A stretch of DNA of 39,854 nt. Origin: a virus. Positions 1-39,854 of this stretch are shown here, piece by piece. A program made the position numbers and the translations under genes. Numbering within the stretch: position 1 is the stretch's first letter; every line of letters begins with the position of its first letter. The notes below the pieces were generated by a model. It ran no database searches, had not been told where the DNA came from, and saw nothing but the letters and a program-made list of their open reading frames with translations. The stretch is from positions 1 through 39,854 of the IMG/VR virus record IMGVR_UViG_3300043803_001184; one strand, written 5' to 3'.

Positions 1-145
1 AGCGTAGGAAGCTCCTACTCTTTCTGATTGAACCGCCGCACCCTGAACGCTTAATTGAATTGAGTCAGTGATTTTTGATGTGATTTCGCCAGCAAAAGCA
101 GGAGTAGTGATGAATAACGAAAAGATAAGTGCTAATCTTTTCATT
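1..145 (-). CDS. secreted protein with signal peptide, 5' part only (runs off the left edge)
   Basis: On the minus strand an ATG at 145 opens a frame that stays open to the window edge (48 codons). It begins MKRLALIFSLFITTPAFAGE, a classic Sec signal peptide with a positive N-terminus, a hydrophobic core and an AFA-type cleavage site, followed by a polar beta-like segment ending in GASYA. Signal-peptide proteins of this style are recurrent in cyanomyoviruses, but I cannot name the family from 48 residues. It diverges from the genes to its right. Presence of a gene is fairly sure; function is unknown. Confidence 0.7.
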
Positions 146-200
146 GTTCTAGTGGTGATGAACTATTTGTATTTAGTGAGACACTTCTTTAATTGGCACC

Positions 201-229
201 TTGACAAATCCTAAATATTAACTTATTAT
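201..229 (+). promoter_or_regulatory. host sigma70-type promoter just before a terminator
   Basis: TTGACA (201-206), 17 bp spacer, TATTAT (224-229). A transcript would start near 236, inside the 5' arm of the hairpin at 234-258, so it would meet a terminator at once or start beyond it. Confidence 0.55.
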
Positions 230-231
230 GT

Positions 232-262
232 AAAAACCCGCTACAAAATGGCGGGTTTCTTA
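232..262 (+). terminator. rho-independent terminator-like hairpin
   Basis: AAACCCGC (234-241) pairs perfectly with GCGGGTTT (251-258) around a 9-nt loop and is followed by a short T-rich tail. It lies directly downstream of the 201-229 promoter and upstream of the lysozyme gene. Confidence 0.6.
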
Positions 263-361
263 TTATGAGTCCTTGACGTGACAATTAGAGCCGTGGGGTC
301 TGCCCTCTGAGAAGAGGGAAGTGCGCTTTCCCTATACGGATGTAGAGTTCAATTAATTTTA
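263..361 (+). promoter_or_regulatory. leader with two competing hairpins upstream of the lysozyme gene
   Basis: The leader contains a CCCTCT/AGAGGG hairpin at about 302-318. The same AGAGGGAA stretch can instead pair with the downstream TTTCCC at about 330. No clear Shine-Dalgarno sequence precedes the ATG at 362. The alternative pairings suggest a regulated leader, but no known RNA family is recognised. Confidence 0.3.
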
Positions 362-979
362 ATGCAAAATATCTTTACAGTAGCCCTGCCTCTTCTGGCA
401 ACGGTTACAACCAGTACGGCAACACTGCCATTCGTAAACTACAAAATGGACGGTCCTCCGCCCCCTGTAGTTGAAGAGACAGCAATCCGCGAGGTTGCTC
501 CCGCAAAACCTAAAGAGACAAGGTTAATTTGTAAAGGGTGTAATGAAAATGAGAATGCTACCCTGGCATACTTCCAGGATCGTGGTATTAAAGACAGAAA
601 CGCCCTTGCTACCATCATGGGTAACATTCGTCAGGAATCAACTTTTATTCCTAACATTTGTGAAGGTGGTAGCAGAACCAGTTGGGGTAACTGCGGACGC
701 GGTTACGGACTGATTCAATGGACATCTGCCAACCGTTATTATGGATTGGGTGATTTTGCTAAGAAGTATGGTGGTTCTCCATCAGCACTTCACACGCAAC
801 TTCGTTATCTAACAAATGAAGTCCAGTGGCAAAAGATTGAGGAGCGTATGAAGACTCCTGGCAAATCAATTAACCGCTACATGGACTATGCGTATAGTTG
901 GATTGGATGGGGGCATCATGGAGCCCGCACTTCGTATGCTCATGATTATGCTTCTCGTCTGATCACGGTAGAAGTTTGA
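362..979 (+). CDS. phage tail-lysozyme-like cell-wall hydrolase
   Basis: A 205-residue protein. It starts with a hydrophobic segment (residues 1-25) and a Pro-rich linker (about 31-52). From about residue 65 it resembles the phage tail lysozyme family, with 'NALATIMGNIRQESTF', 'NICEGG', 'GYGLIQWTSANRYYGL' and a C-terminal 'WIGWGHHG' region. The Glu in the RQES motif is the likely catalytic acid by analogy with lysozyme-fold enzymes. It probably cleaves host peptidoglycan for lysis or entry. The N-terminal hydrophobic segment could be a signal anchor. It is followed at once by a GC-rich hairpin. Family call is good; lysis versus virion role is open. Confidence 0.72.
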   Translation: MQNIFTVALPLLATVTTSTATLPFVNYKMDGPPPPVVEETAIREVAPAKPKETRLICKGCNENENATLAYFQDRGIKDRNALATIMGNIRQESTFIPNICEGGSRTSWGNCGRGYGLIQWTSANRYYGLGDFAKKYGGSPSALHTQLRYLTNEVQWQKIEERMKTPGKSINRYMDYAYSWIGWGHHGARTSYAHDYASRLITVEV

Positions 980-986
980 TATATAA

Positions 987-1014
987 GGGGAGTGCTGCAG
1001 AACTCCCCTTTCTT
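987..1014 (+). terminator. terminator hairpin after the lysozyme gene
   Basis: GGGGAGT (987-993) pairs with ACTCCCC (1002-1008), followed by TTTCTT. The next start codon (1015) comes directly after the T tract, and the only purine-rich ribosome-binding candidate (AAGGGGAG) lies in the 5' arm, so the hairpin may also affect translation of the next gene. Confidence 0.7.
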
Positions 1015-1419
1015 ATGATTAACTTTAACTTTGGTAAGAAGAAACCAGATAAAAAACAATTAATAATACTCAGTGTTGTATTATCTTCTATTATCGCAGC
1101 ACTCTCACAATGTACTGGAGTATCTGAAAATGGACTTTGGGACTTATTGGATGAAATTCAAAGAAGATATTTCCCGCAGACTATTCTCAATGAGATTTTT
1201 ATTCAAGATCCTAACAAAGTAGAACGCAGAGTCAAACGTGATGTAGATCGTGCTATCAGTGAAGTAACTCCAGAGTATGATCGTATTATCCAAGAATCAA
1301 ATAATCGTTATAAACCACGTTATGTTGAGAAGGCACCAGACGGCAGTGAGGCACAGAGACTGCTTGGTGGAGAAATGAGAATTTGTGCCGTATGGGTTGA
1401 CGACTGCCCTAAGGAGTAG
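1015..1419 (+). CDS. small membrane-anchored protein of unknown function
   Basis: 134 residues starting MINFNFGKKK. An upstream in-frame ATG (976) would place its codons inside the terminator hairpin, so the ATG at 1015 is preferred. One hydrophobic helix (residues about 17-33, LIILSVVLSSIIAAL) is followed by Cys and a polar, helix-prone domain rich in Glu and Arg, ending in 'RICAVWVDDCPKE' with two cysteines. An N-terminal anchor with a periplasmic domain beside a lysozyme gene would fit a spanin-like lysis helper, but no family is recognised and this is only context. The tRNA promoter overlaps its last codons. Confidence 0.6.
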   Translation: MINFNFGKKKPDKKQLIILSVVLSSIIAALSQCTGVSENGLWDLLDEIQRRYFPQTILNEIFIQDPNKVERRVKRDVDRAISEVTPEYDRIIQESNNRYKPRYVEKAPDGSEAQRLLGGEMRICAVWVDDCPKE

Positions 1420-1425
1420 TATAAT
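1397..1425 (+). promoter_or_regulatory. strong host-type promoter for the tRNA-Arg/Asn region
   Basis: TTGACG (1397-1402), 17 bp, TATAAT (1420-1425). It overlaps the end of the preceding coding sequence (stop at 1419) and would start RNA near 1432. Confidence 0.75.
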
Positions 1426-1431
1426 ACTCTC

Positions 1432-1511
1432 ATAGGCAGCGGGGGTCCAAACTCCGTGTAAGTCCTGCCCCTCCCTGCCCATTGGGTCGATAAAGATGGG
1501 AGGTCCCTTAA
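1432..1511 (+). ncRNA. structured leader RNA in front of tRNA-Arg
   Basis: GGCAG (1435-1439) can pair with CTGCC (1475-1479), enclosing a GGGG/CCCC stem (1441-1444 with 1468-1471). An overlapping CCCAT (1478-1482) can pair with ATGGG (1496-1500). No tRNA fold and no ORF fit here. It could be a processed leader or an independent small RNA; no known family is recognised by eye. Confidence 0.4.
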
Positions 1512-1585
1512 GGGCACGTAACTCAGATGGATAGAGTATCCGACTTCTAATCGGTTTGTCGGGGGTTCAAGTCCCTCCGTGCCTG
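1512..1585 (+). tRNA. tRNA-Arg (UCU)
   Basis: Acceptor GGGCACG pairs with CGTGCCT (one G-U). The anticodon loop CTTCTAA on a TCCGA/TCGG stem gives UCU, and the T arm holds GGTTCAAGTCC. CCA is not encoded. Confidence 0.9.
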
Positions 1586-1610
1586 TTGGAGATTTTATTC
1601 TCCAAACCAT

Positions 1611-1682
1611 TCCCCTGTAGTTCAGCGGTAGAATCGCAGACTGTTAATCTGTTTGTCCCTGGTTCGAATCCAGGCGGGGGAG
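1611..1682 (+). tRNA. tRNA-Asn (GUU)
   Basis: Acceptor TCCCCTG/CGGGGGA, anticodon loop CTGTTAA giving GUU, T arm with GGTTCGAATCC. No encoded CCA. It lies 25 nt after tRNA-Arg, presumably on the same transcript. Confidence 0.93.
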
Positions 1683-1714
1683 TTAGACCTATAAATAAAT
1701 AAAAAAAGGTCTAA
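1683..1714 (+). promoter_or_regulatory. late promoter held in a hairpin that masks the HNH start region
   Basis: TTAGACCT (1683-1690) is the perfect complement of AGGTCTAA (1707-1714). The T4-type late box TATAAATA (1690-1697) lies at the end of the 5' arm and in the loop. The 3' arm includes the AGG of the ribosome-binding site and ends one base before the ATG at 1716. Read-through RNA from upstream would fold and block translation, while late RNA would lack the 5' arm. Confidence 0.7.
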
Positions 1715-1715
1715 T

Positions 1716-2105
1716 ATGAAAGGAACTTGTCTCTATTGTAAAACCGAGTTTGATTACAGTCCCTCCCAAAAAAGAGGAAAATACTGTAATAATAAATGTC
1801 AGCAGATGTATCAGCATCAGTTGAAAGTTAGTGCTTGGTTGAATGAAGGAAAAGTTCCTGGAATCAAAGTAATACGAAGATACTTACTAGAACAAAATAA
1901 TTGTTGTAGTGAGTGTGGTATTACTGAATGGAATGGCAAACCTATTGTTTTAGAGGTTGACCATATTGACGGTCACCATTATAATAATAACATAAGTAAC
2001 TTACGGTTACTTTGTCCCAACTGCCATTCCCAAACTCCCACATATAAATCTAAAAATAATGGTAATGGGAGACCTAATAGATATGCCCTTGTAACTCAGT
2101 GGTAG
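1716..2105 (+). CDS. HNH homing endonuclease in the tRNA cluster
   Basis: 129 residues. An N-terminal Zn finger of CxxC...CxxxC type (CLYCKTEF, then YCNNKC, about residues 5-30) is followed by a central helical region and a C-terminal HNH domain with 'CSECG', 'LEVDHIDGHHYNNN', 'NLRLLCPNCHSQ' (about 64-110). These are the His-Asn-His metal site and its Zn ribbon. Such free-standing enzymes cut DNA at or near their own insertion site and spread by repair. The reading frame continues 21 nt into the tRNA-Thr gene and stops on the tRNA D-loop (TGG TAG), so the gene and the tRNA share sequence. It is under hairpin-locked late expression. Confidence 0.88.
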   Translation: MKGTCLYCKTEFDYSPSQKRGKYCNNKCQQMYQHQLKVSAWLNEGKVPGIKVIRRYLLEQNNCCSECGITEWNGKPIVLEVDHIDGHHYNNNISNLRLLCPNCHSQTPTYKSKNNGNGRPNRYALVTQW

Positions 2106-2156
2106 AGTGCGATACTTGTAATATCGAAGTCATCGGTTCAAATCCGTTCGGGGGCT
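2085..2156 (+). tRNA. tRNA-Thr (UGU)
   Basis: Acceptor GCCCTTG/CGGGGGC (two G-U pairs), anticodon loop CTTGTAA on CGATA/TATCG giving UGU, T arm with GGTTCAAATCC. Its first 21 nt also encode the last residues and stop codon of the HNH gene. Confidence 0.93.
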
Positions 2157-2157
2157 C

Positions 2158-2186
2158 TTGACATAATACTTATTATGTCATATACT
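2158..2186 (+). promoter_or_regulatory. promoter spanned by a 22-bp palindrome (operator candidate)
   Basis: TTGACA (2158-2163), 17 bp, TATACT (2181-2186). TGACATAATA (2159-2168) and TATTATGTCA (2171-2180) are perfect inverted arms separated by 2 nt, filling the interval from the -35 box to the edge of the -10 box. This looks like a dimeric repressor site or a cruciform-prone element. RNA would start near 2193, ahead of tRNA-Gly. Confidence 0.6.
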
Positions 2187-2192
2187 TTACAA

Positions 2193-2266
2193 GTCCGTGT
2201 GAAGTGAAGTGCGTGGGGTTCCGTGCCTGTGAAGGGAAACCTGAGGCTGGGTAAATCCCCACCATT
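2193..2266 (+). ncRNA. structured leader RNA in front of tRNA-Gly
   Basis: GTGGGG (2213-2218) pairs with CCCCAC (2257-2262) and encloses GCCT/AGGC (2225-2228 with 2244-2247). An alternative inner pairing of GGTTCC with GGAAACC competes with it. No ORF and no tRNA fold. With the 1432-1511 leader it shares a CCGTGT(G)AAGT string. Possibly a cis-regulatory or processed leader RNA; the family is not recognised. Confidence 0.4.
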
Positions 2267-2338
2267 GCGGAAGTAACTCAACGGTAGAGTCCCTGCCTTC
2301 CAAGCAGGTTGTTGCGAGTTCGAATCTCGTCTTCCGCT
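2267..2338 (+). tRNA. tRNA-Gly (UCC)
   Basis: Acceptor GCGGAAG/CTTCCGC, anticodon loop CTTCCAA on CCTGC/GCAGG giving UCC, T arm with AGTTCGAATCT. CCA not encoded. Confidence 0.94.
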
Positions 2339-2364
2339 CTTAAAAAGTCTTAACCGTATCTTAA

Positions 2365-2394
2365 TTGACACATCTGATACGGTTATGCTATGAT
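2365..2394 (+). promoter_or_regulatory. host-type promoter embedded in a hairpin, upstream of the porin
   Basis: TTGACA (2365-2370), 18 bp, TATGAT (2389-2394). The -35 box lies in the loop of a perfect 9-bp hairpin, AACCGTATC (2352-2360) with GATACGGTT (2376-2384). The hairpin has no T tract, so it may be a weak terminator for the tRNA transcript. Confidence 0.55.
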
Positions 2395-2402
2395 ACCATC
2401 AA

Positions 2403-2433
2403 CTTAATCATCTTTTAAGATTTGGTTAAGCAC
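2403..2433 (+). promoter_or_regulatory. Pho-box-like repeats upstream of the porin
   Basis: TTAA occurs three times at exactly 11-bp spacing (2404, 2415, 2426), within CTTAATCA, TTTAAGAT and GTTAAGCA. This matches the cyanobacterial PhoB/SphR box pattern (PyTTAAPyPy repeats, 11-bp period). A TATATA at 2437-2442 could serve as the -10. A hairpin AAGGTTT/AAACCTT (2445-2465) follows in the leader. Confidence 0.6.
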
Positions 2434-2494
2434 CTCTATATACCAAGGTTTATCTAAAAAACCTTAATTGTCCTATAGTACATAAAACATTTTT

Positions 2495-3982
2495 ATGAAA
2501 CTCAAACAACTGATGCTTGCACCTGTTGCTTTTGGAATGGTTGCTCCTGTTGCTGCGAATGCCGCAGACCTTAATATGGCAGCAGTCAACCAATACACTT
2601 CCTCGGAACAAGTCTCAAGCATCAAACAACTTTCTGATGTCCAACCTACGGATTGGGCTTATCAGGCACTCAGCAATTTGGTTGAGCGTTATGGTTGCGT
2701 TGCTGGTTATGAAAACGGAACTTATCTTGGTGGTAAGGCAATGACCCGTTTTGAAGCAGCAGCACTTCTGAATGCTTGTCTGGATCGTGTGACCGAAGTG
2801 ACCGATGAACTCTCTCGTCTGATGAATGAGTTCCAGAATGAACTGACTATTCTCAAAGGTCGTGTTGCCAAACTGGAAACTCAAGTTGGTCAACTTCAGG
2901 CACAGCAATTCTCCACCACTACCAAACTGCGTGGTGAAGCAACTTTCGTTATTGGTGGTGTAGAAGGCGCCCGTCTTGCTAACAGCAGCAACGTTGGCAA
3001 CACCGCTTTCAACTATGATGTTCGCTTGAACTTTGATACCTCCTTCACTGGTAAGGATCTGCTCAAGACCCGTCTGCGTTCTGGCAACTTCTCTTCGCAA
3101 CCTTTCGGTTCGTCTTCTTCACTGTTCAAACTGGACAAGGCAGAAACCTATGCGAACCAAGTTACTCTTGATCGCTTGTACTACAGTTTCCCTGGTCTCA
3201 CTAAAGGTGTGACCCTGACTGCTGGTGCTATCGTTCGTAACACTGAGATGTCTTGGATTCCTACCGCATACAAGTCGGACATTCTTGACTTCTTTGCTGT
3301 TGCTGGTGCTCCTGGTGTCTATAACAAGGCAACTGGTGCTGGTTTCGGTGCTCAGTGGGTACAACCTGGTAAGAAGGGTAAGGGTGGTTTCGTTGCCAAC
3401 CTGAACTATGTTGCTCAAAGTGGTTCTGATTCTTCTAAGGGTGAGTTTGATGCCACTGGTGCTCTGAATACTCTGGCACAGTTTGGTTATCGTGCTCCTC
3501 AGTATGGTGTCGCATTCGGTTATCGTTATGGAACCGAAGGAACCCGTGTTCGTACCTTCAATGGTGTTGCTGGTAATGCTGGCACTCTCGCCGCTAACCA
3601 AACCTCTAACGGTTATGCTCTGAACGCTTATTGGCATCCCAAGACCTCTGGTATTATTCCTTCTGTGAGTGGTGCTTATGGTTGGAACAATGTTCAGGGT
3701 CCTGCGACCCCTAACGCTGCTACCAACTCTACTACCTGGATGGCAGGTGTTCAGTGGAGCGATGTGTTTGCTAAGGGTAATGCTGCTGGTTTCGCCATCG
3801 GTGCTCCTGGCAACGCTCCTACCCTCAGTAAGGATGCTGTGATGTGGGAAACCTTCTATCGTTACAAAGTTAGTGATAACATCAGCATCACTCCTTCTGT
3901 GTTCTATGTGTCTAACAACCAAGGTCTGAAGAATGCTTCTTCTAACTATGGTGGTGTGATCCAAACCAGTTTCAGGTTCTGA
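2495..3982 (+). CDS. outer-membrane porin (SLH domain plus OprB-type barrel), host-derived
   Basis: 495 residues. A Sec signal peptide (residues 1-24, ending AANAADL) is followed by an SLH domain (about 50-100, 'DVQPTDWAYQALSNLVERYGCVAGYENGTY' region), a coiled-coil (about 103-137, 'LKGRVAKLETQVGQLQAQQ') and a C-terminal beta-barrel ending in Phe ('TSFRF'), the outer-membrane sorting signature. This is the layout of cyanobacterial Som/OprB-like porins. In picocyanobacteria one such porin is induced by phosphate starvation, which agrees with the Pho-like repeats upstream and pstS downstream. It probably increases outer-membrane permeability to phosphate. A complete, intact gene; a strong terminator follows. 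Confidence 0.9.
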   Translation: MKLKQLMLAPVAFGMVAPVAANAADLNMAAVNQYTSSEQVSSIKQLSDVQPTDWAYQALSNLVERYGCVAGYENGTYLGGKAMTRFEAAALLNACLDRVTEVTDELSRLMNEFQNELTILKGRVAKLETQVGQLQAQQFSTTTKLRGEATFVIGGVEGARLANSSNVGNTAFNYDVRLNFDTSFTGKDLLKTRLRSGNFSSQPFGSSSSLFKLDKAETYANQVTLDRLYYSFPGLTKGVTLTAGAIVRNTEMSWIPTAYKSDILDFFAVAGAPGVYNKATGAGFGAQWVQPGKKGKGGFVANLNYVAQSGSDSSKGEFDATGALNTLAQFGYRAPQYGVAFGYRYGTEGTRVRTFNGVAGNAGTLAANQTSNGYALNAYWHPKTSGIIPSVSGAYGWNNVQGPATPNAATNSTTWMAGVQWSDVFAKGNAAGFAIGAPGNAPTLSKDAVMWETFYRYKVSDNISITPSVFYVSNNQGLKNASSNYGGVIQTSFRF

Positions 3983-4001
3983 TAATAACCTGATACCTTT
4001 A

Positions 4002-4026
4002 AACCTCTCTTCGGAGAGGTTTTTTG
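4002..4026 (+). terminator. terminator after the porin, UUCG tetraloop
   Basis: AACCTCTC (4002-4009), TTCG loop, GAGAGGTT (4014-4021), then a run of T. A textbook stable terminator that separates the porin from pstS. Confidence 0.92.
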
Positions 4027-4039
4027 GTGTTTGATAACA

Positions 4040-4072
4040 TTTAACTTTCTCTTAAACTTAATCAAGTACAAT
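4040..4072 (+). promoter_or_regulatory. Pho-box-like promoter of pstS
   Basis: TTAA at 4041 and 4052 (11-bp period) within TTTAACTT and CTTAAACT, with a degenerate third repeat near 4063. A -10-like TACAAT lies at 4067-4072. No good -35 hexamer is present, as expected for an activator-dependent Pho promoter. Confidence 0.6.
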
Positions 4073-4095
4073 TACTTACGAAGTTTTTAATTCTT

Positions 4096-5073
4096 ATGAA
4101 ACTCAAACACATTGCTACACTTGGTCTTGCTCTTGCTCCTACCACTGCACTTGCTGGACCTATTCTCAATGGTGCTGGCGCCACCTTCCCTGCACCAATT
4201 TATCAACGATGGTTCCAAGATTATGCACGAACTACTGGGAACAGGGTTAATTATCAGTCCGTTGGTTCTGGCGCTGGTATTCGTCAATTTGTTGCGGGCA
4301 CAGTTGACTTCGGAGCAAGCGACGAACCAATCAAAGCAAAAGAAGCAGCAAAAGTAAAGCGTGGTGTTGTTCAGATTCCTATGGTGGGTGGAACGATTGC
4401 TGTTGCCTACAACAAACCTGGATGCAAACTGAAACTGACTCAGAAGCAAACTGTTGATATCTTTGCTGGTCGTATTAAGGACTGGAAACAAGTCGGTTGT
4501 GCTGCTGGTTCTATCAGGGTTGTCCATCGTTCGGACGGTTCTGGAACCACTTATGCTTTCACCAACTCTCTGGATGCTTTTGGTGGTTGGACTGCTGGTG
4601 TTGGTAAGTCAATCAACTGGCCTGTTGGAGTCGGTGCAAAAGGTAATGAAGGTGTTGCTGGAACTCTTTCCAACACTCCTGGTGGTATCGGTTATCTCAA
4701 TACTGGATTCGTTCGTGCTAATAAACTCCAGGCTGCTGTTCTTCAGAACAAGGCAGGTAAGTTTGTTGGACCTTCTGCTGTAACTGGTGCTGCTGCTCTG
4801 AATGGAATCAAACTGGATCCTGTGACCCTTGCTGGTGAAGATCCTAATCCTGCAGGTGCTCGTGCCTATCCTATTTCCACTCTGACCTGGATTATTGCCT
4901 ATAAGAGTGGTTATGCTCCTGGTAAAGCGACCGCAGTTCGTGATGCTCTGAACTATGCTCTGAGTTCCAAGGCACAATCACTTGCTGATGACCTGGGTTA
5001 TGTTCCTCTTTCTGGTTCTATTCTGAATCGTTCCCGTCTGAAAGTTCAACAAATCGGTCTGGGCGAGAAGTGA
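4096..5073 (+). CDS. pstS: PstS, periplasmic phosphate-binding protein
   Basis: 325 residues. Signal peptide (1-20, ending TALAGP), then the PstS fold with 'LNGAGATFPAPIYQRWF', 'YQSVGSGAGIRQFVAGTVDFGASDEP', 'HRSDGSGTTYAFTN' and 'TPGGIGYLNTG'. The SGAG, SDEP and SDGSGT segments are the conserved phosphate-contact loops. PstS captures phosphate and hands it to the host PstCAB transporter. Cyanophage pstS genes are known to be host-acquired and driven by the host PhoR/PhoB system, which the repeats upstream support. A compound terminator/promoter follows. Confidence 0.95.
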   Translation: MKLKHIATLGLALAPTTALAGPILNGAGATFPAPIYQRWFQDYARTTGNRVNYQSVGSGAGIRQFVAGTVDFGASDEPIKAKEAAKVKRGVVQIPMVGGTIAVAYNKPGCKLKLTQKQTVDIFAGRIKDWKQVGCAAGSIRVVHRSDGSGTTYAFTNSLDAFGGWTAGVGKSINWPVGVGAKGNEGVAGTLSNTPGGIGYLNTGFVRANKLQAAVLQNKAGKFVGPSAVTGAAALNGIKLDPVTLAGEDPNPAGARAYPISTLTWIIAYKSGYAPGKATAVRDALNYALSSKAQSLADDLGYVPLSGSILNRSRLKVQQIGLGEK

Positions 5074-5081
5074 TACATAAT

Positions 5082-5110
5082 GGGGGGGGGGTTGACAAGA
5101 CCCCCTTTTT
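5082..5110 (+). terminator. terminator of pstS whose loop carries the next -35 box
   Basis: The last five of ten consecutive G (5082-5091) pair with CCCCC (5101-5105) around the 9-nt loop TTGACAAGA, followed by TTTTT. The loop contains the TTGACA of the following promoter. The 10-G tract is unusual in this AT-rich genome. Confidence 0.85.
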
Positions 5111-5120
5111 ATTGTATTAT
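5092..5120 (+). promoter_or_regulatory. host-type promoter interlocked with the pstS terminator
   Basis: TTGACA (5092-5097), 17 bp, TATTAT (5115-5120). The spacer is formed by the terminator 3' arm and T tract. RNA would start near 5127, 15 nt before the next gene, which has a strong AGGAGG at 5133-5138. Confidence 0.8.
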
Positions 5121-5141
5121 AAGTAACGAGTCAGGAGGTTT

Positions 5142-5354
5142 ATGTCTCTTCTTTCGCAACTAGACAGGCAACTTGCCATAAGTGCTTTTGAGCATTATGC
5201 TGATTTTCTAAACAGTGAAATATCTTTTATTGAAGATTCCCAACTAGTTGACGACCCAAACTATCCAGAGTATCATACATACAAGCAAGAGTTGTATGAG
5301 TTAAATACACTTCTCAACTGGGTACGTTTGGAGCACTTCAAGAATGAAAATTAA
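5142..5354 (+). CDS. small acidic protein of unknown function
   Basis: 70 residues, mostly helical and acidic, with many Tyr and Leu residues and no membrane segment or metal motif. The start is well supported by an AGGAGG four bases upstream. Its last 11 nt overlap the start of the next small gene, so the two are probably co-translated. First gene of a short unit led by the terminator-embedded promoter; the position suggests an early host-takeover role. Not recognised. Confidence 0.7.
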   Translation: MSLLSQLDRQLAISAFEHYADFLNSEISFIEDSQLVDDPNYPEYHTYKQELYELNTLLNWVRLEHFKNEN

Positions 5355-5508
5355 TCTCTGGTATTGTAAAGATATGAATCTCTGGCGTTGGACTTTGACG
5401 GATGATCATCGTCCAGTTGTCAGACAAGAATCTGGACAACAAACTCATCTACGTGATGCTATGAATGATGTAGCAAATACTGTAGAATATCTTATGGGTC
5501 AGTTTTGA
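5344..5508 (+). CDS. small Trp-rich hypothetical protein
   Basis: 54 residues (MKINLWYCKDMNLWRWTLTD...). It overlaps the preceding gene by 11 nt, which argues for translational coupling. It has four Trp/Tyr-rich turns at the N-terminus and a helical C-terminal half (DAMNDVANTVEYL). No membrane segment. Not recognised; small proteins of this kind are common in cyanophage early regions. Confidence 0.55.
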   Translation: MKINLWYCKDMNLWRWTLTDDHRPVVRQESGQQTHLRDAMNDVANTVEYLMGQF

Positions 5509-5516
5509 CTTTTTAT

Positions 5517-5589
5517 GGGCGAATAACTCAGCGGTAGCAGTGTCTCTTTTACACGGAGAAAGACGGGGGTTCGAATCCCTCTTCGCCCA
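5517..5589 (+). tRNA. tRNA-Val (UAC)
   Basis: Acceptor GGGCGAA/TTCGCCC, anticodon loop TTTACAC on TCTCT/GGAGA giving UAC, T arm with GGTTCGAATCC. No CCA encoded. It lies 8 nt after the preceding gene and appears to be read from the upstream promoter. Confidence 0.92.
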
Positions 5590-5590
5590 T

Positions 5591-5598
5591 TATAAATA
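5591..5598 (+). promoter_or_regulatory. T4-type late promoter for the Dps-like gene
   Basis: TATAAATA box immediately after tRNA-Val and 17 nt before the ATG at 5616. Confidence 0.65.
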
Positions 5599-5615
5599 CC
5601 TAAAAAACTGGTATA

Positions 5616-6053
5616 ATGGAAAAGTTATATAAATTACTTTCTGATACTCAGGCAACTTTGTTTGCACTGTTCCAGAAAACTTGGGTCTATCACTGGAACG
5701 TGGTTGGTTCTGAGTTTTATCAGTTTCATAAAGTATTTGGTGAACAATACGAAACAATGTTTGAAGAGATTGACCGTCTCACCGAACATATGCGTTTTCT
5801 GAATATTAAACCAGTACCGACTCTAACCAGAATTTCTGAAGTTTCTCATATCTCAGAAACAAATAGTAAGTTGGATGATATGGGAATGGTGAAGGACCTT
5901 ATTAAAGATAATGAAACTTTGGTAGACTTGTTCAGACAAGTTGCTGAAGAATCGGAAGCACAGAAATCAAGAGGAACGACAAACCTTGTTGATGATTTAA
6001 ACGAAGCACACGGGAAGTTTATTTGGATGCTTCGCTCATTTACTGAAAAATAA
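5616..6053 (+). CDS. dps: Dps-type ferritin (DNA-protecting, iron-storing protein)
   Basis: 145 residues of four-helix-bundle type with the Dps signature 'YHWNVVGSEFYQFH...EQYETMFEEIDRLTEHMR'. The ferroxidase ligands H26, H38, D53 and E57 keep exactly the spacing of E. coli Dps (12, 15 and 4). The protein is somewhat shorter than typical Dps (about 160), with a reduced N-terminal tail, so DNA binding through that tail is doubtful. It should oxidise Fe(II) with H2O2 and store it, reducing hydroxyl-radical damage. A late box sits in front, so it may be made late and could protect phage DNA. Confidence 0.85.
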   Translation: MEKLYKLLSDTQATLFALFQKTWVYHWNVVGSEFYQFHKVFGEQYETMFEEIDRLTEHMRFLNIKPVPTLTRISEVSHISETNSKLDDMGMVKDLIKDNETLVDLFRQVAEESEAQKSRGTTNLVDDLNEAHGKFIWMLRSFTEK

Positions 6054-6067
6054 TTAACTAATGAACA

Positions 6068-6325
6068 ATGGAAAATTTAAGAATCAGATGCCGCTCCTGT
6101 GGTAAAGAGTTGGAAGGGCATCCTACGAAAACTGTGACTTGTGGTTGTCCAAATATGGCAACGATTCGTGGAGATAAGATCTCGGCAGTTGATCTATCCT
6201 CTGTTGTTATGTTAAACTCTTATGGTCATAAATCAAAGTCTGGTGTTCTGACAAATGAAGATCTTGCCTTTCAAGAAGCAAGAAGGCAACGTAAGGTCAG
6301 ACGTTTAGACTTTGAAGTCAGATAG
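6068..6325 (+). CDS. small Zn-ribbon-like protein of unknown function
   Basis: 85 residues. The N-terminus has CRSCGKEL then 'VTCGCPN' (cysteines about residues 8, 11, 25 and 27), a compact Zn-binding knuckle. The C-terminal third is basic (RRQRKVRRL). 14 nt after the Dps-like gene, so likely co-transcribed. The C-terminus overlaps the convergent minus-strand gene by 8 nt. Possibly nucleic-acid binding, from composition only. Confidence 0.7.
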   Translation: MENLRIRCRSCGKELEGHPTKTVTCGCPNMATIRGDKISAVDLSSVVMLNSYGHKSKSGVLTNEDLAFQEARRQRKVRRLDFEVR

Positions 6326-6926
6326 GTCTTAATACGCAGTTCTCATCGTAACGAGCATATTGAAACCCATCTTCTTGCAGTTCACCAAAACCAAACTTAC
6401 GAGCAACTAAAGATCGTTGACGTTTTCCAATCACCAGTGAAGACTCTGTAAAACCATCATTAATTTTTGGTCCGTGTGGTTTTGCCACTAAAATATCACC
6501 AGGTCTTGGGGAAAGTTTTACCATACCTTTTTCTAAGTGTTCATAAGTATATTTCATAAAGTGGTAGAAGATTTTTTTTCTTTCTTCCAATGAAAACTCA
6601 TTTGGTTGTTTGGTATATTTGACTTCGTAACCAACTTCTGCGACTCTTGTTTTTTCGTGAAAATAAATTCTTTCCGCTAGAGTTTTAATTCTTTCTTCAA
6701 GTTCTGGTGAGTTATAATGATCTTCAAACTCTAGATATAAGTAACTCTTTTTAGTTTGGTAGAGTATAATAAAGGTATAAATTGCCATTGCTCCATCAGA
6801 ACATTTGAAGTTGGTTTGGTTATATCTTTTATTTTCTTTTGGATAAACTGGTAGTCTATCCTTATAACCAAGATGTTTGAGAAGTCTTTCAAACTCAATT
6901 CTTTTTTCTGATGGTGTTATAAGCAC
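6318..6926 (-). CDS. minus-strand hypothetical protein, 202 residues
   Basis: Almost the only minus-strand gene of the window. Start is GTG at 6926 (no ATG fits), with a TATAAT on the minus strand at 6953-6958 about 20 nt before the probable transcript start. The protein is charged and soluble, with a central 'GYEVKYTKQPNEFSLEERKKIFYHFMKY' region and a C-terminal 'RPGDILVAKPHGPKIND...SSLVIGKRQRSLVARKFGFGE' segment. No catalytic motif is recognised. It fills an otherwise empty 600-bp gap and is convergent with the gene at 6068. Probably real; function unknown. Confidence 0.6.
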   Translation of the reverse strand: MLITPSEKRIEFERLLKHLGYKDRLPVYPKENKRYNQTNFKCSDGAMAIYTFIILYQTKKSYLYLEFEDHYNSPELEERIKTLAERIYFHEKTRVAEVGYEVKYTKQPNEFSLEERKKIFYHFMKYTYEHLEKGMVKLSPRPGDILVAKPHGPKINDGFTESSLVIGKRQRSLVARKFGFGELQEDGFQYARYDENCVLRPI

Positions 6927-6955
6927 TTGACGAAACTGAATAGATAGTGTATATT
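6927..6955 (+). promoter_or_regulatory. host-type promoter in front of the tRNA-Ser relic
   Basis: TTGACG (6927-6932), 17 bp, TATATT (6950-6955). RNA would start near 6962, four bases before the relic tRNA-Ser 5' end, as expected for an original tRNA promoter. Its -10 overlaps the minus-strand -10 (6953-6958). Confidence 0.6.
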
Positions 6956-6965
6956 ATATCATATT

Positions 6966-6991
6966 GGAAGCGTGGCAGAGTCCGGTTTATT
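6966..6991 (+). pseudogene. truncated tRNA-Ser: 5' part only
   Basis: The 26 nt starting GGAAGCGTGGCAGAGTCCGG read as the acceptor 5' strand, bases 8-9 and D arm of a bacterial/phage tRNA-Ser, and stop inside the D-loop where the HNH element begins. No matching CGCTTCC acceptor 3' strand follows. An intact tRNA-Ser (7473-7554) lies on the far side of the HNH gene. It looks like a displaced half of an older tRNA-Ser gene. Confidence 0.65.
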
Positions 6992-7023
6992 CTTATAAAT
7001 ATTTCATAAGGTATCAATAAACC
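6984..7023 (+). promoter_or_regulatory. late promoter held in a hairpin in front of the second HNH gene
   Basis: GGTTTATT (6984-6991, inside the tRNA relic) is the perfect complement of AATAAACC (7016-7023), which ends three bases before the GTG start (7027). The late box TATAAATA (6994-7001) is in the loop. Same layout as at 1683-1714. Confidence 0.68.
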
Positions 7024-7026
7024 ACC

Positions 7027-7497
7027 GTGCCCAGAAATCCAAACTGTTCTTGTTGTGTTTGTGAAAAATTAATCTATAGAAGACCATCCCAAATAATTGG
7101 AAATGTTTTTTGTAGTTCTGAATGTTGTGGAAAATTTCAAAGAATAAATGAAAAACTTTGTCCTATATGCGGCAAATCATTTATTGGACATAAAAAAACC
7201 TGCTCAAGGTCTTGTTCAAATAAATCAAGAACTGGTATAAAATATGATGGAACTAATTCAAATAACAAATCTACTAGGAGTAAAAGATTAAGACTTCAAC
7301 TTGCCTCAAAGAGGAGTGGTAAATGTGAAGAGTGTGGTAATGAAAATTACAATATTCTTCAAGTTCATCATATAATTGAAAGATGTAATGGTGGAACTGA
7401 TGATGAAAGTAATCTACAATTGTTATGTCCTAATTGCCATTATACAAAACATTTAGGTTATTCAAAATATACGGAAGATAGCACCGATGGTTGGTAA
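7027..7497 (+). CDS. HNH homing endonuclease beside tRNA-Ser
   Basis: 156 residues from GTG at 7027; an in-frame stop at 7018 rules out a longer form. Two N-terminal Zn fingers (CCVC...FCSSEC and CPIC...CSRSC, about residues 8-60), a basic linker, then HNH with 'CEECGNENYNILQVHHIIERCNGGTDDESNLQLLCPNCH' spread over residues about 99-139. It is related in layout to the endonuclease at 1716. The last codons lie inside the intact tRNA-Ser and the stop is the D-loop TAA (TGG TAA). Expected to cut tRNA-Ser-containing alleles. Late, hairpin-controlled expression. Confidence 0.87.
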   Translation: MPRNPNCSCCVCEKLIYRRPSQIIGNVFCSSECCGKFQRINEKLCPICGKSFIGHKKTCSRSCSNKSRTGIKYDGTNSNNKSTRSKRLRLQLASKRSGKCEECGNENYNILQVHHIIERCNGGTDDESNLQLLCPNCHYTKHLGYSKYTEDSTDGW

Positions 7498-7554
7498 ATC
7501 GCCTTGAAAGCGATGCCAGGTTCACGCCTGATGGTTCGATTCCATTATCTTCCT
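7473..7554 (+). tRNA. tRNA-Ser (UGA)
   Basis: Acceptor GGAAGAT pairs perfectly with ATCTTCC. Anticodon loop CTTGAAA on ATCGC/GCGAT gives UGA. A long variable arm (AGG/CCT) and T arm GGTTCGATTCC are class II features. The D arm is slightly unusual (CACC-GATGGTT-GGTA). Its first 25 nt also encode the HNH C-terminus and stop. Confidence 0.88.
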
Positions 7555-7560
7555 TCTTCA

Positions 7561-7568
7561 TATAAATA
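7561..7568 (+). promoter_or_regulatory. T4-type late promoter for the fibre gene
   Basis: TATAAATA directly after tRNA-Ser, 21 nt before the ATG at 7590. Confidence 0.7.
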
Positions 7569-7589
7569 CCAGAAAAGTCTTTGTGACGA

Positions 7590-8744
7590 ATGGGTATTCA
7601 GATAAACGGGCAAACTGATACTATTTCAGCGGTTGATGGTGCGTTGACTGTCAGTGGTGCCGAACTACCTACTGTAACAAACTTAAATGCGACTGGTATA
7701 TCCACATTTTCCAAAGGTATTGTAATTGGTACTGGAACTTCTATAAGTTCTCCTACAACAAATACACTGACTTTGGGAACTAATAACGCTGAGAGAGTTA
7801 GAGTAAGTGCTGGCGGTGTCTCTATAGGAACCGTTTCTACTTATGGTGATAGTAACGCAAGTTTTACATCTCTTTCTCTTGGTGGCAATGGAACTAGATA
7901 TGGTCTATTAGAAATAAAACAATCTAATAGTGTTGCTGGTTCTTGGATTGATTGTTATGGAACTAATGGTAATGGTGATTTGAGGATAACAACTGCTGGA
8001 ACATCAAATAAAATCACTTTTTGGACTGGCGGAGCGTTTACAGAAAAAGTTTGTATAACATCTGATGGAAATTTGGGTATAGGAATCACAAATCCATCAC
8101 AAAAATTTGAAGTTGTTGGTGGAGAAATTAAGGCAGGTAGAGTTGATTCAACTAATGAAGGTGGTCAAGTAAGTTTCGGTAGAGCAACTGATAATGCGAC
8201 TGGTTGGTATATTGATGTTTATGGCAATACATCAACACCAAGTCTTCGTTTTGTTGATGTAAGTAATGCGGCAGTCAGAGCAACTATTGATGGTTCTGGT
8301 AGATTGACATTGCCTTATCAACCGATGTTTCAGGCATATGGAGTAAGTGGTGGAACTTTCGCAACTGGTAATTATTGGATTTTTCCTTCCACCTTTGTTA
8401 ATATTGGAAATCATTACAATACTTCAAATGGAATATTTACCGCGCCAATAGCAGGAACTTATAAATTTTGGTGGTCTTTTATTGGTGGTAACCAGAGTGA
8501 CGTGTATAGATATACTATTCATAAAAATAATAGTTCATTATCGTCAGGCACACCACAATTGAGAATAGATACCAGTCTTGCGGGAACTGAATATGGAAAT
8601 GGTAATGTGACTGTTATAATTTCTTTATCTACTAATGATACAGTTAGAATATATTTTTCTTCCGATAGTGGCAATCTGTCATATCCTTTTGGAAACTCTT
8701 CTGTTGACGCATATGTGTTATTTGGTGGAATGTTGTTAGGATAA
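7590..8744 (+). CDS. fibre/adhesin with C1q-like C-terminal domain
   Basis: 384 residues, rich in Gly, Thr, Ser and Asn. The N-terminal part ('GIQINGQTDTISAVDGALTV', 'NLNATGISTF') has the beta-repeat style of T4-like cyanophage fibres. The middle has 'GNLGIGITNPSQKFEVVGG', typical of fibre shaft-to-head transitions. The last 140 residues read as a C1q/TNF-like jelly-roll ('NGIFTAPIAGTYKFWWSF', 'YTIHKNNSS', 'VIISLSTNDTVRIYF', ending in VLFGGMLLG). Probably a trimeric receptor-binding or capsid-decorating fibre. Late promoter upstream and a small partner gene downstream support a virion role. Confidence 0.78.
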   Translation: MGIQINGQTDTISAVDGALTVSGAELPTVTNLNATGISTFSKGIVIGTGTSISSPTTNTLTLGTNNAERVRVSAGGVSIGTVSTYGDSNASFTSLSLGGNGTRYGLLEIKQSNSVAGSWIDCYGTNGNGDLRITTAGTSNKITFWTGGAFTEKVCITSDGNLGIGITNPSQKFEVVGGEIKAGRVDSTNEGGQVSFGRATDNATGWYIDVYGNTSTPSLRFVDVSNAAVRATIDGSGRLTLPYQPMFQAYGVSGGTFATGNYWIFPSTFVNIGNHYNTSNGIFTAPIAGTYKFWWSFIGGNQSDVYRYTIHKNNSSLSSGTPQLRIDTSLAGTEYGNGNVTVIISLSTNDTVRIYFSSDSGNLSYPFGNSSVDAYVLFGGMLLG

Positions 8745-8745
8745 A

Positions 8746-8753
8746 GATAAATA
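8746..8753 (+). promoter_or_regulatory. T4-type late promoter
   Basis: GATAAATA 14 nt before the ATG at 8768, directly after the stop of the fibre gene. Confidence 0.55.
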
Positions 8754-8767
8754 CTCAAAAACACCTT

Positions 8768-9043
8768 ATGGACTACACAATTACTTTAACCGAAGCAGAA
8801 GACCTAGCACTCCAATACGTCGCTGCTGATCCACAAGACTGGATTGATAACGCAGCACACAACCGTGCTCGCATTGCAATTGACGAAATCTGTGACCTCT
8901 ACGTCAAGCATAAGTTAGACAACAACGAAGCAATTACTGCCACTAACAAATCAGATATGGTTCTGGCAGCATACGAAGAAGGTCTAGTCAAGACAGCAGC
9001 ACAAAGAAACGAAGAAGCAGCAAATAATACACCTTCTTTATAA
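8768..9043 (+). CDS. small acidic helical protein, probably virion-associated
   Basis: 91 residues, helical and acidic, with 'TLTEAEDLALQYVAADPQDWIDNAAHNRARIAIDEI' and an Ala/Glu-rich tail. No transmembrane or enzymatic motif. Cyanomyovirus fibre genes are often followed by a small protein of this size and style with its own late box. Possibly a fibre chaperone or connector; this is inference from position. Codons are GC-richer than those of the preceding gene. Confidence 0.68.
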   Translation: MDYTITLTEAEDLALQYVAADPQDWIDNAAHNRARIAIDEICDLYVKHKLDNNEAITATNKSDMVLAAYEEGLVKTAAQRNEEAANNTPSL

Positions 9044-9076
9044 TCTCTTAAACACTTTCTTGAAACCAACACATAG

Positions 9077-9122
9077 TTGACAGGTTGAAACTACTGACTA
9101 GCATAACTAGTAGTATTCAACC
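9077..9122 (+). promoter_or_regulatory. possible promoter with overlapping inverted repeat
   Basis: TTGACA (9077-9082) with a weak TAGCAT (9099-9104) at 16 bp. GGTTGAAACTACT (from 9083) can pair with AGTAGTATTCAACC (to 9122) with one bulge. ACTAG/CTAGT inside gives an alternative smaller hairpin. It could control the early block that starts at 9131. Confidence 0.4.
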
Positions 9123-9130
9123 TAAAACCT

Positions 9131-9280
9131 ATGGATCAGCGCACCTACGATAATTGGGTGAAGATCAAGGAGACTTTTGAACAGTCTGGCAACACAGACA
9201 ATATGTTCTACAAAAGATCAGTTGAAATAGTCAAGACCAGAAGAGACCCTCTGGCGAAGTTTCTTGGTGATGAAAAATGA
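9131..9280 (+). CDS. small charged hypothetical protein
   Basis: 49 residues (MDQRTYDNWVKIKETFEQSG...), charged and helical, rich in Lys, Asp and Arg. It is first in the 9131-11045 run, where genes overlap by ATGA: its TGA overlaps the ATG at 9277. The leader hairpin at 9083-9122 lies just upstream. Not recognised. Confidence 0.6.
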   Translation: MDQRTYDNWVKIKETFEQSGNTDNMFYKRSVEIVKTRRDPLAKFLGDEK

Positions 9281-9480
9281 TGCACGAACAAGAAGAATTG
9301 GTAACTCGTTCTGAAGTTCAGGAGATGATTGATGCTGCTATACGACGACACAACCGTAATGCTTCTATCATTAGCATGTGCGTCGGTTGGGTGGTTCTTG
9401 CTTTATTTGCTGAGGGACTCCTCCGACTAGTGGGTGTTATTCCGCCATTACTACCATGGCTCAAAATCACTCTGAACTAA
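9277..9480 (+). CDS. small single-span membrane protein
   Basis: 67 residues. A soluble N-terminal helix (EELVTRSEVQEMIDAAIRRH) is followed by a membrane span (about 30-60, 'IISMCVGWVVLALFAEGLLRLV'). Two consecutive ATG codons; the first overlaps the upstream stop (ATGA). Its end overlaps the start of the next membrane protein by 25 nt. Function unknown. Confidence 0.65.
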   Translation: MMHEQEELVTRSEVQEMIDAAIRRHNRNASIISMCVGWVVLALFAEGLLRLVGVIPPLLPWLKITLN

Positions 9481-9746
9481 TCTTTTTAGTTCCTTGGTTT
9501 GTGCTTGTGGGAATTGCTGTATCAATGTTTATACAAGGTTGGATGGTAATGAATGCTCACTATGGATATTCAAAAAGTCCAAAAGTGAAGCATCCAGAAA
9601 TGAACGACGTTAAGGCAGGAGATCCATTACTTGTGCTTAGAATTACGGAAGAGGATTTAGAAGAACTCCAAAAAAGAGTTCTACAACAAAAGATAGACGA
9701 ACTATTTGAAGAACCTTCAACTTATGAGGACGAGGATGATGAGTAA
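9456..9746 (+). CDS. small membrane protein with acidic tail
   Basis: 96 residues. One N-terminal membrane span (about 8-33, LIFLVPWFVLVGIAVSMFIQGW), then a soluble domain ending in a strongly acidic tail (EEPSTYEDEDDE). Overlaps the preceding gene by 25 nt and the next by 8 nt. Packed position suggests co-expression with gnd and PTOX. Not recognised. Confidence 0.65.
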   Translation: MAQNHSELIFLVPWFVLVGIAVSMFIQGWMVMNAHYGYSKSPKVKHPEMNDVKAGDPLLVLRITEEDLEELQKRVLQQKIDELFEEPSTYEDEDDE

Positions 9747-9834
9747 TCTTTTTGTATCTTCATTTTTACTTTTTGGTTCCATTGTATTATTCATTTACTG
9801 GGGACTTACACACGCATATCCAGGAGTTATATGA
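9739..9834 (+). CDS. 31-residue membrane peptide
   Basis: MSNLFVSSFLLFGSIVLFIY then WGLTHAYPGVI: one membrane span and a short tail. It starts 8 nt before the end of the previous gene, and its TGA overlaps the ATG of gnd (ATGA at 9831). The tight overlaps on both sides are the main evidence for translation. In size it resembles small photosystem or cytochrome subunits, but no specific match is seen. Confidence 0.5.
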   Translation: MSNLFVSSFLLFGSIVLFIYWGLTHAYPGVI

Positions 9835-10865
9835 AAGTAGGATTAATCGGACTTGGAAGGATGGGAGAAGGTATGTCCCGTCGTATGATGAAAGCTGGTA
9901 TCGAAGTTTGGGGATACCGAAGGAATTATGAAAAGGCAAAAGAAGCATATGAAAAAGGATATGTAAATGGTGTCACAACCACTATCGAAAATCTGGTAAA
10001 AGTTGTCAAGCAAACAAAAAACGTGGGAGTACAACCAGGAATTTTCCAGATGGTTGTGCCTGCAGAAACAGTAGAGGAGACGATCAATGAGTTACTACGA
10101 TTTTGTAGTGAAGGAGATATTATTATTGATCATGGCAATAGCAATTTTAAAGACAGTCGGAAAAGAGCAGAACGGTTGGCAAAACTTGGTATCCAATATA
10201 TTGATTGCGGCACTAGCGGTGGTGTTTATGGTTTGGATCGTGGATACTGTCTTATGGTTGGAGGTGGAGATACTGCAGTCGCCACTTGTTCGCGCATTTT
10301 TGATGCCCTCTCCCCAGGTCTCGACGCTGCCCCCAGGACTCAATTTGACTCAGACGTAACTTCTGCTGAATATGGGTGGTTGCATTGTGGTGGTCCAGGT
10401 GCAGGGCATTTTGTAAAGATGGTTCATAATGGAATTGAGTATGGAATAATGCAGGCATACGCAGAAGGATTTAACATTATTAAAAACGCCAATGCAGGTG
10501 CTCAGTATGTTAGAGAAGGAGACGCAGAGGTTGCCCCAATGGCAGACCCAGAAAGTTATTGTTATGACATTGACGTTGCTGAGGTGGCTGAGTTATGGCG
10601 TCGTGGTAGCGTGGTTGGTTCTTGGTTACTCGATCTTACTGCTGATGTGCTTCGGGGCAATAGTGAGCTTAAACAGTTCTCTGGTGGGGTATCCGACAGC
10701 GGTGAGGGTCGTTGGACTGTTTCTGCCGCTGTGGATTTGGGGATACCCGCTCCTGTTATTACTACTGCCCTATTTGAGCGATTTAATTCACGCAATCTTG
10801 GATCGTTCGGAGCAAAAATCCTGAATGGTATGCGTTATATGTTTGGTGGACATCACGTAAGATAA
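9831..10865 (+). CDS. gnd: 6-phosphogluconate dehydrogenase (short form)
   Basis: 344 residues. N-terminal NADP-binding Rossmann fold with 'GLIGLGRMGEGMSRRM' (residues 4-19), then 'IIDHGNSNFKDS', the substrate loop 'DCGTSGGVYGLDRGYCLMVGG' split around residues 119-139, and 'GPGAGHFVKMVHNGIEYGIMQ' with the catalytic Lys (about 197) and Asn. The length fits the 300-340-residue decarboxylating 6PGDH found in bacteria and cyanophages rather than the 470-residue form. It makes NADPH, CO2 and ribulose-5-phosphate. In cyanophages this supports nucleotide synthesis through the pentose phosphate pathway. Confidence 0.92.
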   Translation: MKVGLIGLGRMGEGMSRRMMKAGIEVWGYRRNYEKAKEAYEKGYVNGVTTTIENLVKVVKQTKNVGVQPGIFQMVVPAETVEETINELLRFCSEGDIIIDHGNSNFKDSRKRAERLAKLGIQYIDCGTSGGVYGLDRGYCLMVGGGDTAVATCSRIFDALSPGLDAAPRTQFDSDVTSAEYGWLHCGGPGAGHFVKMVHNGIEYGIMQAYAEGFNIIKNANAGAQYVREGDAEVAPMADPESYCYDIDVAEVAELWRRGSVVGSWLLDLTADVLRGNSELKQFSGGVSDSGEGRWTVSAAVDLGIPAPVITTALFERFNSRNLGSFGAKILNGMRYMFGGHHVR

Positions 10866-10877
10866 AGGAGTTTTCTA

Positions 10878-11045
10878 ATGGAAAGATTTAATGGACTCAC
10901 AGAATACGAACTGAAACTCTTAGCAGATGCTGTCTGGACAAGACAGAGACACTTCATTGCAGGAGATAGAAGATTTAAGGAGTATGGAGCTATTCTGGAT
11001 GAAATTCAGAAGTTAGTAGATTACAAACCAGGTGTATTTTTATGA
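10878..11045 (+). CDS. small helical hypothetical protein
   Basis: 55 residues (MERFNGLTEYELKLLADAVW...). Soluble, helical, with an aromatic C-terminus. A good ribosome-binding site (AAAGGAG, 10864-10870) lies 7 nt upstream of the ATG, and its TGA overlaps the ATG of the PTOX gene. Function unknown. Confidence 0.62.
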   Translation: MERFNGLTEYELKLLADAVWTRQRHFIAGDRRFKEYGAILDEIQKLVDYKPGVFL

Positions 11046-11542
11046 AAAAGTTCAACGATATAATTCTATTAGTCACGATATCCATCATTGACTTTCTGTA
11101 TCGTGACCTACCCATACAAAGATTCTGGGTTCTGGAAACAATTGCCAGAGCACCATACTTTGCTTTCGTCAGTGTGTTACATCTCAAAGAATCATTAGGA
11201 CTCAGAGACTTATCACACTATTATCTAATGAAAGAACACTTTGCACAGACACTCAATGAAACCGAACATCTCATCGAAATGGAAAGGCGTGGTGGTGCCG
11301 ACCGTTGGTATGACCGCTTTATTGCTTATCACTTGGTTCTCATCTATTATTGGATTCTGGTGGGTTATTACTTTATTGCTCCTGTCTCTGCTTATCACCT
11401 GAATGCAGGCATTGAGTATCACGCTACTGAGACCTATCTCAATTACTTCTGGGATCATCCAGAAGACACTAGAATAGGTGAGATCGCAGTGGATGAAATT
11501 AATCATTATATTGAACTCTCAAGAGCAATGGAGATGGTCTGA
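11042..11542 (+). CDS. ptox: plastoquinol terminal oxidase (PTOX, alternative-oxidase family)
   Basis: 166 residues. The diiron ligands of the AOX/PTOX family are present: E32 in 'LETIARAPYF', E73 and H76 in 'NETEHL', E125 in 'GIEYHATETY', E152 and H155 in 'DEINHY'. 'AFVSVLHLKESLG' is also typical of PTOX. It is a monotopic thylakoid enzyme that oxidises plastoquinol and reduces O2 to water, relieving electron pressure on photosystem II. Together with phage D1/D2 it would favour a PSII-to-oxygen electron route giving ATP. It starts in the TGA of the preceding gene. Confidence 0.9.
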   Translation: MKKFNDIILLVTISIIDFLYRDLPIQRFWVLETIARAPYFAFVSVLHLKESLGLRDLSHYYLMKEHFAQTLNETEHLIEMERRGGADRWYDRFIAYHLVLIYYWILVGYYFIAPVSAYHLNAGIEYHATETYLNYFWDHPEDTRIGEIAVDEINHYIELSRAMEMV

Positions 11543-11664
11543 TGTTATTAGCAAAGGCACTTTTATTTGTTTCAATTCCTTTCGTATTAACAACTCTTTA
11601 TTTCGGAACAAAAGGAGGGTATTATGATACCGAAAAGTATAAAGGAAACGGAACCGCACATTAG
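11542..11664 (+). CDS. 40-residue membrane peptide after PTOX
   Basis: An N-terminal membrane span (MLLAKALLFVSIPFVLTTLY) and a short polar tail containing GYYDTEKYKGN. The ATG overlaps the PTOX stop (TGATG). Its last 41 nt overlap the next gene in another frame, so one of the two overlapping ends may be wrong, although both starts look good. Possibly an accessory membrane peptide; not recognised. Confidence 0.5.
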   Translation: MLLAKALLFVSIPFVLTTLYFGTKGGYYDTEKYKGNGTAH

Positions 11665-11845
11665 ACAGCGGTATCACTTTGCCGCATCAGCATTTGTAAG
11701 AATGTGGGGACATAGTTCATTACACGATCGCCGTATTGTAGAATTCTGTGAAGTGTGGGCACATAGAACTGAAAATGCTCCATTAGATGATAGAGTAGTG
11801 GACCAATATTTTTATTATGAGTTTAAAACTTGGAGAGGATACTGA
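11624..11845 (+). CDS. small basic/aromatic hypothetical protein
   Basis: 73 residues, rich in His, Arg and aromatic residues ('IRQRYHFAASAFVRMWGHSSLHDRR'). A strong ribosome-binding site AAAGGAGGG ends 7 nt before the ATG, which supports the start despite the overlap with the previous frame. The TGA overlaps the next ATG. No motif recognised. Confidence 0.62.
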   Translation: MIPKSIKETEPHIRQRYHFAASAFVRMWGHSSLHDRRIVEFCEVWAHRTENAPLDDRVVDQYFYYEFKTWRGY

Positions 11846-11997
11846 TGGGACATTTTGCTAGATGGGTATTAGAAAACCCATATACACTTGGATTTCTTGG
11901 ATATATTTTGATTGTGCTTCCTATTATGGGTATCTGGGCAATTCACAAATATAATTGGCAGCACTGGGCACCGTTTGACAAAGGGCACAAGAAGTAG
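11845..11997 (+). CDS. 50-residue single-span membrane protein
   Basis: MGHFARWVLENPYTLGFLGY then a membrane span (ILIVLPIMGIWAI) and an aromatic/basic tail (HKYNWQHWAPFDKGHKK). ATG overlaps the preceding TGA. It ends inside the spacer of the tRNA-Pro promoter. Third small membrane protein near PTOX; function unknown. Confidence 0.6.
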   Translation: MGHFARWVLENPYTLGFLGYILIVLPIMGIWAIHKYNWQHWAPFDKGHKK

Positions 11998-12003
11998 TAT
12001 AAT
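11975..12003 (+). promoter_or_regulatory. consensus host-type promoter for tRNA-Pro
   Basis: Exact TTGACA (11975-11980), 17 bp, exact TATAAT (11998-12003). RNA start near 12010, 28 nt before tRNA-Pro. Confidence 0.88.
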
Positions 12004-12037
12004 TAGTTCTGTTGAGAAGCAAGACTACTCAACGCAA

Positions 12038-12109
12038 CGGGGTGTAAGTCAGCGGTAGACGGCAAAGTTTGGGACTTTGAGGACGCACGTTCGAATCGTG
12101 TCACCCCGA
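12038..12109 (+). tRNA. tRNA-Pro (UGG)
   Basis: Acceptor CGGGGTG/CACCCCG (C1 as in bacterial tRNA-Pro), anticodon loop TTTGGGA on CAAAG/CTTTG giving UGG, T arm with GTTCGAATC. A GCCAGT/ACTGGC hairpin follows (12112-12129) without a T tract. Confidence 0.94.
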
Positions 12110-12133
12110 TTGCCAGTTACTTCACTGGCACAC

Positions 12134-12162
12134 TTGACACACAAGTCTAAACACCTTATAAT
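12134..12162 (+). promoter_or_regulatory. consensus host-type promoter
   Basis: Exact TTGACA (12134-12139), 17 bp, exact TATAAT (12157-12162). RNA start near 12169, 16 nt before the ATG at 12185. Confidence 0.88.
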
Positions 12163-12184
12163 AACTAGGTCAACAAACAAAACA

Positions 12185-12400
12185 ATGTCTCTGATCCAAA
12201 AATTCAAGAAAGATGTTAGCACTCTTCGTCTTGCTGCTAACGGGGAAATCTACCTTGATGTAAAGAATCCGAAACTTTATAAAAAGGTTCGTCGCTTCTA
12301 TGAAAACGAAGGCGTCGTATTTTCTGGTGACCCTCTTGACGACTACGAAATGCTTATGGAGTATATCGCTCAAGATCTTGAATCTGTTGAGGTTGCATGA
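12185..12400 (+). CDS. small early hypothetical protein
   Basis: 71 residues from the ATG at 12185. A longer frame from 12077 would begin inside tRNA-Pro and upstream of the promoter, so it is rejected. The protein is soluble: 'MSLIQKFKKDVSTLRLAANG' then 'EIYLDVKNPKLYKKVRRFYENEGVVF' and an acidic end. First gene behind a consensus promoter, probably expressed immediately on infection. Not recognised. Confidence 0.72.
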   Translation: MSLIQKFKKDVSTLRLAANGEIYLDVKNPKLYKKVRRFYENEGVVFSGDPLDDYEMLMEYIAQDLESVEVA

Positions 12401-12531
12401 TGGAAAAACTAATTGAAGTAAAGTATCTGTTCAAAGAACATCAAAACACTGTTCTTCGTAAGTTCTTTAAAAATGAAGAACAAGTTAATTCATTTAAAGT
12501 GCAACATCCAGATTATATCTACTTGAATTGA
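12397..12531 (+). CDS. small early hypothetical protein
   Basis: 44 residues (MMEKLIEVKYLFKEHQNTVL...), or 43 from the second ATG. Overlaps the previous stop by ATGA and ends one base before the next start. Soluble, mixed alpha/beta, with C-terminal 'FKVQHPDYIYLN'. Function unknown. Confidence 0.55.
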   Translation: MMEKLIEVKYLFKEHQNTVLRKFFKNEEQVNSFKVQHPDYIYLN

Positions 12532-12532
12532 T

Positions 12533-12775
12533 ATGAAAACCAAAGTTCTTCTGGAACGTGAAGGATACCGCTTTATTGAAGCAGGTATTCTTGAGATAAA
12601 CGGTAAACCCGATTATCGTTTGCAAAAGCAAAATTATTATACGAAACGCTGGAACGACATTTATCTGTTTGATAACAGTTTACAATGTTCTACTGCAATG
12701 GAAGATTTTGAATATGCAAAATGGTTAGACCCAGATAGGGTTCCTTGTTATGTAAGAGGCGATGATGAAGAATGA
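12533..12775 (+). CDS. small early hypothetical protein
   Basis: 80 residues with an Arg/Tyr-rich centre ('DYRLQKQNYYTKRWNDIYLFD') and an acidic C-terminus (RGDDEE). Follows the previous gene by one base and overlaps the 2OG oxygenase by 4 nt, so it belongs to the same operon. Not recognised. Confidence 0.62.
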   Translation: MKTKVLLEREGYRFIEAGILEINGKPDYRLQKQNYYTKRWNDIYLFDNSLQCSTAMEDFEYAKWLDPDRVPCYVRGDDEE

Positions 12776-13356
12776 AAGAACTTGCTATTGAGTCAGAGAG
12801 TCTCTCCTTCATTGCAGGTTGGTTTATTGATGAATCAATTTGTGATGGAGTTGTAGACTTTTATAAGGAAGATAACTATTTTCCGGTGACTCAAGGACTA
12901 AGTTCTTCGGGACAAGTTAATACAAAACAAAAAGAGTCTTTTGATAAAAGCATATCTCACGTTACAAAAGACCAAAGACTTGTAAACTATTTTGATTCTC
13001 TTTCAGAGGTTGTCAAACTTTACACTGAAAAATATATTTGGTGTGATATTACAGAGTCTTGGGGAATTGTAGAGCACGTAAACATTCAACATTATCCTCC
13101 AAATGGTGGATTTAAAGTTTTTCATTTTGAAAGAAATGGTAAACTTGTTTCAATGAATAGGCATTTAGTTTTTATGACCTATCTCAATGATGTAAGCGAT
13201 GCTGGTGAGACCGAGTTTTATTATCAGAAACTCAAAGTTAAACCACAAAAAGGTTTAACATTAGTTTGGCCAGTTGATTGGACTCATACTCATAGAGGAG
13301 TTCCATCACCAACACAAGAAAAAATAATTATCACGGGTTGGTATAGTTTTAACTAA
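12772..13356 (+). CDS. 2-oxoglutarate/Fe(II) oxygenase (prolyl-4-hydroxylase-like)
   Basis: 194 residues of double-stranded beta-helix type. Iron site: 'FKVFHFERNG' (H with a downstream acidic residue) and 'WTHTHRGVPSP' (second His), followed by a C-terminal 'KIIITGWYSF' strand. 'LVFMTYLNDVSDAGETEFYYQ' and 'PQKGLTLVWPVDW' are typical of the P4H-like branch common in T4-like cyanophages. The first motif is H-x-E instead of the usual H-x-D, still compatible with iron binding. It probably hydroxylates a protein side chain or a small molecule; the substrate is unknown. Last large gene of the 12134 promoter unit. Confidence 0.82.
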   Translation: MKELAIESESLSFIAGWFIDESICDGVVDFYKEDNYFPVTQGLSSSGQVNTKQKESFDKSISHVTKDQRLVNYFDSLSEVVKLYTEKYIWCDITESWGIVEHVNIQHYPPNGGFKVFHFERNGKLVSMNRHLVFMTYLNDVSDAGETEFYYQKLKVKPQKGLTLVWPVDWTHTHRGVPSPTQEKIIITGWYSFN

Positions 13357-13403
13357 ACCGTCACGGATGGACGTTAACAGCACTGGTCGGGAGCAAACCC
13401 CTT

Positions 13404-13631
13404 ATGTCTAAAACAAGTATCCTAAGATATATTGGGAACTTTTTCCTCTTACTTGGTTATCAAATCATGTTATGGGGAAACTTCAAGTTTGGTTTAGCAA
13501 TTAAGTTTATCGGGGGTTTACTCGGTATTCCTTTTGCTATCAAACTTAAACTTTGGGATGTGTTATTTTTAATCGCATTCTTTGGTATTACCGAGATATC
13601 AAAGTTAACCCAACTTTTCTTGGTTTCCTAA
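13404..13631 (+). CDS. small polytopic membrane protein
   Basis: 75 residues with two or three hydrophobic segments ('NFFLLLGYQIMLWGNFKFGL', 'IKFIGGLLGIPFAI', 'DVLFLIAFFGITEI'). No family recognised. A 47-nt leader precedes it with a CGTC/GACG hairpin. A perfect 8-bp hairpin (CTTGGTTT/AAACCAAG) spans its stop codon. Likely an inner-membrane or thylakoid protein. Confidence 0.62.
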   Translation: MSKTSILRYIGNFFLLLGYQIMLWGNFKFGLAIKFIGGLLGIPFAIKLKLWDVLFLIAFFGITEISKLTQLFLVS

Positions 13632-13773
13632 AACCAAGTGGTGGAGTCAATATGACCCCTTATGAGTTTACGGCATCTCTCAAATGACGTTGGTGCGGAT
13701 GGGACTCTCTCCCGCCTAGGACTTAGTTATTACCTAGTTAAAAAAATAACTTGGCGTGCATGAAAGACCTAAT
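13632..13773 (+). ncRNA. structured non-coding stretch before the glycan operon
   Basis: About 140 nt without a credible ORF. Includes a GGGA/TCCC stem near 13696-13711, CTAGG/CCTAG (13717-13721 with 13734-13738) and AGTTATT/AATAACT. It ends at the terminator 13775-13801, so it would be a 3' UTR or a separate small RNA. Cyanophage RNA families upstream of carbohydrate genes (wcaG and manA motifs) are candidates to test, but I do not recognise a consensus. Confidence 0.35.
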
Positions 13774-13774
13774 G

Positions 13775-13801
13775 GGAGAGTTGCATAAACTCTCCTTTTT
13801 T
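13775..13801 (+). terminator. terminator with embedded -35 box, ahead of the glycan operon
   Basis: GGAGAGTT (13775-13782), loop GCATA, AACTCTCC (13788-13795), then six T. The TTGCAT -35 box overlaps the stem end and loop. Confidence 0.9.
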
Positions 13802-13809
13802 AGTATAAT
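13781..13809 (+). promoter_or_regulatory. promoter of the 15-kb glycan operon, interlocked with a terminator
   Basis: TTGCAT (13781-13786), 17 bp, TATAAT (13804-13809). RNA start near 13816, leaving a leader of only about 15 nt without a Shine-Dalgarno sequence. No late box is seen, so the operon appears to be of early class. Confidence 0.75.
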
Positions 13810-13830
13810 GATTAAAAATATTTGCCCATA

Positions 13831-14628
13831 ATGCTGTCGTTTAATAATCTAGGAAATCTTGGTAGACTTGCAAACCAAATGTTCCAATACGCTTCATTAA
13901 AAGGTATTGCAAGATATCGTGGATATGAATTTTGTATTCCATCAAAAGAACTGTTTGGTGTTAATGATACAAATGTAAGAACTTCAGACTGCACAATACA
14001 TGATTGTTTTGATCTTTCTAATGTTCAGAAAAATATTATTCACCAACCAATGCTTCAAGAAAGGGGGTTTGGTTTTGATGAACAACTTTTAATTAACTGT
14101 CCAGATAATGTTGATCTGTTTGGATATTATCAGAGTGAGAAATATTTCAAGCATATTGAAGATGAGATAAGGAAAGACTTTACTTTTAATAAGGATGTTC
14201 AAGAACTTTCTTTAGAATTTTTTGAAAACTTTGAAAACACTAAAGTTATTTCACTTCATATTCGTAGGGGTGATTATGTAGTCAATCCAAATCATCCTGT
14301 GCAAACTTTAGAGTATTATGAAAAGGCATTGGGATATTTTGATGACACTCTCTCCGTTTTGGTATTTTCTGATGATGCTGAATGGTGTAAACAGCAAGAA
14401 CTTTTTGAGTCTGATCGTTTTATGATCTCTGAGGGAAATGCAACAGATGCTGATCTATGTTTGATGTCTTTATGTAATTATCACATCATAGCGAACAGTT
14501 CTTATAGTTGGTGGGGTTCTTGGCTGGCAAAAAGTGAAAAGACTATTGCCCCTCAAAACTGGTTTGGTGGTGACTGTATAAATCATAATACGCAAGACTT
14601 ATATTGTTCTGACTGGATTATTATCTAA
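13831..14628 (+). CDS. GT11-family glycosyltransferase (alpha-1,2-fucosyltransferase-like)
   Basis: 265 residues from ATG 13831; an upstream TTG (13822) is less likely. GT11 marks: 'GNLGRLANQMFQYASLKG' near the N-terminus, 'SLHIRRGDYV' (GDP-binding HxRRGD motif, about 149-158), 'LVFSDDAEWC', and 'NYHIIANSSYSWWGSWLA' near the C-terminus. Enzymes of this family move fucose (or a related GDP sugar) to a terminal sugar by an alpha-1,2 bond. First gene of the operon; its stop overlaps the next start by one base. No GDP-fucose synthesis genes are in the window, so the donor would come from the host or from elsewhere in the phage. Confidence 0.85.
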   Translation: MLSFNNLGNLGRLANQMFQYASLKGIARYRGYEFCIPSKELFGVNDTNVRTSDCTIHDCFDLSNVQKNIIHQPMLQERGFGFDEQLLINCPDNVDLFGYYQSEKYFKHIEDEIRKDFTFNKDVQELSLEFFENFENTKVISLHIRRGDYVVNPNHPVQTLEYYEKALGYFDDTLSVLVFSDDAEWCKQQELFESDRFMISEGNATDADLCLMSLCNYHIIANSSYSWWGSWLAKSEKTIAPQNWFGGDCINHNTQDLYCSDWIII

Positions 14629-15323
14629 TGAAAATTTGTATTCTGACTATTGCTACAAACAAGTATATTCAATTTGTTGAGAGACTCCTTGATAATATCG
14701 AAGAGAATTTTCTCAATGGGCACGATATTGAATGTTTACTTTTCACAGACCATGAAGTCGAAGCATCTGACAATGTAAGAGTTTGTCAGATTGAACATGA
14801 ACCCTGGCCAATGCCAACTCTGAAGAGATACAACTACTTTGTAAAAGAGAAAGAGTTTATCTCTCAGTTTGATTATTGCTTCTATTTTGATGTGGATATG
14901 GGTCTGGTAGATAATGTTGGCGATGAGGTTTTGAGTGACCTGGTTGCTACCATGCACCCCTACCAGTCCTTCTATCCCAAAGAGCAGAGATCTTATGATA
15001 GAAACTCACAGTCGCTGGCATACGTACCTGTGGGTGAGGAAGGTGAGTATTATTATGCTGGTGGGTTCAATGGTGGTTCCACCAAGAGGTTCCTTGAGAT
15101 GGCAGAAGTCCTTGCTGATCGTGTAAATAAAGACCTTGAGAGAGGTGTTATTGCCCTGTGGCACGATGAGTCACAGATGAATCGTTACTTGATTGATAAC
15201 CCACCAACACTCAGTCTGACTCCTTCTTATTGTTTTGCTGAGGAGATGATGGGTAATCCTGAGTATCCATACGAACCTAAAATTATTGCTCTAAAGAAAA
15301 ACCATAGTGAGTTGAGGAACTGA
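14628..15323 (+). CDS. GT6-family glycosyltransferase (ABO-transferase-like)
   Basis: 231 residues. Recognised by 'YYYAGGFNGGSTKRF' and 'IALWHDESQMNRYLI', the signature region of family GT6 (mammalian ABO blood-group and alpha-1,3-galactosyltransferases). A metal-binding D-V-D (residues 88-90) is kept; most bacterial GT6 proteins have lost DxD, whereas a cyanophage member is known with it. No signal anchor. Expected to add Gal or GalNAc by an alpha-1,3 bond from a UDP donor. A paralogue lies at 21442. Confidence 0.85.
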   Translation: MKICILTIATNKYIQFVERLLDNIEENFLNGHDIECLLFTDHEVEASDNVRVCQIEHEPWPMPTLKRYNYFVKEKEFISQFDYCFYFDVDMGLVDNVGDEVLSDLVATMHPYQSFYPKEQRSYDRNSQSLAYVPVGEEGEYYYAGGFNGGSTKRFLEMAEVLADRVNKDLERGVIALWHDESQMNRYLIDNPPTLSLTPSYCFAEEMMGNPEYPYEPKIIALKKNHSELRN

Positions 15324-15325
15324 TA

Positions 15326-16090
15326 ATGAGTAATATTTGTGCATACTTTCAAACTTATAGAAACAGAAAGGCAACCGAGGTTGTTCTTGAAAACTTTAGA
15401 AAGCATCATCCAGAAGCACCATTGATGATGTTCTCAGATGCTGGATGTAATTTCAGTGATCTCGCATCCAAGTATAACTGCAATTATCAACATCGTTTTA
15501 TTAATCTTGGTAGGCAGGGACATCAGAAAATCAAAACGGAGTCGGAGTATCCTGTAAACCCAAGTTATGCATTCAATAAAGAAGAAACTCTTGTGTGGTT
15601 ACAGAGATTTTATGAGGCTTGTTTATATGGAGTCTCAAATAACTGCAAGTATATTTTAATGTTAGAAGATGATGTATTGGTCAAGAATAGGATAACGTTT
15701 GTCCCAGAAAATTATGGATTCTGCTGTGGTCCAGAAAATATGGAAAACGCTATTAGTCACGCACTTACAAACTATCTTGCACAAAAGTATGATATAGTTT
15801 GCAATACAAATTTCTATGCTTGTTGTGGTGGAGCGATTTTTGATGCAAAACTTTTCGTAGAAAAATATTATCAAGTTTTGTATTTCATCAATACCGAGTT
15901 TGATATTCTATTCCATCTTGATGATAAAATGGGATGGTTAGATTTCTTTATGCATATCATATATTTTTATCTTGGGTGTCAGTATACACCAAATCCACAG
16001 TTTGCAGAAACTTGGATGAAAGAAAAATGGGGTATTGACTGGGAACTTCCAGAGTATTCTATTATTCATCAGTATAAGGAGCATTATTAA
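15326..16090 (+). CDS. GT-A-like glycosyltransferase, family not assigned
   Basis: 254 residues. A Rossmann-like N-terminus ('ICAYFQTYRNRKATEVVLENF'), then 'KYILMLEDDVLVKN' (acidic EDD motif in the DxD position, about residues 112-114) and a Cys-rich 'YACCGGAIFDAK'. The end, 'IIHQYKEHY', matches the end of the protein at 16798 ('IVHQFREYY'), so the two are probably distant relatives. Donor and acceptor unknown. Gaps to its neighbours are 2 and -1 nt. Confidence 0.7.
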   Translation: MSNICAYFQTYRNRKATEVVLENFRKHHPEAPLMMFSDAGCNFSDLASKYNCNYQHRFINLGRQGHQKIKTESEYPVNPSYAFNKEETLVWLQRFYEACLYGVSNNCKYILMLEDDVLVKNRITFVPENYGFCCGPENMENAISHALTNYLAQKYDIVCNTNFYACCGGAIFDAKLFVEKYYQVLYFINTEFDILFHLDDKMGWLDFFMHIIYFYLGCQYTPNPQFAETWMKEKWGIDWELPEYSIIHQYKEHY

Positions 16091-16794
16091 TGTCTAATCG
16101 TAAAATTCTAATTGACTGTGGAACTCATTTGGGGATGGGATGTTCTCAGATGATAAAACGTTTTGAAATGGATCAAGAGTGGGAGATATTTGGTTTTGAG
16201 GCAAACCCATATGTATTTGATGCTTATGTTAAAAATATTGAGTCTGAAAAGTATTCAGTTCTAACAGATAAGAATATTAAACTAGAAAATAAAGCTGTAT
16301 GGATTTCCGATGAAGGTGTTGAGTTTTCTTTGAGAGGCATCACTCAGCATCACTATGACAATTACTATGGTGATGACTGGAAAAATGATTTGGCAACCAT
16401 GGTTGGTGAGCATAATGGATTGGAAGTGAGTGAAGCATTAAAAGTTCCCTGGGACGGTGGTTCTTGTATTACTCAACTGAAGAATAAGATAAACGATACT
16501 TCAGAAAGAGATAAACTTTATGAGTGGCATGAAGATGTTAAAGTCGAGTCTTTTGATTTGTCTCAGTGGATAATCAATAACTTTTCTGCGGATGACTTTA
16601 TCGTATTAAAGATGGACATTGAAGGATCTGAGTATGAGGTCTTGCCTAAAATGATTAAAGATGGTAGTATAAACTATATCAATCACGCATTTATTGAATG
16701 GCACGATTGGGTTATGCCCGAGTATCAGTCTAGAACTTCTGAACTAATGAATGGACTACAAAATGCAAATGTACAACTTGGTGGGTGGGGTTAA
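16090..16794 (+). CDS. FkbM-family methyltransferase
   Basis: 234 residues. 'ILIDCGTHLGMGCSQM' (SAM-binding motif I, residues 6-21), 'IFGFEANPYVFD' (motif II) and the FkbM hallmark 'VLKMDIEGSEYEVLPKM' (about 172-188). FkbM enzymes usually O-methylate sugars in capsules, O-antigens or natural products. It starts on the last base of the preceding gene's stop. Substrate unknown, presumably a sugar in the glycan made here. Confidence 0.85.
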   Translation: MSNRKILIDCGTHLGMGCSQMIKRFEMDQEWEIFGFEANPYVFDAYVKNIESEKYSVLTDKNIKLENKAVWISDEGVEFSLRGITQHHYDNYYGDDWKNDLATMVGEHNGLEVSEALKVPWDGGSCITQLKNKINDTSERDKLYEWHEDVKVESFDLSQWIINNFSADDFIVLKMDIEGSEYEVLPKMIKDGSINYINHAFIEWHDWVMPEYQSRTSELMNGLQNANVQLGGWG

Positions 16795-16797
16795 ATT

Positions 16798-17694
16798 ATG
16801 AAAGTTTCTATAGGAGGATATGAAATTGAAGTTCCTCATAAGGATGAAAGTTTTCAACCACTTGAGCAAAACAATGCCAGTTCAGAAAAAACAGTAATTG
16901 ATGGTAATGATATTACTGTTGGATTTGTTTATAATGCTGTCTATAAACAAAAGAGAGCTCTGGAATATGGTCTAGAGCAAATCAGAAACTTTTACCCCAA
17001 CTCAAAAATATACATTGTTTCTGACGGTGGATATGACTATTCATATCTTGAAGAACAGTATGATAATTTAAAGTTTGAAATGGGTGAAGATACCATTGGT
17101 GCTTACACTCAAATGGATTTTTATAACTATCGTGAAGAAGAAAACCAGAAAGCAATTAAGAAAAATATTAACGTTAATATTGAAAGAATTGTAGCGGGTA
17201 TTGAGTATTGTGAACATCCAGACTGGATCTTTATGACAGAACCTGATGTTCTTCTCAGAGGTAAAGTATCTTATCCATCTAATGCAAAACTGTTGGGAAC
17301 TCGTTTAAATTACGCTTGGGATATTCCAGGAAGACTTGAGCAATACATTGCAATGAATCAGATTTCATCACAAGTTGACACTTCAATTCCAATGTTTAGG
17401 TGGGGTGCTGTTCCAGCAATTTTTGATACTGAAACTTATCTGAAAGCTGTTAAAGTATACAAAGAAAACTTTGAACTTTTGGATAATATTACTACAACTG
17501 TTTTTGGAGTCAATTGCTTTGATGTAATTGTTCCATTCCTATTTTCTTTGGTTGGCGAAGAAGAAGTTTATAACTCTGAAATTACCGAATGCCTGAGAGA
17601 TCCATCTTGGCGAAATTCAGGTCATCCTATCGTCCATCAGTTTAGAGAATATTATTCTGATGAATCACATTATCCATACATTGAAATTCAGTAA
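16798..17694 (+). CDS. GT-A-like glycosyltransferase, family not assigned
   Basis: 298 residues. A short N-terminal extension (1-40), then 'VGFVYNAVYKQKRALEYGLEQI', 'IYIVSDGGYDYSYL' and 'DWIFMTEPDVLLRGKV' (EPD in the DxD position), and a C-terminal 'HPIVHQFREYY' shared with the protein at 15326. This is the general layout of cytoplasmic nucleotide-diphospho-sugar transferases. Specificity cannot be read from the sequence. Confidence 0.7.
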   Translation: MKVSIGGYEIEVPHKDESFQPLEQNNASSEKTVIDGNDITVGFVYNAVYKQKRALEYGLEQIRNFYPNSKIYIVSDGGYDYSYLEEQYDNLKFEMGEDTIGAYTQMDFYNYREEENQKAIKKNINVNIERIVAGIEYCEHPDWIFMTEPDVLLRGKVSYPSNAKLLGTRLNYAWDIPGRLEQYIAMNQISSQVDTSIPMFRWGAVPAIFDTETYLKAVKVYKENFELLDNITTTVFGVNCFDVIVPFLFSLVGEEEVYNSEITECLRDPSWRNSGHPIVHQFREYYSDESHYPYIEIQ

Positions 17695-17699
17695 GTAAA

Positions 17700-18494
17700 A
17701 TGAACCGAGTTGCAAATTACAAAAAATTAAAATCAGATATTGTTGACTGGATGGGTCAATACGTTTTACAAAATCCATCTATTAAATCTCTTGTAGTTGG
17801 TGTTTCTGGTGGAATTGATTCTGCTGTAGTATCTACTCTTTGTGCTGAGACTGGACTGCCAACCTACGTGTTGTCAATGCCTCTTTATTCTTCTCACGAT
17901 AATGATCGTCTTTCTGATGACCACACAAAAGCATTGGAAGCAAAATATCCTAATGTCACTAGAATTCGTATAGAACTTTCTGGACTGTATGATAAGTTTG
18001 TTCATAGTTTAAACTGGTGGACAGACAGCAACCAATACACAAGTAATCAACTTGCAAATGCAAATACAAAGTCACGTCTTCGTATGGTAACTTTGTATCA
18101 AGTTGCTGGATCTGTGAATGGTATTGTTGTTGGTACTGGTAACAAAGTTGAAGATTATGGTGTAGGATTTTATACTAAATATGGTGACGGTGGAGTTGAT
18201 ATTGCTCCTATCGCAGACTTGTATAAGACTGAAGTATGGGAACTTGGAAAAGAACTTGGTGTAGATCAACGTATTATTGATGCTCCTCCAACAGATGGTC
18301 TTTGGACCGATGGTAGATCTGATGAAGATCAGATTGGAACATCCTATGAGATGTTGGAATGGGTTATGGAAAAAGGTCTCTCTGAAGATCCAATGTTTAT
18401 GAATGAACAAGAAACATTAGCAATCAACGTCTATCAAAAATTTAATAAGCAAAACAAACATAAAATGCTACCCATTCCTACATTTAAACTATGA
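17700..18494 (+). CDS. nadE: NAD+ synthetase (ammonia-dependent NadE)
   Basis: 264 residues. The PP-loop ATP site 'VVGVSGGIDSAVVS' (SGGIDS at 36-41), 'VGTGNKVEDYGVGFYTKYGDGGVDIAPIADLYKTEVWELGKELG' spread over about 144-187, and 'DAPPTDGLWTDGRSDEDQIG' are diagnostic of NadE. There is no glutaminase domain, so it uses ammonia. It converts deamido-NAD+ to NAD+ with ATP. Its place in a glycan operon may reflect the NAD+ need of the UDP-sugar dehydrogenase and epimerase, or a defence-countering NAD+ supply. Overlaps the next gene by 4 nt. Confidence 0.92.
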   Translation: MNRVANYKKLKSDIVDWMGQYVLQNPSIKSLVVGVSGGIDSAVVSTLCAETGLPTYVLSMPLYSSHDNDRLSDDHTKALEAKYPNVTRIRIELSGLYDKFVHSLNWWTDSNQYTSNQLANANTKSRLRMVTLYQVAGSVNGIVVGTGNKVEDYGVGFYTKYGDGGVDIAPIADLYKTEVWELGKELGVDQRIIDAPPTDGLWTDGRSDEDQIGTSYEMLEWVMEKGLSEDPMFMNEQETLAINVYQKFNKQNKHKMLPIPTFKL

Positions 18495-19270
18495 CTGCAA
18501 CAATTGAAGACGTTAAGACATTCTGGAATACTAGACCTTGCAATGTTCGTCACTCTGAAAAAGAAGTTGGAACAAAGGAATATTTTGATGAAGTGGAGAG
18601 GAAGAGATATACTGCAGAACCACACATCTTAAACTTTACTGATTTCAAATCTTGGAGTGGGAAGAAAGTCTTAGAAATTGGTTGTGGTCTTGCCACAGAT
18701 GGTATTAATTTTGCCCGTGCTGGAGCGCAGTATACTGCCACAGACTTGTCTATTGAGTCTCTCAACCTTGCTAAAAAAAGGTTTGAGGTGTATAATGAAG
18801 AAGGTAATTTTTATGTGGGCAACTCTGAAGAACTTTCTTCTTTTTTGCCTGCTGAAACATATGATTTAATCTATTCTTTTGGTGTGATTCATCATAGTCC
18901 AAATCCAGAAAAAATTATTTCTGAAATTAAAAACTATATGAATAGCAACAGTGTTCTTAAGATTATGTTGTATGCTAGCAAGTCTTGGAAAAACTATATG
19001 ATTGAAGCAGGTCTTGATCAACCTGAGGCACAGTATGGTTGTCCTATAGCAAACACATATACTGAGAGTGAAGTGAAAGAACTATTGGATGGTTTTGAAG
19101 TAACGTCAATAGAACAAAATCATATTTTTCCTTATCAAATTGAACCATATAAGCAAGGCAAGTTTCAAAAAGAACCCTGGTTTGAAGCGATGCCTTCAGA
19201 AGTATTTGATGTTCTGAAAAAGAATCTTGGGTGGCACTTACTTATTACAGCAAAACTAAAGGAGAACTAA
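18491..19270 (+). CDS. class I SAM-dependent methyltransferase
   Basis: 259 residues. 'GKKVLEIGCGLATDGINFARAGAQYTATDLS' holds motif I (EIGCG) and the acidic end of strand beta2. 'YDLIYSFGVIHHSPNPEKIISEI' is the post-I/motif II region. The N-terminus 'VKTFWNTRPCNVRHSEKEVG' is typical of a sugar/small-molecule methyltransferase subgroup often found in cyanobacterial glycan clusters. Substrate unknown. Confidence 0.82.
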   Translation: MTATIEDVKTFWNTRPCNVRHSEKEVGTKEYFDEVERKRYTAEPHILNFTDFKSWSGKKVLEIGCGLATDGINFARAGAQYTATDLSIESLNLAKKRFEVYNEEGNFYVGNSEELSSFLPAETYDLIYSFGVIHHSPNPEKIISEIKNYMNSNSVLKIMLYASKSWKNYMIEAGLDQPEAQYGCPIANTYTESEVKELLDGFEVTSIEQNHIFPYQIEPYKQGKFQKEPWFEAMPSEVFDVLKKNLGWHLLITAKLKEN

Positions 19271-19271
19271 T

Positions 19272-20510
19272 ATGACTACAAAGTTGTCAAAAAAAGTAGC
19301 AATGATTGGAGTTGGTAAACTCGGTCAAGCTTGTGCTGAAGTTATGGCAGAATCATATCCTGTTGTTGGATATGATGTTTCTCCTAGAACTCCAAGAAAC
19401 TTTAGAATGGTTGATACCGTAAAGGAAGCAGTTGAGTTTGGAGACATTGTGTTTATTGCTGCTCCTACTCCACACGATCCTGCATATGATGGACGTAGCC
19501 CAACGCACCATCTACCCAATAAAGATTTTGACTACACTATTGTCAAGGGTATTCTTGCAGATGTAAATCAGTATGCAGATAAGTCTAAACTCGTTGTTCT
19601 AATTTCTACAGTTCTTCCAGGCACTACACGAAGAGAACTGGAACCTTTGATTACGAATGCTCGATTTGTTTATAACCCCTATCTGATTGCTATGGGCACA
19701 GTGGGTTGGGATTTCTCTAACCCTGAGATGGTGATGATTGGAACTGAAGATGGTTCTGAAACTGGTGATGCAAAAGAACTCATTCAGTTCTACCGTCCAA
19801 TGATGAATAATGATCCTCGTTATGTTGTTGGAACTTGGGATGAATGTGAATGCATTAAGATTTTCTACAATACCTTTATTTCAGCAAAAATTAGTCTTGT
19901 TAATATGATTCAAGACGTTGCTGAACGTCAAGGTAATATTAACGTTGATGTTGTAACTGACGCACTTAAAAATTCTAACCAAAGAATTATGGGTCCTCGC
20001 TACATGAAGGCGGGTATGGGTGATGGTGGTGCTTGTCATCCCAGAGACAATATTGCTCTTCGTTGGATGTCTGATAATTTAGGTCTTGGATATGACCTCT
20101 TTGATGCCATTATGGAGGCAAGAGAGATTCAAGCAAAGAACCTTGCCCAAAAACTTGTTGAACCAGGTCTTCCTGTTGTTATTATTGGTAAGGCATATAA
20201 ACCACACGTTCACTACGAGGATGGTTCTTATAGCATTCTTGTTGGTCATTATGTAGAAGAACTTGGTGGAACTGTTTATTACGATGATGACTACACTGGA
20301 GATAAACCACCCGCAGATCTTGGACCAGCATCTTATCTTTTAGGTCACGATCCAGAAACGACATTTTTGGGATGTTTGGATCCAGACCCAGATAAACAAG
20401 ATACTTCAATCTTCCCTGCAGGTTCTGTTATTGTGGATCCCTGGAGAAAGTGTCCAGAAATTTCTGGATGCACTGTGATTCATTATGGTAATACCAGGAT
20501 CAAAAAGTAA
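19272..20510 (+). CDS. UDP-sugar 6-dehydrogenase family (UDP-glucose/GDP-mannose dehydrogenase)
   Basis: 412 residues. N-terminal NAD site 'VAMIGVGKLGQACAEVM' (9-25), 'VLISTVLPGTTRREL', catalytic Lys in 'CIKIFYNTFISAK' (about residue 196), nucleophile Cys255 in 'GDGGACHPRDN', and a C-terminal UDP-binding domain with 'VVIIGKAYKPHVHYEDGS'. It oxidises a nucleotide hexose at C6 to a uronic acid, using two NAD+. The central region is more divergent than in host UGDH, so donor identity (UDP-Glc or other) is not certain. Complete, with catalytic residues intact. Confidence 0.88.
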   Translation: MTTKLSKKVAMIGVGKLGQACAEVMAESYPVVGYDVSPRTPRNFRMVDTVKEAVEFGDIVFIAAPTPHDPAYDGRSPTHHLPNKDFDYTIVKGILADVNQYADKSKLVVLISTVLPGTTRRELEPLITNARFVYNPYLIAMGTVGWDFSNPEMVMIGTEDGSETGDAKELIQFYRPMMNNDPRYVVGTWDECECIKIFYNTFISAKISLVNMIQDVAERQGNINVDVVTDALKNSNQRIMGPRYMKAGMGDGGACHPRDNIALRWMSDNLGLGYDLFDAIMEAREIQAKNLAQKLVEPGLPVVIIGKAYKPHVHYEDGSYSILVGHYVEELGGTVYYDDDYTGDKPPADLGPASYLLGHDPETTFLGCLDPDPDKQDTSIFPAGSVIVDPWRKCPEISGCTVIHYGNTRIKK

Positions 20511-21445
20511 TGAAGATAGCATTAGTTGCTGGAGGACATTTACCTATTCCTCCAGCAGGTTGGGGTGGAGTTGAACATTTAATATGGAACTTTACCAAAC
20601 AACTTGAAAAGGATGGTGATGAAGTAGTCATTGTAAATACTCAAGATTTAAATGAGGCAATTGAAACAGTAAACTCTCAAGAGTTTGATGCAGTTCATCT
20701 TCATTATGATGGATATGCTGATATTATGCCTCAACTTAACTGTGGTAGAAAATTAATTACTAGTCATTATCCATATCTAACAAATCCTGAAAGAGAGTAT
20801 CTTTGGATTTATGATAAGTTAAAAAACTGTGGCAGTCACATTGTTTGCCTTTCTGAAGAAATTCAAAATGCATTTATTCAACGTGGAGTTGCACAAACTG
20901 ATGTAAGTGTTCTTCCTTGTGGTATTGAAGTTGAATCTTATACATTTGAGGATGAAGCATCTTTTCCAGATAGGTCTATTGTTATTGGAAAAGTAGAACC
21001 AAGAAAACGTCAAGCATTCCTTCAAAATAAAAATCTGAATATTGACTTTATTGGGAACTGTGTTGATCCAGCTTTCAATACTTCAGACCCTTGTTATTTT
21101 GGGGAGCAAAGCAAAGAAGATATTATGGAGAACTTGACTGGATATGCAAATATGGTTCTTCTAAGTTTCGGTGAGGCACATCCCTTTGTTTGCCTAGAAG
21201 CAATGTCTGCTGGTCTTGGACTTGTATTGTCTGAACAAAGCACTGCAAATCTTGATCTATCTCAACCTTTTATCACAGTTATTCCTGATGATAAGACTTT
21301 TGATGTTGAATATATTAGAGAAAAAATAAAGGAGAATAGAAGTATCTCACTGTCTATGAGAAAGCAGATACGAGAGTATTGTTTTAATAATTTTGACTGG
21401 TCTGTTATAATAGGTAAATACAAGGACATCATTAAAAGTATATGA
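20510..21445 (+). CDS. GT4-like glycosyltransferase
   Basis: 311 residues of GT-B type. N-terminal 'GHLPIPPAGWGGVEHLIWNF' is the acceptor-side glycine motif. 'GIEVESYTFEDEASFPDRSIVIGKVEPRKRQ' contains the linker and nucleotide-site start. 'LLSFGEAHPFVCLEAMSAGLG' contains the E-x7-E motif of GT4. It is a close paralogue of the N-terminal half of the fusion at 27372, sharing GWGGVEHLIW, PDRSI and ANLDLS...FITVIPDDK. Shorter than typical GT4 (about 370), lacking part of the N-domain. Overlaps the next gene by 4 nt. Confidence 0.83.
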   Translation: MKIALVAGGHLPIPPAGWGGVEHLIWNFTKQLEKDGDEVVIVNTQDLNEAIETVNSQEFDAVHLHYDGYADIMPQLNCGRKLITSHYPYLTNPEREYLWIYDKLKNCGSHIVCLSEEIQNAFIQRGVAQTDVSVLPCGIEVESYTFEDEASFPDRSIVIGKVEPRKRQAFLQNKNLNIDFIGNCVDPAFNTSDPCYFGEQSKEDIMENLTGYANMVLLSFGEAHPFVCLEAMSAGLGLVLSEQSTANLDLSQPFITVIPDDKTFDVEYIREKIKENRSISLSMRKQIREYCFNNFDWSVIIGKYKDIIKSI

Positions 21446-22173
21446 AAAGAGTTGCGGTAATTTTTATAGGAACTGGTGACTATATAAACTTCTTTCATAA
21501 CTACTATGAAAAATGTGAGGAGTATTTTTTACCAAACACTGAAAAAACTTATTTCTGTTTTACTGATGCTGAGTTTGGTGGAGATATTCCCTCAAATATT
21601 AAAGTAGTTCCTATTGAGCATAAGTCTTGGCCAAGTATTACTTTGGAAAGATTTCATACAGTTCTTTTGGAAAAAGATAGTCTTTCTGAGTATGACTATG
21701 TAATCTACTTGGATGCTGATATGCTTGTGAATGAAGAGATCTTGGAAGATGAAGTTCTAACTGATAAAGATTTTCTAGGAGTAACTCATCCTGGTTTTTA
21801 TATGAAGCAACAACCAATGCCTTATGAAAGGAGAAAAATTTCTGAGGCATATGTTGATATTAACGGTGAAATGTATTGGCAGGGTTGTTTATGGGGTGGA
21901 CAAGGAAAGCAGGTTATTCAACTTTGTGAAACTCTTGCCTCAAGAGTTGATAAAGACCTAGAAAAAGATGTTATTGCAGAATGGCACGATGAGAGTCATT
22001 TAAATAAGTTCTTTATTGAAAACCAAGAAAGAGTTTATAGTTTAGGTCCAGAGTATGCATTCCCTGAAGCATATTACAGTGATCCCGATAGAATGTATAA
22101 TTATCCACACATTGATCCCGACAAGAAAAAAATAGTTCATTTATTGAAAAATAATTCTATAATGCACTCCTGA
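21442..22173 (+). CDS. second GT6-family glycosyltransferase
   Basis: 243 residues. D-A-D (residues 91-93) in 'VIYLDADMLV', 'YWQGCLWGGQGKQVIQL' and 'IAEWHDESHLNKFFIE' identify GT6. It is clearly paralogous to the protein at 14628 but divergent in the acceptor loop, so it may act on a different acceptor or use a different UDP sugar. Starts in the last codon of the GT4 gene and ends on the first base of the GT25-like gene. Confidence 0.84.
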   Translation: MKRVAVIFIGTGDYINFFHNYYEKCEEYFLPNTEKTYFCFTDAEFGGDIPSNIKVVPIEHKSWPSITLERFHTVLLEKDSLSEYDYVIYLDADMLVNEEILEDEVLTDKDFLGVTHPGFYMKQQPMPYERRKISEAYVDINGEMYWQGCLWGGQGKQVIQLCETLASRVDKDLEKDVIAEWHDESHLNKFFIENQERVYSLGPEYAFPEAYYSDPDRMYNYPHIDPDKKKIVHLLKNNSIMHS

Positions 22174-22925
22174 TGAAGTTAAACTTATTAGATCTACCAG
22201 TTTATTATATTAATCTGGATGAGGAAACAGAAAAAAAGAAGAGAACAGAAACTCTCTTGAGTGAGTTGGGTTTCAAAGATGTAACTCGTTTGTCTGCAAT
22301 TCGGCATGAAGCAGGTAGAATTATTGGATGTGCTCGTTCTCATTATGAAATTCTAAAAAGTGCAAAGGCACCTTTTATTATCTTGGAAGATGACTGTTCT
22401 TTAAATCGTGAATTTAATTCCGAAGTTGAACTTCCAGATGATGCTGATAGTTTATATCTTGGAATATCTCACTGGGGTCGGTATTTAAATCATTCTGGTC
22501 CTTATGTTCATTATACTCAGTATAGTGATGAAGTTGTTAGAGTTTATAATATGTTGGCAACACATGCCATCACATACTTGAGTGACCACTATGTTGACGT
22601 TTGCAAAAGAATCGCCTATCATAGTGGATATGAGGTTGAAAATCATTTAGATATTGGTTTTGCTGAAGTTCATAAACTCTATAATGTTTATTCTTTTGAT
22701 GAACCAATTTTTAGACAATATGAATGGAGTGCGGTTACTACAGGAAAACTGAGTTCAGTTGCTTATAATAAACAGATGGCTGATCGTTTGTTTAAAGAGA
22801 TTAAAAAGTCTGACGAAAACTATTATAAGTTAAATGAAGAGTTTAAGTCTCCTCTTCGTCCTTTGATTGAAAAGAGAGATGTGAATGGTATTCCTGGTTA
22901 TTTTGTTCCAAGTAGAATAGTTTAG
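22173..22925 (+). CDS. GT25-like (LPS-type) glycosyltransferase
   Basis: 250 residues. 'LPVYYINLDEETEKKKRTETLL' (N-terminal donor region), 'IIGCARSHYEILKSAKAPFIILEDDCSLN' with the EDD motif typical of family GT25 (LPS beta-1,4-galactosyltransferase group). It resembles the C-terminal half of the 27372 fusion ('PPIYYINLDDKPERAKFM', 'GCVTSHLKALKHW', 'ALIMEDDCDIS'). Linkage and donor unknown. Confidence 0.8.
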   Translation: MKLNLLDLPVYYINLDEETEKKKRTETLLSELGFKDVTRLSAIRHEAGRIIGCARSHYEILKSAKAPFIILEDDCSLNREFNSEVELPDDADSLYLGISHWGRYLNHSGPYVHYTQYSDEVVRVYNMLATHAITYLSDHYVDVCKRIAYHSGYEVENHLDIGFAEVHKLYNVYSFDEPIFRQYEWSAVTTGKLSSVAYNKQMADRLFKEIKKSDENYYKLNEEFKSPLRPLIEKRDVNGIPGYFVPSRIV

Positions 22926-22926
22926 T

Positions 22927-23874
22927 ATGTTCATTGCTTCTTGCCCTCTCCGAGTTTCTCTGTTCGGAGGTTCAACAGATAACCCTTACTTTGTTGACAA
23001 GTATGGGTTTGGTTCTGTAATTAGTTTTAGTTGTAACCTCAAAACTTATATCAGTCTTCATGAGGATAAGTTGGGATACAATATGCAAGGTCGCAAGTAT
23101 ATTGTAAACTATTCTAAAAGGGAAGAGACCGAGTATATTGGTGATATTAAGAATGAGTTGGTTCGTATTGTTCTGAACTACTTTGGATGTTTTCCATTGA
23201 CTGTGAGTATGACTAGCGATGCATATTCTCAGGGTAGTGGTCTTGCGTCTTCATCTTCTTATATTATTGCATTAATTAAATGCATCTCAATGTTTCAAGA
23301 GTTGCATCTGACAGATATTGAAATTTGTGAACTTGCTCTTAAACTAGAGCAAGAAATGAATCCTTATTGTGGATATCAGGACCCTTATGGTTGTGGTATC
23401 GGTGGATTTAAAAAGATTGACTTTGAGAAAGGTGGTATCATCAAGTATGACTTTCTATCTACAGACTTGTTTAAACACTATGACGCTCATCTAGTATTCA
23501 CCGGTGTCACAAGAAACTCTAAGAATGTTCTGCAAGATGTGACTGCAAACATTGATAAGTCGTTGCCACTATTAAAGACAGTGGATGATGCTTATGATGC
23601 TTTGAAGAGTAAAGACTATCCTAAGTTTCTTGAGTTGTTGAATCATAGTTGGGAGCAAAAGAAGCAGACAAGTTCATTGATTACTGAGAATAAAGAAATA
23701 CAAACCATAGACAAAGTTCTTACAGAAAGTAAAGATGTCATTGCACACAAACTCTGTGGTGCTGGCAATGGTGGTTTCTTTCTTGTATTTTCAGAAACAA
23801 ACACCTTGAAAATTCCTTATGAATCGATTAGAATAGAAGTTGAATCAAATGGTGTAGTTGGACATAAGTTATGA
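22927..23874 (+). CDS. hddA: GHMP-family sugar kinase, heptose-7-phosphate 1-kinase-like (HddA type)
   Basis: 315 residues. Begins 'ASCPLRVSLFGGSTDNPYF' (substrate loop), has the ATP-binding GHMP motif 2 'AYSQGSGLASSSSYIIALI' (about 99-117) and motif 3 'KLCGAGNGGFFLVF' near the C-terminus. This matches the D-glycero-alpha-D-manno-heptose-7-phosphate kinase group. The next gene is a GmhA-type isomerase, which supports the heptose assignment. Other sugar-1-kinases (for example fucokinase-like) remain possible. Confidence 0.82.
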   Translation: MFIASCPLRVSLFGGSTDNPYFVDKYGFGSVISFSCNLKTYISLHEDKLGYNMQGRKYIVNYSKREETEYIGDIKNELVRIVLNYFGCFPLTVSMTSDAYSQGSGLASSSSYIIALIKCISMFQELHLTDIEICELALKLEQEMNPYCGYQDPYGCGIGGFKKIDFEKGGIIKYDFLSTDLFKHYDAHLVFTGVTRNSKNVLQDVTANIDKSLPLLKTVDDAYDALKSKDYPKFLELLNHSWEQKKQTSSLITENKEIQTIDKVLTESKDVIAHKLCGAGNGGFFLVFSETNTLKIPYESIRIEVESNGVVGHKL

Positions 23875-24374
23875 ATCCATTTTCAGAATATATTGATGCA
23901 CTCCAGTGTGCTCAAATGGGTAATGAGTTTGAGAAGTTTCAGGAAGCATTTAAAAGTCATCCAAGAATTATTATTTTAGGGAATGGTGGCAGTAACTCAG
24001 TTGCTTCTCATATCTCACAAGACTATATGAAGTTTCATGGTAAGAAAGTTTCTATTCTTTCTGATCCTTCTATGTTGACAATGCTCACCAATGACTTTGG
24101 ATATGAAAATGCATATCAAAAGTTTTTGGAGTATTATGTTGAAGATGATACTCTTGTAATCATCATGAGCTCTGGTGGTGAGTCAAAAAATATGCTAAAC
24201 TGTCTAGAATGGTGTGAAATTAATCGAGTGGACTATGGTGTTTTGACTGGGTTTAGTCCAGAAAATAGCATTCGAACTAGAGCGACTAATGCTTTGTGGA
24301 ACTACTATATTAGTAGTGATGACTATGGTGTAGTCGAATGTGTGCATCAAATCTTTCTTCATGGAGTAGTATGA
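23871..24374 (+). CDS. gmhA: SIS-domain isomerase, sedoheptulose-7-phosphate isomerase-like (GmhA)
   Basis: 167 residues with one SIS domain: 'IIILGNGGSNSVASHISQDYMKF' (phosphosugar-binding Ser/Gly loop, about 34-56), 'VIIMSSGGESKNMLNCLEW' and a C-terminal 'VECVHQIFLHGVV' helix with the catalytic His. The length fits a GmhA lacking a few N-terminal residues. It converts sedoheptulose-7-phosphate to D-glycero-D-manno-heptose-7-phosphate. Sedoheptulose-7-phosphate comes from the Calvin/pentose phosphate cycles that phage Gnd also feeds. Confidence 0.85.
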   Translation: MNPFSEYIDALQCAQMGNEFEKFQEAFKSHPRIIILGNGGSNSVASHISQDYMKFHGKKVSILSDPSMLTMLTNDFGYENAYQKFLEYYVEDDTLVIIMSSGGESKNMLNCLEWCEINRVDYGVLTGFSPENSIRTRATNALWNYYISSDDYGVVECVHQIFLHGVV

Positions 24375-25087
24375 GGTATTGTTTTGATATTGACGGGACT
24401 CTTTGCCATACTCCCAACAATGAAAAAGGAAAACCCGACTATCTGAATGCTCAACCATATCCTTTTATGGTTGAGCAAGTGAATCGTTTGTATGATGGTG
24501 GAAACTATATCATTATGCAAACTGCTCGTGGTAAAGGTTCTGGTATTGATCACACTGAGTTGACGAAAAAACAACTTGATGAGTGGGGATATAAGTATCA
24601 TGAACTATTCCCAATGTTCTGCAAACCAACTGCTGATGTCTTTATTGATGATAAAGGCATTAATGTTGAGGAATGGAAACGTAGGCAACCCAAAGTTCGA
24701 GGCATTATTGCTGGAGCTTTTGATTTAATACATCCTGGATATGTTAGAATGTTTCAAGAGTGTAAAAAATATTGTAATCATCTAACTATTGCACTTCATG
24801 AAGATCCCTCTTGGGCGAGACCAAGTAAACTTCCTCCCGTTCAAACTCTGGAAGAGAGAAAAGAAATTCTGAGAGCAATAAAATACATTGATGATATTGT
24901 GGTTTATCAAGCAGAAGATACATTTTTGTCTTATCTTGAAGACTATGATATTCGGTTTTTAGGTGACGACTACAGAGATGGATCCTATACTGGTAAAGAA
25001 CTTCCTATCAAAATTGTTTTTGTTGATAGAAGTCATGACTATTCAACCACTGAATTAAAAAGAAAAATTGTAAAGTCTTGGAGGTAA
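24371..25087 (+). CDS. fusion of HAD phosphatase and HxGH-type nucleotidyltransferase
   Basis: 238 residues from ATG 24371 (overlapping the gmhA stop by ATGA; a longer frame from 24338 lies inside gmhA). N-terminal HAD domain: 'YCFDIDGTLCHTP' (D6, D8 nucleophile motif), 'IIMQTARGKGSG' and 'ADVFIDDKGINVEEW' (motif IV). C-terminal cytidylyltransferase-like domain from about residue 114: 'GIIAGAFDLIHPGYVRMFQECK', then 'TLEERKEILRAIKYIDDIVVY'. The HxGH motif reads HPGY, so the second His is replaced. The fusion could dephosphorylate heptose-1,7-bisphosphate and then form an NDP-heptose, completing the route from GmhA and the GHMP kinase. Confidence 0.8.
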   Translation: MRYCFDIDGTLCHTPNNEKGKPDYLNAQPYPFMVEQVNRLYDGGNYIIMQTARGKGSGIDHTELTKKQLDEWGYKYHELFPMFCKPTADVFIDDKGINVEEWKRRQPKVRGIIAGAFDLIHPGYVRMFQECKKYCNHLTIALHEDPSWARPSKLPPVQTLEERKEILRAIKYIDDIVVYQAEDTFLSYLEDYDIRFLGDDYRDGSYTGKELPIKIVFVDRSHDYSTTELKRKIVKSWR

Positions 25088-25088
25088 C

Positions 25089-25982
25089 ATGAAAGCATTA
25101 GTAACTGGTGGAGCAGGTTTTATTGGATCCCATATTGTAGATAGACTTCTTAGTATGGGATATGAAGTTATCGTTATTGATAATGAATATTCTGATAATG
25201 AAAATTTTTATTGGAACGATAAGTGCCAAAACTATAAGTTTAACATTTCAGATTATGAAAACACACGTCCATTGTATGATGGTGTAGATTATGTGTTTCA
25301 TGCTGCTGCAGAGGCACGTATTGGACCTGCAATTCAAAATCCAGTAAATGCTGTAGAAATTAATACTTTGGGCACTTGCAATGTGTTGCAATGTGCTCGT
25401 GAAGCACGTGTAAGAAGAGTTATGTATTCTTCTACTTCTGCTGCTTATGGACTTAACTCTTATCCAAATTTTGAAGAGCAACCTGATGACTGTTTGAATC
25501 CTTATTCGGTTTCTAAAGTTGCTGGAGAAAAACTCTGCAAAATGTATACCGATCTGTATGGTTTGCCTACAGTCATTTTTAGATACTTCAATGTTTATGG
25601 TGAAAGAGCACCACGTAAAGGACAATACGCTCCTGTGACTGGTATTTTTCTTCGTCAACTTGCTGCTGGAGAGTCTCTAACTGTTGTTGGTGATGGTGAG
25701 CAACGTAGAGACTTTGTATATGTTGGTGATGTTGCTAATGCCAATATCATGGCAGCAATTTCTAATCCAGATCCAGAAGCATTTGGTCAGGTTTATAACG
25801 TTGGCACTGGAAAAAATTATTCCATTCTCGAAATTGCAAAACAAATTTCTGATGATATCACTCACATTCCATCAAGAGTAGGAGAGGCACGAACGAGTCT
25901 TGCTAATGTTAATAAAATTAAAAACACTTTTGGGTGGGAACCAAAAATGAAAATTGAAGATTGGATTGCTGCACACCTATGA
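25089..25982 (+). CDS. NAD-dependent nucleotide-sugar epimerase/dehydratase (extended SDR)
   Basis: 297 residues. 'ALVTGGAGFIGSHIVDRLL' (NAD-binding GxxGxxG, residues 3-21), 'VFHAAAEARIGPAIQNP', catalytic Ser/Tyr/Lys in 'YSSTSAAYG' and 'NPYSVSKVAGEKLC', then 'FRYFNVYGERAPRKGQYAP' and 'DFVYVGDVANANIMA'. This fits UDP-hexose/uronate 4-epimerases. Given the UGDH in the operon, UDP-glucuronate 4-epimerase or a UDP-heptose/hexose epimerase is plausible. Exact substrate undecided. Confidence 0.86.
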   Translation: MKALVTGGAGFIGSHIVDRLLSMGYEVIVIDNEYSDNENFYWNDKCQNYKFNISDYENTRPLYDGVDYVFHAAAEARIGPAIQNPVNAVEINTLGTCNVLQCAREARVRRVMYSSTSAAYGLNSYPNFEEQPDDCLNPYSVSKVAGEKLCKMYTDLYGLPTVIFRYFNVYGERAPRKGQYAPVTGIFLRQLAAGESLTVVGDGEQRRDFVYVGDVANANIMAAISNPDPEAFGQVYNVGTGKNYSILEIAKQISDDITHIPSRVGEARTSLANVNKIKNTFGWEPKMKIEDWIAAHL

Positions 25983-26758
25983 GTATTCAAATATTTACTT
26001 CGGTCGTCAATCGACCAGATTTTGTAGAGATACAAAAAAAGTTATTTGATAAGTTTCTTACTGAAGACTATCAGTTTAATGTTGTCGATGATTCTTTGGA
26101 TGACAACATCTCTTCGGAGTTTAAAGAGGTTTGTCAAAAATATAACATTGTTTATTATAGAAAAGACCAAGGAAGTCGCAGTAGAGATGAAAGTCGTTGG
26201 GCTGGAGCACGTCATGCTACGGAAACTATTCAGTGGACTTTTGATGAGATCATTAAGAAGAAGCATTCTAAAGATCTAATTTTATTTTTAGACTCTGATA
26301 TGTTTTTACTTGATGAGTTTAATATAACAGACTATATGAAAGATGCTGTTATTTCAGGTCTTCCTCAAACAAGAGGTCATGTATATTATATGTGGAATGG
26401 AATAATGTTCTTTGATATGGAAAAAGTATTTGAGATTGATCCTGATCTTAACTTTTCCGATGGTATGGTGGACGGTGAACTAACAGATATTGGTGGGCAC
26501 TTCTACTATTATTTTAAGAAAAATAATGTTATAATGAAGGAGACTGATGTAACTTATCCAACTCATTTTAATGATATCGAAATACAGAGTGATGAAATTA
26601 CAAATGGGTTTAATTTCGAGTTACATTTAAATGGTAAGTTTTTACACTATCGTGCAGGAACTAACTGGCACACTCAAAGTAGTTGGAAAACAAAAAAAGA
26701 TCCTTTAAACGAAAAGGAAGAGATATTTAATCAAATTGTCCAAAGTTTTTTTAATTGA
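25979..26758 (+). CDS. GT-A-like glycosyltransferase, family not assigned
   Basis: 259 residues from ATG 25979 (ATGA overlap with the epimerase gene; the longer frame from 25961 is inside it). 'DLILFLDSDMFLLDEF' supplies a D-S-D metal motif (about 105-107), preceded by 'NVVDDSLDDNISSEF' and followed by 'VYYMWNGIMFFDMEKVFEI' and a late 'LHYRAGTNWH' segment. The layout fits a nucleotide-sugar transferase. Linkage unknown. Confidence 0.72.
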   Translation: MSIQIFTSVVNRPDFVEIQKKLFDKFLTEDYQFNVVDDSLDDNISSEFKEVCQKYNIVYYRKDQGSRSRDESRWAGARHATETIQWTFDEIIKKKHSKDLILFLDSDMFLLDEFNITDYMKDAVISGLPQTRGHVYYMWNGIMFFDMEKVFEIDPDLNFSDGMVDGELTDIGGHFYYYFKKNNVIMKETDVTYPTHFNDIEIQSDEITNGFNFELHLNGKFLHYRAGTNWHTQSSWKTKKDPLNEKEEIFNQIVQSFFN

Positions 26759-26761
26759 AAT

Positions 26762-27370
26762 ATGAACTCTCAACTCGTAGAATTTTCTCCAGGAAAGGTA
26801 AGTGTTATTGAAGGGCACCTGGGAGGATATTATACTACTATTGATCTTCCCTCCCAATGTCCTAAAATGTGGAAGCATATTGTTGATACATTCAATATCA
26901 AATCAGTTCTTGATGTTGGATGTGGAATGGGATATGCAATGCAAGAGTTCATGAAATATTGTGATGAAGTTGTTGGTATTGATGGATCTCCTTATGCTCT
27001 TGAAAACTCACCTGTAAAGGAAAGTATTTTTCAACACGACTACACTGTTGGTGAGTTGGAAACTGAAGACCGCTATGATCTGTGTTGGTGTTGTGAATTT
27101 GTTGAGCATGTTGGTGAAGAATATGTCGATAATTTTCTGTCAACTTTTGCTTTTTGTAAATATGTTGCAATGACTCATGCTACTCCTGGACAAGGAGGGC
27201 ATCATCATGTAAACTGTCAACCAAAAGAATATTGGATTGAAAATATGTCCAGATATGGATTTGAGTATGATGAAGAATTTACAAACGAGTTAAAGGAAAT
27301 CGCAGAGACTGAAGGTGATTATTCTCCACACTTTGTTTCCACTGGTCTCTTCTTTAAGAAAGTAAATTGA
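26762..27370 (+). CDS. class I SAM-dependent methyltransferase
   Basis: 202 residues. 'IKSVLDVGCGMGYAMQEFMKY' (motif I), 'VVGIDGSPYAL' (acidic loop) and 'RYDLCWCCEFVEHVGEEYVDNFL' (motif II region, with two adjacent Cys). A C-terminal 'ATPGQGGHHHVNCQPKEYW' holds a His cluster typical of this subgroup. Third methyltransferase of the operon; probable sugar substrate. Confidence 0.82.
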   Translation: MNSQLVEFSPGKVSVIEGHLGGYYTTIDLPSQCPKMWKHIVDTFNIKSVLDVGCGMGYAMQEFMKYCDEVVGIDGSPYALENSPVKESIFQHDYTVGELETEDRYDLCWCCEFVEHVGEEYVDNFLSTFAFCKYVAMTHATPGQGGHHHVNCQPKEYWIENMSRYGFEYDEEFTNELKEIAETEGDYSPHFVSTGLFFKKVN

Positions 27371-27371
27371 G

Positions 27372-29144
27372 ATGAAAATATCTTTGATAGGTCCTGGAGT
27401 AATGCCCATCCCCCCAAATGGTTGGGGTGGAGTTGAGCATTTAATTTGGGACATGTATCAGTCTCTGACTAAACTAGGTCATGAGATTCAAATAGTCAAT
27501 GAACCTGATCCGAATAGAATTCTTTCTTTATTGAATGAGTTCAAACCAGACTTTGTTCATATTCAATATGATGAGTGGGTTGGTCTTTATCCACATATCA
27601 AGTATCCGTGTGCCATCTCAACACACTTTGCTTATATTGAAAGACCAGAAAAGATGGCAACATATAAGGAAAGGTTCTTTGACTTATTCGCACATATCAA
27701 ACCAACTATCTTAGGTTTGTCTGAAGGTATTAACAATGTTTATCGTGAGCAGTCTCAAATACCTGATGAAAGAATTTTTCTACTGCCAAATGGTTTAGAT
27801 ATCAATCTTTATCAGTTTAAGGAAACTCCGAAGTATCCAGATAGATCGATATGTATTGGTAAGATTGAAGAACGTAAAAAGCAATATCTATTGCAACAGA
27901 TTGATTCAATTTGGTATGCTGGAAATGTTGCTGATGACCGCTTTGATAAGTCTAAAAATTATTTGGGAGAACTTCCTAAAACTCAGATCTTTGAAGAGTT
28001 AACTGACTATGGTAACCTGGTATTGATATCTGATGGGGAAGCACATCCAAGAGTTTGCACAGAAGCACTTGCTGCTGGTATTGGTGTGGTAGTGTCTCAA
28101 TGGGGAATAGCAAACTTAGACTTGAGTAAAGAGTTTATTACAGTCATTCCCGATGATAAGATAACAGATACTCAATATGTTGAAGAGCAAATTGTAAAGA
28201 ACCGAGAGTATTCAATTCAACATCGTGAAGAAATACGTGAGTATTCTAAGAACTTTGAGTGGGAAAAAATATACGAAGACTATTACTTTCCAAGTATAGA
28301 TAAAATTATTCAAATTTATAATGAAAAGAATAAGAAGGTTGAAATAAATTTTATGGATAAAAACAAGGCAGTACATAAACTCAAAGGTATTCCTCCCATT
28401 TACTATATCAATCTGGATGATAAACCAGAGAGAGCAAAGTTTATGGAAGACCAGTTCAAATACTGGGAGATTGAAAACTATGAACGTATTTCTGCTTATG
28501 ATGGTCGTGAAGATGATTTGAGTGACATTCTCAAAGGAAGATATCCAGATCAAATGACTTCTGGTGAAGTTGGTTGTGTGACCTCACATTTAAAGGCACT
28601 GAAGCACTGGTTAGAAACTTCCGACAGTCCTTGTGCTCTCATTATGGAAGATGACTGTGATATTAGCACCGTTGCTCATTGGGGATTTTCTTGGAAAGAT
28701 TTCTATGCCAAAGTTCCTTATGACTATGATGTAATTCAACTTGCTATTATTAATCCTGCACAAGTTCACGTTCAGTTGCATCGCCGTTTTGTAAATGACT
28801 TTTCAACTGCTTGCTATTTGATTACTCGTCATCACGCACAAAAACTTATTAACTTACATTGTCGAGGCGATAAGTATAAACTTGACCAAGGAGTAAAACC
28901 CAGAGCAGTTGCTGACGACTTGATTTATAACTCTGGTAATACTTTTGCAATTCCATTATTCTTGTATAAAATTGAGTTGGGTTCTGATATTCACGATATT
29001 CATATCAATGTTTTTCATCGTAGTAGTCACGATGGTATCTGGCAGTTTTGGAGAAATCAGTCTGCTGATATTCAAGACTGGAATCCATTTTTTGATTATG
29101 ATCCATACTTTGGAAGAATTCCTCCTGGTTGGGAAGGAAAATAG
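27372..29144 (+). CDS. two-domain glycosyltransferase: GT4-like plus GT25-like
   Basis: 590 residues. Residues 1 to about 325 are a GT4-like GT-B enzyme ('MPIPPNGWGGVEHLIWDM', 'LPNGLDINLYQF', 'ISDGEAHPRVCTEALAAGIG'), paralogous to the protein at 20510. A Lys-rich linker (about 313-335, EKNKKVEINFMDKNK) leads to a GT25-like domain ('PPIYYINLDDKPERAKFM', 'GEVGCVTSHLKALKHW', 'CALIMEDDCDIS'), similar to the protein at 22173. Both halves keep their acidic motifs, so the enzyme may add two sugars in sequence, like a small polymerase. Last gene of the operon. Confidence 0.85.
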   Translation: MKISLIGPGVMPIPPNGWGGVEHLIWDMYQSLTKLGHEIQIVNEPDPNRILSLLNEFKPDFVHIQYDEWVGLYPHIKYPCAISTHFAYIERPEKMATYKERFFDLFAHIKPTILGLSEGINNVYREQSQIPDERIFLLPNGLDINLYQFKETPKYPDRSICIGKIEERKKQYLLQQIDSIWYAGNVADDRFDKSKNYLGELPKTQIFEELTDYGNLVLISDGEAHPRVCTEALAAGIGVVVSQWGIANLDLSKEFITVIPDDKITDTQYVEEQIVKNREYSIQHREEIREYSKNFEWEKIYEDYYFPSIDKIIQIYNEKNKKVEINFMDKNKAVHKLKGIPPIYYINLDDKPERAKFMEDQFKYWEIENYERISAYDGREDDLSDILKGRYPDQMTSGEVGCVTSHLKALKHWLETSDSPCALIMEDDCDISTVAHWGFSWKDFYAKVPYDYDVIQLAIINPAQVHVQLHRRFVNDFSTACYLITRHHAQKLINLHCRGDKYKLDQGVKPRAVADDLIYNSGNTFAIPLFLYKIELGSDIHDIHINVFHRSSHDGIWQFWRNQSADIQDWNPFFDYDPYFGRIPPGWEGK

Positions 29145-29180
29145 TAAGCATTTATACTCATTGTGTGTGAAAACCGTAAC

Positions 29181-29207
29181 AAGGGAGGCTTGACCTCCCT
29201 TTATTTT
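29181..29207 (+). terminator. terminator of the glycan operon with embedded -35 box
   Basis: AAGGGAGG (29181-29188), loop CTTGA, CCTCCCTT (29194-29201), then a T-rich tract. The TTGACC of the hli promoter overlaps the loop and 3' arm. Confidence 0.9.
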
Positions 29208-29218
29208 TGCTATATAAT
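29190..29218 (+). promoter_or_regulatory. hli promoter interlocked with the operon terminator
   Basis: TTGACC (29190-29195), 17 bp, exact TATAAT (29213-29218). RNA start near 29225, about 21 nt before the hli ATG. Confidence 0.82.
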
Positions 29219-29245
29219 CTTGTAACAGTTCTTTACAATACTTAT

Positions 29246-29455
29246 ATGACTGTAACAACTAACGAACGCGGACAAATGAATATGTGGGCAATTGAGCCTC
29301 CTGTTTATATCTCCGACGAAGATGCTATCAAATATGGAATGAAAACTTATGCTGAACGTGCTGAATCCGCTAATGGACGCTGGGCTATGGTCGGCATTGT
29401 TGCTGGTTTCATTTCTTACGCTATCACTGGCAACCTCTACTTCGGACTATTCTGA
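29246..29455 (+). CDS. hli: high-light-inducible protein (Hli)
   Basis: 69 residues from ATG 29246; the longer frame from 29207 would start upstream of the RNA start. A short N-terminal loop, then one chlorophyll-binding helix with the conserved 'ERAESANGRWAMVGIVAGF' (the ExxNGRxAMxG motif, about residues 37-55). Hli proteins bind chlorophyll and carotenoid in thylakoids and dissipate excess energy around PSII during D1 turnover. The stop overlaps the next ATG (TGATG). Confidence 0.93.
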   Translation: MTVTTNERGQMNMWAIEPPVYISDEDAIKYGMKTYAERAESANGRWAMVGIVAGFISYAITGNLYFGLF

Positions 29456-29541
29456 TGACTGAAACAATTTTCACCATCACTTCAGTTGCCTTTTTTGTGC
29501 TCCTGTGCTATGCTGTAGAGAAAGTTGTAGAAACTTATTGA
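29455..29541 (+). CDS. 28-residue membrane peptide
   Basis: [20 protein letters not shown] then VEKVVETY: a single membrane helix with a short polar end. ATG overlaps the hli stop, and its own stop ends one base before petF. The tight packing is the only evidence for expression. Size and form resemble small photosystem subunits; no identity can be claimed. Confidence 0.48.
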
Positions 29542-29542
29542 A

Positions 29543-29833
29543 ATGACATTTAACGTTACACTTCAGTCCCCTGACGGCACCGAAACCACTATCCAGTGTG
29601 CCGAAGATCAATACATTCTTGAAGCAGCAGAAGAGGCAGGTATTGACCTTCCTTATTCTTGTAAGGCAGGTGCTTGTTCCTCCTGTGCTGGTAAAGTTGT
29701 CTCTGGTGAGATTGATAATGAAGAACAATCTTTCCTTGATGATGATCAGATGGCAGAAGGATTTGCACTTCTCTGTGTTGCTTACCCCAAGTCTGATTGT
29801 GTTATCCTGACCGAACAGGAAGAAAACCTGTGA
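29543..29833 (+). CDS. petF: 2Fe-2S ferredoxin
   Basis: 96 residues, plant/cyanobacterial type. Cluster ligands Cys40, Cys45, Cys48 ('[15 protein letters not shown]') and Cys78 ('ALLCVAYP') have the exact spacing. The acidic surface is kept ([25 protein letters not shown]). It carries electrons from PSI to FNR and to other reductases. Its stop overlaps the next ATG (TGATG). Codon use is GC-rich compared with the glycan operon. Confidence 0.95.
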
Positions 29834-30111
29834 TGACAACTGGTGGTATGCTTGGACAGTTTGCCCTTGCCCTTGAACAACTTGGATGGGATAAGAATGA
29901 TGAACTCTCTGTTGAAATTGGTGGAGTAGCAGTAACTGGAACTGCGACTCACCCAGACGCAAATGCAAAGTGGGCGAAGCCATTTGGAACCGTATCCTAT
30001 CAGAACGACGCTTTTATTGTTATCAAGAATAAAACCAGAAGTCCTATGGTCTTCTCCCAACCCAATCCAGAACTTAAACAACAACACCCCTACAAAGGAG
30101 AAAAACAATGA
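29833..30111 (+). CDS. small conserved-looking hypothetical protein
   Basis: 92 residues from ATG 29833 (overlap with the petF stop; the longer frame from 29797 lies in petF). Beta-rich, soluble: 'MLGQFALALEQLGWDKNDEL', 'VEIGGVAVTGTATHPDANAKW', 'AFIVIKNKTRSPMVF'. No cofactor motif. Sandwiched between petF and a mini-hli with overlapping ends, so probably co-translated with them. Function unknown. Confidence 0.68.
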   Translation: MTTGGMLGQFALALEQLGWDKNDELSVEIGGVAVTGTATHPDANAKWAKPFGTVSYQNDAFIVIKNKTRSPMVFSQPNPELKQQHPYKGEKQ

Positions 30112-30215
30112 ACGAAAGAGCAGAACGTATTAACGGTTGGGCAGCAATGATCGGTATTATTGCTGCGATGGGTAGCTATGCCGCTACCGGACAAATCATC
30201 CCCGGAATTTGGTGA
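30108..30215 (+). CDS. hli: minimal Hli protein (35 residues)
   Basis: The whole protein is little more than the chlorophyll-binding helix: MNERAERINGWAAMIGIIAA then MGSYAATGQIIPGIW. The ExxNGxxAMIG core is intact. A strong AAAGGAG lies 7 nt upstream of the ATG, which overlaps the preceding stop by ATGA. At half the usual size it lacks the N-terminal loop, but the helix could still dimerise with the 69-residue Hli at 29246 or with host Hlips. Confidence 0.8.
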   Translation: MNERAERINGWAAMIGIIAAMGSYAATGQIIPGIW

Positions 30216-30228
30216 GATGGAGGTCAAA

Positions 30229-30756
30229 ATGCGTAGCGAAGGTTATCAGGTTCCTCAAGTTCAGTTCACTTTTCGTGAGTCTGGTGAGTTTGTAAATCGT
30301 ACAACTTCGGAACTTTTTGATGGTAAGCGTGTGGTTATTTTCAGTCTGCCTGGTGCATTCACTCCTACTTGCTCTGCTTATCAACTGCCTGGATTTGAAG
30401 AGAAGTACGAAGATTTCACTGGACTTGGCATTGATGACATTTATTGCATCTCTGTTAATGATGGGTTTGTTATGAATGCCTGGGCACAGGACCAGAACAT
30501 TGAGAAAGTCAAACTCATTCCAGACGGCAATGCTTACTTCACACGTTCTATGGGAATGCTTGTCAATAAGTCCAACCTTGGTTTCGGGGATCGCTCTTGG
30601 CGTTATGCTGCGGTCGTGGATAACGGAGTCATCGAGAAACTATTCGTGGAAGTGGGGCAACGGGACAATGCCGACTCCGACCCTTATGAGCAGACTACTC
30701 CAGAAAATGTTCTAGAGTATGTGTCGGCAAATGTAAAAGTCGGTACGACTGTTTGA
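30229..30756 (+). CDS. peroxiredoxin (AhpC/TSA, Prx5-like)
   Basis: 175 residues from ATG 30229, chosen because GGAGG (30218-30222) lies at the right distance; longer frames run into the mini-hli. 'VVIFSLPGAFTPTCSAYQLPGF' contains the peroxidatic Cys48 in the PxxxTxxC motif. 'ISVNDGFVMNAWAQDQ' and 'SWRYAAVVDNGVIEKLFVE' are typical of the Prx5/PrxII-E group. It reduces peroxides using thioredoxin or glutaredoxin. Placed with ferredoxin and Hli, it fits an oxidative-stress role during infected-cell photosynthesis. Confidence 0.88.
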   Translation: MRSEGYQVPQVQFTFRESGEFVNRTTSELFDGKRVVIFSLPGAFTPTCSAYQLPGFEEKYEDFTGLGIDDIYCISVNDGFVMNAWAQDQNIEKVKLIPDGNAYFTRSMGMLVNKSNLGFGDRSWRYAAVVDNGVIEKLFVEVGQRDNADSDPYEQTTPENVLEYVSANVKVGTTV

Positions 30757-30777
30757 TATAAGACTTTATAATACTAG

Positions 30778-30810
30778 ACTCTGTTGCTAAATAAGCAGCA
30801 GAGTTTTTTA
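30778..30810 (+). terminator. terminator after the peroxiredoxin gene
   Basis: ACTCTG (30778-30783) with CAGAGT (30799-30804), extended inside by TTGCT/AGCAG, then six T. It ends the hli-petF unit. Confidence 0.88.
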
Positions 30811-30815
30811 GTATT

Positions 30816-30980
30816 ATGCCACGCGGACACCTGACTAAAGATATTATTAAGTGTGAGGTTCTTAAACTAAAAGCAGACTTGGATAAAGAGTGGATGAATA
30901 AGTCTGGGTATGACCCAAAGTGGTTAGCGCATCATTATTTGAATAAGGTTATTGATAAAATTGAAGAGTATAGGGTATAA
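30816..30980 (+). CDS. small basic hypothetical protein
   Basis: 54 residues (MPRGHLTKDIIKCEVLKLKA...), basic and helical, with 'NKSGYDPKWLAHHYLNKVIDKI'. The ATG lies just after the terminator T tract, so its RNA source is unclear. It is followed by the late box of the fibre gene. Small DNA-binding or capsid-linked proteins have this composition, but no family is recognised. Confidence 0.6.
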   Translation: MPRGHLTKDIIKCEVLKLKADLDKEWMNKSGYDPKWLAHHYLNKVIDKIEEYRV

Positions 30981-30986
30981 TAAATA
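30979..30986 (+). promoter_or_regulatory. T4-type late promoter for the fibre gene
   Basis: AATAAATA, 28 nt before the ATG at 31015, overlapping the preceding stop codon. Confidence 0.55.
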
Positions 30987-31014
30987 CTATTACGGAAAAA
31001 ATTGATACTAGTTA

Positions 31015-33072
31015 ATGGGCATTTTTAAGAAGACTGTAAAGTATTCTAAGGCTTCTAAGGATCTAGATAGTAAAATAAAAAGTCTTGATGAAGGTCTGAA
31101 GAAAACAGGTGTCATTTCTGAACAGAATGATGCTGAGACTTTTTGTGTAGAAGAAAAAAAAGAAGAAAATATTCCTAAGATTGTTGATAAGATTGAAGTA
31201 GTAGAGAAAGAAGAAAAGTTATATAATTGGAGAGAAACTCTTCTAGAAGAAAATATTGCAGATGAAACCTTACTAGAAGAAAAATATGAAACTCCTGGTT
31301 TAACTAGAGTTGAAAACTATATTTCTGAAAGTAATAAGGATTTAATTATACTTAGAGATCAGGTATTCAAAGAAATATCAGAAAATACTTTACTAGATCT
31401 TCCTGAGATTAAAAATAAAATTTCTAAAGTTTTAGAAATATATGAACAACTTCAAGAGGGGTTGTTGAATGAACCACCAGAAATAAAGAATGAAGATCCT
31501 CTTACACCACTCAATCAAAACTTTGTAACACTTGATGATCTGAATAAGCATTATTCATTATTTGTCAATCGTGTGCAGGAACAACTTGCAACGATTGGTG
31601 GCGGCGGTGAAACCCGATTAAAATATCTTGACGATGTTGTTGGTATTGCCACGAATGCAAGTTTATATGATGGTAAGTTTTTAAAATATGATCACACCAT
31701 TGGTAAGTTTGTTTTTGAAGCAGCTTCTGGAGGTGGTGGTAGTGGAGAATATGCTAACGTTGCTGGTATAGCGACTTATGCTTCCACTGCTGGGGTTTCA
31801 ACATATTCTTCAGTTTCTGGAGTATCAACTTATTCTTCTACATCGGGAATAAGCACTTATGCATCTTCAAGTGGTATTGCTACTTATGCGTCATCTTCAG
31901 GCATTTCCACATACGCACAAACATCTGGTATAAGCACATACGCTTCAACCGCTGGTATTGCAACATACGCACAAACCGCAGGAATTGCGACATCAGCAGG
32001 AACAGCAACGACCGCAACAAATCTTGCTGATGCTGCTAATATTCTCACAGGAACTATTAATAAAGATAGAATTTCAACAACAAATACATTGACTATTCTT
32101 GGTGACTTATATGTAAGTAATAATATATCTTTTGGTGGAACAACAACTCAATTAAATACTGAACAACTTAATATTGTTGATGCTGATATTGTATTGGGTA
32201 TTGGAACTACTTTTAGTCCATCAGATAATACTGCAAATCACGGTGGTATTGCAATTGCATCCACAGAAGGAACACCACTTGTAGATTTGAACATCGTTCC
32301 TGGTGAAACTAATCCTTCCACATACAAAAAAATGATGTGGTTCAAGGGCAGCACTATTGGTGCTGGTATTACCGATGCTTGGTTGTTTAACTATGCTGTT
32401 GGTATTGGATCTACACAAGTTCCTAACGGAGTTCGCCTGGCAGTTGGTAATATTAGACTTACTGATAGTACTGTAACTGCAACAACGTTTAGTGGATCTT
32501 TAAGTGGAAATGCAACAAGTGCCACAACTTCAACTTATGCTTCCACTGCTGGTCTAAGCACCTATGCATCTACTGCTGGTGTTTCTACTGTTGCACAAGG
32601 ACTTACAGGAACTCCAAATATTTCAGTAGGAATTGTTACATCAAGTATTTCGATTCCTACACAGTTAAGAACGAGATCTGTTGCAGAAAAAACCACACTT
32701 ATCAATGGAAACACTGTTGGACTTGCATTTACTACTGGTGGTGGAAACGTTGCTATTTGCACCAATCCATCAGCAGATATCACTCTCAATGTAACTGAGA
32801 TTCCAACCGATAGTTCTTTTGATAATCATAGTATTTCATTCTCTGTGATTGTAACTCAAACAGGAACGGCTAGAACTTGCACTGCTGTAAATTTAAATGG
32901 AGTTTCTAGAACTATACGTTGGTCTGGCGGATCTCTTGCAAACGCACTTTCAGGAATTTCTACAATAAATGGGTATGATATCTTTACGTTTACTGGTATT
33001 AATACAGTAGGTTCGGCAAGTACAACAGCAAACTATGTTGTACTGGGAAGCGTGAATGGAGGATTCAATTAA
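31015..33072 (+). CDS. large fibre-like virion protein with nonapeptide repeats
   Basis: 685 residues. The N-terminal third (1-190) is Lys/Glu-rich with coiled-coil potential ('KDLDSKIKSLDEGLKKTG', 'LPEIKNKISKVLEIYEQLQEG'). A Gly hinge (about 195-200 and 237-245) leads to about nine 9-residue repeats of form GI(S/A)TYAS(S/T)(A/S) at residues 249-330. The distal half has beta-structured fibre segments ('ILGDLYVSNNISFGG', 'NHGGIAIASTEGTPLVDLNI', 'TAWLF'-like turns) and two more repeats near 504-526. Style and late promoter fit a cyanophage tail- or whisker-like fibre. It overlaps the next gene by one base. Confidence 0.78.
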   Translation: MGIFKKTVKYSKASKDLDSKIKSLDEGLKKTGVISEQNDAETFCVEEKKEENIPKIVDKIEVVEKEEKLYNWRETLLEENIADETLLEEKYETPGLTRVENYISESNKDLIILRDQVFKEISENTLLDLPEIKNKISKVLEIYEQLQEGLLNEPPEIKNEDPLTPLNQNFVTLDDLNKHYSLFVNRVQEQLATIGGGGETRLKYLDDVVGIATNASLYDGKFLKYDHTIGKFVFEAASGGGGSGEYANVAGIATYASTAGVSTYSSVSGVSTYSSTSGISTYASSSGIATYASSSGISTYAQTSGISTYASTAGIATYAQTAGIATSAGTATTATNLADAANILTGTINKDRISTTNTLTILGDLYVSNNISFGGTTTQLNTEQLNIVDADIVLGIGTTFSPSDNTANHGGIAIASTEGTPLVDLNIVPGETNPSTYKKMMWFKGSTIGAGITDAWLFNYAVGIGSTQVPNGVRLAVGNIRLTDSTVTATTFSGSLSGNATSATTSTYASTAGLSTYASTAGVSTVAQGLTGTPNISVGIVTSSISIPTQLRTRSVAEKTTLINGNTVGLAFTTGGGNVAICTNPSADITLNVTEIPTDSSFDNHSISFSVIVTQTGTARTCTAVNLNGVSRTIRWSGGSLANALSGISTINGYDIFTFTGINTVGSASTTANYVVLGSVNGGFN

Positions 33073-33935
33073 TGTCCTTTATTTCCAGAATTAGTACTGG
33101 TCGTCAAGGACGTTCACAACAATCAAAACAAAGAGTTTCTGTATCTCCAGTATTTTCAGAAACTGGTTGGAACATCTTGATGATGTATACTGGAAAAAAA
33201 GTAGCATCCTCAACCTGGATTGGAGCTGGTCTAAACACATTAAGAACCAGTATGGGTTCTCCTGGCACATCAACGTTTATGACGATGACTGCTGCCTCAA
33301 CAGGTGCGAATGGGAGAACTGCTCTGGGTCAAGGTCAAGGTTTGTATAATGCTTTCTTTACTCAAACTGGTATCACAAAAATTGCTTTGGTTGATGGAAG
33401 TGGAAGTAGTCTAGACCCAACTTCTCATACAAACTATCTTGTTTATGATTTGGTAGAAAGTACAGGAAGTGAATCTATTGATGCGATTTTAAAAAGACTG
33501 GACATCTATCAGAGAGACGCAACACAGTTTCAGAACAATGATACAGTCTGGCCAAACGCAAGTGTTTTAAACCATACTGCTGGAACAAATGGATATTCTG
33601 GTTTACTATCCGCAAGTGGTGGAACAGCATTTAAAGCATTTTCAAGAGCTGGAGCTGACCAAGGCATTCCAGGTCGTTTTTGTGTAATGGGAATCAACAG
33701 AGACTCTGATAACGACATTCAGGCACTATGTGCTTTCAGTGGAAACTTACAGTCTGGAAAGGGTGATGCTTGGAGAGGACAAAACCCAGAGCAAACTTTT
33801 TGGAGTTATTGGGGAGATGACTTTCATACTGACAGTCGTGCCCGTAGAATCGGAAACCAGTTACAGTCTGCTCCTGGCGTTGCGACACAGTGTACTCATA
33901 CTGGGGATGTATATTTGCTTGCCTATACCCCTTGA
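33072..33935 (+). CDS. hypothetical virion protein, partner of the fibre
   Basis: 287 residues, soluble, rich in Gly, Ser, Thr and aromatic residues. The N-terminus is basic ('STGRQGRSQQSKQRV'). Later segments include 'NYLVYDLVESTGSESIDAILKRLD' and 'FWSYWGDDFHTDSRARRIGN'. It begins on the last base of the fibre stop codon (TAATG), so translation is coupled. No family recognised. Most likely a fibre-tip, fibre-attachment or capsid-associated protein. The TTGACA promoter of psbA overlaps its stop. Confidence 0.68.
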   Translation: MSFISRISTGRQGRSQQSKQRVSVSPVFSETGWNILMMYTGKKVASSTWIGAGLNTLRTSMGSPGTSTFMTMTAASTGANGRTALGQGQGLYNAFFTQTGITKIALVDGSGSSLDPTSHTNYLVYDLVESTGSESIDAILKRLDIYQRDATQFQNNDTVWPNASVLNHTAGTNGYSGLLSASGGTAFKAFSRAGADQGIPGRFCVMGINRDSDNDIQALCAFSGNLQSGKGDAWRGQNPEQTFWSYWGDDFHTDSRARRIGNQLQSAPGVATQCTHTGDVYLLAYTP

Positions 33936-33965
33936 CACCAGAACCAGATCGTAGTATGATAAATA
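33932..33965 (+). promoter_or_regulatory. composite host-type/late promoter of psbA
   Basis: TTGACA (33932-33937), 17 bp, TATGAT (33955-33960), fused with the late box GATAAATA (33958-33965). The last three bases of the -10 hexamer are also the first three of the late box. Confidence 0.75.
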
Positions 33966-33966
33966 G

Positions 33967-34127
33967 GTAAACAAATGTTACGAAATACTCATATTTCTTA
34001 ACATTGCTAACACCCGTTAACCGAGACCTATGGGTGTATAAATTACGTCTCTCATATCCCGCCTGAGGGTGGCGGGAGCATAGTAACTCCACCATTTCCC
34101 TGATGGTTTTACTTTCTTTTAATTAAA
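33967..34127 (+). ncRNA. structured psbA leader with a pseudoknot candidate
   Basis: ACACCC (34010-34015) pairs with GGGTGT (34032-34037). GAGAC in its loop (34023-34027) pairs with GTCTC downstream (34047-34051), forming an H-type pseudoknot. A 7-bp hairpin TCCCGCC/GGCGGGA (34057-34063 with 34071-34077) and ACCAT/ATGGT (34091-34095 with 34103-34107) follow. Cyanophage psbA leaders are known to carry conserved RNA motifs (PhotoRC-II); whether this is that motif needs a covariance search. Confidence 0.55.
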
Positions 34128-35468
34128 ATGACTGCTACACTTTCACGTCAAAAATCACAATCGAATACTTGGGAACAGTTCTGCCAGTGGGTTACCTCAA
34201 CCGATAATCGTCTTTATGTCGGTTGGTTTGGAGTCCTGATGATTCCTTGCCTGCTTGCTGCTACTATCTGTTTCATCGTTGCCTTCATTGCCGCACCTCC
34301 TGTGGACATTGATGGTATCCGTGAACCCGTTGCTGGTTCACTCATGTACGGAAACAACATCATCTCTGGTGCTGTCATTCCTTCGTCCAATGCTATTGGA
34401 CTGCACTTTTACCCCATCTGGGAAGCTGCTTCCCTAGATGAGTGGCTTTACAACGGTGGTCCGTTCCAACTGGTTGTGTTCCACTTCCTGATTGGTATCT
34501 ACGCCTACATGGGTCGTGAGTGGGAACTCTCCTATCGTCTGGGTATGCGTCCTTGGATCTGTGTTGCATACAGCGCACCTGTCGCTGCTGCATCTGCTGT
34601 ATTCCTGGTCTATCCTTTCGGTCAAGGTTCTTTCTCTGATGCGATGCCTCTGGGTATCTCTGGTACTTTCAACTACATGCTTGTGTTCCAGGCAGAGCAC
34701 AACATCCTGATGCACCCCTTCCACATGCTTGGTGTTGCTGGTGTGTTTGGTGGTTCTCTGTTCAGTGCGATGCACGGTTCTCTGGTTACTTCCTCACTGG
34801 TTCGTGAAACCACTGAGTCTGAGTCACAGAACTATGGTTACAAGTTCGGTCAAGAAGAAGAGACTTATAACATCGTTGCTGCTCACGGTTACTTTGGACG
34901 CCTTATTTTCCAATACGCTTCGTTCAACAATAGCCGTAGTCTGCACTTCTTCCTCGCCGCTTGGCCTGTAGTTGGCATCTGGTTCACCGCTCTTGGTGTT
35001 TCCACGATGGCATTCAACCTGAATGGTTTCAACTTTAATCAAAGTATCGTTGATAGTCAGGGTAAGGTAATCAATACCTGGGCTGATGTTCTGAACCGTG
35101 CTGGACTGGGGATGGAGGTAATGCACGAGCGCAACGCTAGAATTGTTGGTGTTGTTGCCTAGTAATAGGCATTAGAAAAATCGGGTTAAACGGGGAAACT
35201 CTCTATGAGACAATCCCGTACCAAGTCAGAAAGGGTTTAAGTTTTCTGAAAGGTCTAACGACTAGGTAGTGAGTCCCAACAATAATCTACCCACGAATGC
35301 CCGACTCCTTAATAAACATAAGGATGAAGAGATAGTCTGAACTTACTGGCGACAGTAAGAAGTAAAGAATAAAGAGTCTTTACGATAACAAAATTGCACA
35401 ATTTCCCTCTTGACCTTGCAGCAGCAGAAGCAACCCCAGTTGCTCTTACTGCTCCCGCAATCGGTTAA
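34128..35468 (+). CDS. psbA: photosystem II D1 protein, split by a group I intron
   Basis: Exon 1 is 34128-35138 (337 codons) and exon 2 is 35397-35468 (23 codons plus stop). Spliced product: 360 residues, the normal D1 length. The sequence is typical of D1 ('[13 protein letters not shown]', '[26 protein letters not shown]', '[19 protein letters not shown]', '[11 protein letters not shown] | [14 protein letters not shown]'). D1 binds the PSII pigments, quinone B and the Mn4Ca cluster. Exon 2 encodes His337, Asp342 and Ala344, ligands of the Mn cluster, so unspliced RNA would give an inactive protein ending after seven intron-encoded residues. It replaces host D1, which is rapidly photodamaged during infection. 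Confidence 0.96.
35139..35396 (+). ncRNA. group I self-splicing intron in psbA (258 nt)
   Basis: The exon 1 end CAACGCT pairs with the internal guide GGTGTTG (35148-35154), giving P1 with the required U-G at the splice site. AATTGT (35141-35146) pairs with the 3' exon ACAATT (35398-35403) as P10. The intron ends in G. Core elements: Q-like 'CAATCCCGTACCAAG', R-like 'AACGACTA' with P7 partner 'TAGTC' (35252-35268 and 35325-35340), P8 CCTTA/TAAGG (35307-35311, 35319-35323), P9 CTTACTG-GCGA-CAGTAAG with a GNRA loop, P9.1 GTAAAG/CTTTAC. No endonuclease ORF inside. The S-PM2 psbA gene is known to carry a group I intron of similar size. Confidence 0.93.
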
Positions 35469-35475
35469 TAAAATT

Positions 35476-35502
35476 AGAGACCCTTTACGGGTCTCTTTTT
35501 TT
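35476..35502 (+). terminator. psbA terminator with embedded -35 box
   Basis: AGAGACCC (35476-35483), loop TTTAC, GGGTCTCT (35489-35496), then seven T. The loop begins a TTTACG that stands 17 bp ahead of TATAAT (35507-35512). Confidence 0.92.
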
Positions 35503-35521
35503 ATGTTATAATATATAAATA
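35484..35521 (+). promoter_or_regulatory. promoter region of the GIY-YIG gene: weak host-type plus late box
   Basis: TTTACG (35484-35489), 17 bp, TATAAT (35507-35512), closely followed by the late box TATAAATA (35514-35521). A small AAGTT/AACTT hairpin (35530-35545) lies directly before the ATG at 35548. Confidence 0.55.
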
Positions 35522-35547
35522 GTTATGGAAAGTTATGAGCAACTTAT

Positions 35548-36141
35548 ATGGATTTGCACCAACTAGTAATATCTGAATGTGAAAGAAGGGGATTAGAACT
35601 AATATATCTTCCAGAAAAACTTGTCCGCCGTTCTACTGATGTGATTGTAAAGTGCCCCTGTACTGGGCAGAGAAATATGAGTATAAGAAACTTTATCTTT
35701 ACTTATGAAAAAGGTGGTGAAGCATTTTGTTGTAGGAGAAAATCAAAACTTGGAAAAAATAATCCTGCATTTGGAAAACCAACTTGGAATGCTGGAACTG
35801 TTGGTGTATCAAAAAGTTATGGATTTTTTGGTTTTAAAGAAGAGTGGTCTGATAGAGAGGACTACTTATATTTTATTGAAACCATATATGGAACCTATAA
35901 AATTGGTAGGTCTTTTCATGGCATAAAATATCGTTTTACTGAAACTATAAATGAACTTGGTGAGTGGAAAGCATCTCATAAAGAGGTGTTTGATTGTGAG
36001 AGGTATATTTTAGAAAATTATAAGCAATATCAAAAAAAGATAGATGGTATAATTGGTGGGTCGGAACACTTTACCAAAGAATTACCCATTCAAGAAATTA
36101 TGGAATATGCAGATCAAAAATTGAGCACTAATACTCATTGA
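35548..36141 (+). CDS. GIY-YIG homing endonuclease, free-standing, next to intron-bearing psbA
   Basis: 197 residues. N-terminal Zn-finger-like part ('VIVKCPCTGQRNMSIRNFI', 'AFCCRRKSKLG'), a NUMOD3-like DNA-binding motif ('GKNNPAFGKPTWNAG', about 70-85), and a GIY-YIG core with 'EDYLYFIETIYGTYKIGRSFHGIKYRF' spread over residues 105-131 (YFI for GIY, YKIG for YIG, then catalytic Arg) and Glu further on. It stands 80 nt after psbA exon 2. A free-standing endonuclease cutting intronless psbA is known next to psbA in S-PM2, so this one may drive spread of the psbA intron in trans. Confidence 0.83.
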   Translation: MDLHQLVISECERRGLELIYLPEKLVRRSTDVIVKCPCTGQRNMSIRNFIFTYEKGGEAFCCRRKSKLGKNNPAFGKPTWNAGTVGVSKSYGFFGFKEEWSDREDYLYFIETIYGTYKIGRSFHGIKYRFTETINELGEWKASHKEVFDCERYILENYKQYQKKIDGIIGGSEHFTKELPIQEIMEYADQKLSTNTH

Positions 36142-36171
36142 CCTTTTTATTAAGGAATGTTAAGATAAATA
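36138..36171 (+). promoter_or_regulatory. composite host-type/late promoter of psbD
   Basis: TTGACC (36138-36143), 17 bp, TAAGAT (36161-36166), fused with the late box GATAAATA (36164-36171). Same offset between the two boxes as at psbA. TTGACC overlaps the preceding stop codon. Confidence 0.72.
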
Positions 36172-36192
36172 TGAGAAATGACATAGGAGGCT

Positions 36193-37254
36193 ATGGTATC
36201 TTCAACACTTTCAAAACCAATTCAACAAAGGGGGTGGTTTGATGTCCTGGATGATTGGCTCAAGCGTGATAGGTTTGTTTTTGTCGGTTGGTCTGGCTTA
36301 CTTTTATTTCCGACAGCTTATCTTGCTCTTGGCGGGTGGCTTACAGGAACCACCTTTGCTACCAGTTGGTACACCCACGGCATTGCGAGTTCATATCTTG
36401 AGGGGTGTAACTTTCTTACTGCTGCTGTATCTACTCCTGCTGATGCTCTCGGACATTCTCTTCTACTCCTATGGGGTCCTGAAGCTCAGGGAGATTTCGT
36501 CCGCTGGATCCAACTTGGGGGACTCTGGACTTTTGTGGCGCTCCACGGGGCTTTCAGCTTAATCGGATTTATGTTGCGCCAGTTTGAGATTGCTCGTCTT
36601 GTGGGCATTCGTCCTTATAATGCCATCGCATTCTCTGGTCCTATCGCAGTATTCGTTTCTGTATTCTTGATGTATCCACTGGGACAATCCAGTTGGTTCT
36701 TCGCACCATCCTTTGGTGTTGCTGCTATTTTCCGTTTCCTTCTGTTTCTTCAGGGTTTCCACAACTGGACCCTCAACCCCTTCCATATGATGGGAGTTGC
36801 TGGTATACTAGGAGGAGCACTACTCTGTGCGATTCACGGAGCAACTGTAGAAAACACTCTATTTGAAGATAGTGATCAAGCAAACACCTTTAAGGCATTT
36901 GAACCGACTCAAGAGGAAGAGACCTATTCGATGGTCACTGCCAACAGATTCTGGTCTCAGATCTTCGGTATTGCTTTTAGTAATAAGCGTTGGTTGCACT
37001 TTTTTATGCTTTTTGTTCCCGTTATGGGTCTCTGGACTTCCAGTATTGGCATCATTGGACTGGGGTTAAACTTGAGGGCTTATGACTTTGTGAGTCAGGA
37101 GATTCGTGCTGCTTACGACAGTGAGTACGAAACCTTCTACACTAAAAATATACTGCTCAATGAAGGACTTAGAGCGTGGATGGCTCCTGTAGATCAACCT
37201 CATGAAAATTACGTCTGGCCAGAAGAAATTCTGCCTCGTGGAAATGCCCTCTAA
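36193..37254 (+). CDS. psbD: photosystem II D2 protein
   Basis: 353 residues, within one residue of host D2. Conserved blocks: '[28 protein letters not shown]', '[37 protein letters not shown]', '[35 protein letters not shown]', '[31 protein letters not shown]', each interrupted here by no insertion. Only the first ten residues diverge from the usual N-terminus. AGGAGG lies 5 nt before the ATG. D2 pairs with D1 in the PSII core and binds quinone A. No intron. Confidence 0.97.
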
Positions 37255-37288
37255 TGTTATTTTTATATAAATAGTATTGCGAGAGGCA
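37245..37288 (+). promoter_or_regulatory. late promoter held in a hairpin that masks the HNH ribosome-binding site
   Basis: TGCCCTCT (37245-37252, containing the last psbD codons) pairs with AGAGGCA (37282-37288) with one bulged C. The loop holds the late box TATAAATA (37266-37273). The 3' arm is the AGAGG ribosome-binding site. psbD read-through RNA would be locked, and late RNA would be free. Confidence 0.7.
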
Positions 37289-37297
37289 ATGCTACTA

Positions 37298-37867
37298 ATG
37301 GTTTGGAATAAAGGATTAATAAATGACCCCCGATCAAAAGGGGGTCGCCCCAAATCAAGTCTCTCATATGTCGGTCAGACCTATGGGAGACTTACTATTT
37401 TGGAACAATATAGTCATAAGAAAAGTATAAAATTTAAATGTCGTTGCGAATGTGGTAATATTACAGATGTTCGTAAAGATAATTTAATAACAAAAGCAGA
37501 CACGGTTTCTTGTGGATGTAGATTAAAAGAACTTCAACAAGAAAGAAAAGAAATGGGTATTGATGAAGTATCTGCTATGTGGTCTAGAGCAAAATATAGA
37601 GCAAAGCAAAAAGGATTAGACTTTACAATAGAACAAAAAGATATTACTATTCCAGATGTTTGCCCTTTACTTGGAATACCATTAGTCTGTCATAGAGGTA
37701 AAGGAAGTCAGAAGGGGAACTCTCCATCATTAGACCGTATAGACCCCACAAAAGGATACATAAAAGGTAATGTTTGGGTCATAAGTAATAGAGCAAACAC
37801 TCTCAAAAACGATGCCACCCTACAAGAACTCCAAACACTTGTAGAAAATCTTAGCAAGGGGGCTTGA
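37298..37867 (+). CDS. HNH homing endonuclease downstream of psbD
   Basis: 189 residues from ATG 37298, which fits AGAGG at 37282; an ATG at 37289 or a TTG at 37277 are alternatives. N-terminal 'VGQTYGRLTILEQYS' and 'FKCRCECGNITDVRKDNLI...VSCGC' form a Zn-binding region common in phage HNH enzymes. A basic helical middle follows, then the HNH part 'CPLLGIPLVCHRGK', 'SPSLDRIDPTKGYIKGNVWVISNRANTLKND'. It probably targets psbD or its flank. Its TGA stop lies in the terminator/promoter module of petE. Confidence 0.88.
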   Translation: MVWNKGLINDPRSKGGRPKSSLSYVGQTYGRLTILEQYSHKKSIKFKCRCECGNITDVRKDNLITKADTVSCGCRLKELQQERKEMGIDEVSAMWSRAKYRAKQKGLDFTIEQKDITIPDVCPLLGIPLVCHRGKGSQKGNSPSLDRIDPTKGYIKGNVWVISNRANTLKNDATLQELQTLVENLSKGA

Positions 37868-37881
37868 CGCCTCCTTTTTTT
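37856..37881 (+). terminator. terminator with embedded -35 box, ahead of petE
   Basis: AAGGGGGC (37856-37863), loop TTGAC, GCCTCCTT (37869-37876) with one G-T pair, followed by T residues. Confidence 0.85.
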
Positions 37882-37892
37882 GTCTATATAAT
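37864..37892 (+). promoter_or_regulatory. petE promoter interlocked with a terminator
   Basis: TTGACG (37864-37869), 17 bp, exact TATAAT (37887-37892). RNA start near 37899, about 12 nt before the petE ATG. The -35 box also overlaps the stop codon of the HNH gene. Confidence 0.82.
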
Positions 37893-37910
37893 GAAGTTGC
37901 GTAAACTTGT

Positions 37911-38234
37911 ATGAAGTTCCTTATCACACTTCTCGCTACGCTTTTCTTTGCCCTCCCCGCTTGGGCAGTAGACGTTCAGATGGGCAACAACGGAAATTTG
38001 GTTTTTGAACCTAATGAAATTTCTATCAGTGCTGGTGATAGCATTCATTTTATCAACAACGTGCTACCTCCACATAATGTGATTGTAGAAGACCATCCAG
38101 AACTCTCTCACACAGGACTCGCTTTTGCACCAGGAGAAACTTTTGACATTGCCTTTCCTGAACCAGGAGACTATACTTTCTGGTGCGATCCTCATAAGGG
38201 GGCAGGAATGATTGGACACATTCACGTTTCATAG
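37911..38234 (+). CDS. petE: plastocyanin
   Basis: 107 residues. Signal peptide 1-19 (MKFLITLLATLFFALPAWA) for lumen targeting, then a compact cupredoxin. Copper ligands His55 ('PPHNVIVED'), Cys92, His95 and Met100 ('FWCDPHKGAGMIGHIHV') are all present. Mature length is about 88 residues, slightly below host plastocyanin. It carries electrons from cytochrome b6f to PSI in the thylakoid lumen. Very short leader with no clear Shine-Dalgarno sequence. Confidence 0.95.
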   Translation: MKFLITLLATLFFALPAWAVDVQMGNNGNLVFEPNEISISAGDSIHFINNVLPPHNVIVEDHPELSHTGLAFAPGETFDIAFPEPGDYTFWCDPHKGAGMIGHIHVS

Positions 38235-38235
38235 T

Positions 38236-38370
38236 ATGCATTCTCACGACCATAACACTTGTATTCATCTCATTCATATGTTTCTTTGCTGTCTTGCTGG
38301 AATCGGAATTGGAACCCTAGCAGTCTGGGGTTATCAACAAATCAAAAATAATAAGAATCATAATCCCTAA
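38236..38370 (+). CDS. 44-residue His-rich membrane peptide after plastocyanin
   Basis: N-terminal MHSHDHNTCIHLIH is rich in His with one Cys, followed by a membrane span ('MFLCCLAGIGIGTLAVWGY') and a polar Asn/Lys tail. It starts two bases after the petE stop. The His/Cys end looks able to bind a metal, which next to a copper protein is suggestive of copper handling, but this is speculation from composition. Confidence 0.5.
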   Translation: MHSHDHNTCIHLIHMFLCCLAGIGIGTLAVWGYQQIKNNKNHNP

Positions 38371-38381
38371 TAACTCCATCT

Positions 38382-38456
38382 ATGTTCTTCATTCTTGTAA
38401 GTTTTATACTCTTTGGAGTTTTTATGTTTATAATGTCTCTTACACAAGACCTATAA
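38382..38456 (+). CDS. 24-residue membrane peptide (tentative)
   Basis: MFFILVSFILFGVFMFIMSL then TQDL, a single hydrophobic helix starting 11 nt after the previous stop. No good ribosome-binding site. The gene is short enough to be chance, but the neighbouring genes keep the same strand and spacing pattern. Confidence 0.33.
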   Translation: MFFILVSFILFGVFMFIMSLTQDL

Positions 38457-38498
38457 GTTTTTTGTATTGATTTGCAAACAGTCATTAACTTATGTTAA

Positions 38499-38506
38499 AA
38501 TAAATA
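38499..38506 (+). promoter_or_regulatory. possible T4-type late promoter for the aldolase gene
   Basis: AATAAATA, 27 nt before the ATG at 38534, in a strongly AT-rich stretch. Confidence 0.4.
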
Positions 38507-38533
38507 AAATTTCAAGGTTTTGTTCTATAAACT

Positions 38534-39199
38534 ATGATATTAGATCTGGCACATACGATTGCGGACTATACAATTTGTGGGGAAGGTAATGTATCTGAAA
38601 GAGTTGATAAAGATACTTTTTTAATTAAGGCAAGCGGCACAAGTCTTCATACACTCTCCGAAGAAGATTTGACTTTATGCAATACAAATGGAGCACAGAT
38701 AGAATTAAGTCATAAGAAACCAAGTATTGAGACACTGTTTCACGCTTGGATTATGAGAACTTTTCCAGAAATTAATTATATCGCCCATAGTCATCCACCA
38801 TATACCACACAGATTCTTTGCTCTGATGCTGCAGATGATTTTGCCAATCATCGTTGGTTTCCAGATCAAATTGTAAGAAATGGTCCTAAGTCTTGTTTAG
38901 TTCCTTATGCTCCTCCTGGAGAAAGAATTCTTGCATTGGTTGAGGAATATGTAACTAAGTTTGTGAATGAGGAAGGATATTTTCCTAAACTGATTTTGCT
39001 CAAAAATCATGGCATCATTACGGCATCTCCTTATCAGAAAGATTGTGCATCCGCAAGTTTGATGTGTGAGAAGTCTGCTGAGATTTTTGTCGGTGCCAAA
39101 CTTCTTGGTGGTGTTCATTTCTTACCACAAGAAGAAGTTGAACATATCGAAAACTGCCCTGGAGAAAACTATCGTCGTAATATGTACTTTGAAGAATGA
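38534..39199 (+). CDS. class II aldolase/adducin-family protein
   Basis: 221 residues. 'TICGEGNVSERVDKDTFLIKASG' (phosphate-binding start), 'FHAWIMRTFPEINYIAHSHPPYTT' (metal His-x-His) and 'LILLKNHGIITAS' (third metal His) match zinc aldolases such as fuculose- or ribulose-phosphate aldolase/epimerase. Adducin-like members without aldolase activity also look like this. It may act on a sugar phosphate linked to the heptose/fucose chemistry of the glycan operon or to pentose phosphates. Exact reaction not determinable. Its stop overlaps the next start by ATGA. Confidence 0.85.
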   Translation: MILDLAHTIADYTICGEGNVSERVDKDTFLIKASGTSLHTLSEEDLTLCNTNGAQIELSHKKPSIETLFHAWIMRTFPEINYIAHSHPPYTTQILCSDAADDFANHRWFPDQIVRNGPKSCLVPYAPPGERILALVEEYVTKFVNEEGYFPKLILLKNHGIITASPYQKDCASASLMCEKSAEIFVGAKLLGGVHFLPQEEVEHIENCPGENYRRNMYFEE

Positions 39200-39321
39200 T
39201 ATCATCAGAAACACCCTATAAACTCGCAGAAATTATTCGTGACACTTGGCCAGGTCTTTACAGAAAACCAGAACCATCTTATAATGAAGAAAAGGAAATA
39301 GAAGATGAACAAGTATCGTGA
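39196..39321 (+). CDS. 41-residue hypothetical protein
   Basis: MISSETPYKLAEIIRDTWPG then a Pro/Glu-rich acidic tail. ATG overlaps the aldolase stop (ATGA); the 3' end overlaps the next gene by 17 nt. Soluble. Not recognised. Overlaps on both sides support translation. Confidence 0.5.
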   Translation: MISSETPYKLAEIIRDTWPGLYRKPEPSYNEEKEIEDEQVS

Positions 39322-39631
39322 TGAATATTTTTCAGTTCTAGATAAAAAGACTGGAAGAAAACTTTTAGATTGTGGCGAAGAGTCTGATGCTCTTGCGATG
39401 GTTGCTTTAGATCCGCAGAACAGAACTTATACTCGCAATAAGTTTTTGATGGGACCTGTTGTGGATGTTGAGATTCCAAAGGCACTACCGACTAATGAAA
39501 TCGTTGTGAATATGGATGGTGGAGTTGGTGGTTCTTGGAAAGAAATATATGAACAATTTGATAATGCATTTGGCGTTAAAAAGCAAAAACAATTGAACCA
39601 GAGTGATGTCGAAGTTTTCATACCCCAATGA
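39305..39631 (+). CDS. hypothetical protein, 108 residues
   Basis: Soluble mixed alpha/beta protein ('MNKYRDEYFSVLDKKTGRKL', 'LAMVALDPQNRTYTRNKFLM', 'IVVNMDGGVGGSWKEIYEQF'). No active-site motif recognised. A GGAAATAGAAG upstream may serve as ribosome-binding site. Overlaps the previous and next small genes, so part of one translation unit with the aldolase gene. Confidence 0.65.
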   Translation: MNKYRDEYFSVLDKKTGRKLLDCGEESDALAMVALDPQNRTYTRNKFLMGPVVDVEIPKALPTNEIVVNMDGGVGGSWKEIYEQFDNAFGVKKQKQLNQSDVEVFIPQ

Positions 39632-39755
39632 TCCATCAGACGCAAAGTGCCCTTACTGTGGTGAGAAAGGAAAACCTTGTTCTCATGTAGACAGTATGGC
39701 AAGGGCATATGCTCGTGGTGCTTGTAAGAAGATAAATATAGATAAGTCGCAGTAA
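39606..39755 (+). CDS. 49-residue Zn-ribbon-like protein
   Basis: 'AKCPYCGEKGKPCSHVDS' gives a C-x2-C...C-x-H metal knuckle (residues 15-27), followed by a basic helix 'MARAYARGACKKI'. Begins inside the previous gene (26-nt overlap). Probably a small nucleic-acid- or protein-binding factor. Not recognised. Confidence 0.55.
   Translation: MSKFSYPNDPSDAKCPYCGEKGKPCSHVDSMARAYARGACKKINIDKSQ
39731..39738 (+). promoter_or_regulatory. T4-type late promoter for the right-edge gene
   Basis: GATAAATA, 20 nt before the ATG at 39759. A hairpin ATAAGT/ACTTAT (39742-39747 with 39755-39760) overlaps that ATG. Confidence 0.5.
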
Positions 39756-39758
39756 CTT

Positions 39759-39854
39759 ATGGGACCTCTACACTCTCCAAAAGAATACTTGTTTCAGTTA
39801 CACGCAACAAGTTCTGGGGAGGCGAAACGAATGTGGAGGCAACATATAAAAGAA
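39759..39854 (+). CDS. probable HNH-type endonuclease, N-terminal part only (runs off the right edge)
   Basis: 32 codons remain open to the edge: MGPLHSPKEYLFQLHATSSG then EAKRMWRQHIKE. The 'SSGEAKR-W---IK' pattern is, from memory, the lead-in of a group of cyanophage HNH endonucleases. The catalytic part is outside the window, so the call rests on this lead-in, the late box and the start-masking hairpin. Confidence 0.45.
   Translation, partial: MGPLHSPKEYLFQLHATSSGEAKRMWRQHIKE

Follow-up and report, generated by a model that had tools for sequence, protein, structure and literature searches.

Putative terminator-promoter modules with the -35 hexamer in the terminator loop at borders of metabolic genes in a T4-like cyanophage

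According to the summary given in PMC4503421, which names Arbiol et al. (2010) and Comeau et al. (2014) (its references 36 and 37) as the sources, promoter-early stem-loops (PeSLs) are composite promoter-terminator motifs of T4-like myoviruses that are located between genes of the plastic regions of T4-like genomes and are tied to gene shuffling. S-PM2 is said in the same summary to hold few PeSLs.

The stretch of DNA analysed here (the window) is a virus record of 39,854 b representing a fragment of a larger phage genome. By similarity, the phage was assigned to the T4-like cyanophages (Kyanoviridae); in synteny its nearest relatives are S-SRM01 and DSL-LC03 (Kyanoviridae), to which it also shows similarity. 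The window carries pstS, glycan genes, hli, psbA, a psbD-like gene and petE, as well as seven tRNAs. Five short elements (modules A to E), all on the plus strand, combine the sequence of an intrinsic terminator with that of a sigma70-type promoter and adjoin metabolic genes, namely pstS, psbA, hli, petE and the glycan block.

Geometry and location of the five modules

The five module sequences, starting at positions 5082, 13774, 29181, 35476 and 37856, were found in the window letter for letter. Each is 35-39 bp long and, according to RNA folding, consists of a hairpin of 7-9 bp with a pentaloop and a T-rich tract following it. The -35 hexamers of modules A to E are TTGACA, TTGCAT, TTGACC, TTTACG and TTGACG, respectively; the spacer is exactly 17 bp in all five, and the -10 hexamer is either TATTAT or TATAAT, located about 18-27 nt before the next start codon where this codon is clear. 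The original prediction that the loop provides the -35 hexamer proved right for most of each hexamer, which overlaps the loop by 4-5 nt, but its first or last 1-2 bases belong to an arm. The folding energies are -11.9, -12.9, -12.4, -13.1 and -11.9 kcal/mol in the same order. Four of the hairpins are far more stable than their shuffled versions (z from -3.3 to -5.2), whereas the G run of module A deprives its hairpin of any such advantage (z -0.8). A repeat family joining the five modules of the window was looked for and none was found, their arm sequences being different; small families of similar modules are present in S-SKS1 and S-SRM01.

Module A (5082-5120) starts 8 nt past pstS (4096-5073) and is followed by a small ORF (5142-5354). 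It comprises a hairpin at 5087-5105 with the loop GACAA (5094-5098), a T tract at 5106-5110, the -35 TTGACA at 5092-5097 and the -10 TATTAT at 5115-5120, and has a counterpart in S-SRM01 at 186414. Module B (13774-13809) separates a wcaG RNA, which it follows directly, from the glycosyltransferase block; its hairpin (13774-13796) has the loop GCATA, its -10 TATAAT occupies 13804-13809, and its -35-like TTGCAT (13781-13786) is weak, matching at 3/6 positions. Module C (29181-29218) is located 36 nt downstream of a glycosyltransferase gene and upstream of hli (ATG at 29246), with the hairpin at 29181-29201, the loop CTTGA, the -35 TTGACC at 29190-29195 and the -10 TATAAT at 29213-29218; equivalents with different arms occur in S-SKS1 at 33281 on the minus strand and at many IMG/VR hli loci.

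Module D (35476-35512) begins 7 nt past the stop codon of psbA exon 2 (about 35466-35468) and includes a hairpin at 35476-35496 with the loop TTTAC, the -35 TTTACG (35484-35489) and the -10 TATAAT (35507-35512). Directly after this TATAAT stands a sequence resembling a T4-late-type promoter, TATAAATA (35514-35521; the two together span 35507-35521). Module E (37856-37892), upstream of the plastocyanin gene petE (37911-38234), has a hairpin at 37856-37876, the loop TTGAC, the -35 TTGACG at 37864-37869 and the -10 TATAAT at 37887-37892. It covers the last codons of an endonuclease VII/HNH-type ORF (37277-37867), the TGA stop of which falls within the -35 hexamer.

Several other features were identified in the window. 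The psbA gene, with exon 1 starting at 34128 and exon 2 ending at about 35465, is interrupted by a group I intron (Rfam RF00028; 35129-35359), a 33-nt stretch of which (35187-35219) exactly matches Pseudomonas phages of 278-283 kb. Pseudomonas phage matches of at least 99% proved unrelated to the modules, as they correspond to this intron stretch. A PhotoRC-II RNA (RF01717) was found upstream of psbA (33999-34091), and degenerate repeats with a 27-nt period (31747-32589) are contained in an ORF of 685 aa (31015-33072).

Occurrence in the window, in cyanophage genomes and in IMG/VR

A module was defined by a terminator score of at least 17, a -35 matching at 3/6 positions or more, a TAnnnT-type -10, a total of at least 9/12 and a spacer of 16-18. 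By this rule the window contains five modules, compared with a mean of 0.013 and a maximum of 1 in 300 dinucleotide-preserving shuffles, which bears out the co-occurrence originally predicted. Twelve cyanophage genomes hold 47 modules versus 0.67 expected (12 shuffles each, same rule). Under the rule used for cyanophages, T4, RB49 and KVP40 have one module each and Syn9, whose transcription start sites were reportedly mapped by Doron et al. in 2016, has none. By a relaxed rule, 11 candidate modules were counted in S-SKS1. Five of the nine strong plus-strand terminators of the window (score of at least 19) are parts of modules; strong promoters without a terminator, as well as terminators without a promoter, are also present in the window.

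When each strong promoter was paired with each strong terminator located no more than 150 nt away, the offset between the centre of the -35 and that of the terminator loop gave a sharp peak at 0, the central 5-nt bin holding 22 pairs and no other bin more than 6; on the opposite strand there were 3. Terminator loops of cyanophages contain a -35 of at least 5/6 in 38 cases, compared with 19.4 in loop-shuffled sequences (maximum 28 in 200 shuffles), and among the 26 cyanophage terminators that combine such a loop with a -10 of at least 5/6 at 8-30 bp, the distance is 16-17 bp in 19. In the terminators of marine and freshwater cyanophages, half-promoters in the hairpin loop are far too common to be due to chance.

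IMG/VR was scanned with the pattern TTGAC-N8-TTTTT-N5-TATAAT, using the same pattern with the T run swapped for an A run as a control and bacterial genomes as a second one. Among the matches listed, a hairpin whose loop falls on the -35 was found at 36 of 80 distinct IMG/VR sites, 32 of these 36 belonging to cyanophage-like contigs; among the matches listed for the two controls, it was found at 0/81 IMG/VR sites with the A tract and at 3/80 sites of bacterial genomes with the T pattern.

Conservation, proposed function and competing explanations

The hli loci provided an alignment of 17 distinct sequences in one register. Within the arms, 97.1% of cells are paired, and 14 cells changed on both sides versus 4.5 +/- 1.5 in shuffled data, these counts overstating the number of independent events because related sequences share ancestry. 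The covariation score of 0.382, compared with 0.203, is lost on sliding. The sixth base of the -35 forms a U-A pair in 11 of the 17 rows and a G-C pair in 6; TTGAC, by contrast, never varies, and the -10 is fixed save for one TATACT. The combination of covarying arms with a fixed -35 core and a fixed -10 suggests that both the hairpin and the promoter are under selection. Together with the shuffles, the offset peak and the T/A-tract and bacterial controls, this covariation supports the original description of the modules as a compact stop-then-restart part that is under selection and keeps its geometry while the arms differ. Other hli loci have a promoter without a hairpin of this register, or a hairpin shifted upstream. 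The hli module also has varied upstream neighbours, following a gene for a glycosyltransferase in the window, pstS in other phages and, in S-SKS1, an unrelated gene.

Downstream of pstS, a module was present at 64 of 79 loci examined; most of them precede a small ORF, as in the window, and at 14 the hli module is found instead, together with hli itself. Among the relatives located upstream of petE and after wcaG, those in which the loop is UUCG tend to show a decayed -10. Downstream of psbA, a terminator was found at 59/79 loci examined and a module at 9/79. Most of these psbA relatives keep a terminator with a UUCG or GAAA loop, a few of them still with TATAAT, suggesting that the -35 of module D may be dispensable; several of the UUCG-loop versions retain TATAAT with the late-type TATAAATA close by. 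For these reasons the predicted promoter of module D is the least certain one after that of module B.

Judging from the geometry, the non-random occurrence, the joint conservation with compensating arm changes, the recurrence at particular loci and the varied neighbours, all of which are established at the sequence level, each module is very probably a compact terminator combined with a sigma70-type promoter at the border of an auxiliary metabolic gene block. One part of about 37 bp would thus serve the host RNA polymerase in two ways. Transcription of the upstream gene (pstS, psbA, the endonuclease gene etc.) would be ended by the RNA hairpin with the T tract, and the sigma70-type promoter, with its -35 in the hairpin loop and the 3' arm plus T tract as its spacer, would initiate transcription of what follows (hli, petE, the glycan block etc.) about 20-30 nt before the start codon. 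The register would represent the tightest packing of both signals, as the loop bases would be free to serve as the -35, and an 8-bp arm with a T-rich tail of 8-9 nt would make up the 17 bp preceding the -10. We infer that the hairpin terminates, that the host sigma70-type polymerase uses the promoter and that the modules act as borders. In infected cells both halves may be active, presumably at an early time, and an effect on recombination is conceivable. The modules may serve as exchangeable borders in the metabolic-gene region, so that a gene arriving with a module would bring its own stop and start.

It is an evenly balanced question whether compaction alone accounts for the overlap, i.e. 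whether both halves act and overlap in the sole workable register with no coupling between stop and start. This explanation concerns the reason why the overlap evolved and is compatible with a dual-function terminator-promoter. It agrees with the length of the modules (35-39 bp compared with about 65-83 bp for the tandem units of RB49), with the short intergenic gaps and with the upstream stop codon placed inside a -35. The recurrence at several loci with swapped neighbours is not decisive against it, but suggests that a role as a border part also contributes to the retention of the unit.

As to coupling, the putative competition between promoter binding and arriving polymerase, originally predicted for these sites, is reasonable. 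A further step would be a putative hand-over, in which a host polymerase that has stopped at the T tract would let go of its RNA no more than about 20 bp from the -10 and would restart there if sigma is kept or regained, while a promoter-held polymerase would block or modulate arrivals. Bacterial RNA polymerase usually stays on DNA and diffuses after intrinsic termination, and a sigma-retaining polymerase can restart at the original or nearby promoters (PMC6978380); another study found that post-termination restarts usually proceed in the reverse direction (PMC6978322). The interlocked promoter would be the nearest possible target for a restart. The hand-over is rather unlikely; if it is true, the module passes polymerases between gene blocks, which goes beyond mere insulation.

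Alternatively, the hairpins might be regulated terminators of the attenuator or riboswitch type, with the downstream genes transcribed only by readthrough that originates at upstream promoters. Such a mechanism is suggested by the wcaG RNA (RF01761; 13662-13765), which is listed as a possible riboswitch (PMC2864571) and ends 8 nt before module B, and it is possible that module B is a regulated terminator. An RNA of this kind occurs at module B only, however, and the hairpin of module B and its TATAAT are kept in nearly all IMG/VR wcaG loci found (a selected set, as the search pattern demanded a conserved wcaG end), as is the TATAAT in S-SRM01, despite the swapped downstream genes. Antiterminator pairing between the wcaG RNA and the arm of module B was considered and found unsupported, since the wcaG segment that could pair with the arm varies and the arm does not. 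For the modules as a class, attenuation is thus improbable. If the inner promoter of module B is used, the wcaG RNA is not necessarily included in the downstream mRNA.

It is still less probable that the terminators alone are functional and that the resemblance to -35 and -10 hexamers results from AT-rich tails and chance loop sequences. The weak -35 of module B would fit this possibility, as would those psbA and petE relatives in which the loop is UUCG or GAAA and the -10 is poor or absent. Yet the shuffles failed to reproduce the modules, a -35 of at least 5/6 is seen in loops twice as often as after loop shuffling, the accompanying -10 lying mainly at 16-17 bp, and in the hli modules the letters of the -35 core and the -10 are fixed while the arms change.

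Two further sites of the window carry inverted repeats around a -35 without a T tract. One of them (2352-2394, plus strand), after tRNA-Gly, was originally counted as a sixth hairpin: it folds (-11.2 kcal/mol) around the promoter TTGACA-18-TATGAT, but it was rejected from the class because of its 15-nt loop, the lack of a T tract and the absence of a hairpin at the equivalent place in S-SRM01, where the promoter is present. The other, an operator-like inverted repeat at 2158-2186 (TGACATAA-TACTTA-TTATGTCA), extends over the -35 and spacer of a good promoter that immediately follows tRNA-Thr. The two sites are in line with the idea that the inverted repeats of the modules, too, act at the DNA level, as operators or cruciforms that surround the -35 and are recognised by a phage regulator, and not as terminators. 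This idea is highly improbable: in each of the five modules a T tract adjoins the arm on its 3' side, the hairpins have energies of -12 to -13 kcal/mol, and the arm sequences vary yet stay complementary, unlike a protein site.

Comparison with composite elements of other phages

With the terminator-promoter modules as a recognisable signature, gene-block borders and promoters could be searched for in the genomes of cyanophages, which are among the most abundant phages and for which few start sites are mapped. The modules might also mark the plug-in points of metabolic genes such as hli, petE and pstS. As natural minimal stop-start parts of about 37 bp, they may also be useful for polymerase-recycling tests and in synthetic biology.

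At the sequence level, the modules resemble PeSLs in uniting a terminator stem-loop and a sigma70-like early promoter in one short unit and in having a T4-like carrier. Published summaries present PeSLs as a dense conserved motif, whereas the modules of the window share geometry and not arm sequence; the many near-identical copies, a PeSL feature taken from these summaries and from the KVP40 copies, are not seen in the window. RB49 has a tandem arrangement in which the -35 centre of the promoter lies about 29-46 nt past the loop centre of the terminator, whereas in the window the -35 is in the loop. The repeats of KVP40 (AAAAGGGTTGACnnnnGTCAGCCCTTTC..GTATTAT), seven near-identical plus-strand copies, are interlocked and resemble the modules in having the -35 within the hairpin and a spacer composed of the 3' arm and tail; they differ in the position of the -35 in the 5' arm, a spacer of 18 (scored copies), a weak T tract and the near-identity of the copies. 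Terminators with UUCG or GNRA loops, found in T4-like phages and cyanophages, have the same design of stem and T tract as the modules, and those with UUCG loops sit at module loci in relatives. Neither kind of terminator carries a -35 in its loop, and a -10 in register is mostly lacking. The composite promoter-terminator principle is thus already known from T4-like phages, as published summaries of PeSLs indicate; what appears to be new in the predicted modules, and sets them apart from PeSLs as these summaries describe them, is the centring of the register on the loop, the diversity of the arms and the widespread use among cyanophages.
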